From Plasmopara viticola (lineage: Eukaryota; Oomycota; Peronosporomycetes; Peronosporales; Peronosporaceae): a stretch of DNA of 64,000 nucleotides. The position numbers were made by a program, and so were the translations under genes. Of the stretch, positions 1 to 64,000 are shown piece by piece. The notes beneath the pieces were generated by a model. The model was given only the letters and a program-made list of their open reading frames with translations, was not told the origin of the DNA and did not search any database. Each line of letters begins with the position of its first letter. Positions within the stretch are counted from its first letter, which is position 1. Where the stretch lies: NCBI GenBank assembly GCA_001695595.3, contig MBPM02000083.1, positions 248,001 through 312,000 of the forward strand, read 5' to 3'.

Positions 1-538
1 ATTTTTCGATGGCATTTTGTCCATACTTCTACGAAGAACAAAATTGTGGTCACGTTCATAGTTTGTAGACGATGGGTACATCCGGATCTCGAATATATGT
101 CGATCAAAGTGATACAGACACTTTAGGCAGTATTCGTTTCATCTAAAGCTAAACTGACATGTTACATGTACAAGTAGGTGGCCAAGATGTGAGGTTTCAC
201 TAAATCTGCTAAAACATCAAGCCCGCGGCTTACATGCCGCCCCCCTACCAGCACCGCTTGAGTAGTGGGATTCCATGAACCACGACTCTTTTTTCGGTTT
301 GTTGGAAACTTATGGCAATATGGGCGTAGTAGTGTTCATGTGTCCCCTGTGCTGTTTAAACCGGTCTCAAAAAATTTTAATGGGGGAAACATCATCAAGG
401 CTGTTGACAAAAATGCATTTCTCAAATACCATTGCTTGCTGGACATGTCGACAGTGGATATTGGGCCACGCATTGCCCTGTCTTTCATCTAAACGCTGTT
501 CCTACAATTAGAAGCCGCTTGCTGAAGTCTTTTGACAC
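1..538. other. Left edge, no gene recognised
   Basis: Two overlapping 75-78 codon frames lie at 265-511, but neither looks like protein (no domain, no signal, and they overlap in different frames). I see no RNA gene or repeat here. The region could hold the 3' flank of a gene outside the window. Confidence 0.4.
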
Positions 539-742
539 CTATGCAACACCTTTTGCCACAAAATACAGGTCTACTTGCTCGTAGAGCAACGTAGCAAACT
601 CTTCGATTTGACCGCTGTACGCTGGCAACTTTGATCCTTCTAGCTTAGACATTGTTCTGATTGCCTTCACTGCATCCTGTCGAGCATCTCTCTCCAGTGC
701 GATCATTAGTTGTATCAATTGCTCATTCGTAGTCGGCTTCAT
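539..742 (-). CDS. Small helical protein of unknown function
   Basis: This is a 67-residue ORF on the minus strand, from an ATG at 742 to a TAG at 539. I do not recognise the family. The composition is that of a real small alpha-helical protein: heptad-like Leu/Ile spacing in the first 35 residues, alternating acidic and basic residues, a single Pro near residue 41 and no low complexity. It ends in a hydrophobic helix with Tyr and Phe. It has no signal peptide, membrane segment or Cys. The length and character would suit a small coiled-coil subunit of a larger complex (for instance a Mediator- or BLOC-like subunit), but that is a guess. The gene points away from the SWR1-like gene, whose start is about 1.1 kb away. 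It could also be one exon of a longer gene, since an upstream exon cannot be excluded. Confidence 0.45.
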   Translation of the reverse strand: MKPTTNEQLIQLMIALERDARQDAVKAIRTMSKLEGSKLPAYSGQIEEFATLLYEQVDLYFVAKGVA

Positions 743-1718
743 GGTGCACCAAAATTAAAAGGTAATTGAAGACTTAAAACTCCAAGTGAGGGGGTCTGAT
801 TTGGTGGTAATTTTTATCAAATCGCTGACTAGTTTACGCAAATTCTAAAACAATGATTCGCTCTGCTTCCTGTATAAGGACGAGTACTTCTTGCAGAGCG
901 CTACCCAGCTTGCTTGTCACTCCTAGGACAGATTTCTTTTGCTTCGATATGAGAGTTTATAATCACCACAGTAACAGCCATTGGGCCGAGAGGTAACGTA
1001 TCAAAAGGATGTTTGCTTGACAGCCAGTCTAGCTTGAAACTCACTACGAAAAATCATTTTTTTTACGCAATTCGGAGAGCTAGTGGTGAATCTCGCGGCG
1101 GTCGATACAACCGTTGAACTTATTAGCCACATGACAAAAAAATCATTTCTGTTTCATGCGCCTCAAAACTAAATAATCGCCACGCAGAAGCCGCGCCGTG
1201 ACAACCAGGCCAACTCCAAGAGCAGTCTTGAGAACGATAAAGCGCATAACTTTCTCTTCTCTTGAAGAAGACGAAAAGACGACCTCATGTGGCACTCCTT
1301 GACGACTAACGCCAGCGACTTTCCGTACAGAATGCTCAATTAAGCAGAGGTGCCAACACGAGCACCAAGATTATTTTGTCTATTGGTACAGTTAATGCAG
1401 CTCGTGGGAGTTGGTGGACCGTCTCTGGTATGATTGTCCTCAAGTCGTTGTGATCTGGAAACAGAAGCAAAGGGTGCTTCGTACGTAAGCCGCACTTCAT
1501 TGAATAGGGATGATTTGCCCGAGGATTGCACCGAGCATTGTCCTCAATGAAGCCACCCTCTTATTCTTGGTCCCATATTTCGGTGGACTTCCTCAAAGTT
1601 GACTTTGTCATTATTGAATAAGATCTTACCATAGCAAATGAGCAGTAGAATTAGCCTGTGTGAATTTCGTTGTATCGCCAGCAGTGATGAATCGCATGGA
1701 ATTGTTTATGCAGGAAAG
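743..1718. promoter_or_regulatory. Intergenic space between divergent genes
   Basis: About 1 kb between the small minus-strand gene and the plus-strand SWR1-like gene. It must hold both promoters if the gene calls are right. I could not place a convincing TATA box or oomycete initiator on either strand. Nothing here looks coding. Confidence 0.35.
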
Positions 1719-1777
1719 CAGGAAATATTATGCCGAATGTCGTGTGGTGTACACGACATTCGGCATAATATTTCCTG
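1719..1777. repeat. Perfect 27-bp inverted repeat (hairpin) before SWR1
   Basis: Arm 1 is 1719-1745 and arm 2 is 1751-1777. The arms are exact reverse complements with a 5-nt loop (GGTGT). The hairpin ends 75 bp before the SWR1 ATG at 1853, so it falls in the promoter or 5' UTR. The flanks do not continue the symmetry, and I found no obvious target duplication. It may be a fold-back insertion, a very small MITE, or an RNA-level hairpin. Confidence 0.85.
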
Positions 1778-1852
1778 TTATTTTTCGAAAAATTGAAAAA
1801 AGAAATTACCCCAAAATTCCATTCCGCACTGGTAAAGCGAGGGTCGGCGGCA

Positions 1853-4800
1853 ATGGCGAACGCGCGACTCAAGCAGGCGCGGCGCCGCGCGTCTTCTCGA
1901 AGGCCAAACGCTGCGCAATCTATAGAAAACCATGCGGGTCAGACGCAGCTAGCTTCAACTTCTCCTCAAAATGCCCTGGTATCGCAAAACGAACACATTT
2001 CTGGTGTACAAAGTGAGCGGACGGCGCTTGAAGCCGCGCTTTTGGAGCGAAAACGAGCATTAGAGGCCAAAATTCTGGCCCTTACACTAGGAAAGCCCAT
2101 GAACAAAGAGACAGAGCCGGAATGTGACGCCACGGGCCGGCGCTTGGCCCGCTGTCATCGAGATTTCTTGCTTCAAGAGATGGAGTGGATGGCTGCGGAT
2201 TTCGCGCAGGAGCGCAAGTGGCGCGTTCGCAATGCCAAGATGCTTGGTCAGACACTAGTGTCCCATTTGAATCGACAGGAACAGCGCGTTGCGCGACAGA
2301 AGAAAAGTGAAGAGACGGCAAGACGTCGAACTGCCGCTCGCATAGGCCGAGACGTGAAGAAGTTTTGGACCAAGATTGACAAGATCATTTCATTTAAACT
2401 AAAGCTCGAGGCCGATGAAGTACGACAACGGCACATGCAAAAACACTTGCGGCTGCTAGTGAAGCAAACGGAGAAGTACGCGACGGCTTTGGCCGCTAGT
2501 TTCCAGGAAACGGAGACGATCAAAGAGGAAGAGAGATTGGACGAGACGGTTGAGAGGGAATGTATAGCAATGGAAAAGAGTGTAAATGATGATTGTGAGC
2601 ATAGTGACGATGCCGAGTTTGAACCAATAGAGGAAGAAGATGATGAGACGACCATTGAAGCCGAGGAGATGAGAGAAGGACGTGTATCAAGCCAAGAGGC
2701 GGCAATGGAAGTTGCATTGTTACAGGACGAAGGACGCATGTCGATCGAAGAGCTTCGAGCGAGGTATGGTATTACACAGGATGAGAATTGGTGTGCAAAA
2801 GACGCTGTGGATTCGAGTGAAGATGAGGCGTTTGAGCTGACGGAAGCAGAAAAAGAGTCTAAGACGCCGATTGCTCAGAAAAGTGAAAGGTTTAGACTTA
2901 GAAGAAGGAGACGGAGAGCGGCTGAGGTGGCTTTGTTGCAGCAAGACAGTAAATTGTCGACTGAGAACTTGCAGGTAGGACACGCTCACGCCGATGAGGA
3001 GACTTGTGGAGGAGAGGAGGGCGAAAGTGATGGCGATGAGCTTAGAGATAGTGATTATGTGGTTACAAGCCGCAAAGTAATGGAAGAGGCTGATGATGAG
3101 GCGACGATAGAAGAAGAGGAACGATACGAAGGAGAGGTTTTGATGTCTCAAAAGTCAAATGAATTGAGGCTACTCAAAGAGGAAGGCGAGATGACTACGA
3201 AAGAGCTTCGAGCTCGATACGGAGCATCAACAGATGACGAAGAGACTTGCAAGCCTAAAAAAAGAGGGTTGGATGTAGGGAAACGAGAGCACGGTTGTAG
3301 TGGCGAGACTTTGAATGCGAATACAACAGTAGCAAGAAGAAGCGGATACAAGCGACCTTATTTGCTGACTTCACGACTTGATTTACGGGAATATCAAGAA
3401 GCAGGCGTCAATTGGCTTCTCAGTATGTGCGAGCGACGCATTAACGGCATTCTTGCTGATGAAATGGGGCTGGGCAAGACGATCCAAACTATCTCACTCC
3501 TGGCTCACCTCGCGTGCGCTCAAGGATTGTGGGGTCCTCATTTGATTGTTGTACCGACTAGCTGTCTTGTGAATTGGGAGATGGAATTCAAGCGGTGGTG
3601 TCCAGCGTTCAAAGTCCTGACGTACTTCGGATCTGCAAAGCGTCGCAAGGAACTGCGACAAGGCTGGTCAAAGCAAAATGCCTTTCAAGTGTGTATTACA
3701 AGCTACCAGCTCGTTGTTCAAGACGCACATTGTTTTAAACGCAAAAAGTGGTACTATTTGATCTTGGATGAAGCTCACAACATTAAAAACTGGAAGAGTT
3801 TACGGTGGCAAACATTACTAACGTTTAGCTCTCAACGTCGATTGTTGCTCACAGGGACACCACTGCAAAATAATTTGCTCGAGCTGTGGGCTCTTATGCA
3901 TTTCTTGATGCCACACGTGTTTGCGTCTCGCAAAGAATTTAGCTATTGGTTTCAAAATCCTTTGGCTCTTATGGTGGAGAACGGTAGTGATCCAACTCAG
4001 TCAGGAGAAAATGGAGTTGAAAATGGCAAGGACTTGGTGACACAACTGCATGGTATCATCCGTCCTTTTGTTTTACGTCGGCTCAAGAAGGACGTAGCAA
4101 AACAATTACCAGGAAAGTTTGAGCACGTGATTACGTGTCAATTATCCAGGCGCCAGCGTTTTCTGTACGAAGACTTTATATCTCGCAGTACGACGCGTCG
4201 CGCAATGTTTGGTCGCGGCAAAGGCCGTGGAGCAAACTTTATGAGTATGATGAACGTTCTCATGCAACTTCGTAAAGTGTGCAACCATCCGGATCTGTTT
4301 GAGCCCCGTCCCATTGCGTCTCCGTTGGATATGCTCAGTCTTCACCTCAGAATGCCGTCACGTTGTGGATTCTTGATCGACGAGATCGTCAATGAGCGTC
4401 CTCGTATTGCGCTGTGGACAGGCACAAATTTGCCAGGATTAGAGTTGCTTCGTTATGACAAGATGAGCGCAATACGAAGAAGACAATTGATGTTCTATGA
4501 CGTCAATGTCCCCCTTCCAGCCGACACGATCACAAATGATTCACCTACGTTCAAGACAAAAACAGATATTGTTCGAAGGCTGATGGCACTCGCAGTCAAG
4601 CGGCGAGAATACTGGGCGCAGAAGCGAACCCGTATTTTAAATCTTCAAAATCTTCAAGCTGGGCTTTTTCTTGACATACCTGTGTTTGGAGATGCGTTGA
4701 TACAAGCTTGTACGATGCCGACATTCATTTCGTCCGCAATGGAAGTCCACGTGCATCGCGCTCGTTCTTTTCTTGACACTCGCGAACCAACTCAAGCTTT

Positions 4801-7800
4801 GCAAGCTATGGTGCGAGACCCTGAGGAAAGACTTGCATCTCTCCAGCCTATGGTCAACAAGTCCATTTGCTACGTTCCAAAGGCTCGCGCGAGACCTGCT
4901 CGTGTGGTGTATGGCGGTGGTGGCTTTGCCCATGATAATCTTGTTCAGTCACGAATGGCGCAGGCTGAGGAGTTGGATGTAAAGTACGCGCGGCCTGCAG
5001 CAAGTCGCATCCTTGTTCCATATTATGACTCGTTCAAGCGGACACAGCTCTTTTTCCCAGACAAAGCACTGGTACAATTTGACTGTGGCAAACTGCAGCA
5101 ACTAGCAGTGCTACTTCGGACTCTAAAGCGTGGCAACCATCGATGCCTCATCTTTACGCAAATGAGCTCAATGTTAAATATTTTAGAAGTGTTCCTGAAC
5201 TTGCATGGTCATACCTATTTTCGTCTAGATGGCGCGACAAAGGTGGAAAAGCGACAGATGCTAATGGAACGTTTCAATCGAGATGAGAAGATTTTTTGCT
5301 TTATTCTAAGCACTCGAAGTGGTGGCTTGGGTATCAATCTTACAGGTGCAGATACTGTGATCTTTTACGACTCTGACTGGAATCCTGCAATGGACGCACA
5401 AGCCCAGGACCGAGCTCATCGGATTGGTCAAACGCGTGATGTCCACATATATCGGCTCGTGAGTGAACACACTGTGGAGGAAAATATATTACGCAAGGCG
5501 CAGCAGAAACGCCATTTGGATTTTTTAGTGATGTCTGAAGGTCAATTTACGACAGATTTCTTCTCGAAAGCTAGTTTGCGCGAGCTGATGACAGGGGGCA
5601 CTGGTAAAGAACAAGAAATGGAGTCGGCATCGGAATCGGAAGATGAAATAGTCGACGTGGACATGGAAGACGAGAACGAACTTTCACTTGATACGGTGGA
5701 AAATGCAATGGCTCAGCTTGAGGATGAAGAGGATGTCGTCGCAATGAAAGGGGCACGGGCTGAGTATTTGCAGGAATTGAGCGAATTTGACGACGACGCA
5801 AGTAGCGTGGGTCATGTCGCTTCACCTAGACCAACGGTGCGAACAGCTCATTCTGTTGAGATGAAACCGTTGACGCCATCTTCCGTAGTATCGGGAAGCA
5901 CTGCTGCAAGTGAGAAAGAGGAGGATGACGACGATGAGCTAGAAGAAGAGATAGTGGGGACTTCAAAACATCGATTGATCGAGAGAGGAAGCCGCCACGG
6001 ATTTACAACATCCGATGGATCTGAGGATGACGAGAGCATGGACGAAGGGAATGGTGATGATGTGAAGATGGGATCTAACCGGAAACGACAGCGCAGCGTT
6101 TCAATTAATCAAAAGAGACATTCTAAGCGCCCAAAATTACCTGAATCTCACGATCAAAATGGACGTGTTTTTGATAAAGTTCGCGAAAAAGCTCGAGATG
6201 CTGCTGAAGAAAAAAAGCTGCAAGCTTGGAAAGCATCTGTCCAATCGCTACAAGGATTTGAAGACTCGTTAAATCCAGTGGACCGCTATGCGCTTCACTT
6301 TCGCGAGGATGTGGAACCTCTGTATGCATATACACCCGCTCAACAAGTCGCGGCTCTTGCCGGAGTAGAATCTGATCCTACTGCGCCTACGCTTTTGCAA
6401 GATATCGAGCAGGTTGAGGCCGAAAAGCGAGAAGAAGAAGCACGTTTGATTGCTGAAGGAGAGCTTGTCGTCGGCCAGATGGACGACGACGATGAGCTGA
6501 GCCCAGAGGAAAGAGCTGAGCAGTATACCGAGCTGTACCGTCGCGAGCGAGCGCACGTCCTTTTTGAAGGTCGAAAGCGTCTTCTCACGGGAGCAGCGTG
6601 GTCGCTTATGAAATGTGCGAATACGGGTCAGCCATTTTACTATAATCGGGATACGCGTGAAGCAACGTGGGAATGTCCTTCGGTGTGGACTGCAAATGAG
6701 CAGCTCAAGAGCGCATTACAGAGAGGATACGAAGGCTTGCCGCCGCCGGCGTTGCAACGCGTGCTGTCAATGCTGACCGCATATCCCGAACGCTATCGTG
6801 CGCAGATGGTGTGTCGAAGCTGGCACACAGCAGCGCAGCATCCATCGTTGTTCATCAAGGTGTCTGCCTGTGACTTTGAACACGGCTCGGCAGCATCTTT
6901 GGTCCAGTTTCTGGCAAAAGTGGCGCCAGGGGACACAATTCTGTTTGGTGCGGGGGTATACCAGCTGGATGAACCGCTTAAGATCTCGAAAGCCTTGCGA
7001 TTACTTGCTGCTTCCGATACGCATGTCGAGTTGCAGATGCGATCTTGTCGTGCACAAGTGCGCTGGAGTGCTCGCGGTGGAGTTATGCGTGGCTTCCACT
7101 TTACACGAACCACGAGTGCTCCCGATGCTCCTGCGCGTGAGATCAAACCAAGCATTGATCGTGATGCTGCGACTCCCGTCGCTCGAAAAAGAAGACGTGT
7201 TGTGCGCAAGCAAGACAAAAAGCTGGCGAATTGGCAGCATTTACTGAGTGTGGTGGGTGATGGACAGTTGCGTGTAGAGTATTGCGAATTTGATGGCAAC
7301 GGACTAGGCAACGCGTGCGTGTGCGTGTGGGGTCGTGGGGAAAAGAGAAAGAGGAGGAAAAGAAGGCGTAGAGATGAAAGTAGCACCTGCTCGACGCCGT
7401 CAATACAACCTCCAGCTCTCATTGTTGATCCTTCGGCGACGTCCATTGCTGCTGCCACACCGATGGCTACTACGACGCACACAACTGCTTCAACGCCCAA
7501 TGTCTCAAGTACATCGATGGGCACCTCGGTCACGACAGAAACGCTTATCGAGACGCAAGCTACTGCGACTACACCAGCAGCTACACAATCTACTAACCCA
7601 GTACCAATTGCTGTGTCAGCGTCGAATGCAATGCTGTCAAAGATACCCACAACATCTAGTACGATCACTAGGATATTGGCACCAACACTATCAGATACGA
7701 CAACGCCCCGTGCTACTTGGTCAACGACTTCGCTCCCCCAAACTGTCGCAGCATCTTCCACGCCAGCAAAGGTTTCTGCTGCAGATACCTTGCTAGTGCT

Positions 7801-9244
7801 CCAAAATTGTCGTATCCGAGGTGCCGGAAGCTCCGGGGTGCTTCTCGTACGTGGTTCATTAGTCCTGTCTTTGAATACCGTGGAAGACAATGCGCACTCG
7901 GGTATTACTGTGTTGGGTGGGAATGCATTAGTGCGTCGAAACAAAATCCAGCGAAACGCGCGGTTTGGCTTACGACTCCTCTATCACGCGGGCAACGTGA
8001 TTGTTGAAGACAATGCCATGTTTGGAAACACATGTGGCAATTTAGACGTCGACAATTCCGGCCGACGGTTTGTCGTACGTTTAAATGAAATGGACAAGCG
8101 AAAGAAGACGTCCGAGACATCGTCGCATTCCCATGGCAAATTACGATTAAAGACATATCGCGTGTTGGAAAAGGAAGCACCGATCGTTTCCAAGCCGGCA
8201 CCTAGTGTTTTGAGTTCGACAAGTGAGTATTGGAAGCGACAATTCACCGGAGCTAGCCCAGTGACACCACATGCCTCGTTGATCTCACCAGTTTCTACAA
8301 TGGCGGCTGCCATCACTTCGAGAAATCCTGTCGTCGTAGCTAATAACATGATGGGGGCGGGATTTCCGATGGGTTTGATGCAGTCTGGAGCATTCGCACA
8401 AGGTGCTCATGCATTACACGTCTCCCAATTACCGATGGCGTTTGCATTGGTAAGAGCAAAGCCCACGATACCCTCCATGACGCTAAATCGACCACAAACC
8501 AACGGCTGTGCCCCAGGAGCTACAAGTAAGACACTTCAGAGGTCCGTCACTTTACCCAGTACTACTACCATAAAACCAACTACGACCACCGTGGCCACAT
8601 CGAGCACCACCCTGTTTGTGCCACCAAAAAAGCCGCACAAACGGCCACGAAAGATGCAGCAAATTGTTGAAGGTGGTCGTGAGATTATTTTGCGGGACAC
8701 ATGCGAAAAGCCGATCGAGAAGATTGTAAAACCACGTCGTTCCAAGGAGGTTCATACACCAGTGCCGACGTCTACCATGCTGCCCCAAACGCCATCGTCT
8801 TTAGCTTTTAACTCGAAGTTTCATCCCGGCTCCACCGCAGCGGCAGCGACCGCAGAAATTAAAGGCGTGATGGCTACCACGGGCAACTCACAAGCCTTGC
8901 CATCGGCCACGACGCAGGCACAAAAAGACGTTGCTATTACTCCTGGAAAACCCATAGCAACGAAATTTGGAACAGGGCCAAAACCTGCAACACCGACGAC
9001 GACGACACACCCAATACCGTCGAAATCCAAGGTTCCAGTAGTTGCGACGCCAAAGATTGAGATAGAAGCACGTGCCACGGGTGTTTCTGTAGAGGCACCA
9101 GGGCAACAAGCTCAACATTCGTTGGCTACTTTGACTGAAGTAGCCAACGAATCAGCCAAGTCAAACGAAACGCAGAAGCTGGAAGCTCCTCCAAATCAAA
9201 TAATTGTCAAGAGCTCTCGCGAAGACAGAGCGGGCGCACTTTGA
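1853..9244 (+). CDS. SWR1: SWR1/SRCAP-type chromatin remodelling ATPase with WW, F-box-like and beta-helix regions
   Basis: This is a 2463-residue protein in a single exon. The open frame extends upstream without an ATG; the first in-frame ATG is at 1853. In order: an HSA domain (about 100-220), an acidic/basic linker with three similar leucine/acid motifs, the SNF2 N lobe (from about 510; Walker A DEMGLGKT near 535, DEAH near 638), a long insertion between the lobes, and the helicase C lobe (about 1095-1210; ends with QAQDRAHRIGQ and VEENIL motifs). HSA plus a split ATPase is the SWR1/SRCAP/p400/INO80 pattern. SWR1-type enzymes exchange H2A for H2A.Z in the nucleus. After the ATPase come a PVDRYALHF segment, a WW domain (about 1582-1606, two Trp plus FYYN), an F-box-like helix pair (about 1628-1665), and two parallel beta-helix blocks (about 1690-1820 and 1976-2075) split by a Ser/Thr-rich insert. 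The tail is low complexity with basic patches. A 27-bp hairpin sits just upstream. SWR1 rather than INO80 is inferred from the HSA/acidic-motif layout. Confidence 0.93.
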   Translation: MANARLKQARRRASSRRPNAAQSIENHAGQTQLASTSPQNALVSQNEHISGVQSERTALEAALLERKRALEAKILALTLGKPMNKETEPECDATGRRLARCHRDFLLQEMEWMAADFAQERKWRVRNAKMLGQTLVSHLNRQEQRVARQKKSEETARRRTAARIGRDVKKFWTKIDKIISFKLKLEADEVRQRHMQKHLRLLVKQTEKYATALAASFQETETIKEEERLDETVERECIAMEKSVNDDCEHSDDAEFEPIEEEDDETTIEAEEMREGRVSSQEAAMEVALLQDEGRMSIEELRARYGITQDENWCAKDAVDSSEDEAFELTEAEKESKTPIAQKSERFRLRRRRRRAAEVALLQQDSKLSTENLQVGHAHADEETCGGEEGESDGDELRDSDYVVTSRKVMEEADDEATIEEEERYEGEVLMSQKSNELRLLKEEGEMTTKELRARYGASTDDEETCKPKKRGLDVGKREHGCSGETLNANTTVARRSGYKRPYLLTSRLDLREYQEAGVNWLLSMCERRINGILADEMGLGKTIQTISLLAHLACAQGLWGPHLIVVPTSCLVNWEMEFKRWCPAFKVLTYFGSAKRRKELRQGWSKQNAFQVCITSYQLVVQDAHCFKRKKWYYLILDEAHNIKNWKSLRWQTLLTFSSQRRLLLTGTPLQNNLLELWALMHFLMPHVFASRKEFSYWFQNPLALMVENGSDPTQSGENGVENGKDLVTQLHGIIRPFVLRRLKKDVAKQLPGKFEHVITCQLSRRQRFLYEDFISRSTTRRAMFGRGKGRGANFMSMMNVLMQLRKVCNHPDLFEPRPIASPLDMLSLHLRMPSRCGFLIDEIVNERPRIALWTGTNLPGLELLRYDKMSAIRRRQLMFYDVNVPLPADTITNDSPTFKTKTDIVRRLMALAVKRREYWAQKRTRILNLQNLQAGLFLDIPVFGDALIQACTMPTFISSAMEVHVHRARSFLDTREPTQALQAMVRDPEERLASLQPMVNKSICYVPKARARPARVVYGGGGFAHDNLVQSRMAQAEELDVKYARPAASRILVPYYDSFKRTQLFFPDKALVQFDCGKLQQLAVLLRTLKRGNHRCLIFTQMSSMLNILEVFLNLHGHTYFRLDGATKVEKRQMLMERFNRDEKIFCFILSTRSGGLGINLTGADTVIFYDSDWNPAMDAQAQDRAHRIGQTRDVHIYRLVSEHTVEENILRKAQQKRHLDFLVMSEGQFTTDFFSKASLRELMTGGTGKEQEMESASESEDEIVDVDMEDENELSLDTVENAMAQLEDEEDVVAMKGARAEYLQELSEFDDDASSVGHVASPRPTVRTAHSVEMKPLTPSSVVSGSTAASEKEEDDDDELEEEIVGTSKHRLIERGSRHGFTTSDGSEDDESMDEGNGDDVKMGSNRKRQRSVSINQKRHSKRPKLPESHDQNGRVFDKVREKARDAAEEKKLQAWKASVQSLQGFEDSLNPVDRYALHFREDVEPLYAYTPAQQVAALAGVESDPTAPTLLQDIEQVEAEKREEEARLIAEGELVVGQMDDDDELSPEERAEQYTELYRRERAHVLFEGRKRLLTGAAWSLMKCANTGQPFYYNRDTREATWECPSVWTANEQLKSALQRGYEGLPPPALQRVLSMLTAYPERYRAQMVCRSWHTAAQHPSLFIKVSACDFEHGSAASLVQFLAKVAPGDTILFGAGVYQLDEPLKISKALRLLAASDTHVELQMRSCRAQVRWSARGGVMRGFHFTRTTSAPDAPAREIKPSIDRDAATPVARKRRRVVRKQDKKLANWQHLLSVVGDGQLRVEYCEFDGNGLGNACVCVWGRGEKRKRRKRRRRDESSTCSTPSIQPPALIVDPSATSIAAATPMATTTHTTASTPNVSSTSMGTSVTTETLIETQATATTPAATQSTNPVPIAVSASNAMLSKIPTTSSTITRILAPTLSDTTTPRATWSTTSLPQTVAASSTPAKVSAADTLLVLQNCRIRGAGSSGVLLVRGSLVLSLNTVEDNAHSGITVLGGNALVRRNKIQRNARFGLRLLYHAGNVIVEDNAMFGNTCGNLDVDNSGRRFVVRLNEMDKRKKTSETSSHSHGKLRLKTYRVLEKEAPIVSKPAPSVLSSTSEYWKRQFTGASPVTPHASLISPVSTMAAAITSRNPVVVANNMMGAGFPMGLMQSGAFAQGAHALHVSQLPMAFALVRAKPTIPSMTLNRPQTNGCAPGATSKTLQRSVTLPSTTTIKPTTTTVATSSTTLFVPPKKPHKRPRKMQQIVEGGREIILRDTCEKPIEKIVKPRRSKEVHTPVPTSTMLPQTPSSLAFNSKFHPGSTAAAATAEIKGVMATTGNSQALPSATTQAQKDVAITPGKPIATKFGTGPKPATPTTTTHPIPSKSKVPVVATPKIEIEARATGVSVEAPGQQAQHSLATLTEVANESAKSNETQKLEAPPNQIIVKSSREDRAGAL

Positions 9245-11640
9245 ATCGATAGATTGGACAAATGAAGCGCTTTGCAATTTATTTATTAAAAAACAAAATC
9301 ATAAGAGGTGAAAATTTATTGTGACAGCAAGTGTATGTTTAATGATTCAATATAAACATCTTTTTTCCGTCGCTCAGTGACATAACATGTAGTCGTACAT
9401 TTTATATAACTTGCCACAAGCAAAGGTACAACAAGTTGGAGCAAAACGGTGTCATGCATCAGCGTTTTATGCTCATAAGTGCTCAGCCAGCAGAATGGGC
9501 GACTTTGTTAGAATATTATTATTCTGGCGAAATCAGTGTGCGATAACATTCTCCAAGCATTGATACTGCTTGCACCTTGATTAAGGAGACTAGTAGAATG
9601 ACGACGCGTGCTTGTCGTTCTGGCGTCGGCGTTTGTCGGATGAAGCCCGCAAATCGTCCAATTATTGTGGTTTGGCACTATGTCTACGCAAAGATATCCA
9701 TTGGGAGCAGCAACTTTGAAGCTTCTAGGTCACGTCCGATCAGTTCTTGCGCCTTAAGCACGCAGCTAAATCGCTTTGCGAGCGATAGCCAAGGATCTTG
9801 CTGATGTCAGATATATATGCTTCTTTGTGCTTAAAAGACTTGACGTTTAAAGACACGTACGTTAAAAAAAATATGTTTGGACCGAAAGAAAAACAATCTC
9901 AAGACAAGATTAAGATTAAAAATTTGGTGCGAAGATTCTACCTTTAGATACCTGACTGTCGTAATCTACACAAGTGTTTCTCTAGAAGGATACCGATATT
10001 CTCAAGTTTTTTTGTGAGCTGGTGTGTCATGACCGCGTATAAATAGCTCTCCTTGATGCCATCAAAAGTATCCTAGAGCTGATCTTTCAGCACGACTCAT
10101 TGTCGAACGCTCAGAAACTTTGTGTGACCCTCATCTACGTACGCGATAAAATGACTGGAACATCCGCTTTCAAACACAAGCTTTCTGAGGTCTCCAAACC
10201 CACTATTGTTCATCTGCGAAAAGTTGAGTTGACCTCATCATTGTTCAAATCTAGTTAAATGCGAGACAAAGACTAAGCCGAGATAAATTTTCCTTTTTGA
10301 GGCTCTACCCGAGCCTTATGGCTGGCCACAAGTAGTCTTAATGCTTTATTTTCTCTGTTACAAGAACACAAGTGTCGATGTTGGACAAAGCTGATTAGTC
10401 CCCATGGTCTCAAAACTTTGCCTCAGGACATCTCACCAAACTTCAGTGTAGACTGACCTTTTCAAGAACGCTGTGAACATTCTGGTAGTCAAATTGTGTC
10501 CGAAGGAAGGCCCCCAATGGTCGTTACAATTGTATAGACGAACGTATAGATTCTTTTTAGGAGTAGGCTAGCCCTTGTAACATTACAACTCCTTTTCTTA
10601 GTGCCGCTAAGCGTAATAAGCGCATTACATGTGCTTTCGAAATCGCTAAAAGCCATTTATCAAATCCAGTGCGTTGTACGAAGTGCGTCCGGACATGTTA
10701 TTAAACATCACGTTTCTACTTGGGACAGGTGTTTATGCAGGTTTTCAGCTTACCGTAAGCGTGAGCTAGCCCGACTTTTTGTAAGCTTTTAAATGGTAAT
10801 GGGCACAAGGATCTAGTCCCGCTGTGTTCTAATTTTTGTTTTTTCGCTAAGACGGTATCTATGAGCTCACATCGCCATCGTAGTGTAAGGACAATGCTTA
10901 GTGACAAAGTATTTTGTACGTATCGAGGTTTCACGAACCCAGTGTGTAAGTCGAGCTTGGTGGTAGATTAAATCGTGTGACGTAACAAAAGAAACGTTCA
11001 AACATTAATAAGGAGGAAAGATGTTTTAACACGGGTGCAAAAAAAAGTTGTGCATGGTCTTATGACTAATGCTTAGGGGCTATAAGTAGGAAGTTCAGAG
11101 ACAGACATCAAATGATGGATGTTTCCTTTTGAAATTGCTTCTGTTTTCTAAATTTTTTCTAGGGTAATATCGCTCGTAGATGACGGGGACTTCTGCATCA
11201 ATGACGCCGGCACTAAAACACCTTGATCGAAGCCGATCACGGTGAGGTGCAATGAGAAAGAAGCAACCGATTTTCTGATCTAGTAGACAAGGCTATAATC
11301 CAATAGGTTGAAGCCGGATCACCAGAGATTGGTTCTGGCCAAAGCGGATTCGGCGGAGAGTTACACAAATAGGCACTCACGTGCAGTTCGATTAGTTGAG
11401 TAGGGGATCTGTCAGCTGGCACAAAAGTTTTGCGACTCATCTAAGCGACCTCGCTTTCTTGCAGACAGCCAGGGTAATGAGTAAATGGACTTTGTCTTAA
11501 GGTTTTGAGCTCTACAAGCTGGGTGAAGAGACCGTCTGATTGGACGGACTACTCAAGGGTGCGGCCTATATAGCGTCCTTCCATGTACATTTAACCTATT
11601 TTAAGACGAAGTGAAAATGGCAACGAAGACTGCATTAAAT
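9245..11640. other. Gene-poor stretch after SWR1
   Basis: No gene was recognised. Small frames at 9577-9804, 10601-10792, 10716-10934 and 11237-11440 lack domain-like sequence, and several depend on non-ATG starts. The SWR1 3' UTR and polyadenylation site should lie in the first few hundred bases. Confidence 0.4.
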
Positions 11641-12530
11641 TTTAGTCAGAATGAATGGAGGAAGGCTAGCAGACTGGGGGATACCGTCTCCACAAATTTA
11701 GCTCACGCTGATGATGAAAAGACAAACCTCCAATAAGAGCAAGCGCATGGGTATCCATTGATGCGTAATGTTCGACAGCCCTCACCATTTGCAAAATGAA
11801 GTGTCCTTTTCCGACCTCACTTAATTCTAAAATTCGTGTTACCATGAGCAGGCCTGTTATGACGTGGGAGGAAACGGCAACATGCATCAAAAGCGGGGAC
11901 CTGCACGGAGGGAGGTCTACCTATCGAGCGTCAAGAAGAAATTAGAGGTCGACAAGGGTTGATCCTGAAGAGCTCCGCACGAATCTTGCCTGCTGATGGT
12001 TAATGCAACTGTTAAAGTTTCATTGCACTATGAAATGCTGTGTTTGACAGCTAAGCTCAGGACACATGCATTTGTCTTTTTGTCGAACTCAGCCACATGC
12101 TACTGTGTAATGTTTTAATTCACCGGAAGTGGTCAAACATTGCGTTTTTTTTTGCATTTGAAGCGCTCTTTCCTGGAAAAAACATGGCTCGATGGTGCAG
12201 TCTGTATAAATGCAATAGCCAGGCGGCCGGTGGTATTACTCGTCGGCAACGGTATGACCACCATCGATATGGCTTGTGATGCTGAGGGCTCGTCCTGGCT
12301 CTAAGTATAGTGCAAAGGTAAGAGGCCTGATCCCAATTTCCTCCAAATAAAAAATTATGGCACCTAGATGCATTATGTTCTACAATTTAAATGCTGATTC
12401 TGGATGAATATGGAGATATGCTTATAAACCTGGAAAACATCTTAATTAAGCTGATAGTCTAGCTTGCTCCGTAAAAGATGATTGCACAGGGATCGGACAA
12501 GAGCGAGGCTTTGTCAATGCGCTCGGAGTA
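11641..12530 (-). other. Possible coding remnant, minus strand
   Basis: The minus-strand frame 11666-11890 has regular helix-like hydrophobic spacing reminiscent of an armadillo-type repeat, but it is short, isolated and has no conserved signature I can defend. It may be a fragment of a decayed repeat-protein gene. No gene was called. Confidence 0.15.
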
Positions 12531-12990
12531 TTACTGTGATTACTGAGCAGCGCTCTTTGCGGGCAGTGTTTATTACATAGCATGCAAGGTATGGTTGGCT
12601 TACGGCGAAGTCCTCCAAGGCATTTCTGCCGAAGTATGTGAAGTGAAGCACAACCCACTGAGCGGATCTAGTAGTAAATAGTGCTCGATACATACCGTGC
12701 CGAATACAGTTGGCTGTGCAACTTGGCATTAAAGGTAAAGTCCCGATGATCTGCGTAAAGTCCACCAAGAAACGCCTGTAATGAATAGCACTCGATGTAG
12801 ACCATGCAATATAGGGTAGGCTGTAAGCTAAGCTATCGGAGGCGAGGCCTTAACGATGAACACAAATTGACACGTAGTCCACTGAGCAATGCTCGTTGAC
12901 GATGGCGTTCGCTATCTGTCCAGCGTGACATAGGCAATTCGGGAAGAGGAATTCGGGCTGCTGCCTTTACTGCAGAATGTACTTTGCTGA
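12530..12990. repeat. Decayed tandem array, period about 107-110 bp
   Basis: Related blocks recur near 12572, 12679 and 12785, sharing a core of the form ATAG(T/C)(G/A)CTCGAT followed by a pyrimidine-poor stretch ending GGCTGT. A second shared piece, CCACTGAGC, recurs near 12655 and 12880. The copies are strongly diverged. The spacing of about 36 codons would fit a decayed protein repeat on the minus strand, but the frames are broken. Confidence 0.35.
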
Positions 12991-13022
12991 CCAGGATTTG
13001 GTAAGCAAAATACATTCTGCAG
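12970..13022. repeat. 19-bp inverted repeat
   Basis: The arms are 12970-12988 and 13004-13022, with 18 of 19 positions complementary, and a 15-nt loop. Each arm ends in CTGCAG, at the outer edge. It could be a fold-back element or part of a small MITE. Confidence 0.7.
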
Positions 13023-14521
13023 TCGAGTCAAAGAAAATAAAACAAGAGCTTGGCCATCAATATTTCTAGAAAGAGAGAGCGACGCATTGCGCTCATAACT
13101 TTAAAGGCGCAAGTCCGTCTGATATAACTAGACGATAGGCTTAAAATTTCAATAAAGTATCTAGTTTTGAGTCTACTTTTCTCACGGAGAAAATTATTTG
13201 GCTTCGTGATTAGTGCACTAAGAGAGTCTTATCCGGCTACGAATATACTATCAAGACATCGATCCAGCTCTCTACCTCGTTAGTAAGGCAAACATGGGTG
13301 GTGATGTTACAAATTCAGAGCCCATTTCCACGGCAATTTTTACTTTAAAGCTGATTCACCGAGAACGTGAAAGTCTGTGCGCTTTAGCTAGTTTAACGTG
13401 AAGCTCAATCCGAAGAAAAGTGATCCTCTAACGCAGCTCACACACCTTTTGCTGAGACAATTAGCTGCCCATTTGGCTGGAAATAATTGTTACACGAATA
13501 TGGGGAGCTCATCACTACAAAGCCTACAATCGTGATGTGTTGCCTTCAAAAACAATGCAGGGTCAACTCCAAGAGCAATCTCAAGCGCGTACGTTTGGTC
13601 GCACAAAAGCTAATACTCCTCAAGAGAAAGTTTTAGACAAAGAAAAGAGCGGCCTCCTTCTCCGCTCTTTGACCACCAAGTACATTAAAGCTTTCATTAA
13701 AGAGCAGTGGCGCTTTCACGGGTATTTTTAACACCCAAGAGCCAAATTATGAAAGTGGTCTAGTCTTTAGTCCACACGAAAGTCTAAACGATTACCATGT
13801 GCTATCAAATTACTCCAATTCGTAACTCTGCAAAGCCTATACCCTTCGATATATTTATACAAAATACATCTAGAGCATTTTGAAAGCTCGAGTTGTAATG
13901 ATTTCGTGCTATAAACACAATGGCCGTAACTCAATCTTTACATAATCAATATATTGGACGTGTTTCGCTGTGACGCCACATTGCACAAATTATACGTGCC
14001 AATGTAAATTTCGCCGGTAAATGACTGTTCACTATCCCTGCCTTTAGAGGATCGACGTGTGCAATGGATTGCACTTAATGGACTATTTATTCATCGCGAT
14101 ATCTATGAGATTCGCTTGTTCGTCCAAATATGCATTGGTAGCTTGATTGGTAAAGCAGGGACTTTATTCTTATTGATACACTTATTTTCAACTCCTCACT
14201 ATGCATACCGGTACCAATATCGATAAGGTGCCTGTTAGGACTCACAACAATTCATCATCAGCTCCTACAACTTCAAATTTTGGCGCGCCAAGTTGTTTTT
14301 GCGGATGAATTTTACAAATCAAATTTGAAATCAATCGAAAAATATATACTGACTTGATTTATCAATAATAACTGCACTTAATGAACTTTACTTGACCGAT
14401 TCATGTGGCCCTCGAAACCACCTTTGACCGTCTTCTAGGCAAGTCGTATCCACTGACGTCAAGTGCAAATGTTGAAAAGACCGCGGCATGTACCACTGGT
14501 ATTGCGAGTCGCTGCTCTGAC
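13023..14521. other. Intergenic, nothing recognised
   Basis: AT-rich sequence with no convincing coding frame. The 64-codon frame at 13537-13731 has an ATG and charged composition but no recognisable feature, so I left it uncalled. The 3' flank of the PH-domain gene lies at the right edge. Confidence 0.4.
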
Positions 14522-15586
14522 TTACTCCTTTTGACTAAAGCCCTTGTCCTGCTCGTCAAAACATTGGTCATTCACGCTCAAGTTGCTGCAAGAAGTGACC
14601 GAATCGTTCGTGTCAGTGTCACCGAACACTTGCGCAAATGTCAGTTGCGGTACACGAACAAAGGCTTGCTCCATCGACGACGCGTCAAAGAATCGACCAA
14701 AGACTTGACACCAGCGATTCCACTCTGACGGCACGGAAACGCGCAGTTCGTCACACCGTGGGACACCTTCAGCAGTCACGCCAATGAGATGAAACGAAGT
14801 CAGCTTGTCCGTGAGCACGACACGCAGGACTCGGTACCGCTCCACTAGTTTCCCATTAATCGTATCTTGACTGGCGTAGAGACATAAGCTGTCGTCGCTC
14901 TTGAAAAGACAATAGTACGATTTCCACCGTTTCAATACAAGGCCCTTGAGCTTCTGCAGCCACCCTCGCATCACAATTGCTGTCGACTGCTTCTTTTTAG
15001 CCATCGGAAACCCAGCTGCTGCTGCGGTTGGACTTGAGTGAAAAGTGTCTCTCTTCGCTTCACTGCTATCAAAGCGGGTTGAGAGTAATTGGCGGTAGTG
15101 CACCGAGTTTTGTCGACGAAATTGAGACCTTTCGAAATCTTCGGTCGTGGTGATTGTCCTGAGGCTTCCCATGCTGCTACTAAGTGGATTGACCTTGGCT
15201 TTCTTGTCGTAATCAAACGCATCGTAGTCGTCTGAGTGGTGGCGAAACGCGCAGCTTGTACTTGAGCTCAAGCAAGCCGACGATTCCGACGCACCGTGCT
15301 GAATCGATCCATACACTGACTCGAGTGTGAACCCATCAGAGTCGAATTGGACCGACTCCTTGCGATCCGCTGTGGTGGGTTTTGTGTTATCAAACGATGC
15401 TTCTCGGTCGGACGAAGAGCTGGCAGAAGATGTCCAGCCCACGATGTCAGCAGACGACGACGACGTAGTAGACGTCGAGCTTTGTATCGATTGCTGAAAA
15501 GTTGGAGACAAGAGCTGGAGACCAGTTGACGCCAAAGCTGCAGTAGCCATATTTGGAGGTCTTGCTTCTGGCGGGTATGTAGGCAT
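14522..15586 (-). CDS. PH-domain protein with long Ser/Thr-rich N-terminus
   Basis: This is a 354-residue protein. The open frame continues upstream to a TTG, but the first ATG in frame is at 15586. Residues 1-200 are Ser/Thr-rich and mostly disordered, with short basic patches that may be phosphorylation targets. Residues about 206-300 form a pleckstrin-homology domain: it opens with RGWLQKL, continues with a LKRWKSYYCLF strand pair, and closes with an amphipathic helix containing EWNRWCQVF, where the invariant PH tryptophan is present. PH domains bind phosphoinositides or proteins at membranes, so a membrane-recruited adaptor role is likely; no catalytic domain is visible. The C-terminal 50 residues are acidic and Ser-rich. 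There is no intron. It is transcribed away from the LINE-derived copy at 16078. Another PH-domain gene, broken, lies at 52145-52772, but the two are not obviously the same family. Confidence 0.88.
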   Translation of the reverse strand: MPTYPPEARPPNMATAALASTGLQLLSPTFQQSIQSSTSTTSSSSADIVGWTSSASSSSDREASFDNTKPTTADRKESVQFDSDGFTLESVYGSIQHGASESSACLSSSTSCAFRHHSDDYDAFDYDKKAKVNPLSSSMGSLRTITTTEDFERSQFRRQNSVHYRQLLSTRFDSSEAKRDTFHSSPTAAAAGFPMAKKKQSTAIVMRGWLQKLKGLVLKRWKSYYCLFKSDDSLCLYASQDTINGKLVERYRVLRVVLTDKLTSFHLIGVTAEGVPRCDELRVSVPSEWNRWCQVFGRFFDASSMEQAFVRVPQLTFAQVFGDTDTNDSVTSCSNLSVNDQCFDEQDKGFSQKE

Positions 15587-16065
15587 GAGGACGACAGTGA
15601 TAGAAATACGCTTTTGGTGCAAAGTAAAAAAGTGAGTTCAGCTTGAGTAGCTTGTCGAAAGAAAAGTTTCGATGATTCTTTCGATGAAAAAAACAAATTG
15701 CTTAAAAACGACGCGAATTGCTCAAACGAGCTCGAACCCTTTAGACTTTCGCCTCTTAGGACGCAACGATGTCCACCAGAATCAAAGATGAAGTATGCGT
15801 AGCACCTTGGAAAATACCAAATCAACCACGCCTTGCCCGTTCTGCTCTCCGCGACGATTTATACATAGAGTAAGAGGGGCACCCGATAAGATTGTAAGCT
15901 TATCATGGAGATGGAACGGTTTAATAAAGTGGTAGGTCCTACATGAAAAAGAGCCCTTGGGAGATCCCATGAAAAAAAAACAGGAGTAATATTTGACTAA
16001 ACTTTGCCCGAAGTTTATGCGAGATGGAAAGGCCTGGAAGTGCACGCCGTGATCAAGTACCCTTG
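15587..16065. promoter_or_regulatory. Promoter region of the PH-domain gene
   Basis: About 480 bp between the PH gene start and the target duplication of the LINE-derived element. A pyrimidine-rich TCACT-containing stretch just upstream of the gene (around 15630-15645, minus strand) resembles an oomycete initiator only weakly. No other feature is seen. Confidence 0.2.
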
Positions 16066-16077
16066 GATATTCTTACT

Positions 16078-16402
16078 TGTATTGTATTGTATTACGTTAT
16101 CGCGTTGCCAAGTTATGCACGTGCTAGGCTCTATGGCTAGTCCACGGCATAGAGTGGTGTCCGCATACGTCGAGTCTCGTTCGGCGGGCAGTGCAGCCAG
16201 CACCGAGGCCGTGAGGGTCTTCCATTATTTTGTGTACTTCTGACTTGGTAAGAGCCCAGGTGGCGCCCTAGTGCTGGAGACCGTCGCGTCGAGGGTGAGA
16301 CTCGTTAGAGACCTGCAGATGCCCGAGAGCACCTGCCCGAAGCGCGCGAGCATTAAGCCCCCGCGCTTGGAAGGAGGGCGTCACCCCAACCTTTTCCGAA
16401 AA
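16078..16402 (-). mobile_element. Non-autonomous LINE derivative, copy A (325 bp)
   Basis: It has the same orientation as the full-length LINE at 44869-48062 and is flanked by a perfect 12-bp target duplication GATATTCTTACT (16066-16077 and 16403-16414). It is made of three LINE segments: the 3' end (LINE 44869-45026), a short internal piece (about 45378-45408), and the 5' end (about 47928-48062). Everything between is missing. On the element strand the 3' tail is an AATAC pentanucleotide repeat. It carries a small deletion near the 3' end (CCATAGAGCC instead of CCAGACTGAGCC) that it shares with copy C but not copy B. It codes for nothing useful and must have been moved by proteins supplied in trans. 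Confidence 0.93.
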
Positions 16403-16414
16403 GATATTCTTACT

Positions 16415-16855
16415 GTTGGTGTGAAATATGATAAAGGGTAGAAAATCGTGTAGTCGCACGCCCCTCTATACTGAATGGAAGGAACGTGTAGAGGAACCCC
16501 AACATGACGAATTAAGGTTGGTGTTGCTGGACTATTTATATAGAGTCTTCCTCAACACGTGTCTTTTCCACGGAAGAAGCAGGCAATGTTCATGTCCTTC
16601 TCATCGGATTGCTCCACGGTCAATCATTAAGCAGGCGATGGCTTCAGGCGAAGAAATGTCCTCGTCTTTCCTTTAAGTTGCTGCAGTTGCCCGCAGTTGC
16701 CCGCGATTTTGTACAATTAAGCAACACGAGATGAAGTTGAGGCCGGCGACTTAAGCACAATAGAGCAACACGAGATGAAATCAAAGTTGTACTTATATTT
16801 TCTTACCGCGACATATCTACTGCTCACCTTTGCGCAACTTCAGGCACCACACCTT
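16415..16855. other. Between the LINE derivative and peroxiredoxin
   Basis: About 440 bp holding the 3' flank of the peroxiredoxin gene. Nothing coding is recognised; the 82-codon frame at 16428-16676 has no conserved feature. Confidence 0.4.
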
Positions 16856-17452
16856 TCAGTGCGCGGTCTCAAAGTACTCCTTGGACGCCAGGACGGTCGG
16901 TTTAATGGTCTTGTGGCCCTTCTTCCACCCAGCAGGGCACACTTCACCGTGCTCGTCCGTGAATTGGAACGCTTCCACAAGACGAAGGACTTCATCGACG
17001 TTGCGGCCAACGGGGCAATCGTTCACCGTGCTCTGACGCAGCTTTCCTTTGCCATCAATGATGAAGAGACCCCGGAAAGTCGCGCCCGACTCCTCGCCCA
17101 CGTCGATCAAGACGTCGTAAGCCTTGGCAATGGTCTTGTTAAAGTCAGCGATCAACGGGATCTTGAGCTCGCCGAGACCGCCCTGTTTGCGAGGCGTGTT
17201 GACCCACGCCAAGTGCGAGAATTTCGAGTCTACACTGCAACCAAGCACTTCACAGCCGAGCTTGCGAAATTCGGCTGCCTTCTCACTAAAGGCGATGATC
17301 TCCGTTGGGCACACAAAGGTAAAGTCCATGGGGTAGAAGAAGAGGACGACGTACTTGCCCTTGTAGTCGGACAGAGACACGGTCTTGAACTCGCCGTCGA
17401 CCACGGCGTCGGCCGTGAAGGCGGGAGCATCGTGGCGAATCTTGAGGGTCAT
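16856..17452 (-). CDS. Typical 2-Cys peroxiredoxin
   Basis: This is a 198-residue thiol peroxidase that reduces H2O2 and organic peroxides using thioredoxin; there is no signal peptide, so it is cytosolic. The peroxidatic cysteine is C48 in the motif FVCPTE, and the resolving cysteine is near C172 in [11 protein letters not shown]. The GGLG motif (in KQGGLGELK) and the C-terminal YF motif (SKEYF) are both present; in this family these mark the eukaryotic form that is easily over-oxidised and can act in redox signalling. Length and layout match PRDX1/PRDX2 and yeast Tsa1. The ATG at 17452 lies one base after a sequence that looks like an intron 3' end (CTAAC branch, pyrimidine tract, CAG), so the gene probably has a 5' UTR intron. 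A three-copy 20-bp tandem repeat lies about 130 bp upstream. The long antisense frame over this gene is a shadow. Confidence 0.96.
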
Positions 17453-17582
17453 ACTGAAAAAGAGTTGTTAGGCTTTTGCTGAGGATTCTAAAGTGACTTC
17501 AGGGTCATCACCAGTATCCGTGGCTGCGTGTCAGCTGCGTCTGAAGCCTACTTGCATAAAGCGGCCAGGTAGGACATAAGCG

Positions 17583-17641
17583 GCAGATTACGATACTATT
17601 CGACAGATGACGGTACTATTCGACAGATTACGGTACTATTA
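17583..17641. repeat. Three-copy 20-bp tandem repeat upstream of peroxiredoxin
   Basis: The unit is close to CGACAGATTACGGTACTATT, repeated three times with one or two changes. It lies about 130-190 bp upstream of the peroxiredoxin ATG, probably in its promoter or 5' intron/UTR region, so copy number could affect expression. Confidence 0.75.
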
Positions 17642-19059
17642 GTATCGTGAGCTACATTCTAGACGCACATCAGACGGCATCCAGCAGATACGGTGCTGTG
17701 TTGAGGAGTACTTGGATATGGTGAGCGGGGGTCGTGATGTGCAGTAAGTGAGGATGGTAGCTATGCCAAGAGGCTCACGAGTTGATGTGCGGGCTTTGAC
17801 ACGGTTATCGAGCGTGTTTCGATAGAAGGTTCTAACTGATGTGGTCGCACGGAGTTTAAACGCTCGAAGATCGAGATGATCATATTGTGCAAGACAGGCG
17901 ACTCGAGGAGCGAGGTGGTCGTTTAACGTTAACAATCGAGTCATCACGGGTATTTCGTCGGCCTAAATAGTAAATTGACTTAAAGCTACGGTCAAATAAA
18001 TCGACAAGGTGTTTTATACAAAAAAATTGCAAACAGTGAACGCCAAACACTATCAACATGGGCATTTAAAAGCGCTCGGGCGGTGTGGAGAACAGCCGCA
18101 ATGGCCTAGGCTTCGCGTAACCTTTAGCTACTGTCTTGAGTGCGCCAAGTATGACGTGACACGTCGATTTGATTTAATTACCCAAGGGAAAGGGTCTGAT
18201 GCAAAAATGACCCATCTGGATTCGAAAAGATATAGGAGATGCGACGCTCATCAATCATACTTAGTGAGTTTGAGAGAAAATTCCAAAATGTGACATAACA
18301 TGATTGTCTGATCCCCTCACGTAGAATACTAGTTTTCATGGCTGCAAGAGTATCTGGCTCACAGTCGATACAGCTGGTGTCGCTACACTCGTGAATGCGA
18401 CCAGCCGGCTTTAAGTGTGACAGGGAGAGATTGCCTACCTACTAGAAGTTGGGTGCCCTTCTGATTGCGGTTCGATGAGTGCACTGACGTGCCAGTGCAT
18501 TGTGTCCACAAGCAAACACCACAGCGGCCCAGGCATTTTAAGGGGTGTCGTGTCACAGCGTTAGAATGACCAGGGATGTCGTGTCACAAGTCCGCAAAGA
18601 GTCATAAAGAGCGCGCGGAAGCATCATACTGGGCTAAAGTTTCAAACTCCGTGCCTGCCCGCTTTTCGCAAAAAACAGACACTTTTCCACTTCTAAGTTG
18701 ACCTTAATAAGGCCAACTATTGCTCACTCGCTTTCTTCTACAAACGTCGCAGAGTTCGCTTGCCACACATAGATCTCTTGGCTGACAGCAAGCCGCACCT
18801 TCTCGTCTACTCGCAGGTTCCGTTCGACATGATCGGAATAAACAAAACGTTGCAAGTGAGACATTTACACAGCACCGACATGCATGCGATACCAAACCTA
18901 TGATGTGTCGCACGCAAAATGTGTTGAACGCGCCAAGCCTCGGTCACGGTCCCTGAACACCGAACTAATGATATCCGTATTTGGTCGCGTTGGTGAAGAA
19001 ATGCATATTTTTTCACGGGAGCTAGTGCAACAGCTGCGACTTGACTGCACAGGTTTCTG
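17642..19059. other. Gene-poor stretch
   Basis: No gene is recognised. Frames at 17639-17947, 18009-18293 and 18704-18913 have no domain-like content. A short phrase GTCGTGTCACA recurs near 18548 and 18582. The upstream end may contain the peroxiredoxin first exon. Confidence 0.35.
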
Positions 19060-19525
19060 TCACGAGTGACCAGAATGATTAGAACCCTCTTGTACTTCGA
19101 GTGCTTCATGGCTCGGCGAAATCGCCACAGGTGGCGAAGTTGGACGACTAGATCTTGCGTTGCTAGTGTCGGTGTTGCTGTGGACGACAGGGGATTGGCT
19201 AGCTGCTTGTGCGATGGCTCGGCGACACTTGTACAGCTTTGGTGCTTGAGATTGGCGTTCGTCACGTGCCACGCTCTCGCTCCTTTGTCGGTCCTGGGCA
19301 TTGCTAGCGTGGCGAACCACGCACACCCAGTTCCGTCGCTCAGACATATCAAACGCCTGATTGCACCGCTTCTAATTGCAACGTACCACCACTCCCCTTC
19401 TCCAAAGGTGATGCTCGTGATGAGAATTCCAGCGCTGCGCCTTCAGTCATCGACTTCTCCGTGTTCGCCCATCCCAGGGACTGCAATAATTTAGTGATTG
19501 TTGGATGAAAATTACTTTCGTACAT
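19060..19525 (-). pseudogene. Small gene broken by a frameshift, function unknown
   Basis: On the minus strand an ATG-started frame runs from 19525 to a TGA at 19349 (58 codons). A second frame opens immediately (ATG at 19347, one base after the TGA) and runs 95 codons to a stop at 19060. Both halves have the same coding-like character and higher GC than the flanks, so a single-base frameshift in one gene of about 152 residues is the simplest reading. The first half is rich in Ser, Leu and Glu. The second half starts with a charged Arg-rich segment (SERRNWVCVV, then many Arg/Glu/Gln) and ends Ser/Pro-rich. I do not recognise the family and see no signal peptide or membrane segment. It may be a pseudogene, or a real gene with a sequencing error. 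The 181-codon frame 18807-19352 is an overlapping shadow. Confidence 0.42.
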
Positions 19526-22500
19526 ATTTTACAAGAGGGGTCTGGAATTTTTGAAACTGTTTTGACCATTTGCATCACCTAATGCGAGAGACTATCGATG
19601 TGTATCAAATAGTGATATTTTCCTGATAGTGAAAATTCGAGTTTGTAATGAACGAAGGCCACCCTTATCAAATGCAAGACGTTGTCTAAGAACAAAGCGC
19701 TCTCAATGGTTCACGAGTTGAGGGGAAAGCTCTATCCCGCCTTGCACTGGTATACGGAAAAGTTATTTCAGCGATGCTGCCGAGCTCAAATCGCTGAAAC
19801 GACCAAAAACACAGAGCAAATCGACGAGTGATATCCGCCGTATAGTGACGGATACGCTTGCTTCCTTCGGCAGCGGTCCTGACTTTTACCGCTCAATAAA
19901 TGAATTCGAGGGATTGATACCGCCATCACTTCGCGACTTTGTCATCATGATCAGAGAAGCTGTTTTTTCTTATGAAATATTGGTTGTCGACCAGATGCAC
20001 AAGCCTTCATTCCGCCTTCTAAGACGCGTCAAAGCGAGTCATGCTTGCGTACTGAGCTGTATGCACTTGACAAGGCAAATCGTTGACTGTGTGAAAGCGC
20101 TGCTCGACCAGTGCCTAGTAGCGCGGGAGCCCTTGCTTTTTCGTCAGCGCGATTTTCTTGATCCTCCGACTTTTTTTTATAAATTTTGTCAACGTCTAAC
20201 ACCACCAGACAGATCACGGTATTTTTTTCACAACAAAGAGTTGGCTCTTGGGATTAGGTGATCTTATATATGGTCGTTCCGCCGACTTTTTAGCTTGAGC
20301 CAGAGTTTGAATGTTTGTTGATCATTTATCCCCAGTCGCGAATCAGATTACCGCGGCCAATGACGCATAAATTTCGTTTGCCCTTTTTTATTGTCACAAC
20401 CTGCCCGAGATCCTCGATTTATGCTGACAATTTTGAGAAGGCTTCTAGATTATTGGATATGAAGCTCTAGATGGCAGCGGCTACACATCCTAATTAGACG
20501 GGTAAACCGAGCACATTAATTGAGTGCCACATACTTAAGTTTCGTCGTTCACTGATCAAAATTTATTCTTAGTTAGGCGAAGATTGCTCCAAATTTAGTC
20601 GAGCATGCGTCGACGGGTCTAACTGACCTTTATTTCATTATTGGCAGCAGCCACTTCACGCTTTCCATTTCAGCTACCTCGTGGCCAATTAAGCAGCGCA
20701 GAAAAAAGAAAAGGAAAGAAAAAATACAAATACCGGCGTCATACATATTTCTACATGGTGATTAACACACTGATGCGTTGAAAAAGACGATTATCTTGAA
20801 ACTGAGAGTCGCTGCATCCCCCATCGTGGTTCGACTGTACGCGAAGTAACTATTGGTACTGTCCAACTGACAAATTACAATTTAAAGTTTCAGCGACGTT
20901 TTGCGATGGGTTGCAAAAACTTAAACATCATCGTATCGCGCCGCTTCTGGGTGCTTCAGTGGCGCGTACGCGAACATTCCATCAAAAAGCTTGCCTCGAG
21001 AGGAAACAATCCGCTTTGGTGCGTTTAAAACACATGATTGTTCCAGTCCTTGGCGCTCTAAAGACGTGTTGGACTCGCTAGCAAAGCTAGTTTGAATGAT
21101 GTGACTGACGAAGCTCAGTTGCCGTAATCTCGGCCTAGTGAGTGCAGTATTCACGCGCTCAAATCCACCTTTTGCATCACCCGGGAGTTTTGACGTGTAA
21201 GTAACATTGTCCTGACAAGCCAAACGCGTGTCTCGCCGTGTTGGCCCTCCGCTGTTAAAAGACTTAAGCAGTGTCTTGCGCTAAACCTTTCGAGCGCACG
21301 AGGGCCCTTGTGATACCATGCCTTACTTAACTTTGCTTAGTTCCTGCCGAGTGATACTAAGGGTCCAATAGTCTGTACTTCGTACTTACAGAAAGTACAT
21401 GATAGCCTTGTTGTACCCTTTTCCGCAATATTTGCTCGTGACTATGTTTAGTCACCCGAGGAGATTGTCGCTCGCGTTAAGTGTAGATGTTAGTGACGCC
21501 GAGCCAATTAGGATTTTGGAGGTAAAGGCATCGCTAGTAAACACGCCACAACTAAGTTCGTTTTGCTTAAAAAAGAAATTTAACGAAGCATTCGATATCA
21601 GCACACTTTATTTCGCCGATCGGCTAAATTGGGTCAGACGGGTCAAATTTGGTAACTGCTCTCGGATTTAATTCACTGCCGGTGATGGCTAGTCCTGTCA
21701 AGCCGTAGAGGACAATGCACGACGCCCATTGATCAGCGTAGGACATCTCTTCTCGGATGCAAATGTTGTTATGCCGACATGTCCGTAGCTGATGATGGTG
21801 CTCGGCTATAAATCGAGCTATTGGTACAGTCGGTGGCAAGACTAGTGGAATCTCTGTTTATGCTGGACAAGCTGCTCACGGCAGAGTTTAGATATACTTA
21901 TGTAGTCGACAATATAACCGAGGTAGTGGTCATTCGAACTAAAGTACAGATCGACTTTTCATCACTATCAAATGAAGCTGTCTTGGATAAAGCTAAGAAT
22001 ATACTCACTTTACGGAACGAAATTTCAAGCTTAAAGTGTCGACTAGATTCTCTTTCTCGGAGACAAAGTCTTAAGAAGTGTTCCTTAGGCGATACGCCTG
22101 ATAACATGTACGTCATGAAATTCCATTTGGTTTGAGGAGTTAAGTACTGCGTGACCAGTCAGGGACTCTTACTTAAGAAGCAGTGTAGCGTCAATCACGC
22201 ATACTTTCGTGCGAAGCACAAGGCAAGAATGGCTCAGACGATCAACTCTCCTCACTTCACTCAAGCATCTTGTCTCATAATGTAAATGGCAAAGTGCGCA
22301 GTATACACACCCATTGCCACTATCCCGGAGATATGTCGCAAAGCAACATAACAGAATGTAGACTTTACAATTTACTAGACTTTGTCGATAATAAGTTTAG
22401 AATTTCTACGAGGGGGAGTCACATATCATCAACTACTGCTAATACAAGCAATTTGCTTTGAAAGTGGTCGATCATATCTTTCAAGCCCTCAAACGCTCCT

Positions 22501-25500
22501 GCGACATTTTGTCGTCAGGTGGCACTATCAAGCAAGCCCTTACACAGTCAAGAAGATTTTGCCAGAGTCAAACATAGTTTGTCTTGTCGGGCCGTTTTGT
22601 GAGTTTGTGGCAAGTCAAATATTGTCATAGGTAGTGCACTGCTACAAACAAACGTTCAAAAAAGCGATCAAGTGATCGGTATTTGGCTTAGGCAGTTTAA
22701 GGCCTTCGAATAGCGATCTTCTTTAAGACCTCGAGCAACATGCGACTCTCAACAATTTCAGAGCTCATCTGCCCAGCTCTTATTCGTACAGATCAGGCCT
22801 CATGATGCATCGCGACATGGTTGCCTCACTCCACGCAGAAAATACTTAAGTGTCTTTAACTTCATGTGGGGTGTGCATTCAAGATGTAGCACAAACCGAA
22901 AAAGCAGAATGCTCTAGTTGATGATTTTGCGTGTTGCTCAGACTACACTTTAGCTCATGTCTCACCGTGACCGCGCGTGTATATAAATTACTTTTCGGGG
23001 CGTACGCACGCGGTGACATGAGTGCAGCCCTGCTAAAGGCTTCGAGAATTGATAAGAAATAAGGCTCAAACAAACAAAAATTACCAACGTGATTTAGCGG
23101 GAGGTCTCGACGGACGCTGGACTGCTTTGATACAGCACTGGTCAAGACAATACACCACATGTAGTCGCTCCTCACGACAAAACTTTAAGACATCCCGCCC
23201 TCTATGAGGCTCTCACAACGTCGCTTGGTTGGCCCAATCAAGTGAGGGCGCATGGCATGGTGAGAACCTTTCTTTAGCATTTAAGCTGAATAAGTAGGTC
23301 TGTACATATGTGCGGACCAACAAAGTGTGCCGACAGGTAAATTTTTGTCAAACGCGGCCTCACCACCAGGTGTTAGCAGTTTATTAGGGTTACCTTTTTG
23401 GCCTGTCAAAGGATCCGGCAGGCAGCGCTGATATTGTGAACTTTGTTGACTCATTGAACAAAATGGCTAGCTTGGCGGCAACGCTTCACAGGATTTTCAG
23501 TGGTAAACGAGAAGCGCTATTCTTAGATTGTATTCATTGAAGCATGACTTGCCAATGTCAGCTGTCTCGGAGCAAGATTTCGCCATTCAGCTTTGTTTTA
23601 GTAAGGTGCCTAAATTCCCGAGCTAAAGCGGGCCACCTGTACACCGATAATTCGAGAGCGAGTAAATCGCATCGACGATTACGTGTCACACAGCGCATGT
23701 AAGTCGTTAGCATGACGTCGAGAAAATATGCGTGAGTGTGCGCAAAACAATGTATGTTATGCCTTAGCAAGCTACACACCATATTACGTGATAGGTTAAG
23801 AAACCCTCGCGCTGAATTGGTGTCACTACATTGTGGTCCTAGGCTTGGTCGCGGACACATCGAGTGATCTTGGCCCTCTCTGATGTGTAGACAAGTCAAA
23901 ATAATATTCTAAATAACTAAGGGTCGTGAGATATGCGTGCGTGATATTAAACATGATTTCTTTGCCGAATGAAAAGAAATTACTCGGTAACTTAGCGACT
24001 AAATACAATCTTAAAGACTAAATTTCGCCCATGATGCTTCATTGGACAAGTTTAAGTTACTATCGATAAAGACTTGCTATATGCTTGGTTTTGTTAACAA
24101 ATAGGACAGAACTTAGTTGTTATACGTGAGCTTACCTATTCATATTATAGACTGAGACAGGTAATTGTTAGAGCTTGACACAGGGCAAACACAGGTCAGC
24201 CACGGATACACGATAGTCTGGCAAGAAAAGCCATATTCTTTATCTTGAGGTGCGCAAGTAGGGCGACTTACTCGCGGAGCGATACGACTACAAAGGTTCG
24301 AGAACTGATTGAGCCATCAGTAACGAAGCTACGGCATCTTGTTCAAGTCTTGGCAAACACAGTGGAGGCTGACGGCGTTGCGGCTTACTAACACCTAGAT
24401 GATGTCTGCCGGGAGTATGTGGCGAGCAACACTATAACGAATAGCACGTAATGTGACGCAAAAAATGCTGAACCACCATCCTTTTCTTGCTAGTCTCAAT
24501 AATATGAAGACGAGCTTCATTACCACGTGGAGCGCATTCTTACGAGACAAAGAGCTAAGACTTCACATCGGCGAAATTGATTTGACCTCGTCAATGCTCT
24601 TGATTATAGCGATTTGCGTCTTTGGCACGATTTTAATGCCCGCCGCTATAGCTGCAGCGCCGAGCCTTTAAATTTTTGACCCGCCAAAGATTTCGCTAGT
24701 ATAAGCGGTTTGCGCAAAGCCAACAACCTGGTTCCCAGAGGTGCCCGTGAAAACCGAAGCCTTAATGCAATAAATAGTCAATATAGCCGACGAAGCCTCC
24801 CGTACAATCAAAACCAGCTCGTTAGGCACGAAATTTAAGCTTGCTTGCGATTTGAAATCTGTTGTGATTAGATATGCTTAATTTTTACCTGGTGCTTTTG
24901 CGTTTTAACGAGAATATTTGTCACAAACTTTAAAATATCAGGCACAAGCGCTTGAACAGAATATTAGCGTGAAGTGCGTGAGGTTTGCAGTAAGACCGCT
25001 GGCCACTCTTGAGCACGCAGGTTTTGACGCATGAGCGTACGAGTGGGTGGTTGTGGCGAGTGCGGAGGATGCAGGTGACCATCCAAATGTTGCTTTGAGC
25101 GCTTCGCTGTGGTGGTACGAGCTGCGGACTTACAAGCCTAAGTCGGTTCCACCAAGGGGGGCACTCATCGTGTTCGCCCTCAAGTGCCGATGTTGGAGGG
25201 CTGCGATCGACCAGGAGGCTTTGCTCTTGTTCACTTATAGCAGACGCGTGTGGCGCGAGTTTGCCTACAAGCGATCGAATCGTCGTCCGTGGGCAGACCG
25301 TACTTATGTGTGGCATAAGCCTGGCTCATGTCTAGAGATCTGTCTGTGTGACATCCTGACGGTACATTAGGTGCGATTTTATAGATGTAGGGTTTGTGTT
25401 TTGGTTGCAGCTTTGTGGCTGATTTAATCGCTTTGTAGACTCTTGAGGAGCGGTACAAGTCACAATGGTGATATCTGATGAACAATAGATTTCTTCTGAA

Positions 25501-26168
25501 GGAATCATATTGTATTAAGTCTTGATGAGAAAGATTGTGACAGAGTTGCACGAACCTGGTGAGTTGAACGCTTGTTGTTGTGTTGCCATGTTACGTCGCG
25601 TAAGTCACAAACGTCAATATGAGGTCTAATGATTAATGCTGATGCATACTAGCTATAGAACAGAGCTAGATAGAAGCCTAGGATATCATAATTGCTAGTA
25701 AAATTTAGCTGACTACTAATTCTTGGACTCAAGCCGATAGCGATCTGCAACTTGATTTGATAAAAGTACGTAACGAATGCCACAATTTCAAACTATGCTT
25801 TCTTATTGTAAATGGCCACGACGAGTCCGCTGCTATGCACATCTAGAGAATATGTCACAACAAGATGCTAATTCTACAATTACGAAGAATAATTAAGATA
25901 CTGGTCGTGATTGACATCATCGACCAGCCCTGTAATACTTAAGCGAGGCACGACAGTAAGCCTCGATTTGTCATTGACATTGTTGTCGTAAAGAGTGTGC
26001 ATCGCATGCATATAGGAGAAACAGTACTTTGAGCCCGCAAAATGAGCTTTGATGCTATGTATAGATTAAACCAGAATGTTAACCGTCAGACTTTGAAAGT
26101 AAAGCAAAAATATTGCTTCTATGGAAATAAGAGTATAAGTACTAGCTTAAAAAAATAGCAAATATTCA
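19526..26168. other. Long gene-poor stretch (6.6 kb)
   Basis: No gene can be supported. The most coding-like pieces are a plus-strand frame at 19845-20261 (GTG start only), a coiled-coil-like plus frame at 21860-22135, and overlapping frames on both strands at 24930-25370, where GC rises. None has a recognisable motif, and each depends on non-ATG starts or lacks a partner exon. They may be fragments of decayed genes or retroelements. No RNA gene was seen. Confidence 0.35.
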
Positions 26169-26237
26169 TAAGTCAGCATAAGTACGCAAAACAAATTTGG
26201 AGCAAATAAATTTGTTTTGCGTAATTATGCTGACTTA
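26169..26237. repeat. 30-bp inverted repeat (hairpin)
   Basis: The arms are 26169-26198 and 26208-26237, complementary at 29 of 30 positions, with a 9-nt loop. The arms begin and end TAAGTCAGC / GCTGACTTA. It lies in AT-rich, gene-free DNA. It could be a fold-back MITE; I see no clear target duplication beyond TA. Confidence 0.85.
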
Positions 26238-29002
26238 ATAAATACACACATACTTACGTGCTTTACTAAAAGATCACTTTCAGATAAAATCACTTAATGC
26301 TGTTGTATTACGTCTCGTGTATGCCAAAGACAAAAGTGCGCGTCGCCACTTGCGTCTCAATGTTTTCGGCTGTCAATATACGAAACAGAACGTGTTTTTT
26401 TTTTACTTTTGACGATTTTATGAGGACTGTTATACTTCTGTTGAAAAAAGCGTACAAGAACTGTGCTCAGGCGGAAATTTTTGACTCTAGGGTCAAAAAG
26501 CAATGAATGATGGCGCTGAAGCTGAAAACTCTTGTAATGAATCTCGGTCTGAAAGCTGATTTGGATTATAGTCCAAAGCCTGAGAAAAAGGTCACTTTGT
26601 GCTCATTATTGCTCCAAACATACTATCAGTACTAATTCTAAGACCATCATCAAAGAGGAATCCAAGAGAAAACCACAGAGTCCAAGCAAGGGTGCGAGCT
26701 GTCTCACCAGTCTCTTACGAAGTTTGAGATTGCAATGGGGGAAGTGAAATGCTGCATCTAAGTTGTGTAACGTCACCTTGTAATTGCGACGGTTGTGACA
26801 AAATGAGGGCGCAAAAAAAAGCGTCTTGTGAGCAAATCATTTCATCTAAGAAATCGGTGAGGAGCATAATTTACCCTCTTTTTATCTTAACGTCGTCACC
26901 TCAAGTCAAAGAACGAACGATTGTCATATAAAAATACGTTAGATTCGGTTCAAATTTAAACATCGACTTTTCATTACGAGATGTAAAATCGCGCCTGGAT
27001 CAAAATGTTGGATTTGTTTTCTTGATTTGCAGTACTATGGTGTTGAGCCACAGAGATAGGAATAAATGCCACGCCAGCATCATCCCACGATTTGAGGCTA
27101 TCAAGGGTGGGGCACATAATATTTTTTTGCGCCAAATTGGTGTGTCGGCTACTTAATTTCCCAAGGGTAAAAATATTAATCCGCTGTAATCAATCTGCAC
27201 AAAAGTTTGTGCTAATCTCCTATATAGTGTGTGGAAACCGATAGTTTCTTGTAACCACAACGATAAACTATTCGCTGCCGGTTTCAGGGCTCGTACCTCA
27301 CCCGAAACTAAGTCATCTAATGCGGTTCGCGACTTTTAGGATGATGAGGTGACAGCAGTTGCCCTATTTTTCAAACATTTTTTCCCAGAGTCCACCTAGT
27401 ACATTAAATTTTGCGATGTAGATGTTTTGCGAATTACTGGTAGCATTAGATGTGTCGGGTACCATTTCTGTTTTTATACCACGGTACAATTGTGCAAACC
27501 GTTTTTTTATGAAAAAGCCAGCTACTATTTATAAGCGTTTCGTCCAGAAATTTTGGTATTATACCGGTCGCCCAATCTTACATAGGTATCCGTTTCTCTT
27601 TTCTCGTACTTTACCCATTAATATTTTTTTTATTATTGATCGATTGGAGAAACTGCTAGCTATCGTTCAGCTGTCCTTTTAAAAATTGTCGGTCTTTCGC
27701 CGTGCTGATTCGGAATACTACTGTAGCGGCAACAACTGTCGAAAGCACCTGCTCAAAAAATCCGTCTGCGATAACAATTGATTGATCAGTTGTCGGACAA
27801 AAAGTATACTTTTGTATCCGGTAATCATTTGGGTTTCAATTTTTAGAAGCTATAAGTAAAATGCGAAGGTATTTATATAATGCACACATTATATCCTAAA
27901 TATCATTTTACAGCATACAACATTATATAAATTTATTAAATGTCTACACGGAAAGCATGTACCGAATATTTGTTCAGAAGAGGCAGTGCAAATCTTTACC
28001 ATTAGGAAATTTATGCGAAAGGCCACCTAACATCTTTAATCAGATGTTTGCCTATATACTAAAGGGAAGAGCACACCAAAAAATCTAAAAAAGGCCAGCG
28101 AGCGCTAAGGCTCCGTTACTCCAAGTATCTTTTGCAAAAACGACAGAGCTTTATTAACCTATTCGTGTAACTAGACTACTTGTTGAAGGGTTATTGGTAA
28201 GATTTACTTGTTAGAAGTAATAGTTGGTACCATGCGCTACTATGGTGCTCTTTACCAACAAACAATGGAAAATGAAAGTCTATTCCGCAATGTAAAAGCT
28301 GGTAAACGAATCTATAAGAATTCATGTGATTTCTTTATATCTTTACTGTTAGATCTCGTAACTTTTACAGCTTACGGGAATTATACGAAGCGGGTAGTTA
28401 ACATCGAAAAAAACGCACTTCGTGGTTTAAATGACTCATCGACCATAGTCTACAACAATAGATGGTAACCATAAGAATATGTAATGTCATTGAACCCTAG
28501 CCGCCCAATTCATACTTTCGATGCATGTATAAAATGGTTATTACTTATTTCTTAAAATAAGGAATAACGGTCTTATGCACTATGATACATTAAGTAATAA
28601 CGGTCTTATGCAGTATGGGACAGGCATGAGCCGGAAAACTAGTTCTTCGAAAGGTCAATTCAACTTCTATACCCGAACTCATGAAAAAGCCCTTAAACTT
28701 TACGCCTAAACGACTTGCGGCTGCATCAAATTGTTGCATCAAGGGGGTAGCAATGCTCTAGTCTATGCCTTGAAGAGCAAAGTGCGATATTCGCGGCCCT
28801 GACCAGTCTTTACTGGCTCTCATCACCAGATGTAACTCTGTGATGCAAGCACTGCCCGCGCGTCGTGGGGTTGCGTGGCAGAGAGTCCACTCACTTGAAA
28901 GGGCAGCGTCGCTAAAATCAGGATTGTTCGCCATTCAAAAATTCTTCTCCACGCTGTTGCACCTGTTCACATTATTAGCAACAGCGTACACAGGCTCACC
29001 TC
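26238..29002. other. AT-rich gene-free stretch
   Basis: Low-GC sequence with many short frames and no recognisable protein, tRNA or repeat. The phrase AATAACGGTCTTATGCA occurs twice (near 28561 and 28603). The last 150 bp should contain the promoter of the thaumatin-like gene. Confidence 0.35.
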
Positions 29003-30274
29003 ATGAACACCTTGACGCTCTCGCACGCCCTTGCCGGCTTTGCGCTTTTCAATGGCGTTGCCCAGGGCTTTAACGTCTACGTTTATAACAAGTGCGGCGA
29101 GGATTGCACGCTAGCTCACGTGACGCAAGGCGCTGTAGACACTGTGCAGGTTGCTGCTGGCACTTCTACTATCAGAAACATCCCGAGCGGTTCGCCTTCG
29201 CACGTGCTCAAGTGGGGAGTTGGCGCTCAGGCCACCCGTACGTTACTGTTACTTCTGACAAGGGCAAAAAATAGTAGTAATACTAATTCTGTTGTGTACT
29301 ACAGTGGCGGAATTTTCAGCTGAAATGAATATGGCCTGGTACGATATCAGTGCTATTCCCACTGGTCCCAAGAGTGGCGTACGTACAGACTTATTAAATC
29401 GCGATGAGCATCGTTTTAACGTTGTTTTATTGTACTTGGTGATAATTAGCCTGCAGATTGCAGCAGTTGGTCAGCATGTAAGGACCTCACGGGTGGAGTC
29501 GGCTTTAACAAGCCCATGCAGATCACGCCCCATGGTCAGGATGGGCAACGCTGTGTTGAACTCACGTGCTTACAAGACGATTGCAATGATGCTTACTTGT
29601 ATCCCAAAGACGACACAAAGACGCACACGTGCCCATTGTCGACCGACTTTGACGTCACGTTCTGTCCAGGCGGCTCTGGGGGCGCTGCACCTGCTCCACC
29701 AGCTCCGACGCCGGCGCCCGCACCCGAACCGACGGCAGCTCCGACGCCAACGCCACCTGTCGAACAACAGGAGCCAGAACCGCAACAGCAAGAACAGCAG
29801 CCGCAACAGCAAGAGGAGGAGCCTCAGGCTCAGATTCAGCCAAACGCAACGGCCGCGCCTACCGAATCATCCAGCGGGCCCAATGGGACTTTGCCCAATG
29901 CCAAGACGGCTTCGAACACGCCACCTCAAGCTGGTACTATTCGCAAAGGCAACACTCCAAGCGCAAGCAAATCTCCAACGCCAGAGACGACGCCGACCAC
30001 ACCTGACACTACGCAAATGATTGGCGAAGGAACGACTGACGAGACGGTTCAGCACATTAACACGCAATCGGAGAGCAGTGGAACCAATAGCACCCCGTAT
30101 ATCGTGCTGGGTGTCGGTGGCTTTGTGGGTATTGCGGCCGCTGCGGCTATCTTTGCCGTGCGCAAGAAGAAGGCAGCCTTGGATGATCTGGAGAGCAAGA
30201 CGCCTATATCGGGGAGGCCTCTTAGCACACTTGCTGGGTTCCGCACCCCGCGCGACAATGTCAGTGTTCTTTAA
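29003..30274 (+). CDS. Secreted thaumatin-like protein with Pro/Gln-rich stalk and C-terminal membrane anchor
   Basis: I read three exons: 29003-29237, 29305-29382 and 29457-30274. The introns are 67 and 74 bp; the first has GTACGT, a TACTAAT branch and CAG, and the second GTACAG and CAG. Phases close to give 376 residues. Residues 1-22 are a signal peptide. Residues 23 to about 175 form a Cys-rich domain with features of thaumatin-like proteins: an N-terminal NVYVYNKC strand, LAEF and AWYDIS motifs, a GGVGFNKPMQI motif, and closing C-P segments. Residues about 176-318 are low-complexity Pro/Gln/Ala/Thr, a likely O-glycosylated stalk. Residues 319-339 are a membrane helix, followed by a basic stop-transfer (RKKK) and a 37-residue cytoplasmic tail. 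It is therefore a type I plasma-membrane or cell-wall-facing protein. Binding partner and function are unknown. The second intron boundary is the least certain; the chosen one restores a CSSWSACK segment. Confidence 0.83.
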
Positions 30275-31120
30275 ACGAGGTTTTAAGTGGACATGCACAC
30301 TATTTTATATGTCATTACTGGGACGATAGCTGCCTTGTCGCACGAAAGGAAGGGCTTCACAGTAGCTAGACACGCGATAGAGGGTGAATAGTTTTGAAGG
30401 GTTTCCACACGCCAAAAGGACAGATAGGGGGTGTGCATTTCTCGTGATTGGGGCTTCGTCGCTTGGACGAGTAATGTATTGATTATGTCAATGGCATTCA
30501 AGTCATATTTCGTACAACCCCTTTGTGAAATATACCATGCTATTCCTCAAATTAATGGTGTGTTTGTTGTATTCCTTGAAGTAGAATTTTTCACATCCTT
30601 TGCAACTATCGTGAAAACAAATCATCGATGATGACTCCGCCTCGCAGACGGGACGATAAGGGATATAGGATTATTTCTTAATATTTTTTACCGACTATAT
30701 TAACACAAATAATTGAGCTCAAGAAATATTAAAATAAACGATCAATACCGTTGACCGTCCAATGTAAACACATAAATTTTTAATTCCAGTAATAGATTAA
30801 TTTTGACCATTTTTGTCGTTGGCAACGTGATTTTTTATTGCGACAACCATACATTAATCGAGCACATTATATAGTTTTTTTTGCTGCGGCTATAACAAAT
30901 AACTGGGGAGTGATCGATGCACTAATACCTCAGTCATGTATCTGATCTCAACACACTCTATACCTTTCAGCTTGGCTTAGATTTCTACATTACATTCTAA
31001 AATGACTTTCTTTATCTCTCTGTCTTTTTTTATCAGAGTTGGTAATATTTGCTTGAGGCTGTCCGCTACCCGCGCCTCGTCGATAGCAAAACTTGTCCGG
31101 CGAATCCGCAACCCACAACT
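30275..31120. other. Intergenic
   Basis: About 850 bp, AT-rich after 30660. It contains the 3' flank of the thaumatin-like gene. Nothing else is recognised. Confidence 0.4.
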
Positions 31121-31170
31121 GCCTCGATAGCTCAGTTGGGAGAACATCAGACAAAAGATGTAGCTCTTTT
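31121..31170 (+). pseudogene. 5' half of a tRNA-Phe-like sequence
   Basis: GCCTCGATAGCTCAGTTGGG matches the acceptor strand, position 8-9 TA and D-arm (A box TAGCTCAGTTGG) of a eukaryotic tRNA, most like tRNA-Phe. The anticodon stem is damaged and the 3' half (T arm, acceptor) is not recognisable; a run of nine T follows. It is a tRNA pseudogene or the head of a truncated SINE, not a working tRNA. Confidence 0.6.
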
Positions 31171-31456
31171 TTTTTCACCGTCCAAGCATCGATTGAACTC
31201 TTACATTTTTAATAATAGAATATCGTAGCGTAACACAAACATTGAATATGAGCCAGACATAATTGAACACTATTAAAAAATACATGATACTAAAACGATC
31301 GACTAGATAAAGTTATAGTACTCTATTGTCTAAAAATATTAAGCCTTAACATATAGGTACGATAACTATTAGCGCCAATTGCCTTTCTTTTTTGGCCAAT
31401 GCTTGCAAAGCCCTGACATGAATTGTATTACTTATGCATACTTTTAGGACTTGCCC

Positions 31457-32334
31457 ATGTCGAGCTGTGAGGCCTTCCGCTCCGACCGCGGACTTGGCAA
31501 AGTGGCACTAGCAGCCTTTGGACTGGGCGTGTTTGTGACTGTGCACGCGTCTCTGCTACTCTATACCGAGTTTGTGGCGCTATCCAGCGCGTCCCTTACT
31601 ACTACGTCAATCGCGCGGTGGCGATGCCTCGAACAGTGGAGTTTGTATGCGCTGGCCTTGGGATTCTTTCATCTGATGGAATTCATGCTCACGGCCGTCT
31701 TTCGACCATCGAACGTCAGCTATGAGTGTATGTACTTCTACTATTTTGGCAACAAATAGCACTTTTGTTGGGCTTACTTCACTCCTCCCTGCAGCTTTCT
31801 TACTGAACCATAGTCGAGAATATCACTTGGCAGTACTATTCAGCTGTGTCGAGTTTTTCCTAGAGCTCTACTTGGTACCAGGCTGGAAGTTGCATCCAGT
31901 CGTGCGGCCACTGGGTATTGCACTGGTACTGGTAGGGCAAACCGTCCGCGTGGCGGCCATCAGCACTGCCGCCAGTAATTTTTCCCATCGCATTGAATAT
32001 TGCAAACGCAGAGACCACGAGCTCGTGACCCACGGAGTGTACCGGTACATTCGCCATCCGAGTTACCTCGGCTGGTTCTGGTGGATCGTGGGCAGTCAGA
32101 TCTTGTTGGCCAATCCCCTGTGTGCTATTGGCTACTCGTTCGTCGCGTGGACCTTCTTTCGGGATCGCATTCCGTACTTGGCTGTCTGCACCTTGTTGGC
32201 TTATGACTTGATGATGCTCATGCACGATGCTTGTTACTTGCTGTAGGTATGAAGAGCATTTACTACTCGGGTTCTTTCCAGATGAATACCCGGCATACAA
32301 GGCACGCACAATCAGTGGCATCCCATTTGTATAA
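31457..32334 (+). CDS. ICMT: Protein-S-isoprenylcysteine O-methyltransferase
   Basis: There are three exons: 31457-31727, 31795-32173 and 32247-32334. The introns are 67 and 73 bp with GTATGT/GCAG and GTACTT/TGTAG ends. The phases close and give 245 residues. The enzyme methylates the prenylated C-terminal cysteine of CaaX proteins such as Ras and Rho GTPases at the ER, using S-adenosylmethionine. The sequence has several membrane helices, the SFLLNHSREY motif after the first intron, and the C-terminal catalytic signature THGVYRYIRHPSYLGWF, then FFRDRIPYEE and a SGIPFV terminus, all typical of Ste14/ICMT. The final exon is needed: without it the frame runs into the intron just after RDRIPY, so the single-frame reading would miss the catalytic end. 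The first ATG is at 31457. The stop lies only 31 bp from that of the convergent downstream gene. Confidence 0.93.
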
Positions 32335-32365
32335 GAGCTATTAAGGTTACAAAGGAGGGCTACGG

Positions 32366-33200
32366 TCATCCGCCTCTTTGTTTCGAAGCGTTCTTCTTCT
32401 TTCTCTTCTTGGTCAAAGACAACGTGGTGTCACCAGACTTGGTGGCTACTGATTCATTGACTTGTGGCAAGTGCAACCCTGTTTCCACTACAGAAACCCC
32501 AACGTTAGCAAGCCACAATAGATGAGGCCACGCAACGCACCGTAGTCGTGATCGATATTGCCCCATTTTCCTCTTGCCTTCCACTGGTTCACTACCGCAT
32601 TGAGTCGAGTGGGGTCACTGGACTCTAAATCGGCCACCAATCGTGTTTTTCGCACCACTTCGTGCTCAAACATTGCGACCACCGTGTCCATCCACTCTTG
32701 CAGTTGCACTGGAAAAGCAATCGCTGCCACTTCCTCCTCACCACTTTCACCGTCATGCATTGCATCGTCAATGAGCGCCACACAGTCATTCGTATAGGAC
32801 CGGAGACGATAGAGCAGGGCTTGGTAGTCCCGCAAAATTTCAGTCAAGAACTTGAAACTCGTTTCTAGAGCCAGCATGTGTTTCTGGACCAAGAGCACGT
32901 GCGCGTTGCAGGAATAGTGCAACACACCCATCGCTTTCGAGCTCTCGTTTGATTGCAAGAGCGTTGGCAATCGCTGACTGACGTTGGCAAGCGACGACAA
33001 CACTTGCGACCCATCCGACTCGAGTTGGGTGCTACGAGTTAGCTGCACCCGTAGTCATTTGAGGATAAGAGTACGAGCAATTAGTAGAGCACACACGGTG
33101 AGGACGTAGTGGACTACATGGCATCAAGCAAGAGTGGGTGCTGTACCTCGGCCATGAAAAAATTGTGCAGCTTTCGACATTTCTTGATTGGGGCGGCCAT
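32366..33200 (-). CDS. Probable AIRIM/C1orf109-family ribosome maturation factor
   Basis: I read three exons on the minus strand: 33200-33147, 33042-32541 and 32487-32366. The introns are 104 and 53 bp, with GTACAG/GCAG and GTGCGT/TGTAG ends. The phases close to give 225 residues. The protein is almost all helical, with a central segment ending in LQEWMDTVVAMFEHE and then RKTRLVADL. This layout (a helical protein of about 200 residues with an acidic EW-type motif followed by a basic K/R-rich helix) resembles C1orf109/AIRIM, which in animals helps the AFG2 ATPase in 60S ribosome maturation. The C-terminus is a Lys-rich patch (KKRKKKN) that could be a nuclear or nucleolar signal. The family assignment rests on recognition of a short region and is moderate. 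The gene is convergent with ICMT, leaving almost no space for separate terminators. Confidence 0.62.
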
Positions 33201-33441
33201 GTAGAAAGTGTGCAAGACACTCAGAACCCTTTGCGGTGGTCCACATATATGTACACCAACTAGTAATTTTGGGCCTTGGCCATTGTAAAAGTTTGCTTAA
33301 TTATGCAAAAGGAGAAGGGTCACCACAACGCCAACACAATCAAAATGTGTCAGCTAATGCAGAATTTAACATTTGCTATACACGGCTTTGTCGCATAAAG
33401 AGGAGCCTTTGATGTTATGGTAGTTCGTTACCTTTACCGAA

Positions 33442-33510
33442 CATTGGCGAAAAGGTCGGCTTGACATTGGCGAAAAGGTCGGCTTGACATTGGCGATAAG
33501 GTCGGCTTGT
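33442..33510. repeat. Three-copy 23-bp tandem repeat
   Basis: The unit contains TTGGCGAAAAGGTCGGCTTG and is repeated three times, the last copy with two changes. It lies about 240 bp upstream of the AIRIM-like gene start, so it may be in its promoter. Confidence 0.85.
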
Positions 33511-34319
33511 CGTTAGAAAAGTAGACTCCGGATCCACGACAGGCATCCATCGGCTACTGCGTACTAAAAACTGCAGTTCCTTCTAAAATTACAAGGTCAA
33601 ATTTAGTGCATATGAACATGTAGGCTGGACCAAAATATGACAAATTTGTAAGAGATAATCACTCTTTAATCTACACTCTATTGCTTACGTCGATTTTCTA
33701 GAGGCCGCGGATGGTGAACTGTTGGTTACTAAAAGATCTTACAACATTCTGTATGCCTTCCCTATGCAAGAGGCTGTGAGATCTCGTCACACCTGGCAAA
33801 ACTTGTAGTCGATTCTGAGCTCACGCGGATACATAGATTGTATAAACCTCCGCAAAGGCTCCAAAAGAATATATTCATCTACCCACATTTGGTGGACGAG
33901 CTATTTGCCCTTCTCGGAAGAATTGCTGGATCCTTAAGGCTTACGGAAATGGCTGCAATGGCAACTTATACGCGACATTCGTTCCGGTGAGCCTTAGGTT
34001 TGTTGGCGCTTCAACGCGCCAAAGCAGGACAAAAATACTTTATGACGACTTACATGGGCTAACAAAGTTGACAGCTTTTATTATTAAAGACCCCTTGTCA
34101 AGACGACTGTACTTTTAATAGATCCATAAGTGGGATCACCTCACAATTACCTCCTTGAATTGTACGCCGCAGTCACTTTACAAATAGTTCACATTTTGCA
34201 GGAAAGGATTAATATTCGGTGTGCTATTAGCTGTTAGAAAAATGCGATTGACGACCACATATCTGAGCATAGATTGCCTTCATGCAAAGAAAGACGTATT
34301 GCAGCTTTGCTACACCAGG
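33511..34319. other. Gene-free stretch
   Basis: No coding frame of note and no RNA gene were recognised. Confidence 0.35.
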
Positions 34320-34620
34320 CCTCGACGGCCCTGACACTTCATCCAAATATTTAATTAAAGTGAAAAACTATTCAATTAAAAGTATTTTTAAAGTATTTTG
34401 TGACAATTGCTCAGTCACACCACAAACTGACACAGAAAAATTATACTTGAATGCCTGTCCAGACGTATATACAATATTGTTGTTGAAGTCATAGAATGTT
34501 GACAACATATAAAGTAAAGTTGTCGTGATCTGACTAATGCAAATACTTTGCCGTCAAAGTGTCCGCGGTATAATAGTGTCTCGTTCAGGAAAAAGAAAAC
34601 AGTCACGGTAAAGCCCTCGC
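34320..34620. repeat. Dispersed repeat R1, copy 1
   Basis: It matches 48090-48345 in the same orientation over about 250-300 bp with many substitutions and gaps. Shared landmarks include CCAGACGTATATACAA, AGTAAAGTTGTCGT, ACTTTGCCGTC and GTCCGCGGT. The content is not recognised as coding. It is an old repeat, possibly the non-coding part of a retroelement. Confidence 0.65.
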
Positions 34621-35289
34621 CTCCAAAATGTTTTGGATGGACATTTCATCGTTCTAAAAAAATGGTTTTTGTGCACTTGCTGACTCGGCTACAGTCTCAA
34701 TGAAACTTCTTGCTGCCAAATAAAGCTGCGTTTGCTATTTCGGCTACGGTAAAATAAAAAGATGATCCGTGTTCGCATCAGTGAAGGCCCACAAAGTGAC
34801 CATAGGTCCTGGAAGGAAGGCCTGAAAAGTCCGCGCCTTGAAATCCAAAGAAGGGATGATTAGCACCATGTCTTTACAACGAGTATGTTTTGCGAGCTTG
34901 ATAACTCTTGGTTGTACAAAAAAACTTACGTGATTATACTTTCTCTGGAGTATCGACAGACTCTGGCGTAAATTGTAAAAAAAGTTGCATGCTGGAAAAC
35001 AATTGTGGGTAGTTGATACATTTTACTGATGCTTGACGAGAATGCAACGGACGTGAGTTAATAACGGTCTGCCTTGCCGATGGAAAGGCCCTACACGCTT
35101 TAAAGGCCTGGATGAAATACCACAATTAGTAAAGGGTATAAGTAAGAAAACAAACCTAGCCATCTATAATTACAATTATAGTGTTTGTCATGCACACCTC
35201 TTCAAGCCTTCGTTTGAAGTATTGGAAATGAGCATTTATTGGTAGTGGAAGAACCGGTACTAGGACATTTCTAATAGCCTAAAGAAAAT

Positions 35290-35400
35290 CGTGCGGCAGG
35301 CATCACGTCGAGTGAGAAAAAGCGACCTAGCATCGTTAGCGATATTTCTGCTTATGATGTTGGCTGCGCGTTATTACAAGTTGATGAGGACAAATCCTAG
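35290..35400 (+). pseudogene. Ty3/Gypsy RNase H fragment
   Basis: The plus strand reads DISAYDVGCALLQVDED, the start of the RNase H domain of Gypsy-type polyproteins (the usual form is D-A-S-x-x-x-x-G-A-x-L-x-Q). The frame stops soon after. A second, weaker version reading DAFDYAISYTLL occurs near 35515-35575. No LTRs or other domains could be placed, so this is a decayed scrap. Confidence 0.6.
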
Positions 35401-35575
35401 CCCATGATAATCTGAGAGAATTAACAGGAAGGAAACTGTTTGTACAATCACAGAATTGGCAGTGCGCGTCTTTTAAAGCCTATGTTTGACCAATCCTAAA
35501 AGAATGATCGGTGATGCTTTTGATTATGCCATCAGCTACACGTTATTGCACTTATATGAGAACAAAAACGAATAA

Positions 35576-38150
35576 GGCAATTTGTTAATGTTCCGACCGA
35601 GACAATCTTGCTCATGGCAAAGACTTGTTAGCCATCGAGTAAACACCAATTGACTTCTTAGTGCATCTTTTGGACTCAATGCTCTGTGTGGATGATTCTA
35701 GACTACGTGTTCTGAAAATGGTAATAGCTACGCTCCAAGCCTCGCAAAGATTGGCAAGACAGTTGTCGATCTTCGCAAAATATACCTCTTTCGCTGCAAA
35801 CAATTTGTACACTTTTAATATACTTTTCGACGCGCTTGTGTGCATGCCTATAAACAGAGTTGTAGACTCTATTGAAGAGACAATCCATTAAAGATACAAA
35901 ACGGGTGTCGATCTGGAGCCTATGACGCGAATTCAGTGTGTCAGATGATGTCAGTGTCGAAAAATTAGCCTTTCGACAACAATTGAGGCTGCATCAATAT
36001 GTGTGGGCAGATTGTCTGCGCCACTATATACTAAGCCCGGTAGATCCATCTTGAGTCGTATTTTCGAGCGACGAAGACCTAAATTACGATGTATTTGCGA
36101 AGGTGTATGATGCTCCGATTAGCGATCGGTTAAGCCTAGTCTTTTGAAATATTGCTTACCTCACACGTATAAGAGTGTGGCCAAGTATGCAAGTTTTGTA
36201 CGACTTGCGAAGGGCCAAATCTGCGACGTACACGTCGGCTTTGAAGCAAAGCCTGCTAGTGTAAGCGGAGTGTTGAAATTGTGCTTTGTCTTTGACTTGC
36301 TGGACAATCGTGGCAGCAGAAACGGAAAAAGTGATGAGCCTGTGTCGACTAAATAAGATTGATCTTTAAAATTTGTTCCAGACAGTAAGACAACGACAAG
36401 AATGTTTGAGGATATGTTATTCAATTCCATCGCACTCCGGACAGAATGATGTCCGGTAGAGACATGCAGATCACCGCTAAATTCTTGCGAGCACTATATT
36501 AACTTTAAAGCTCGCTTGCTAATGTCTACAGCAGACTGTCGATGACAATTAAAAAGGATTTTTCGTGTGCTAGAGTACACACCGCACAACTATGGTGTCA
36601 CAATTGTAGGCCAATAAGCTGTCTTTGCTATATACAAAAAAAAACATTGAAACTACCAACACAGAGTATTTTGGTAGCTCCAAACAGCACACTTAGCCTT
36701 TCATGTAGATCGTATAAGTAAGTGCTTCAATGCTTGGGTCTTCGAGTCTCACATGGGGCGCCAGCACGTCTAAAAGTGGAACAGCTGTGCTCGACTTTGC
36801 CGCTTAGGCAAGACAAGGTGTTTGTGAGAGATTAATAGCTACAACCGTGTTGATCTTAAGGTTAATAGGTCACGTACACTTAAACTAAGCATTATGATGG
36901 TTAGCCAATCGTGGATCTCATTCAAAAAAAGCTGTGCAAAGCAAAGACCTCGCACTGAGACGCACGGCGGTCAAAATAACTAAAAGCTCATGGATCTCAT
37001 CAACAAAGACGTCCATTTTTTCACCTCGTAAGCCAGGGTCGACCAGAAGAGGTCGCGGCCTGACCGCCAGATCTGATCCTAGAATAAAATCGTTAGCGTG
37101 TACACATGGTCGCCCAAAAGTTGTAACTTCTATGGTACACGATACGAAGGCGAGAAAGAGCGGACATATGGAAACTAATAAAATTCTGTAAGGATTGCGG
37201 TCACCTTGCCTCACATAACTCGTTAGAGCTGGTAAAGCTCTTCTGACATGACTCGTTGTACTCTGGATTTTGAAGCAACGATGATTTGGTATGTGTGGTT
37301 TTTGGCCACGCACTGGGTATGTGAAAGTGACTCTATGCAGGCGCTCAAAAATTAAGCTCCAATGCTTGGCTCGGCGCTATGACGAAACCTAACTTTCGTG
37401 GTGGTGCGATGTCTCTGCTCAGCAGACTGTACTCTTGACAAATAAATGAAATGTACGTCTCCCAGTAAATTGAACTTTTAATGATACTAACTCGGAGGTT
37501 TACTAAGCCAAAGAACAGATCTATTCGATAAACCTCAAAAACGAATTTGCTGAAATAATCCACAGTGCGCCTATAGCCGCCTTGAGGTCGCCGCTGGGTC
37601 AATGGCTACCACTCCCGCCTAAAAATGCCACGCGAGTGGCCTGTAAAGAGCCGAACGGTGCATTACGTGAATAGTATATTGATCAGCGCCATAGTTTGCA
37701 TCAGTTGGGAAACGCCAATCCAAAATGTATTCCTCTGTCCGATCGATTTTCAAATGAGCGATGACTTGTGACGGTACCCGGGGATATATCTGCGTTTGTG
37801 ACTTCGGCCACAAGACCAACCTAAAAAAATACCAGGGATTGTTTTTTTTTATTTTGATCGTTCTTTTAGCTTTAAATCTTGATAAATGTGGAACGAAAGC
37901 ACGCCAGATCGAGCTTGATTCATCACCATCCGTGTAGTTTTGGGTATGGCTTTTTGCATCTGCTGCCAAGTCAAATATATTAAAGATGTAGCTTCTCTGA
38001 TAAGGGTTATTTATATGTCATTGCAACAAAGCTAGGGCTAAATTGTAGCTTTGAAAGAGGAATGTTGTATTCCTGAAAAATAGTTTAATCACCATCGCCC
38101 GACGTATCAAGGAAAAGCATGTTACCGCAAAAACGTGGCTGTTAACAATA
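35576..38150. other. Gene-free stretch, possible retroelement scraps
   Basis: Frames at 36161-36430, 36918-37313 and 37619-37969 (minus) have some coding-like composition but no motif that I can defend. They may belong to decayed retroelements. Nothing else is recognised. Confidence 0.3.
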
Positions 38151-38189
38151 TTAAGGTAGCGGGCATCATTGCAACGGGTGTTGAGATCG

Positions 38190-41000
38190 AGCATTAGACC
38201 AAATTTGGTCGCCTCTGGGCTCTATAGAGATATGGAAAGAACTCCAATCGTTTCAAAAGCGCTCGACGCTTCATGACCGTGCCAATGACGCGTCAACCTC
38301 ACGACTTTAAGATTGAGAGCGTTGGCAAGATGACATTAGAATTCTCTCGACGAGCTGGCTAAAGGATCCATACAAACACGGCCCAGCTAATAAAGTGCAC
38401 GAGCGGTCTGCCGTCGAAATATTAGCTGATTCTTCAAGTATTAAAAAATCTAAAAGACACTCCGCTGGTTAACGTCAATCAGGTGCTGCTTACATTTTCG
38501 AAGAAATTGCACAGAAAGAAGGCAACATAGAAAGTGTTTTGCAAAAAAACAAGTGCCGAAATGTAAGAAGCAACGTCCGTAAAATCGGTGCTTCACGCAA
38601 TTACGACGAACTGAAGTACCAGTGATCAGTCTGGTCATACTTAGCGGAATTGCCGAAAAGCAATAATTAGCAGCTATAATGCGGTGTTGCAGTTAAAGAA
38701 AACAAAGCAGGATGAATTATCGGCAGTGGTGCCACCTCTTACATGACCCTACACAAACACGTTTCTTCAATATAAGCGTCGTAGGCTAAGCACGAGTAGC
38801 GATCGCAGATGGCAAACAGTTTCCCGTCAAAAGAGCCGACACTGAAAAACTGAGCGTTTTGGATACGAAGGGCATTTGCATTACTCGAGTTCTGTATATG
38901 TAAAGTTTCAAGAAAAAGTTGTCGTTTACAAGCTTCCGGAACGCAATATAAGTGTAGAGGCTCTGTATTTGATGTGTGTCGTCTGACGAGAAACTTCTTT
39001 ATGTACAAAAGCCGGTAAGAGCAGTTTCTAGACTGTGAGCAGAAATAAGCATATTGCCTAAAGCACTTTAATGTTGACAATTAGTGGAAGCTTTGTGATT
39101 CTTACATGAGACACCCATACAAGAACGCGTTGCTTAAAACGCAGCACTAACCCAAAAGCATCCCAATGGCCAAGCAAAGCTTATAAATATAGATTTCTAT
39201 GGCAAGCCGACAGTCACAGCATTTTGACAACAAAGACGACATGCGCATGCACGCATAAATATGATGAGGTGGATGAAAATGTTTCCAAACAGAGGTGCCA
39301 AGAATATTTTCACTCTTGGAAATGTTTTTGTACGATCACGAATAATATCTGGGTGCCCGCTGTTCGAAATTCATCAGTGGTACAGCACTTGTGAGCAGAA
39401 CGGCATGGTGCACTAGCGCTACGTTCCATATATATCAACTAATGGAGTGGCATGAGCTTGACCAGAATGATCATTCACAAGATCGTTTCTACCGAGTTGT
39501 TGACGGAAGTCGTGAACGCATGAATTCATATGATTATTTGCTCGACTAAATCAGCCCGACCCGACATTACGCCCTGTAAGTTGGCTTTAATGATATAACT
39601 TCTCACGCGTGAATTAACGATCATGAGAACAATGTGAAGGGAGTAAAGGTGAAACTTATGAGTTTCGGATGTATGTTTACCGGCTACGTGGATAATGTCA
39701 AGGGCCATCGCGTGTCTGACTTGGAGAATGCCAAGGTTAAGGTACGCAAGCGCTATGGTCTGGATCTCTTTAAGTTAGGAAAGGCAGTAATGAAGTCAAA
39801 TTTAGCATCAAAAAGATAAGCAGCTGATTTTGAATAGTTTTGTTATAGATGTTAAATTTCCAGTTGCAGGTGTTAAATGGACGATGTCAAGCGTACGCCA
39901 ATTATCACTTTACTACAGCTGAACCATATCGAGCACTTTGTTGAGAACAAGATAAAATTATCATAGTGCTGCTTACCAATGTAAGCGTAACGAGAAGTCT
40001 GAGGTGGAGCGAACAACTTAGTTAATGCTGATGCCTAAAAAACGTGCAAATGATGAAGAATCGACAGAGGAGAGTAATGGCTCATATTTATCAAAGCGTG
40101 CTGAATACGACGAAGATGAACAAAAGTGTTCTTGCGCAAACGGCCAAAATTGAGAATGATATTAACTCTTTCTTTCTCATATGCTCTAGCAATGGCAAGA
40201 GACGGTGTAAGTAACGTTAAGCCATAAAAGCTTAACTGTCAGATGAGCAAATTTAAAAAGAGACATAACGGTTACGAGAAAAGATCGGACACGCGATTGA
40301 TTCAAATAGGTCTTCGCCAAGAAGCGTGAATGAAATCGTCGTACGGTACAAGGCACGATTTTTCGCGAAGGGTTTTATGAGTCGTACTATGTCGACTATT
40401 TTGAGACCTAAATTTCGGTCGCCAACATGAGTTCGATCCGAAATAGTCCCCCGGTGTGTGACAAATGCGACTATCTAATGAAACAGCTGGACGCCGATAC
40501 AGCTTTGGTGTGCATTTTATATGGAATTCCGGCTTGGTTTTGACAAAGCTTACGAATTCTTGTATTAATCGAATAGGGCTATTGTTGATAGTATAAGTAC
40601 AAAAGCACAATGTGTCGTGTCATCGTAAATAAAGACATTTAAGACTGTTAGGCACGAACGGCAGTCGATAGACTTCGTGCTGAGAAGACCGGCCGACGCG
40701 CAGGCACGAAATGACCTCAACTTTGAGAAAGCGCTTAGTACGCAACCGTTTTAACAGGAAATTGGACAAATCTACATGAAGCTCCTATTTTAAAATGAAA
40801 TAACACCGATACTGGTATTTGATGGCGCTCCTCTCCCGTCAAAAGCTGCTTATGGCAGGTCGTACAAATGAAGGGCAAAATTAGCTACAAGCCGACTGGG
40901 CTCAACGGTATGTCAGCCGCTCCCAGGAAGAAGTCATGTTATGCTAGACTCCACGTGGACGAGATTACTCTCGCAACGAGGAGACGAAAGGTTATCATTA
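38190..41000 (+). mobile_element. Decayed Ty1/Copia retrotransposon
   Basis: Plus-strand pieces occur in the order expected for a Copia polyprotein, in shifting frames with stops. Near 38225 a gag-like segment reads EIWKELQSFQKRSTL. Near 39634-39819 the end of the integrase region reads CMFTGYVDNVKGHRV. Near 40345 the start of reverse transcriptase reads RYKARFFAKGF, and near 40485 QLDADTALVCILYG matches the first catalytic-aspartate motif of Copia RT. A possible RNase H piece lies near 40890. I could not place the LTRs. The element is an old inactive relic; a short LINE derivative is inserted just downstream. Confidence 0.75.
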
Positions 41001-41296
41001 GGTGGAGAAAGCACCCAAGAATGCATTTGAAAAAATGAGGTTGAGTAAAGCAGAGATTGTTTTGGTCGTCGCGATCAACGGCAGGGCAGGTAAGACACTC
41101 ATTTACAAGCAGACTTGCTATGTTAACGATGTGAGCACAAGACCGAATGATCATTCGCATCAAGATTGAAGTTGGCAATTTACTTCAAGTTAAACCAATA
41201 TTTCAATACTTGGATGCTGTACATGTACATGACCGGAAATTGCTTACGTGTTGACATTTAATGTTGAGCCCCGGACTACCACATTTAAGCGAAGCT

Positions 41297-41623
41297 TGTA
41301 TTGTATTGTATTACGTTATCGCGTTGCCAAGTTATGCACGTGCTAGGCTCAGTCTGGCTAGTCCACGGCATAGAGTGGTGTCCGCATACGTCGGGTTTCG
41401 TTCGGTGGGCTGTGCAGCCAGCACCGATGTCGTGAGGGTCTTCCATTATTTTGTTTAGCTCCGACTTGGTAAGAGCCCAGGTGGCGCTCTGGTGCTGGAG
41501 ACCGTCGCGTCGAGGGTGAGACTCGTTAGAGACCTGCAGATGCCCGAGAGCACCTGCCCGAAGCGCGCGAGCATTTAGCCCCCGCGCTTGGAAGGAGGGC
41601 GTAACCCCAACCTTTTCCGAAGA
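41297..41623 (-). mobile_element. Non-autonomous LINE derivative, copy B (327 bp)
   Basis: It has the same three-segment structure as copies A and C and is flanked by an 11-bp duplication TAAGCGAAGCT (41286-41296 and 41624-41634). Unlike A and C it keeps CCAGACTGAGCC near the 3' end, as in the full-length LINE, and has AGCTCCGACTTGG at the internal junction, closer to the parent. It therefore represents a second, probably older or less derived, subfamily. Confidence 0.93.
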
Positions 41624-41869
41624 TAAGCGAAGCTGCACTACTTTAATGTGATAGAATTTGAAAAAAATAAAAAAAACAGGTCTAAATTACAAACACGATA
41701 TTTTGTAGAATTTCCGTTAGGTTTGTATGACACGTTTCTCGATTCCTGATCTTACTGTTGTGAGGTTTCCTGGTAGTACACTCGCGGCCAATCGGTTGTC
41801 CCACTGTGGTGGCCAGCTCTCATCAACCCGCATTTCGTGCAGCACAGCAATTGCCAATGCACAGCTTCA

Positions 41870-42140
41870 TTAGCAGCTCCGACGTCATGGACAGGCCACC
41901 GTCGATTCTCGTGTCGACAAAGTTGCTGTTGTAGCCGCTAATTGCACCCTACGATAATATTCGTTTGCGTGCCAAGCAATCGAGCACTAAAGACACGATC
42001 ACAGTCTAATATCTGGCTATATAAGAGCCAGCGGTCACCGGTACAATACTACGACTGGGTAAAGAAAGTAACGGAAAGTGTTGTCCGGGTACAAGTGGTT
42101 GCGCTGGATATTATAGTCTGAACCATAAGCGTAATGTGCT
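41870..42140. repeat. Dispersed repeat R2, copy 1
   Basis: It matches 49020-49270 in the same orientation with heavy divergence. Shared landmarks are TTGTAGCCGCT, TACGACTG/CACGACTG, GGA-A-TGTTGTCC-GG-ACAAGT and AGTCTGAACC/AGTCGAAACC. Identity is unknown. Confidence 0.55.
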
Positions 42141-43011
42141 GCTCGGTAACTAGTGGTCTTGAGGTTGGAACGTCAGCGTTTCGTTGGTGGCACCGACCAA
42201 TGGCGTGGAATAGTTGTCGATGACGCCAGTCTTTTTTTTTTAGCGGCCTGGTACATTGTTGGAAAATTTTCTCGCCAACGAACAAGGTTAAAACTGCAGT
42301 CATTAGATCCTGTACACTTCTCTGGTCTGTGCTTGAACGGCGATTATTGACTGAACCAATCGCTTTACACATGTACTATTCGCCGCCAGTAATGTGCAAA
42401 ATCAGCGCTACGCTACGATTTAGCAAAGGCTTAAATAAAGCAATACCTCGAACCTGACTCTTGCCTTGCTCGCGACATTGCCCATCTTTTATAGTCTTCA
42501 ATTTATGGGTAAAGTATCCTGTTCATTAAATAAAAAGCATGACAACGTAACATGTACATGTACGTACACATCCAGGCTAAAGGTTTAGCAACCATATTTC
42601 GTACGGCGATCGATTCCCTATTGCAATCGGTCGTCGGACGCAATAGGATTGTACAGCTAAAGGTTTGCCTGCTTGCAACTCAATTGTACGTAAAGTCGCC
42701 AAGAATTGTTTAAAAAAGAGCCATGCCCTCCATCGTGTTTTCTTTAATGCACATGGACAGAATTCAATGCAAGTGAAAGACAATGGACGATGCACTTTGG
42801 TCAAGAGCATTGTTCCTCGCATCTTACAAATCGTTCAAGCGGCGTATTGTAAGTAATGTAATGTAATCAGAGTAGAGTACAAAAACATCAACCGAGACCG
42901 CCGACTATTTATTGAAAGCTTAGCATAAAACGTTTATTCTTATAGGAAAGCAAGCGCAAACTTATAGTATGACACAACAAAAGGGTACGACGACACAATA
43001 AAGTGTCGATG
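42141..43011. other. Gene-free stretch
   Basis: Small overlapping frames on both strands (42153-42372, 42577-42856) show no recognisable domain. The 3' flank of the metalloprotease gene is at the right edge. Confidence 0.35.
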
Positions 43012-44148
43012 CTAGAAGTCAAAACGAGACTTGATATGCTCGAGAACGCTACGAAGAAGCCATCCGTCGCCATGTGTGAGTGTTGGGTTATTATCCATCA
43101 CACACGGTGGGTAGTCGGCGGGTTTATTCTTGGCTTCATACATCTCTGGTAAGCCAAACCCATGGCCGATTTCGTGCAGTAGAACGAGCATTTCGTCTTC
43201 GTCCATCACCTTGAGCATATCGTTCACTTCGACCCGTTGGCCCCAATCTCCGCCCGTTCCGATTGCACCTTCCCCCGGCTTGGTCGACGGCCACAACGAC
43301 ATGTCGAACGGCTCGTTCTTGCACGCACTCGTGTCCGCCTGATCGGCTTGTCCTTGATGCTTGTAACACTCTTCGGGGCATTGAGGACTCCCCTCGGCAT
43401 CCAACACGCCTTCGTAGATGGTTCCAAGCGAGTCGTCGGTCCAATCCATGATCGACTTGTCCCTGACGGCAAACGCCACCACAGTGATTTCAACCTTCTC
43501 CAGAGGCCAGCACTGGTACCCGACGAGCCAGCGGTGCCACAGATTCATTTGCCTGTTCAGCATCTCTTGAAACTTGGAAGCGACTGCTTTTGTGAGCTTC
43601 TGGTCATTGTCCCACCGGACACAGTAGCTAAGTTTGCCTTGATTCGTGATGAGCTGATCAAAGATGAGGTTCTTGAAAGGAGGAATGTAGTCCTTCATCG
43701 TGCGCGTCCACACCTCATCGACCATCTCACGGGTGAGACCCTCTCCGTTCGGATTGCCCATGACACATTGACCGCTGGCTGACGTGACGTCCCCAAAGGT
43801 GGCTTGCTTGCTTGAAGAGGCGGTCGATACATTGGAAGAACTTTGGGAGCTTCCATGGTGCCACGAGCCGGACTCGATAAAAGTCTCAATTGGAGGTTGA
43901 GTAGCCGGCAAGTCAAGTGATCCAGAAGGAGGGGGAGGTCCTTCGATCGTAGGAGAAGACGGCGCATCAAACTCTTGGGCGGTTTCAAGCGAGCCCGCGT
44001 CGGGGTCGAGCATCTGTGGTGGAATTGAATTCGCTTGCTTTGGCAAACATTTGGAAGAATCTCCTACCGCAAACCCTCCAACAAGGACTAGAAGCGTGAC
44101 GGTAAGCATGGACGGCGTTGCAAAGCGTGGAGCCCAATGTGGCGGCAT
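43012..44148 (-). CDS. Secreted zinc metalloprotease-like protein (HExxH with Met-turn)
   Basis: This is a 378-residue protein. The open frame extends upstream to a GTG, but the first ATG, at 44148, gives a proper signal peptide (MLTVTLLVLVGGFAVG core, cleavage near residue 30). Residues about 30-140 are Pro/Ser-rich and probably disordered. The C-terminal half is the catalytic-like domain, with Cys residues suited to disulphides. The zinc motif HEIGHGFGLPE lies near residue 328, and a likely Met-turn (CVMDNN) follows about 27 residues later, as in metzincins. The third zinc ligand, usually His or Asp, is Glu here (position 11 of the motif), so activity is not certain. It is likely an extracellular protease or a protease-derived protein of a type found in fungi and oomycetes; the substrate is unknown. 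It has no intron and lies about 700 bp from the full-length LINE. Long antisense frames across it are shadows. Confidence 0.82.
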   Translation of the reverse strand: MPPHWAPRFATPSMLTVTLLVLVGGFAVGDSSKCLPKQANSIPPQMLDPDAGSLETAQEFDAPSSPTIEGPPPPSGSLDLPATQPPIETFIESGSWHHGSSQSSSNVSTASSSKQATFGDVTSASGQCVMGNPNGEGLTREMVDEVWTRTMKDYIPPFKNLIFDQLITNQGKLSYCVRWDNDQKLTKAVASKFQEMLNRQMNLWHRWLVGYQCWPLEKVEITVVAFAVRDKSIMDWTDDSLGTIYEGVLDAEGSPQCPEECYKHQGQADQADTSACKNEPFDMSLWPSTKPGEGAIGTGGDWGQRVEVNDMLKVMDEDEMLVLLHEIGHGFGLPEMYEAKNKPADYPPCVMDNNPTLTHGDGWLLRSVLEHIKSRFDF

Positions 44149-44856
44149 GGCGCAAAAAAAAATAATGACGTGAGTTTGATGGACGTCTCTTGCGAAGTTT
44201 ACGAGGAAAGGGGTCCAAGGTTGCACAGGAGCATGTAAAAGTGTTTTCGTGCATAGTATTGGGCGGCTCGGGTTTATGGACGGGTAATAAGAATCGGATG
44301 GACATTACTTATGGGCACTGCAATAAACATTGGGATCAGCGACGGTACATGCAATCGGCCGTTGCGTACTGGACAATAAAAAGTGACATTCATGAAAAGC
44401 TTGACGCTGTGCCGCGTTGCCACGTAGATAGCCGCACAGCGTCTTCGTAGTGGTCGTCTAAAGGAATTGTTATGGCTTTTTACTTGATGGTAGTCACAGA
44501 AATCAATAATGATGACATTTAGATAAAAGAAAAAACGATTAAAATATGGCCCGTCTTTTACTCGAGTTCTAGATGCTATTATTGTTGAAATTTGGCTTAT
44601 TGCTGAAATTCAAAAGCATATCTTACAAATCGAATGGTCAATTCTTCCCTTTATTCTCCGATTCCTTAACATAATCCTTTTGCGAGCTTAATAATCAATT
44701 GGACCATTTTTTTATTAAGTGGCATCACATATTTGAAGCTCTTGAAATACGACAAGCACAATCAATGTTAATAATTTCAAGTCAATACATGTGGGTATGA
44801 GTGAAACGTGTGGGCACGAGTAAAACAGTATCGTAATGTTTTTGTTATTAATGGGT
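44149..44856. promoter_or_regulatory. Promoter side of the metalloprotease gene
   Basis: About 700 bp between the metalloprotease start and the LINE target duplication. AT-rich in the second half. I could not place a convincing initiator. Confidence 0.3.
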
Positions 44857-44868
44857 TGTGAGATAAGT

Positions 44869-47800
44869 AATGTAATGTAATGTATTACGTTATCGCGTTG
44901 CCAAGTTACGCACGTGCTAGGCTCAGTCTGGCTAGTCCACGGCATAGAGTGGTGTCCGCATACGTCGAGTCTCGTTCGGCGGGCAGTGCATCCAGCACCG
45001 AGGTCGTGAGGGTCTTCCAATTATTTCGGTCTTGTGCAAGGGTACGAAGCAGTTCGAGGTCTTGTGCTGTCCGGAGTCGAAAGCCGGAGCCACAGGAAAC
45101 AAGGTCGTGGTCGAGTGTTGAGGGGAGCGTGGTGCGGGGACGTCCGCGCCATTTTGCTGCGGTGGAGAAGAAGTAGGCGCGCATCTGGAGGTTAGCTGGA
45201 ATGTCGGGATTGCGGCGAAGTACATGGCCAAACAGGCGCCAGCGAGCTTGAGTCAGTCGTAGTCTCAGCGGCCGCTCATCACAGAGGTCGTACAGTCTTG
45301 CATTCGAAATGTGTCGAGGGTAGCGGTAGCCAAGAGCGTAGCGAAGCTGGCGGCGATGGAAACTCTCGAGGCCGTGGAGCTCTGACTTGGTAAGAGCCCA
45401 GGTGGCGCAGTTGTACAGCAGAATTGGTAAAACGTAGGTGTTGTACAATCGAATGCGGGTCTTGGGTGAGATGAGCGTGGGGCGGAGCCAGACGGACCAG
45501 AGGCGGTGGAGCGCGAGGGTGGCCAGGGACTTGCGTCGGGATAGATCTTCAATATCGCCGAGGAGTGTTCCGAGCTTCTTAGTGTGGCGCCAGGTTTCTT
45601 CTCGGGCTCGAGCGTGTCGAGTGGCGCCTGACGGGTTGCAGTGGCGGCGGATTTTGATGACTTCGGTCTTGGCTTCGTTCATGTGTAGACTCCAGCGACT
45701 GAGAATCGCTGGGGCCTGGTCCTGGATAAGCTGGACGACGGATGGATCAGTGCAGATGAAGTCGGCGTCGTCGGCGTAGACGATCATCTGCTGCAGGAGG
45801 TTGTGTGGCACATCGAGTGCACCGGAGAGGTCGCGAAGAGCTGCTTCGAGGTAGATAGTAAACAGAACGGGTGAGAGTGAGTCGCCTTGGGGTGTACCTA
45901 CATTACTTTCGAACGGGTCGAGAGCTTGGTTGCTGGATCGGAGTGAAAGTGTCGTGTGGCTCAGGAGGAGTCGGATGAGTCGAACTTCGTCGTCTTGGAG
46001 GAATGTCTGGAGCACAGTGATGAGCTTGGATCTGTCGATGCTGTCGAATGCGCGGGATAAGTCGATACCTAACACATAAACTGTTTCACGGCGGTCGGTG
46101 GCTCGTGCGGTGAGCCATTTGTGAGCCCAGACGGCGTCTGCCGTGCTGCGATGAGCGCGGAAGCCGCTTTGGTGTGGCGAGAGGAAGTTGTCGACGTCGG
46201 ATCGGATCCGGTTGAGGACGACGAGTGATACGGCTTTGCGGATGCTGTTGAGTAGGACGATCGGTCGGAGACTGGAGCATTCACCTTGGGGTTTGTTCGG
46301 CTTTGGGAGACACAGAAGAGTGCCTTCGCCGAGCTCGAGTGGCTGTCCAAGTGCGAAACTGTCGTTGATCAGAGCCGCGAGGGGTTCGGCAATCTGGTCG
46401 GTTCCGTACTTGAGCAGTTCTGCTGGAATATCGTCGGGTCCTGATGCACGTCCGTTGCTGAGTCGGCGGAAAGCGCGGGCGAGCTCGTCACCAGTGATTG
46501 GGGAGCTCAGAGGTCGCGCATCGCTGCTTGGGATGATTGGAGCGTGGGTTGGATCCGTTAGTTGTCCTTTGAAGTAGCTGCGGATGAGGTTGTTCGCGGT
46601 TGGTCGGTGTAGGATGTATTTGCCTGTGCTGTCGTGCACGGTGACTTGTCCTGGTGGTCGCGGGAAGAGCTCGCGTACGGCTGAGTACATGCGTACGGAG
46701 TCGTGAAGTTCTTCGATGCGGCTGATCTTGGCGTCGAGAGCTTGGAAGGCGAGTTCGCGGCAGCGTTGGTGGATTTGGCGGAGTACGGCGTTACGTTCGC
46801 GGCGAAGTTCTGCGATGTTCGCAGCGTGGTCGTTTTGGACACGGAGTCGGAGTTGACGTTGCTGTTCGGACAGTGCTGTGAGCGTGGCGTCGATGTATCT
46901 GCGGGTGCTGCGTTGAGGGGAGAAGCCAACAGCTAGTTCGGCGGCCGTTTTTGTCGTCTGTAGAGTTGCGTTCCACCGTTGCTGGATCGGGTCGGTGACT
47001 GGGATCGGGTGTTCAGTTGAGGCAGCGATCAGCGCTCGTACGTAGGCGTCGCGGGCGCCTTCGTCATGGACTAGGGCGTCGCGGGCGAGGTGCAGTCGTC
47101 GTGGGAGCTCTGAGCGCGGTCGGAACCGGATCTGAGCGGCGCCCTCTAGAGTGAAGTCCGCGGTGACGAGCTTGTGGTCTGATGAAGTGAGAGTGCCGCC
47201 CCAAGACTGCGCATCCACGCACAGGCGACGGCAGTTCTGCGAGCAGAGGATGTAGTCAATCTGGTTGTAGATAAAGTGGTCCGATCTGCGCTGGGTCCAC
47301 GTCGTGATGTTCTTTGCTCGCTTCGGGAAATCTGTGTTTGTCACAAAGAGGTTGTGAGTCTGACAAAAGGAGGCGAGGACATTACCGTTGCGGTTGCGAT
47401 AACCGCGGCCGTGGTTCCCAAGGAAGGGTTCGAGGTCGTGGCGCCGGCCCAGCTTTGCGTTGAAATCGCCTGTAAGGAAGGTTAGATCGCGGCGCGGGAG
47501 GGAGGTGAGCGCGGTGCTGAGGTCAGCGTAGAATCTGTCGACGGCTTCTAGGGGGTAGCCGCTGTGCGGTGAGTACGCATTCACGATGTTGACGGTGCCG
47601 ATGTGGGGTAGTCGCAGTTTTAAGATACCGATACGGTCGGAGTGAGACCAGTAGCGTTGGAGGAATGGTCGGAGTCGCGGAGAGATTGCGAATCCGATGC
47701 CGTGTAACTCGGTTTTTGCTTGCAGGGTTAGAAGAAGGAAGTCATCAATGAGGTGCTCACCTCTATCGTAGATCTTGGTTTCTTGGAGGCCAAGGATATC

Positions 47801-48062
47801 GACGCGGTAGCGCCGGAGATCTTCGGGGAGTGTTTCGTGCTTCTTGCGCTTCGAACCTAGAGAATTCACATTAAATGAGCCAATCCGGATGCGGTTGGCG
47901 CGGTTAGGACGTGGAAGGGGGTTTGGCCTGGTGCTGGAGACCGTCGCGTCGAGGGTGAGACTCGTTAGAGACCTGCAGATGCCCGAGAGCACCTGCCCGA
48001 AGCGCGCGAGCATTTAGCCCCCGCGCTTGGAAGGAGGGCGTCACCCCAACCTTTTCCGAAAA
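44869..48062 (-). mobile_element. Full-length non-LTR retrotransposon (LINE), 3194 bp
   Basis: It is flanked by a perfect 12-bp target duplication TGTGAGATAAGT (44857-44868 and 48063-48074). On the element strand it starts TTTTCGGAAAAGG, has about 50 bp of 5' UTR, one ORF of 1035 codons, and a 3' UTR of under 40 bp that ends in a short ATTAC repeat rather than poly(A). A single EN-RT ORF, a length of 3.2 kb, a short 3' UTR and a microsatellite tail are like the RTE group, but clade assignment needs a tree. An intact ORF plus a perfect duplication suggests a recent insertion. Confidence 0.95.
44906..48013 (-). CDS. LINE ORF: apurinic-type endonuclease plus reverse transcriptase
   Basis: This 1035-residue protein is uninterrupted. 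Residues about 40-285 are an exonuclease-endonuclease-phosphatase type endonuclease that nicks the target: FNVN (47-50), LQETK, GDFNAK (about 183) and SDHKLV (about 279) supply the expected catalytic residues. Residues about 480-830 are the reverse transcriptase: NGRASGPDDIPAE, motif A GIDLSRAFDS (about 651), motif B GTPQGDSLSPVL, and motif C YADDAD (about 744). The C-terminal region has the helical tail with YNCATWALTKSEL and RWRLFGHVLRR, common in LINEs. There is no RNase H domain, no gag-like ORF1 and no zinc-finger pair. All catalytic residues seen are intact, so the protein could be active and could mobilise the three short derivatives in this window. The start ATG at 48013 lies inside the 5' segment that the short copies keep. 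Confidence 0.95.
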   Translation of the reverse strand: MLARFGQVLSGICRSLTSLTLDATVSSTRPNPLPRPNRANRIRIGSFNVNSLGSKRKKHETLPEDLRRYRVDILGLQETKIYDRGEHLIDDFLLLTLQAKTELHGIGFAISPRLRPFLQRYWSHSDRIGILKLRLPHIGTVNIVNAYSPHSGYPLEAVDRFYADLSTALTSLPRRDLTFLTGDFNAKLGRRHDLEPFLGNHGRGYRNRNGNVLASFCQTHNLFVTNTDFPKRAKNITTWTQRRSDHFIYNQIDYILCSQNCRRLCVDAQSWGGTLTSSDHKLVTADFTLEGAAQIRFRPRSELPRRLHLARDALVHDEGARDAYVRALIAASTEHPIPVTDPIQQRWNATLQTTKTAAELAVGFSPQRSTRRYIDATLTALSEQQRQLRLRVQNDHAANIAELRRERNAVLRQIHQRCRELAFQALDAKISRIEELHDSVRMYSAVRELFPRPPGQVTVHDSTGKYILHRPTANNLIRSYFKGQLTDPTHAPIIPSSDARPLSSPITGDELARAFRRLSNGRASGPDDIPAELLKYGTDQIAEPLAALINDSFALGQPLELGEGTLLCLPKPNKPQGECSSLRPIVLLNSIRKAVSLVVLNRIRSDVDNFLSPHQSGFRAHRSTADAVWAHKWLTARATDRRETVYVLGIDLSRAFDSIDRSKLITVLQTFLQDDEVRLIRLLLSHTTLSLRSSNQALDPFESNVGTPQGDSLSPVLFTIYLEAALRDLSGALDVPHNLLQQMIVYADDADFICTDPSVVQLIQDQAPAILSRWSLHMNEAKTEVIKIRRHCNPSGATRHARAREETWRHTKKLGTLLGDIEDLSRRKSLATLALHRLWSVWLRPTLISPKTRIRLYNTYVLPILLYNCATWALTKSELHGLESFHRRQLRYALGYRYPRHISNARLYDLCDERPLRLRLTQARWRLFGHVLRRNPDIPANLQMRAYFFSTAAKWRGRPRTTLPSTLDHDLVSCGSGFRLRTAQDLELLRTLAQDRNNWKTLTTSVLDALPAERDSTYADTTLCRGLARLSLARA

Positions 48063-48089
48063 TGTGAGATAAGTCTTTAGTATAAATCC

Positions 48090-48345
48090 TGAAACGGCCC
48101 TGACACTAAATTTGATCGAAATAAATCAACCATTCAAATTAAAAAGTATTTTGTGAGTCACTTTACAAACTGACAGAGAAAAAAATGTAGCTGGCAGGGC
48201 CGTCCAGACGTATATACAAAATCAATGTTGAAATCACAAAATCTTGATAACATTGAAAGTAAAGTTGTCGTACTCTGGCTCAAGCAACTACTTTGCCGTC
48301 CAAGACGTCCGCGGTGTAACAGTGTCTCGTGCAGTATATTATGTG
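48090..48345. repeat. Dispersed repeat R1, copy 2
   Basis: Diverged match to 34320-34620 (see landmarks there). The full-length LINE is inserted immediately to its left, and the first bases of the repeat are next to the right target duplication. Confidence 0.65.
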
Positions 48346-49019
48346 CAGAGTATTTTTAAGCGCGTACGGCATGGTTATATTCCGTAAAAGCTCTTCGTGC
48401 GTACGATAACATGAAAAACATTTAGCGCTGCAGATGTCTGGAACGCTTTTAATAATCTCTTGCTTCAAGTGATCGAGTATACTTAGGCCTGCAGGTGCGC
48501 AAACTGACATCAACCAGATTTTTGGTATCCAAGTACGAAACGAGTTGCAACTTTGTTTCAAGCCAAGGCACGCTCCTTCGCTGTCGTTGTCTTCTTCAAT
48601 TTAAAATTTTTTTTAACCTGTGTCCGCTATATATGACAGGCTAATTTAGTTGAGACTAATAATTAGAGCCGTAATTGCAAATAAAAGCGTAGATGTACTA
48701 ATAATAATTAGTAAAGCCATTGAGCAAAAGCCATAAATCGGAAATTTGCTGCCCGTAAAGCTGTATTAAGTTTACACATCGATTTAAAAACTAGGCTCGA
48801 TAATATTAAACCGTGCCAATCTTGAGACCACTCTTTAAGTTTTACGTGAGAGCGTTTTATCATGGAACGTAGAGCGACCGCAATGGTTTATAAAGATATT
48901 CTTGTACTGAAGCAGGTTTAAACTTTCATGGGCATCTTCAAGAAGGCGACTTTCAAATCCGAGGAAATACCACGGTCGAGCCAAAAGGCACACACTTTTT
49001 CGTCTGGCTTGTCGCCAAA

Positions 49020-49270
49020 CTAGCCATTGTAGCCGCTCATTGCATTCATTCACTCAAAACTTGCACGGTCCTTGATCTTTTCGAGCTCCCTTACCTCCAC
49101 GACGGTGTTCTTCTAGTGTTTGCCTAGCAAAATCGCAGATAAACACCACCATGGCGACATTAGCGCCAGGAGGCCGTGGCAGTTCGATACCACGACTGAG
49201 CAAAATACTGGAGATTATTGTCCTTGGACAAGTCTTGCTCTATAATTTGCAGTCGAAACCCAAAACTGCT
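49020..49270. repeat. Dispersed repeat R2, copy 2
   Basis: Diverged match to 41870-42140. It lies about 700 bp from R1 copy 2. Confidence 0.55.
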
Positions 49271-49847
49271 TAGTGTTGTGGTAGAAATGGCAGGCTTACT
49301 TGAACCGGCACTGATGAATGATGTGCAGATGTGCACCAGGCTCTGTAGTAGCCTATCGCCGATTAACCAGAAAGAGGTGAAGCTTAAAGCTTAAGCATTT
49401 TCAAATATCTTTTCAATGCTGTCAATGTCGAAGTAGTTGGCTTGCTTCACGATGGCACCCACGGCCGCCTTGACGCACTTATTAGGGCAAGCGTGGAAAC
49501 GCCATGGTGTGCACCAATATGTCTTGACTTTAAAGCTGTGATATGCTGCAGTGCTGCCAATATTGCCTCGCTGTTGACCGATGGAGATCAAGTTGAAGGA
49601 ATAGAAAGCTATAAGTGCGAGTGAGGCTCGAATACTGGTGCAATATGTAAATTTATTGGATAGAGACTGCATACTTGTTGTGCTTTGTGGAACTGTACCA
49701 TCCAATTGAGTCCGACAATCAAAAATTCTGAAGCTGTTACAATACCCATTTTAGATTGGCGCATAGAATTACCAAGCCACAACGTAATTTAAGTATACAA
49801 TGGAGCAAACTCTAAGGCTTACACCATAATATAGACGAACAGGCTTT
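49271..49847. other. Possible coding scrap, minus strand
   Basis: A minus-strand frame (49391-49705, first ATG inside it) ends with a plausible helical C-terminus after a C-x3-C pair. It has no recognised family and no clean start, so I do not call a gene. Confidence 0.2.
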
Positions 49848-49961
49848 ACCTACAAATCGTCCAGACCGCAGCCCGATTCGGGCTGCGGTCTGGACGATTT
49901 GTAGGTTCGATATAAGAAATAGCCTTCGGGCTGCCCGAAGGCTATTTCTTATATCGAACCT
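49848..49961. repeat. Twin perfect palindromes, back to back
   Basis: Palindrome 1 has arms 49848-49876 and 49878-49906; palindrome 2 has arms 49903-49931 and 49933-49961. Each has 29-nt exact arms and a single central T. They overlap by the four bases AGGT. The last bases of the outer-left arm and the first bases of the outer-right arm share GCCCGA, so the outer arms would join into one continuous sequence if the inner arms were removed. Confidence 0.95.
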
Positions 49962-50081
49962 TTATAGGTGCCATAATGTACACAACCTACCCATAGTGCC
50001 TCAACTCAATGATGTCATCCATGAAATGTCATGAATGACTAAAGAGGGTGGAAAGTATTAAAATAAATTCGAGATCGTGGT
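49962..50081. other. Short 3' flank of the FYVE-like gene
   Basis: About 120 bp with no feature beyond the probable 3' UTR of the minus-strand gene. Confidence 0.4.
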
Positions 50082-51287
50082 TTATATCGAGCGAGAAGCT
50101 TCGAGCGACCCCACCTCGTATCGCAAGAGATCTCGCACGCCACCTTCGTCGCAAAAGGGACTATGCAGGCTATTACGCGTAGCAATGGCACGAAGATGCC
50201 ACGCCAACATGCCTTCATCCTCCAAGCAGTGGTGGCAAATACGAACGCGAGTGATCCGCGCACCCCGCACACTCACTTCTTCCATAAAGTAGCAGCGTCC
50301 GCAAACGACTTCGCCACACCGCATGCAATTGTACTTTTTCATCCATGGATTCAACCCACGAGGGCACACGTAACAATCATGGACTGCGTTCTTTGGTGTC
50401 CATTCCGCTCGAGGTTTGAAATTCTCGGGGTCTAAAAACCGTTTTCGATAGTGCTGGCAAACGCGACGACAAGTGCCGCCAAAGATTGTCATGTAGATGC
50501 GACTCGTGATTTGTGAAGCCACACCTCGAAGCTCAATGCCCATGAGGTAACACACGTTTGTCCTTGCATTGCTTTTTCCGGAATTGCGAAAAAAAAAGCC
50601 CGAATGCCACACTTTGCTTCGAAGGATCTTGTTGGTTGCCAATCGATCGGGACACTCGGGGATGTCGACCGAGTTCCAGAGACAGTAGCCGACCGTTGAG
50701 CCGTCCTTTGTCTGAATGACGTCAGTGCACACACAGACGCAAATGTCGCGTTTGCTCATGAAATTTGGCATGCCAAAGCTCGTGTAGCGAATGTACACTG
50801 ATCGGTAAGGATGGGAGGTTGTAACTGGCTGAAGGACCGACAATATCTTGGCTTCGTGGATGTTTTCATGCATGATACGCATGTGTTTCAGCAGTGTCTT
50901 GGAGCTAGTCGTGAGAAACAGCTGCATGATCTCTGTCACAGGCGCGTCCGTTTGTCCTACACTACAGAATCGAGCAAAGCCTCGCCCGACGCTTTCGTCC
51001 ACAAAGTAATCAATCCCTTTCTTGCGCATTCGTGGCTTCCAGATAGTCATGAGTTCGCGATGTCCCATCATTGAAGCCACCACTTCTCGCTCGACGTCTT
51101 GCATCATTGCCAACATTTTCGCTTTTCGACTCGAACTGAGGTGACTGCTATTGTCGCCCGGTTGAGAGCGACAAATTTGACTGTCTGAGAGAGACAAGCT
51201 CGTCATGCTGGTAAAGAGCTGGAGATTGTTTCGAGACTGTCGCCGGTTGCCTTTCGACGGTCGAAAAGCTAAGGAAGGGATGGACAT
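50082..51287 (-). CDS. START-like/FYVE-type zinc finger protein
   Basis: This is a 401-residue, intronless protein with ATG at 51287. The N-terminal 60 residues are Ser-rich. Residues about 60-290 look like the START-like lipid-binding region that precedes FYVE fingers in a large oomycete family (a helix, then alternating strands with VYIRYTSFGMPN, TKDGSTVGYCLWNS). Residues about 305-350 hold four Cys pairs (CYVC, CMRC, CGRC, CHHC) that can bind two zinc ions, as in a FYVE finger. FYVE domains bind phosphatidylinositol 3-phosphate on endosomes, but the basic R-R/K-H-H-C-R motif is replaced here by KKYNCMRCG and the N-terminal W-x-x-D is not obvious, so lipid binding may be weak or changed. 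The probable role is a membrane-trafficking or lipid-binding adaptor. The tail after the finger is charged. A long antisense frame over part of the gene is a shadow. Confidence 0.87.
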   Translation of the reverse strand: MSIPSLAFRPSKGNRRQSRNNLQLFTSMTSLSLSDSQICRSQPGDNSSHLSSSRKAKMLAMMQDVEREVVASMMGHRELMTIWKPRMRKKGIDYFVDESVGRGFARFCSVGQTDAPVTEIMQLFLTTSSKTLLKHMRIMHENIHEAKILSVLQPVTTSHPYRSVYIRYTSFGMPNFMSKRDICVCVCTDVIQTKDGSTVGYCLWNSVDIPECPDRLATNKILRSKVWHSGFFFRNSGKSNARTNVCYLMGIELRGVASQITSRIYMTIFGGTCRRVCQHYRKRFLDPENFKPRAEWTPKNAVHDCYVCPRGLNPWMKKYNCMRCGEVVCGRCYFMEEVSVRGARITRVRICHHCLEDEGMLAWHLRAIATRNSLHSPFCDEGGVRDLLRYEVGSLEASRSI

Positions 51288-52144
51288 GACGGCGACGGCC
51301 TTTGCTGCAAATGAAGGAATGATGTACGACGGTGCTCGCGACAGGATGTCATTTGACGTAATTGTTCATAGGATTGGCTGATAACGTTGGAACGCTAACT
51401 TCAAGATTGCGTTGACCCACTTGATGACTCGAGGTAGAGAGGAATCCCTCTCTTTGTGTATCGATATCTGATGTGGCTGCCTCGTCCAATGAAAAACGCG
51501 AGTGCGTCGTTTCATGCCGACACTCGACGTAATATGACAGAATGATTGGAGTTTAGAACGGCTCGAAGCAGCTGTACTTGTGTAGAAAGAGCGGTTCGTG
51601 TGGATGACAGTTCTTCCTTGTGTTCGAAAGATCAAAATACGTGAGGAAATTGATCAAGACTACACTGAGATAATGTGCATTGAAGTACAAAGTGTTTTAA
51701 CTTCGTCAACCTAACGTTGACATTTCGGTCGGACCAAAGCAGCCACTACTACATTCGTAGCGGCAAAAGCTACCTACACCATTGAAGCGACCTGACGTTA
51801 TTTTTAAAATTACAGGACGTACTTTACTTTTTATGAAAAAATTAGGGACTTACAGCATCTTTACGGTATTTGATTGGCTGTTGAGACACAAATATGCACT
51901 TTAGGTCGAAAAGCGGGTGGAGGTTGAAGTAAAATTTGACGACGAAGGAGGAGCTGAAGCCACGTTTGTGGTCGGCGCAGCGTCGTGCCGGGGCTGCAGA
52001 CTGCAGAAGACGCACAACGAACCCATCGACAGTTGAGCAGTAAGAAGTTTTCGTCGAGAGCTTTGGCTAGTCGAGGAGTTCATAGAAACAAGTCAAATTG
52101 ATCAAGAGACATTATCAAGTATATCTACCAGAGATACAGATCAA
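51288..52144. promoter_or_regulatory. Promoter side of the FYVE-like gene
   Basis: About 860 bp. A 60-codon minus-strand frame with an ATG (51901-52083) is Ser/Thr-rich and not convincing. Nothing else was recognised. Confidence 0.3.
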
Positions 52145-52772
52145 ATGTCGAGACATGCGAACAACGACTTGCAACGATCAAGGGGAAGCTCGTCGCCTAT
52201 ACGTATTGACCGAGAGTTAATACGCAGTGGCTGGCTTTACATGTCATGTCATATACGTTTATAAACAAGAGTCTTGATTGCGAAAATGTGAATTAAGATG
52301 AAAGGTTTTAGAAAATAAAAATTGCATCGCTACAATTCTACAAAGACAGCAACTTTGGCAAGCTACGTGGAGAGATGGAGGTGCTGGATGGCATGCTGTC
52401 TGTACGGTTTTCAGAGCCCGATGAAACCAGGCGACCGTTCTGTTTGAAGAGAGGCAGCTGGTGAAGATGGTTCTTTTGTCTGCTCTAAATCGAACGACGA
52501 CTATGCGAGCGCCTGGGTCTGTCTCTGCAGAGCTTGTCAGGCGGTGATAACAATACTATCTCGCCTTCTGCTGCTCGCTATCCAGTACCGAGCAATTACA
52601 ATCGGTGGATGGGTCAACTGATGCTCGAATTCGCACTAGCACGATTGATGCACGGAGCACTCGCTTCGTCGCAGAGTTGCGTCAAGTGCTTTACACAAGT
52701 ATGTCCGGAGGCGATTTTTTGAAAGGCGCAATGTATAGGAATGTTGGAAGGATAAAGATTATAGTCTTATAA
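52145..52772 (+). pseudogene. Decayed PH-domain protein gene
   Basis: Pieces of one protein occur on the plus strand in three different frames. From an ATG at 52145 a Ser/Arg-rich leader leads to LIRSGWLYMS, a typical first PH strand. From about 52312 a second frame reads SLQFYKDSNFGKLRGEMEV, a typical later PH strand pair. A third frame from about 52440 (FEERQLVKMVLLSALNR) continues to 52543. A putative 42-bp intron (GTGATA to CCAG, 52544-52585) then leads to a helical tail, with stop at 52770-52772. The first and second pieces cannot be joined in frame by any GT-AG pair I can see, and the second and third need a one-base shift. It is therefore most likely a pseudogene, or a gene carrying sequence errors. 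None of the pieces is long enough to stand out alone. The real C-terminal frame has coherent coding composition. Confidence 0.5.
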
Positions 52773-53308
52773 ATATTTCTAGTTTGCTGCAACTTATCAA
52801 CGTTCAAAACTCAAATTTTCCATTTTTCTAATGATAAGTTTTCGAAGCCGCTACCCCCCCCTAAGTTTTCGTTAATCCTTCCTCACCTCACTGTTAATAG
52901 CACCCCTCAATCACCAGATTCAGGGCTAAAACCCCCTTTCGTTGGATTTAAATGTTCTGTGGGATATACAACATTCGCATTGGAAAAAACCTTGCGCGTA
53001 TGGAAGCTGACAATTTGATAAAAATCGCGACAGAAGATCATTGTTCGGTTAAAATACGTGCAAAAAATCTTGCGCTAGGTGTAGGGTTTCGAGGTGGGCT
53101 GATTAACGAAAGAGGGGGGGCTCCCTAAAAATTTGATATCATCCAGTATCACTGAGTTTTGTTTAGATCCGTAACTGACCTCCATACAAAAGCAAGCATT
53201 CACTCAAATGCGTGATGTGTAGGTAGGCAAGAGGTATCTATGTTTCTCATTTAGCCAACACAGGGATCTATGTTTCTCATGCAACTTCTATATTTCTCCT
53301 TCAGGGCG
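52773..53308. other. Intergenic before the aldo-keto reductase
   Basis: Contains short C-rich and G-rich runs and a twice-repeated phrase ATCTATGTTTCTCAT near 53236 and 53266. It could be part of the promoter. Nothing coding is seen. Confidence 0.35.
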
Positions 53309-53322
53309 TCATTTTCCGATTT
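53309..53322 (+). promoter_or_regulatory. Oomycete-type initiator element
   Basis: TCATTTTCCGATTT matches the described oomycete core promoter consensus TCATTYBNCAWTTT at all but one position. It lies 33 bp upstream of the aldo-keto reductase ATG, a usual distance for these short 5' UTRs. Confidence 0.55.
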
Positions 53323-53354
53323 GCCAGCAAGTCAACAGATCTCTTTTTTTTCAA

Positions 53355-54404
53355 ATGGCCCCTCCCGCGCAAACCATGAAGTATCGTTTCTTGGGTGACT
53401 CTGGTTTGCTCGTCTCCCGTCTATCGTTTGGGAGCTGGGTGACCTTTGACGCGCAACTGGACTTTGAAAAGGCCTATGACATCATGGAGCACGCCTACAA
53501 AAACGGCGTGAATTTCTTCGACAACGCCGAGGTGTATGCCAACGGCAAGTCGGAGCTCATCATGGGCAAGGTGGTGAAGGCTGGCATCGAGCGCAAGGTG
53601 TGGGAGCGCGAGGACCTCGTGATCAGCACCAAACTCTTTTTTGGCACCAAGCCAGGCCCGAACAATACGGGCAACAGCCGAAAACACATTGTCGAAGGCA
53701 TGAAGGCGTCGCTCAAGCGGTTTGATCTGGACTATGTGGACCTAGTCTTTTGCCACCGCCCGGATCCGTCGACGCCCATTGAGGAGTCTGTGCGTGCAAT
53801 GAACTTTATCATTGAGCAAGGCTGGGCCTTTTACTGGGGCACTAGTGAATGGTGCGCCAAGGACATTATTGAGGCCTGTGACATTGCCGATCGCCTCGGT
53901 CTGATCCGTCCTGTGTACGACCAACCGCAGTACAATATTTTCGAGCGCTCGCGCGTCGAGTACGACTTTGATGTGTTGTACAAAAAGTACAAGTACGGCC
54001 TCACCACGTGGTCTCCGCTGGCTTCGGGCTTTCTGACGGGCAAGTACAGCAAGGGCATTCCAGAAGGCTCGCGCCTGTCCCAGCCGGCATACAAAGAGTT
54101 GTTATCGAAGGGCATGGAGGAAAAGGTGGCCAAAGCGGACAAGCTCATTGAAGTGGCGAAAGAAGTGGGCTGCTCGCTAGCGCAGCTGGCGATTGCCTGG
54201 GTGGCCGCCAATCCGAACGTGTCTACAGTGATCCTTGGGGCCACTAGTATCAAACAATTGGATGAAAACCTCAAGGCGATGGAATTTGTCGACAAGATCA
54301 CACCCGAAATTCGCGACAAGATCGATGCGATTGCCAACTTTAAGCCCTCGCTGGTCGCTCAAGCCGAGCCTTGGGTTGTTGACCGACGCCAAAAGTGGCT
54401 GTAA
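53355..54404 (+). CDS. Aldo-keto reductase, potassium-channel beta-subunit type
   Basis: This is a 349-residue, intronless protein, a TIM-barrel NADPH-dependent aldo-keto reductase of the Kv-beta/AKR6-like group. The catalytic tetrad can be seen: Asp and Tyr in FFDNAEVYANGKSE, Lys in VISTKLFFG, His in DLVFCHRPDP. The NADPH pocket includes YNIFERSRVEYD and the TWSPLASGFLTGKY segment; the C-terminal VILGATSIKQLDENLKA motif is the usual diphosphate/adenine-binding part. The length is that of the family core, without the long N-terminal inactivation tail of animal Kv-beta. It is cytosolic; the natural substrate is unknown, and a link to a channel is not shown. It has high GC and even codon use, consistent with strong expression. 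The ATG at 53355 is 33 bp from an initiator-like element. The Copy C LINE derivative lies 580 bp downstream. Confidence 0.95.
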   Translation: MAPPAQTMKYRFLGDSGLLVSRLSFGSWVTFDAQLDFEKAYDIMEHAYKNGVNFFDNAEVYANGKSELIMGKVVKAGIERKVWEREDLVISTKLFFGTKPGPNNTGNSRKHIVEGMKASLKRFDLDYVDLVFCHRPDPSTPIEESVRAMNFIIEQGWAFYWGTSEWCAKDIIEACDIADRLGLIRPVYDQPQYNIFERSRVEYDFDVLYKKYKYGLTTWSPLASGFLTGKYSKGIPEGSRLSQPAYKELLSKGMEEKVAKADKLIEVAKEVGCSLAQLAIAWVAANPNVSTVILGATSIKQLDENLKAMEFVDKITPEIRDKIDAIANFKPSLVAQAEPWVVDRRQKWL

Positions 54405-54973
54405 GTGCCAAGTGTCGAGCATGATCGACGTTAGTTGGCGATACGTTTGTGCCTCGACAAGCTCTTCAATTGCATAATTCGATAAAAAGAGCCGCTCATT
54501 AGCCCACTTTTCGATAACCAGCCCCCTCTGCTAAATGTTCGAATTAAAAGCAAAAAGACTTTGCAAACTTTCACGTCATCATTATTCTTCCAAATCCTTA
54601 GTTATGAGTCAACCAGAATGCATCGTCGGTACTACTTACGCGTCAATGGAAGAGGTTCGCTTGGCAGTAACCTTTCGATCGCAGGGTGAGGGCTTCATAT
54701 TTACGTGCAAAAGAACAAGGACAGCTGGGCACCAATCAGACGGTTGAATGAACTTAATATGTCTTAAATGCTTAACAACAGAAGACGGTGCAATGACTCA
54801 AGATTAAATTCCGATGCTTCTCACATAGCCAAAGCAGAGATCAACCTTAAGGTTGATGCTCTTTGTACTGTCGATGATTACGGAGCTTCTGCTTTGTTTT
54901 TTAATAACTTAGTTTCATGCCAATCTTAATATTAAAACTTGCTCTTTTTTTCTGTACCAGATTATCAGTTTAC
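54405..54973. other. Intergenic
   Basis: About 570 bp; the 70-codon frame 54535-54747 has no recognised feature. It holds the 3' flank of the aldo-keto reductase gene. Confidence 0.4.
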
Positions 54974-54985
54974 ATACTTGCACAT

Positions 54986-55312
54986 TTCGGAAAAGGTTGG
55001 GGTGACGCCCTCCTTCCAAGCGCGGGGGCTAAATGCTCGCGCGCTTCGGGCAGGTGCTCTCGGGCATCTGCAGGTCTCTAACGAGTCTCACCCTCGACGC
55101 GACGGTCTCCAACACCAGGGCGCCACCTGGGCTCTTACCAAGTCAGAACTACACAAAATAATGGAAGACCCTCACGGCCTCGGTGCTGGCTGCACTGCCC
55201 GCCGAACGAGACCCGACGTATGCGGACACCACTCTATGCCGTGGACTAGCCATAGAGCCTAGCACGTGCATGACTTGGCAACGCGATAACGTAATACAAT
55301 ACAATACAATAC
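54986..55312 (+). mobile_element. Non-autonomous LINE derivative, copy C (about 327 bp)
   Basis: It is in opposite orientation to copies A and B and has the same three segments and internal junctions. It ends with AATAC repeats. Its target duplication is imperfect: ATACTTGCA at 54974-54982 and 55309-55317, and the next base differs before the bases agree again. It shares the CCATAGAGCC 3' marker and the TGTGTA(G/C)TTCTGACTT junction with copy A. Confidence 0.92.
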
Positions 55313-55317
55313 TTGCA

Positions 55318-57205
55318 AATTTGCAAAGGTTGTTTGCATTAAACCCCACTCCAACCGATAATAGATTATTTCTATAGCTTAGAGTTACTGTATCAAGGAG
55401 GGGGGAATGTGATTAGCGAAAAGGGGGAGTTTGGTCAGCAGCTCCCTATAAAATTTTATACAGGCAATCGTCTTATTTGAAACATAGTTTTGGCGCTCGC
55501 CCTGAAGCCATTCAAAGCCTTGAAAGCGGTAGCTATCAATCACTCGCCCACTGCCTGCTTCTCTTTACAACCACACTATTGGAGTGACTGGAACAGGTCG
55601 CGTACAAGTTTTAGTCAAACACAAGGGCAAAGAAATGAATGGCCATGACAATCTCAACTTTACATTGAGTGCTCTGTATATTAGGCTACAATGGAGCTTG
55701 TTGCTTTGCGTACCTCACATCTCAAAAGGGCTTTCTCGCTCCGTAATCAGCCATAATGACTTGAGTAAAAGCTGCCTTTTAAGCAGCTGGCATAGTCTGG
55801 ATCACAGAGCAACCATTTGAATTCCACCGCAATACTGTTTTACGTCACGCGCAAAGACTGGTACTCGCAAACAACAAACGCGTTACATACTTTCCGGAGA
55901 GTAATTGCACACAGTCGGTGATGATTCAGTAACTGTTAATGCTGACGCTGGTAAAGAGTGGTAGACACGTTTAAGCGATGAAGCAAACAATGGCGCGTGA
56001 ATGTATTGATCGAAATAATATTACATAGATGTCACTTGTCGAATTACTGACCGCAAAGAAACTGTGGCCTTCGGAGACTGGCCTGTCTAAGGCAAAAACC
56101 TAAGTCGCACCAAAGTCTCTGTGCTCGTGGTGGCTCCCTTTGAAGCGCGTGTCTTTTCGGGACAAATGACTCGAGTGACGTCAACAGATTTTACTTGTTG
56201 CGTCAAACACTATGTGATGTAAATGGTCATCAAACGCCAGTGAAATCATTTCTGCGGTGATCGTCGATACAAACCTCCGAGTGCATGAATTTATACTAGC
56301 GCCCATTAAAGATCTGTCAGCAAGAAGGTTCGGTGGCACAGCACAATTCTTTTTCGTTTAAGCTGACAGCAAAGAAAGACGTCCTGCTGTAATAGCTCGA
56401 ATCGTTGTATCAAAGTCGCGTTCTGACCACCATAAGTTTGGGGAGCACTTGAATGTATGGGTTGTCCTCATTGCGCTCAGGTGACTCAATAACAAAAATT
56501 ACCCACAAAATTTATGGGATCCGCTGCCTTTCAGTTGCTGTTCGGCTCTTTTAATAGCTCCAAGGACGGTTTGCCTTTCCGGTGTGTCGTTGACATTAGT
56601 AGCTAGGCCTATTGGTTAGATGGAGTGGTAGACACAGGAAACACGGCTGCTTGCAAAAAGCAAAGTGTAGTTTTGTTTCTTAGGGTCAATTTGCAAGATC
56701 TAAGATTTTTATAGTAGTACATGTGGGTACCAAACCAGACAATTATAAGCCACATCGTGTTACAAAGCAGATAAAATATGGCTTGTTTCCTTAATGTTAA
56801 GCCCAACGAGACTGTGGTCGAGTGGAATTACACGTTATAGCTCTTTTCTTTCTAGTGAAGAGAAGGGAGTTCAATGGTAGGTGCGCGCACCTGCTGAAGA
56901 CCAAAATATGGCGTGTAATCGCTACGACTGAGCTTCAGTTTTAATTATTCTGCTTTGAGGTCAATTGCTTACCACAACGGCATCTAGCATTTACTGCCCC
57001 TCAATGATGTGGACAAAGAAAAAAATGTTTTCATCTGAGAAAAAGTTTTTATCGCTACGAGGCTCTGTTTTTCTTTTTAATAGGTAAGTTTACAGGGATT
57101 TCCTCATTTAGCATTTCTTAGAATTGCCTTCGAATTCAATCATATCGAAGATTAACCACCCGACCGATTGAGCACAGTTATGCTGTGCTTTCAAAAACTA
57201 TTTAC
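55318..57205. other. Gene-free stretch
   Basis: No coding frame or RNA gene was recognised. Small frames such as 55584-55820 and 56609-56806 lack motifs. Confidence 0.35.
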
Positions 57206-57510
57206 AGATCTGTGGCCTGAGTGGCTAGCCGCTCGACTCAAACCGAAATCGGGAGGGACCGGTCTGATACCCATATGTTTCAACCGGAGATAGGTCAGTA
57301 AAGTAGACAAGCAATCACATCCTGCGCTACCTATCCGCACCCAAATGGGTGTATAAAATTTGGGTGAGCTAGACATCCCACTAACTAAAAAAATATCATG
57401 GTGTAACGAGGGGTATGGAATCTGGAACGCGACCAGCATCCCGCGCTAGAGACAGTCAAGTCCGAGCGCGTGGGTTTCGGTAGCTTAAAGCTCTAAGACA
57501 ATTTTTTTTA
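57206..57510 (+). mobile_element. tRNA-headed SINE
   Basis: The first 70 bp look like a tRNA-derived RNA polymerase III promoter: an A box-like TGGCCTGAGTGG at 57213 and a B box-like GGTCTGATACCC at 57261, about 48 bp apart as in tRNA genes. A class II (Ser/Leu-type) D-arm is plausible. The body of about 240 bp is unrelated to any gene I know, and the element ends in a T-rich run at 57502-57510. No target duplication was clear. SINEs with tRNA heads are known in oomycetes; which family this is cannot be told here. Confidence 0.5.
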
Positions 57511-58744
57511 ATTTGCTTCTACATTTTCTGTGGTCAAAAGCCAACATTATACTAGTCCAACTGAAGCGCAAGCAAGCTGGACTTACATACTACGCGGACT
57601 TGACTTTTATCTACGCTCCGTCCACTCGACGCACAAGAAGAGTAAAAGAAATCTAAGAGCTTACATTAGTGATTGGTCTCATTGTAAAGACTATAATGAG
57701 CACTTACGACTAGTCTTGTTGAATGAGTGAGCCGATTTAGTTTATGTGGACGGTCTCGGAACAGGCATGGGCGAATATTGTGGCACGACGAAGTTTGCCT
57801 CTTCAAAGTTTTGGAGTTTTTGGTACAATTTTTTGTATGCGATAGATCTTTTTATCATAAGCCTCACTGTTAAAGAAAGCATATGACTATACTCAAGACA
57901 TGATGGTGCACGAAAATTAGCAGCTGGATTCTCGTCATTATCTTTTATAGGTAATTTTTTTTAAAAAAGACGTCATGCCTCCAAAGCTTAAAACTACCCG
58001 AGCAAAGAAATCTTTTTATCTGAGCTGAAAACTTAATCTTATTATCGATAAATAAATTGTATGGTCTACCCCACATATTTAAAATTCTCAGCATAGTATT
58101 ACTTTTTTGGAAGCAGCGGCCTTTTGATCATGGATATTGCTCCTGTTCACTACTCAAATTAGCTACTGCGTTGTCTTTGTACACATGCTAAAAACTATAC
58201 TTTACTCGTGCCACACGATATAGCATTACTAACTATTGTGGCAAATATCGGGTATGTGTAATTTTTGTGATAGTCGATGCTCTCGTCTTCAGTCTTTGTT
58301 AAGCTCATTAAAGTCGATTGATTATCATATGCAGTGTCGTGTACATTTGAAGCTTAGCGATAAGTTATTTGGAATCATGTTTGTTGTGGCCTCAGATATC
58401 GAAAAAGAAGGTCGATTATATTGGCCGTGCACCTACTTCGTATTGAGCTAGATACACAAACTGATTATAGCTGAATTTGCTAGCCTCGAGTCAAATAGCC
58501 AGCTAAGCCTTTATGTAGCAGCCCCCTCGAATCCGAGCAATTAGGCTTAAGTGAGTCATGTTCTTTCTCGTGTTGTTCGTATGGCTCTTCTTGCAAAAAA
58601 AGCTAGACCCGATATTAGTATGGGTACTAAAAATACTGATACCTTTTGGTAGACAGACTTGACCACGTCTTTTTTACTATGCTTAGCGGGTTGTATTGTC
58701 GCTGGCAACATTGGCTACCAGATACACTAAAATAGCGCCTTAAA
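57511..58744. other. Gene-free stretch
   Basis: No gene is recognised. A short plus-strand frame at 57530-57730 has no motif. Confidence 0.35.
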
Positions 58745-59095
58745 TGTGGGTAACATAAAGCCGTTAAGAGTGGGTAATAAAGCTCTACAAGCGAATCTCG
58801 TAGGTCCGCGAGCCCCAGTCGGTAACACAGTACCACCAAATGTGGGTTACAGAGCTCCGCGAGTGATAAAATAGACTCACAAAACGCACTGGGTGACATA
58901 GGACCGCAGGTGGGTAGCAAAGTATTACAAAGTGCGGACAACATAGCGGAGCCAAAAGCAGGATGTAAATGTAAAAATAGCCGACCACTATGAGTCTCGA
59001 ACGACCTTGTGCCTAGCAAAGAGACCTTATTGACAGGGGAAATTGTCCATTTGGAGGCTAACAGAGCTCGAAGAACTGGGTGCAACTGGTTAAAA
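58745..59095 (+). pseudogene. Decayed protein with VGN-type repeats
   Basis: In one plus-strand frame the residues VGNIKP, VGNKAL, VGPRAPVGNTVP and VGYRAP follow each other, then a stop, and a second frame continues with GDIGPQVGSKVL. The DNA motif GTGGGTAACA-x-AG recurs about seven times at uneven spacing over 215 bp. The opposite strand also has a 178-codon ATG-started frame (58627-59163) made of the same repeats, but its reading is hydrophobic and unlike a soluble protein. Which strand was originally coding is not certain; the plus reading is more regular. Confidence 0.4.
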
Positions 59096-59573
59096 TTCAA
59101 ACTAAAACTATTTTGGGAATGATGTTCCTTTACCTCTCTCAGAAAAATATATACATGTCTCATTCGAGACGTAAATATTCAAAATCAGCCTTCTTGACAG
59201 CTTGTGTTGCACTTTGTCTCAGAGATCCTAATTTTTCTAAAATCGAGAGCGACTATTTTTGAGCATAGTAATTTCTACTATTACGCATATAGTTGTGGTC
59301 TGTAGAGCGTGTACCAATTTTTTGTGAGCTGTTCGATACAGCGATTTATGTCACAAAATTGGGTAATACTTTTAAACACACAGGGCTCATGAAATCCTGT
59401 TACACTCTCCCCTCTTATGTTCTAACACATAACATCACCGTTATGACATATGCCGGTTCTCAGAAGCCTGCACGACAAACAAACTGAGAGATAGCCTATT
59501 TCGAAGTCACAGACAGAGTTACATCCAGCTCACACTATCCGAATGCCACACGACATGTTAGCGTAAGTACGCT

Positions 59574-59741
59574 ATGCCGTCAGATGACGAACTGATTGCT
59601 CGCAGAATACAAACGCGCCACGCGCGTCAGTTACCCTTTGTTAAGAGCAAGCATGACCTGAGTCTCATGATCGACTACAACCCTCCAGCCTCGGCATCAG
59701 AAATAAAGAAAGTGGATGCTCTCCTCGACAAAGTCTGGTGA
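59574..59741 (+). CDS. 55-codon ORF, possible gene fragment
   Basis: ATG at 59574, TGA at 59739-59741. The composition is that of a soluble charged protein (acidic start, Arg/His-rich middle, Lys/Asp-rich end with SEIKKVDALLDKVW). I do not recognise it. It may be an intact small protein or the first exon of a decayed gene, as the region to 60900 contains more coding-like fragments. Confidence 0.25.
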   Translation: MPSDDELIARRIQTRHARQLPFVKSKHDLSLMIDYNPPASASEIKKVDALLDKVW

Positions 59742-60699
59742 GCCAGCAGCTTGTATAATCAGCCACATTGTCCAAAGAGGCTTCTCACTCCACTAGTCGC
59801 AGGGCTGTGCGCTGCATACTTTGTCCTCACGAGCGATCATACGCATCACACGCACCCCATATCCACTGACAGATTATATGTTTGTGCTTGACGAAAAAGA
59901 GCACCTCCGATGAGGTGCAAGAGCCCGAGGTCCAGTCACAGCAGAATCAATCTTGCGTAACTTTACAAAAAGGGAACGAGCTGGCTTTATGTTGTGGACA
60001 ACAGATCAATTAACGACGGTCCATAATCAGTCAATGACAAGTCTTTAGCCGAGCGAGATCGAACCAAGGATTCCGCTTCGGTCCCACATCGACTTCACTA
60101 ACACAATTTCGATGTGCAGTACATCTTTCTTAGTCTTGTACCCAAGACTTGAAAAGCAATATGTCATCTCTGAACCTGGCTACCAGGAACCTCGAGATAA
60201 GATTTGCTTGAAGCCTCAGTTTCATGTCCTAGCGACGGGTGCATAGTCATGTCGGAGACGTTAGCCTTTATGATTTGATAGCTCAACAAAGATAAGGTAA
60301 TCTTGTCGAAGTATTGCCATTGGCTCTCGGACTGGGTATAGCTATACTGAGTTTGACCCTGGCGACAGCGTCGCGCAAGATGACACTTCACATGAAAGTG
60401 GAGCTTGGGATTTCTGTCACGATTAGGGGCATGTTGACGATATCGAAGCATCGTGCATCCCACAAAGAGCTTTGATTCAATGAAGTTCGCGACCGACGTC
60501 TGGCAGATGTAGACAACAGTTGAACGTACGCTAACATCGACCTCTTAGCTAAGACATGCCATAAGTGCATCAGCATTGGAATCTTTAGGTTGTGTCCGAA
60601 CGGACTCAAGCCTCAAACGCGGAAAAGCATCGCTTTGCAAGCAATTTAACTACTCGCGTTTGGGATGAAACGAAGCTTGGTCTACCGTGGCCAATCCTA

Positions 60700-60897
60700 C
60701 GCATGACCTGGCGCCAACGCTCCCGTGCTCACATGTACTCAGTAACAATACGACTTAAGAAAGCCAGCAAAAGCACTGGGGAGGCAGACGAGGCCTTCCC
60801 GACGCCAAGATTGGGGCACTTGTATGTGGATTATGAAGCTGGGGTGGACAGTAAAGCCCATGAGCTTAAAATTTTAATCGACCGCTCTGAGTCCTAG
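60700..60897 (+). pseudogene. Coding-like fragment
   Basis: The frame from an ATG near 60702 to a stop at 60895-60897 reads as a coherent soluble protein end with MTWRQRSRAHMYSV and, near the end, GHLYVDYEAGVDSK. It has no identifiable family, and the upstream part of the frame starts only with a GTG. It is probably a piece of a decayed gene. Confidence 0.25.
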
Positions 60898-63198
60898 CGC
60901 GAGCATTTTAAATTTTGTCGGTACGTCACTTTCTTACATAGTATGCGCCTATCTCGGCCGGCCGTTCGAATGCATAGCCTTTCATGTTCGTAGTATTCCA
61001 AACTTATAGCTTACACGGTGGTTAATACAATGTACCAGCTGCCGTATGGCCACTCGCCTTCACTATACCAAAAATTTCGATCAGGGAAACAGCTATCCAA
61101 AAGATTTTCTGGGAAATTCTGTAGACTCATATGAAATTTGGTGTTCTGAAGATCAATTACATTATAAGACGCCTCGCAAATTTGATAAATGCGTCGTCGT
61201 TGTTTTGAGAAGGTCGACGGTGCATGCGCCTCCATGCATCTGAAAGGTGAGATGACACGACGATATCTCTTGCTCAAAATTTCAAGCTTAACACTTCTAG
61301 CGGTGGGATTAGAGTATCTGGCTCATTTTAACAACATATTTGATCTCTGTATCTCGTGTAAATCCTTAAAACGTTCAGTTTATTTTTGCGGATGCACTCG
61401 TGTCCTGTAGACCATCGCCTACGTATATTTACCGATATGATAAGTCTGATGACTGTTTCGTGGAAAATGTGAAATAGATTTTTCGAATTTTCTCTCTCAC
61501 TTGTATTGACAGCCTCCGCACTACAGAGGGCGAGTAATATTTATAAGTGACTCGTTTCATCTTTTTAGCGTGTTAATTCTGAACTGCAGCGTCAAGTACA
61601 AATTAACTTTACAAGGCTCACTGACCCATCTATGCGCCGCCTTTGCAGATATAATGCAAAGTGCGTTATGCATACGATTGGTCCGTTTTGTCTTACCAAA
61701 TGTCTTTGTATAGTCTACTGCGAATAATAGTAGGTAGATTTCTAAAAAAAGTAAACTAGGCTTGTTAGACGTAATGGTAAATTGCGGGTTGATACTCGAC
61801 TCCATTGAGTCAGGGACCTATGGTGTTGCAATATCGTATCCATATACAGACTTGCAGTTTCTACCAGTAATTCTATACTAATGACAACACTAGTATGCCC
61901 GTGTGGGCAATAATCCAAAGACATATCCAGGGATAATGGGAGTCCAACAGTCCGTCGGTATAGACAGGCTATGATAAAAAGCCGATGTGGATTCGACCCT
62001 CTGGCAGATCTTACATGTCTTTGTATATATGTTCACCTGCTTGTATATACAAGACCACTGAAAAGTTGTGAAGGCTAAAATTTTGTTTTCCGTTACTTTC
62101 TCATAATCTTTTGCGGCGTTGCTCAAGCCAAGGAGGTTCATACTTTCTCGAAGTTTACTCGCGTCCTCATGGCTCTTTACAAAAAGACGAGGCCTTAAGT
62201 CTCCTCTGCCGCAAACACACATTTGCCGATGTGAGTGTAACGATGAGAAGGCCTCATTACCTTGACAACGTGCCTGAAGAAGCTTGAATGAGCTATTACA
62301 AAAATTATAGTCTATTATACAATAAAATCACTTCCAAGAAATCGACTGGTCTCCTCTTCAGCGGATAAGAGTAGATGTATCGTCAAATTTTGTTCTGGCG
62401 AACGCTATAACGACTGTGTGATCAACCGTTTGAGCGTCGCCAGGGCGTTGTATACGATCCATCACGGCATACGGCCACACGTACCGATCGCTTTAAACTT
62501 ATCCAACGCCCCCTTTTTCATTTGATAACTAGATCTAACGCACCGTTGAACGTACACCTGAACATGTCGTAAGCAGCAAGTTTTTGGTGTTTTTTAGTAT
62601 CACTGTACCACTCATCTAACTATAGGCATGGGCCAATCGCCAATTTTTGCTACTTATTTCTTGCATAATGTCATTCTCAGTCTTATTGATGAAGATTGTG
62701 CAAAAGCGCCACGCTGCTCGCATTTGCCTTGTCACTTGATATTTCGTTCTTGGGTGGAGGTAAGCTTCGTATTTCACCTCTCTTTTCGAATGATATTTTG
62801 TTGGCAGGCCTTCGGACATCACATACGAGTATTTCTTCAATTGTCCCACAGAGGATTTTATTAATTCAGCAAATCAAAGAAAAAATTCGGAATTAAGAAG
62901 TTATAACAAAGGTTTCGTTTTTGTGCTTATGGGTGCAACGCCCACTCCCCCGATCGTAAGTCAACGTTTTGATTTATTCATATCAAATACTTAAAGCAGC
63001 TCTCTCTAATTTTAAACAACCACTAATTAAATATTGTCGTAATAGAGTTTTTATACTAATACTTAGAATCATCTTTTTTTTTCTTGGAGTAAGGCAGATA
63101 ATGATCTGCAATTTCTACTTGTTTAAAGTAGAGAGCAAAGGTCAGAAAATTAAACATATTTTTCCCCTCAATATATAGCTACGACAGCTCTGCTGTAG
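60898..63198. other. Gene-free stretch
   Basis: No gene, RNA or repeat recognised. Frames at 61011-61277, 61890-62222 and 62616-62864 lack domain-like content. Confidence 0.35.
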
Positions 63199-63319
63199 CT
63201 TTCAAGACAAGCTCATCAATAAATAGGCCATTATAGGTCGGATCTTTGCTTTGAGAGCCTTTCAAGACAAGCTCATCAATAAATAGGCCATTATAGGTCG
63301 GATCTTTGCTTTGAGAGCC
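63199..63319. repeat. Perfect 60-bp tandem duplication
   Basis: Positions 63199-63258 and 63259-63318 are identical, including the first base after the second copy. Two copies only; it is either recent, or an assembly duplication. Confidence 0.95.
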
Positions 63320-64000
63320 CACGCATTTTTTCTCGAAGGAACTTTTTCATAGTGGGTGGATTTGACTAAAAATCATACATGTACCATCGGGTGATGGACT
63401 TTATTGACAGCGTTGCCTCTGACCTGAAGCTTTCTTGTAGCCCTGGCTGGTAAAGTGTTAGCCGAATATTCATCCAAGGCAAAAATGACTGGGATAGCGG
63501 TAAGAGTGCTATTTTAATTCTTTCTTGTTTCAGTGGCTCTCTTCCAGCAAGCTTTTGAAGGATTGCCGTCCATAGCACGGGCGCAGGCTTAGCCCCGGAC
63601 TCATCCTTTGTCACAGGCATAGTAGTTGCAGGCGCAGCCTTTGATGCTAACATATTCGCTTATAACTTATGCAGCTTTAGCCGCAACAAAAACTTCGTGC
63701 AGAGGTTTATTAAGCTGCTTTTGGAAAATGTGATTTTTGGAAAGTCATATTTCCACCTCCTGTGTCACCTTGTCATAAAAGGTAGCACATGTGTTCAATC
63801 TAACTCTCATGTGAGCGTGTCGAAAACTCAAGCACATCGCAAAGGCTTCGAGATGAATAAAGCCAAATTTTTTGTTTTTCAGGCAAAATTTTGCACTGCT
63901 CGGACTACTTGCTGGCTTCTATGGCTCACAGAGACGGCTACAGTTGCAGTACTTGCAGCTGTCAGAGACTGGAGCGCGTAAGGAAAGTCGAGCTTTTAAA
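63320..64000. other. Right edge
   Basis: Nothing recognised. The minus frame 63366-63653 and plus frame 63697-63981 lack conserved features. Confidence 0.35.

Follow-up and report, generated by a model that had tools for sequence, protein, structure and literature searches.

The R2 SIDEs of Drosophila rDNA are internally deleted, retain both ends of the parent element and are thought to use the machinery of the parent (PMC3414825). Either a template jump or recombination was proposed for their origin, the latter being preferred by the authors (PMC3414825). SIDEs were called rare in that report and in a study on Lepidoptera (PMC3414825, PMC6740152). The latter describes Persaeus and Zenon (CR1) as a high-copy SIDE and its LINE partner, thought to originate more than once (PMC6740152). 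According to the parts of PMC2323293 that treat the trypanosomatid families, RIME is a form of ingi from which the centre is deleted, occurs in a unicellular eukaryote and is considered active; RIME and NARTc have copy numbers equivalent to those of their partners (ingi and L1Tc), NARTc represents a 3' deletion, SIDERs are extinct, and a 79-bp signature is common to all. Among oomycetes, the SINE-like repeats of Peronospora effusa are tRNA-like in the section that describes them (PMC11540230), and SINEs are mentioned without a SIDE design in the relevant passages of two further reports (PMC9584435, PMC3522703). Non-LTR elements (LINEs and SINEs) were put at approximately 3% of the P. viticola genome in a 2017 report (PMC5394536), so the repeats described below may sit unnamed in a repeat library. 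No SIDE from an oomycete was found in our limited literature searches.

The window, a stretch of 64,000 nucleotides of Plasmopara viticola (C83:248001-312000), contains a full-length LINE and three short copies, A, B and C, built from pieces of it. The genome search covered 92,937,831 bases in 358 contigs. The features of the LINE and its target-site duplication (TSD) were as follows.

44869..48062, minus strand: full-length parental-type LINE, 3,194 bp, with an ACATT-repeat tail
44857-44868 and 48063-48074: 12-bp TSD of the window LINE
44906..48013, minus strand: LINE ORF of 1,035 aa, endonuclease (Exo_endo_phos) and reverse transcriptase
47927..48062, minus strand: LINE 1-136, the 5' piece kept by the short family
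45378..45408, minus strand: LINE 2655-2685, the 31-bp middle piece
44869..45026, minus strand: LINE 3037-3194, the 3' piece kept with the repeat tail, its first few bases being ambiguous against the linker
47723..48062, minus strand: LINE 1-340, the 5' part kept by a second (1.16-kb) deleted class found elsewhere in the genome
44869..45677, minus strand: LINE 2386-3194, the 3' part kept by the second deleted class

The short copies and their TSDs were located as follows.

16078..16402, minus strand: short copy A, subfamily S2
16066..16077, no strand: TSD of A, one side
16403..16414, no strand: TSD of A, other side
41297..41623, minus strand: short copy B, subfamily S1, the finding under study
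41286..41296, no strand: TSD of B, one side, TAAGCGAAGCT
41624..41634, no strand: TSD of B, other side, TAAGCGAAGCT
54986..55312, plus strand: short copy C, subfamily S2
54974..54987, no strand: TSD of C, one side, 14 bp with one mismatch, overlapping the first element bases
55309..55322, no strand: TSD of C, other side, overlapping the tail

Host genes were also present in the window, and one of them shares 81-86% identity with named proteins of Peronospora and Phytophthora. A FYVE zinc-finger protein gene (50082-51287, minus strand), an aldo/keto reductase resembling a potassium-channel beta subunit (53355-54404, plus strand) and a thaumatin match that was weak and fell short of its cut-off (29516-30274, plus strand) could be recognised.

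The 325-bp copies are very probably a SIDE from a single-ORF LINE with an APE-like endonuclease, which arose once, was templated by its own copies and was inserted by target-primed reverse transcription (TPRT) with the LINE protein acting in trans. The enzyme used, its action in trans, transcription from the 5' end, recognition of the 3' end and the single origin are the parts of this account that we infer. The short element would have arisen once as an internally deleted LINE derivative, and its RNA, transcribed from the kept 5' end, would serve as the template from copy to copy. The kept 3' end would be recognised by LINE protein supplied in trans from the few intact LINE copies, and insertion would follow by TPRT.

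The parent LINE combines endonuclease and reverse transcriptase (RT) in one ORF. Among the candidates scored, the nearest relatives of the LINE protein were Phytophthora sequences, with a best identity of 56%; one homologue was labelled 'Craniofacial development protein 2', a label borne by RTE/BovB proteins. An open stretch of at least 1,035 codons was kept at 6 of 17 LINE-type loci. Four LINE copies were 99.6% identical to the window LINE, and these five carry five different TSDs. One LINE insertion on C64, with the same TSD and flanks, is present twice in opposite orientation (L098 and L099). They differ from each other precisely at the place where L099 has the sequence of the short family, which may be due to gene conversion by a short copy or to a short-read polishing error. 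Origin of the short family from the LINE subfamily of L099 and L101 (AAAATAATGG) was considered and dropped, since L098 and L099 represent a duplicated insertion differing at that place, so that such conversion or polishing is no less likely.

Comparison with the window LINE revealed that copies A, B and C consist of the same three LINE pieces (1-136, 2655-2685 and approximately 3043-3194) and a short A-rich linker. A and B lie on the minus strand like the window LINE, and C on the plus strand. Copy A matched 47927-48062 with 98.5%, 45381-45408 with 100% and 44871-45026 with 94.2% identity, and B and C matched the same three pieces. A and C were 98.2% identical over 325 bp, while B shared 94.8% identity with A and 95.4% with C. 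The 5' piece of 136 bp comprises a 49-nt leader and the first 29 codons of the LINE. The middle piece of 31 bp (LINE 2655-2685) is followed by the A-rich linker AAACAAAATAA or variants of it, which in most short copies reads AAACAAAATAA or ACACAAAATAA and is not clearly LINE-derived. Both ends of the parent are kept and its coding middle is absent. The initial annotation had described A, B and C as three fixed LINE pieces with the same junctions, a description that was borne out by alignment to the LINE and that holds genome-wide. Its piece boundaries stood overall, with small corrections to a 5' piece of 136 bp and a middle piece of 31 bp plus the A-rich linker. The clean TSDs of 11-12 bp that it gave for A and B were recovered, with 12 bp for A and 11 bp for B, and that of C, said to be slightly decayed, was 14 bp long with one mismatch.

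The length and copy number of the short family are SINE-like and its tail is LINE-like, as in a conventional SINE with a head derived from a small RNA and only the tail in common with the LINE. However, the head of the short family is LINE 1-136 itself (98.5% identity in A), neither a tRNA in the window nor a B box in copy B was found, and the scanned stretch gave no relevant Rfam match; such an origin is extremely unlikely. The Pol III B box was absent from copy B at up to 2 mismatches, but just 49 of 500 shuffles had one, so this absence says little; A-box-like words were present in the same search at 1 mismatch. The 79-bp signature of trypanosomatid RIME, NARTc and SIDER elements lies at the 5' end, with an HDV-like ribozyme. 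Neither an HDV-like nor any other relevant Rfam match could be found at E<=5 in 41200-48200, which covers the LINE and copy B, the sole match at this limit being a below-threshold Sphinx_1. RNA folding revealed a modest excess of stability, with z values of -2.4 for the LINE 5' piece and -2.7 for copy B. The small ORFs of the short copies were mostly 38-42 codons long from the LINE start, with varied ends.

Pattern searches of the whole genome were read against control patterns. The junction-1 word, with at most 1 mismatch, had 1,578 matches (770 + 808) against 5 (3 + 2) for the reversed control. A single pattern with both exact junctions, the genome-wide count suggested as a check by the initial annotation, had 929 (436 + 493) against 0; the junctions are therefore not a product of chance. 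An RT-interior word absent from both deleted classes matched 20 places at up to 2 mismatches (control 0), LINE sequence continuing beyond junction 1 was present at 451 (control 7), and the junction word of the second deleted class (the long class) at 409 with up to 2 mismatches (control 44). Read as pattern counts and not as a census, these numbers correspond to roughly 1,500 short copies and roughly 20 copies with the RT region, and to roughly 365-430 long-class copies if the non-LINE places running past junction 1 are long class. At 325 bp each, the short copies would arithmetically make up approximately 0.5% of the genome, and in pattern counts they outnumber RT-bearing copies by 1,578 to 20, or approximately 79 to 1.

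Sixty short loci, the first 60 listed junction-1 places, were analysed individually. Since they were chosen by an exact junction 1, this junction was not independently counted in them. Junction 2 and the three-piece order could be observed, within small variation, in 58 of 63 copies (the 60 listed loci plus A, B and C), and the other five were not scorable for both junctions. At the 51 loci with paired ends, the 5' end was reached in 48 and the 3' end in 50. The 60 short copies compared below consist of these 51 of the 60 listed loci, the three window copies and six short copies adjoining LINE or long-class loci of the sample. LINE and long-class copies were taken from the best-scoring candidates, 40 scored of 1,933, and form a non-random sample. 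At L086, L091, L096, L100, L104 and L109, short copies adjoin LINE or long-class copies, some interrupting each other, and several of these loci have flank similarity in common.

Splicing would likewise give fixed junctions, and some LINE copies retain an open frame, as expected if each short copy were a fresh splice or same-deletion product of full-length LINE RNA, with no short lineage. Spliced integrated L1 copies of this type are known as SpIREs. The removed stretches, however, have no GT-AG ends at either junction, and splicing was rejected on this ground. The excess of short over RT-bearing copies in the pattern counts also speaks against fresh production, as do the states, absent or rare in LINE copies, that many short copies carry; we regard it as very unlikely.

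These changes typical of the short family mark many copies, which points to short copies having templated short copies. A C at position 37 of the 3' piece was present in 55 of 60 short copies, as against 2 of 16 LINE copies and none of 20 long-class copies. A G>T change with a 2-nt deletion was found in 29 of 60 short copies (S2, including A and C of the window), 0 of 16 LINE copies and 2 of 20 long-class copies; both long-class carriers, L115 and L116, are one duplicated insertion with both flanks in common. The mean difference was 2.6% among S2 copies and 4.2% among S1 copies, and one short pair was identical over the compared columns. This identical pair, the near-identical LINEs and the open frames may be taken as signs of recent activity. 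A tree of 106 copies over 270 columns had no starred branch and left 82 of its 99 inner branches open; at least 8 label changes were needed for S (shuffled mean 34.9) and at least 12 for S and S0 together. The short copies form a multi-copy lineage with fixed junctions, which the tree does not resolve as a single clade, and the probable single origin rests on the common junctions and not on the tree.

A further group, S0, has an A-run at junction 2. Six or more As follow the middle piece at 31 places, and at 24 of these the run is unbroken up to TGG. The 12 S0 copies examined comprise 10 of the 31 places, taken by list order, plus L096 and L100, in a sample that leaves out six places of repeated duplication (C145, C183, C230). 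The LINE state at position 37, an A, was present in 9 of 12 S0 copies compared to 2 of 58 other short copies, tail position 148 was T in 9 of 12 compared to 8 of 58, and most states typical of S were missing from S0. Such LINE-like states would favour an old A-run. Junction 1 was approximately 3 nt shorter in 9 of 12 S0 copies, a form present at 30 places genome-wide (control 0). This shortening is best read as a derived change, and S0 would thus be a sister line rather than the ancestor. Pairs of S0-type places lie 4.93-4.97 kb apart on C78, C145, C183 and C230, apparently in one duplicated region. The middle piece with eight As occurs exactly at 30 genome places, seven of which are outside the 31 S0 places (C20:580425, C45:161526, C111:60198, C175:41828, C183:47677, C200:32056 and C200:40281). 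These seven are without the short 3' piece as defined and could be decayed S0 copies or junctions with other partners. The single deleted master proposed in the initial annotation holds as regards one family with fixed junctions and independent insertions; it was not copied unchanged, as the sub-lineages S0, S1 and S2 indicate, and one founding event with several successive masters would fit the sequences better.

Of 58 short, 12 S0, 20 long-class and 16 LINE copies, those with both ends present were scored for TSDs, and one 'O' pair (L109) was set aside. A score of at least 8 was reached by 48 of 55 short copies, 7 of 11 S0 copies, 13 of 19 copies of the long class and 11 of 13 LINE copies, compared to 14 of 584 shuffled pairs. 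In a separate run restricted to short copies, the counts were 46 of 51, compared to 3 of 398 in the control. The median TSD length was 13 in short, S0 and long-class copies and 12 in LINE copies. An ACATT tail was present in 10 of 16 LINE copies, 17 of 20 copies of the long class and 8 of 12 S0 copies; among the other short copies, 47 of 58 had an ACAAT tail. At 9-12 bases upstream of the TSD, a T-rich block was clear at LINE sites (9 of 11) and weaker at sites of the short family (21 of 51) and of the long class (3 of 11), compared to 70 of 592 background windows. Since TSDs are frequent in each class relative to the shuffled control, the mode of insertion appears to be common to all classes, and the TSDs and tails of the short copies are those of TPRT-like insertion as in the parent. 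The common ends and the TSD length suggest that the short family uses the protein of the LINE.

Duplication of DNA, segmental or satellite-like, was weighed as another means of spread, and some duplication is seen. Four same-strand long-class junctions on C3 (approximately 548458-554055) have an exact spacing of 1,794 bp and are probably a tandem array, and the LINE pair L098/L099 and the long-class pair L115/L116 are duplicated. When flanks of 100 or more bases were compared, both flanks were common to just two pairs, one LINE pair and one long-class pair, and to no short pair, ten S0 copies being too short-flanked for this comparison. Some flank similarity was present in 46 pairs of copies, which we suspect to arise from the clustering of elements in other repeats. 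Similar flanks had been named by the initial annotation as the mark of segmental duplication; no two short copies with testable flanks agree in both, and their TSDs are independent. With TSDs in 48 of 55 short copies, spread of the family by duplication is most improbable.

Breakpoints other than those of A, B and C had been named as evidence against a single master. Derivatives with other breakpoints do exist, namely the long class of approximately 1.16 kb; it is a separate lineage and leaves the short family unbroken. At its 22 loci, this class consists of LINE 1-340, an A-run and LINE 2386-3194, with one deletion, and some copies start a few to 41 bases late at the 5' end. No copy of it was found in the window. 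The A-run was 5-23 long in the 20 copies measured, in which the next longest run was 4-5. It follows CCCTG or a close variant at the 22 loci, with the CAAGC of the LINE absent. At this point the LINE copies have CCCTGCAAGC or something close to it, and the bodies of 16 LINE copies contain no A-run longer than 6. The run sits in LINE sense at the end of the upstream piece, as a poly(A) jump predicts.

The deletions probably go back to reverse transcriptase jumping between LINE RNAs; in the long class, a LINE RNA that ended too early may have left its poly(A) tail as the internal A-run. Both families could have arisen when the RT left a 5'-truncated cDNA and resumed at the poly(A) 3' end of a LINE RNA that had been polyadenylated prematurely; fossil tails would then remain at LINE 340 (A-run of the long class) and LINE 2685 (A-run or A-rich linker of the short family). 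We put this forward tentatively and consider it doubtful for the two families jointly; the poly(A) fossil reading for the long class alone is somewhat more likely. If the linker of the short family was an A-run, the 31-bp piece would be the last 31 nt of the prematurely polyadenylated RNA before its poly(A) site, copied before the RT jumped once more, to the 5' end. On this reading, SIDEs would be a repeatable by-product of premature LINE RNA polyadenylation.

Alternatively, the junctions may have formed where the LINE already had short A stretches, through DNA repair or microhomology, with slippage then lengthening these into the A-runs; for this we see a chance slightly short of even. The LINE carries CAAGCAAAAACC to the right of the left break of the long class and AACGAAG at its right break. 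At the second right break of the short family it carries AAAGAAATGG, which can supply most of the As and which a single G>A change would turn into seven As. Moreover, L123 of the long class has CTGAAGAAAAA, in which some of the CAAGC of the LINE would seem to have been retained, a few short copies read AAGCAAAGTAATGG, closer to the LINE sequence than to an A-run, and the run is unbroken in just 24 of the 31 S0 places. Repair is opposed by the length of the long-class run beside the next longest, by the CCCTG preceding it with CAAGC missing, and by the lack of runs above 6 in the 16 LINE bodies.

Two SIDEs have thus been found that derive from one LINE, which still has open-frame copies, and the deleted copies far exceed the potential carriers of the enzyme. 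The system offers a natural test of which LINE ends are needed, how parasites of LINEs arise and whether they do so via poly(A) template jumps. In annotated downy mildew genomes, deleted LINE copies may account for part of the repeats that are filed as SINE or left unclassified.

Judged by its structure, the short family is in kind a SIDE, as are the R2 SIDEs of Drosophila, Persaeus of Lepidoptera and RIME of trypanosomes. Alu is 7SL-derived and dimeric, and the A-rich linker inside it is regarded as a former tail of the left half; this linker resembles the long-class A-run, although Alu is not derived from its LINE partner. The P. effusa repeats, in the section devoted to them, are short, high-copy, found in Peronosporaceae and tRNA-like, whereas the short family is LINE throughout. 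Persaeus is a CR1-derived insect element with a centre of no clear origin; the centre here is a 31-bp LINE piece, or an A-run in the long class. RIME resembles the short family as a parent with its centre removed, but RIME and NARTc are described as equal to their partners in number, whereas the short family exceeds the RT-bearing copies by approximately 79 to 1. Internal deletion with the 5' and 3' ends of the parent kept is common to the R2 SIDEs and the short family. R2 SIDEs are described as rare, lie in rDNA and begin with a ribozyme, whereas approximately 1,500 copies by pattern counts are dispersed here, with no ribozyme match; unlike in R2 SIDEs, three LINE pieces are joined, and one LINE has given two deleted classes.
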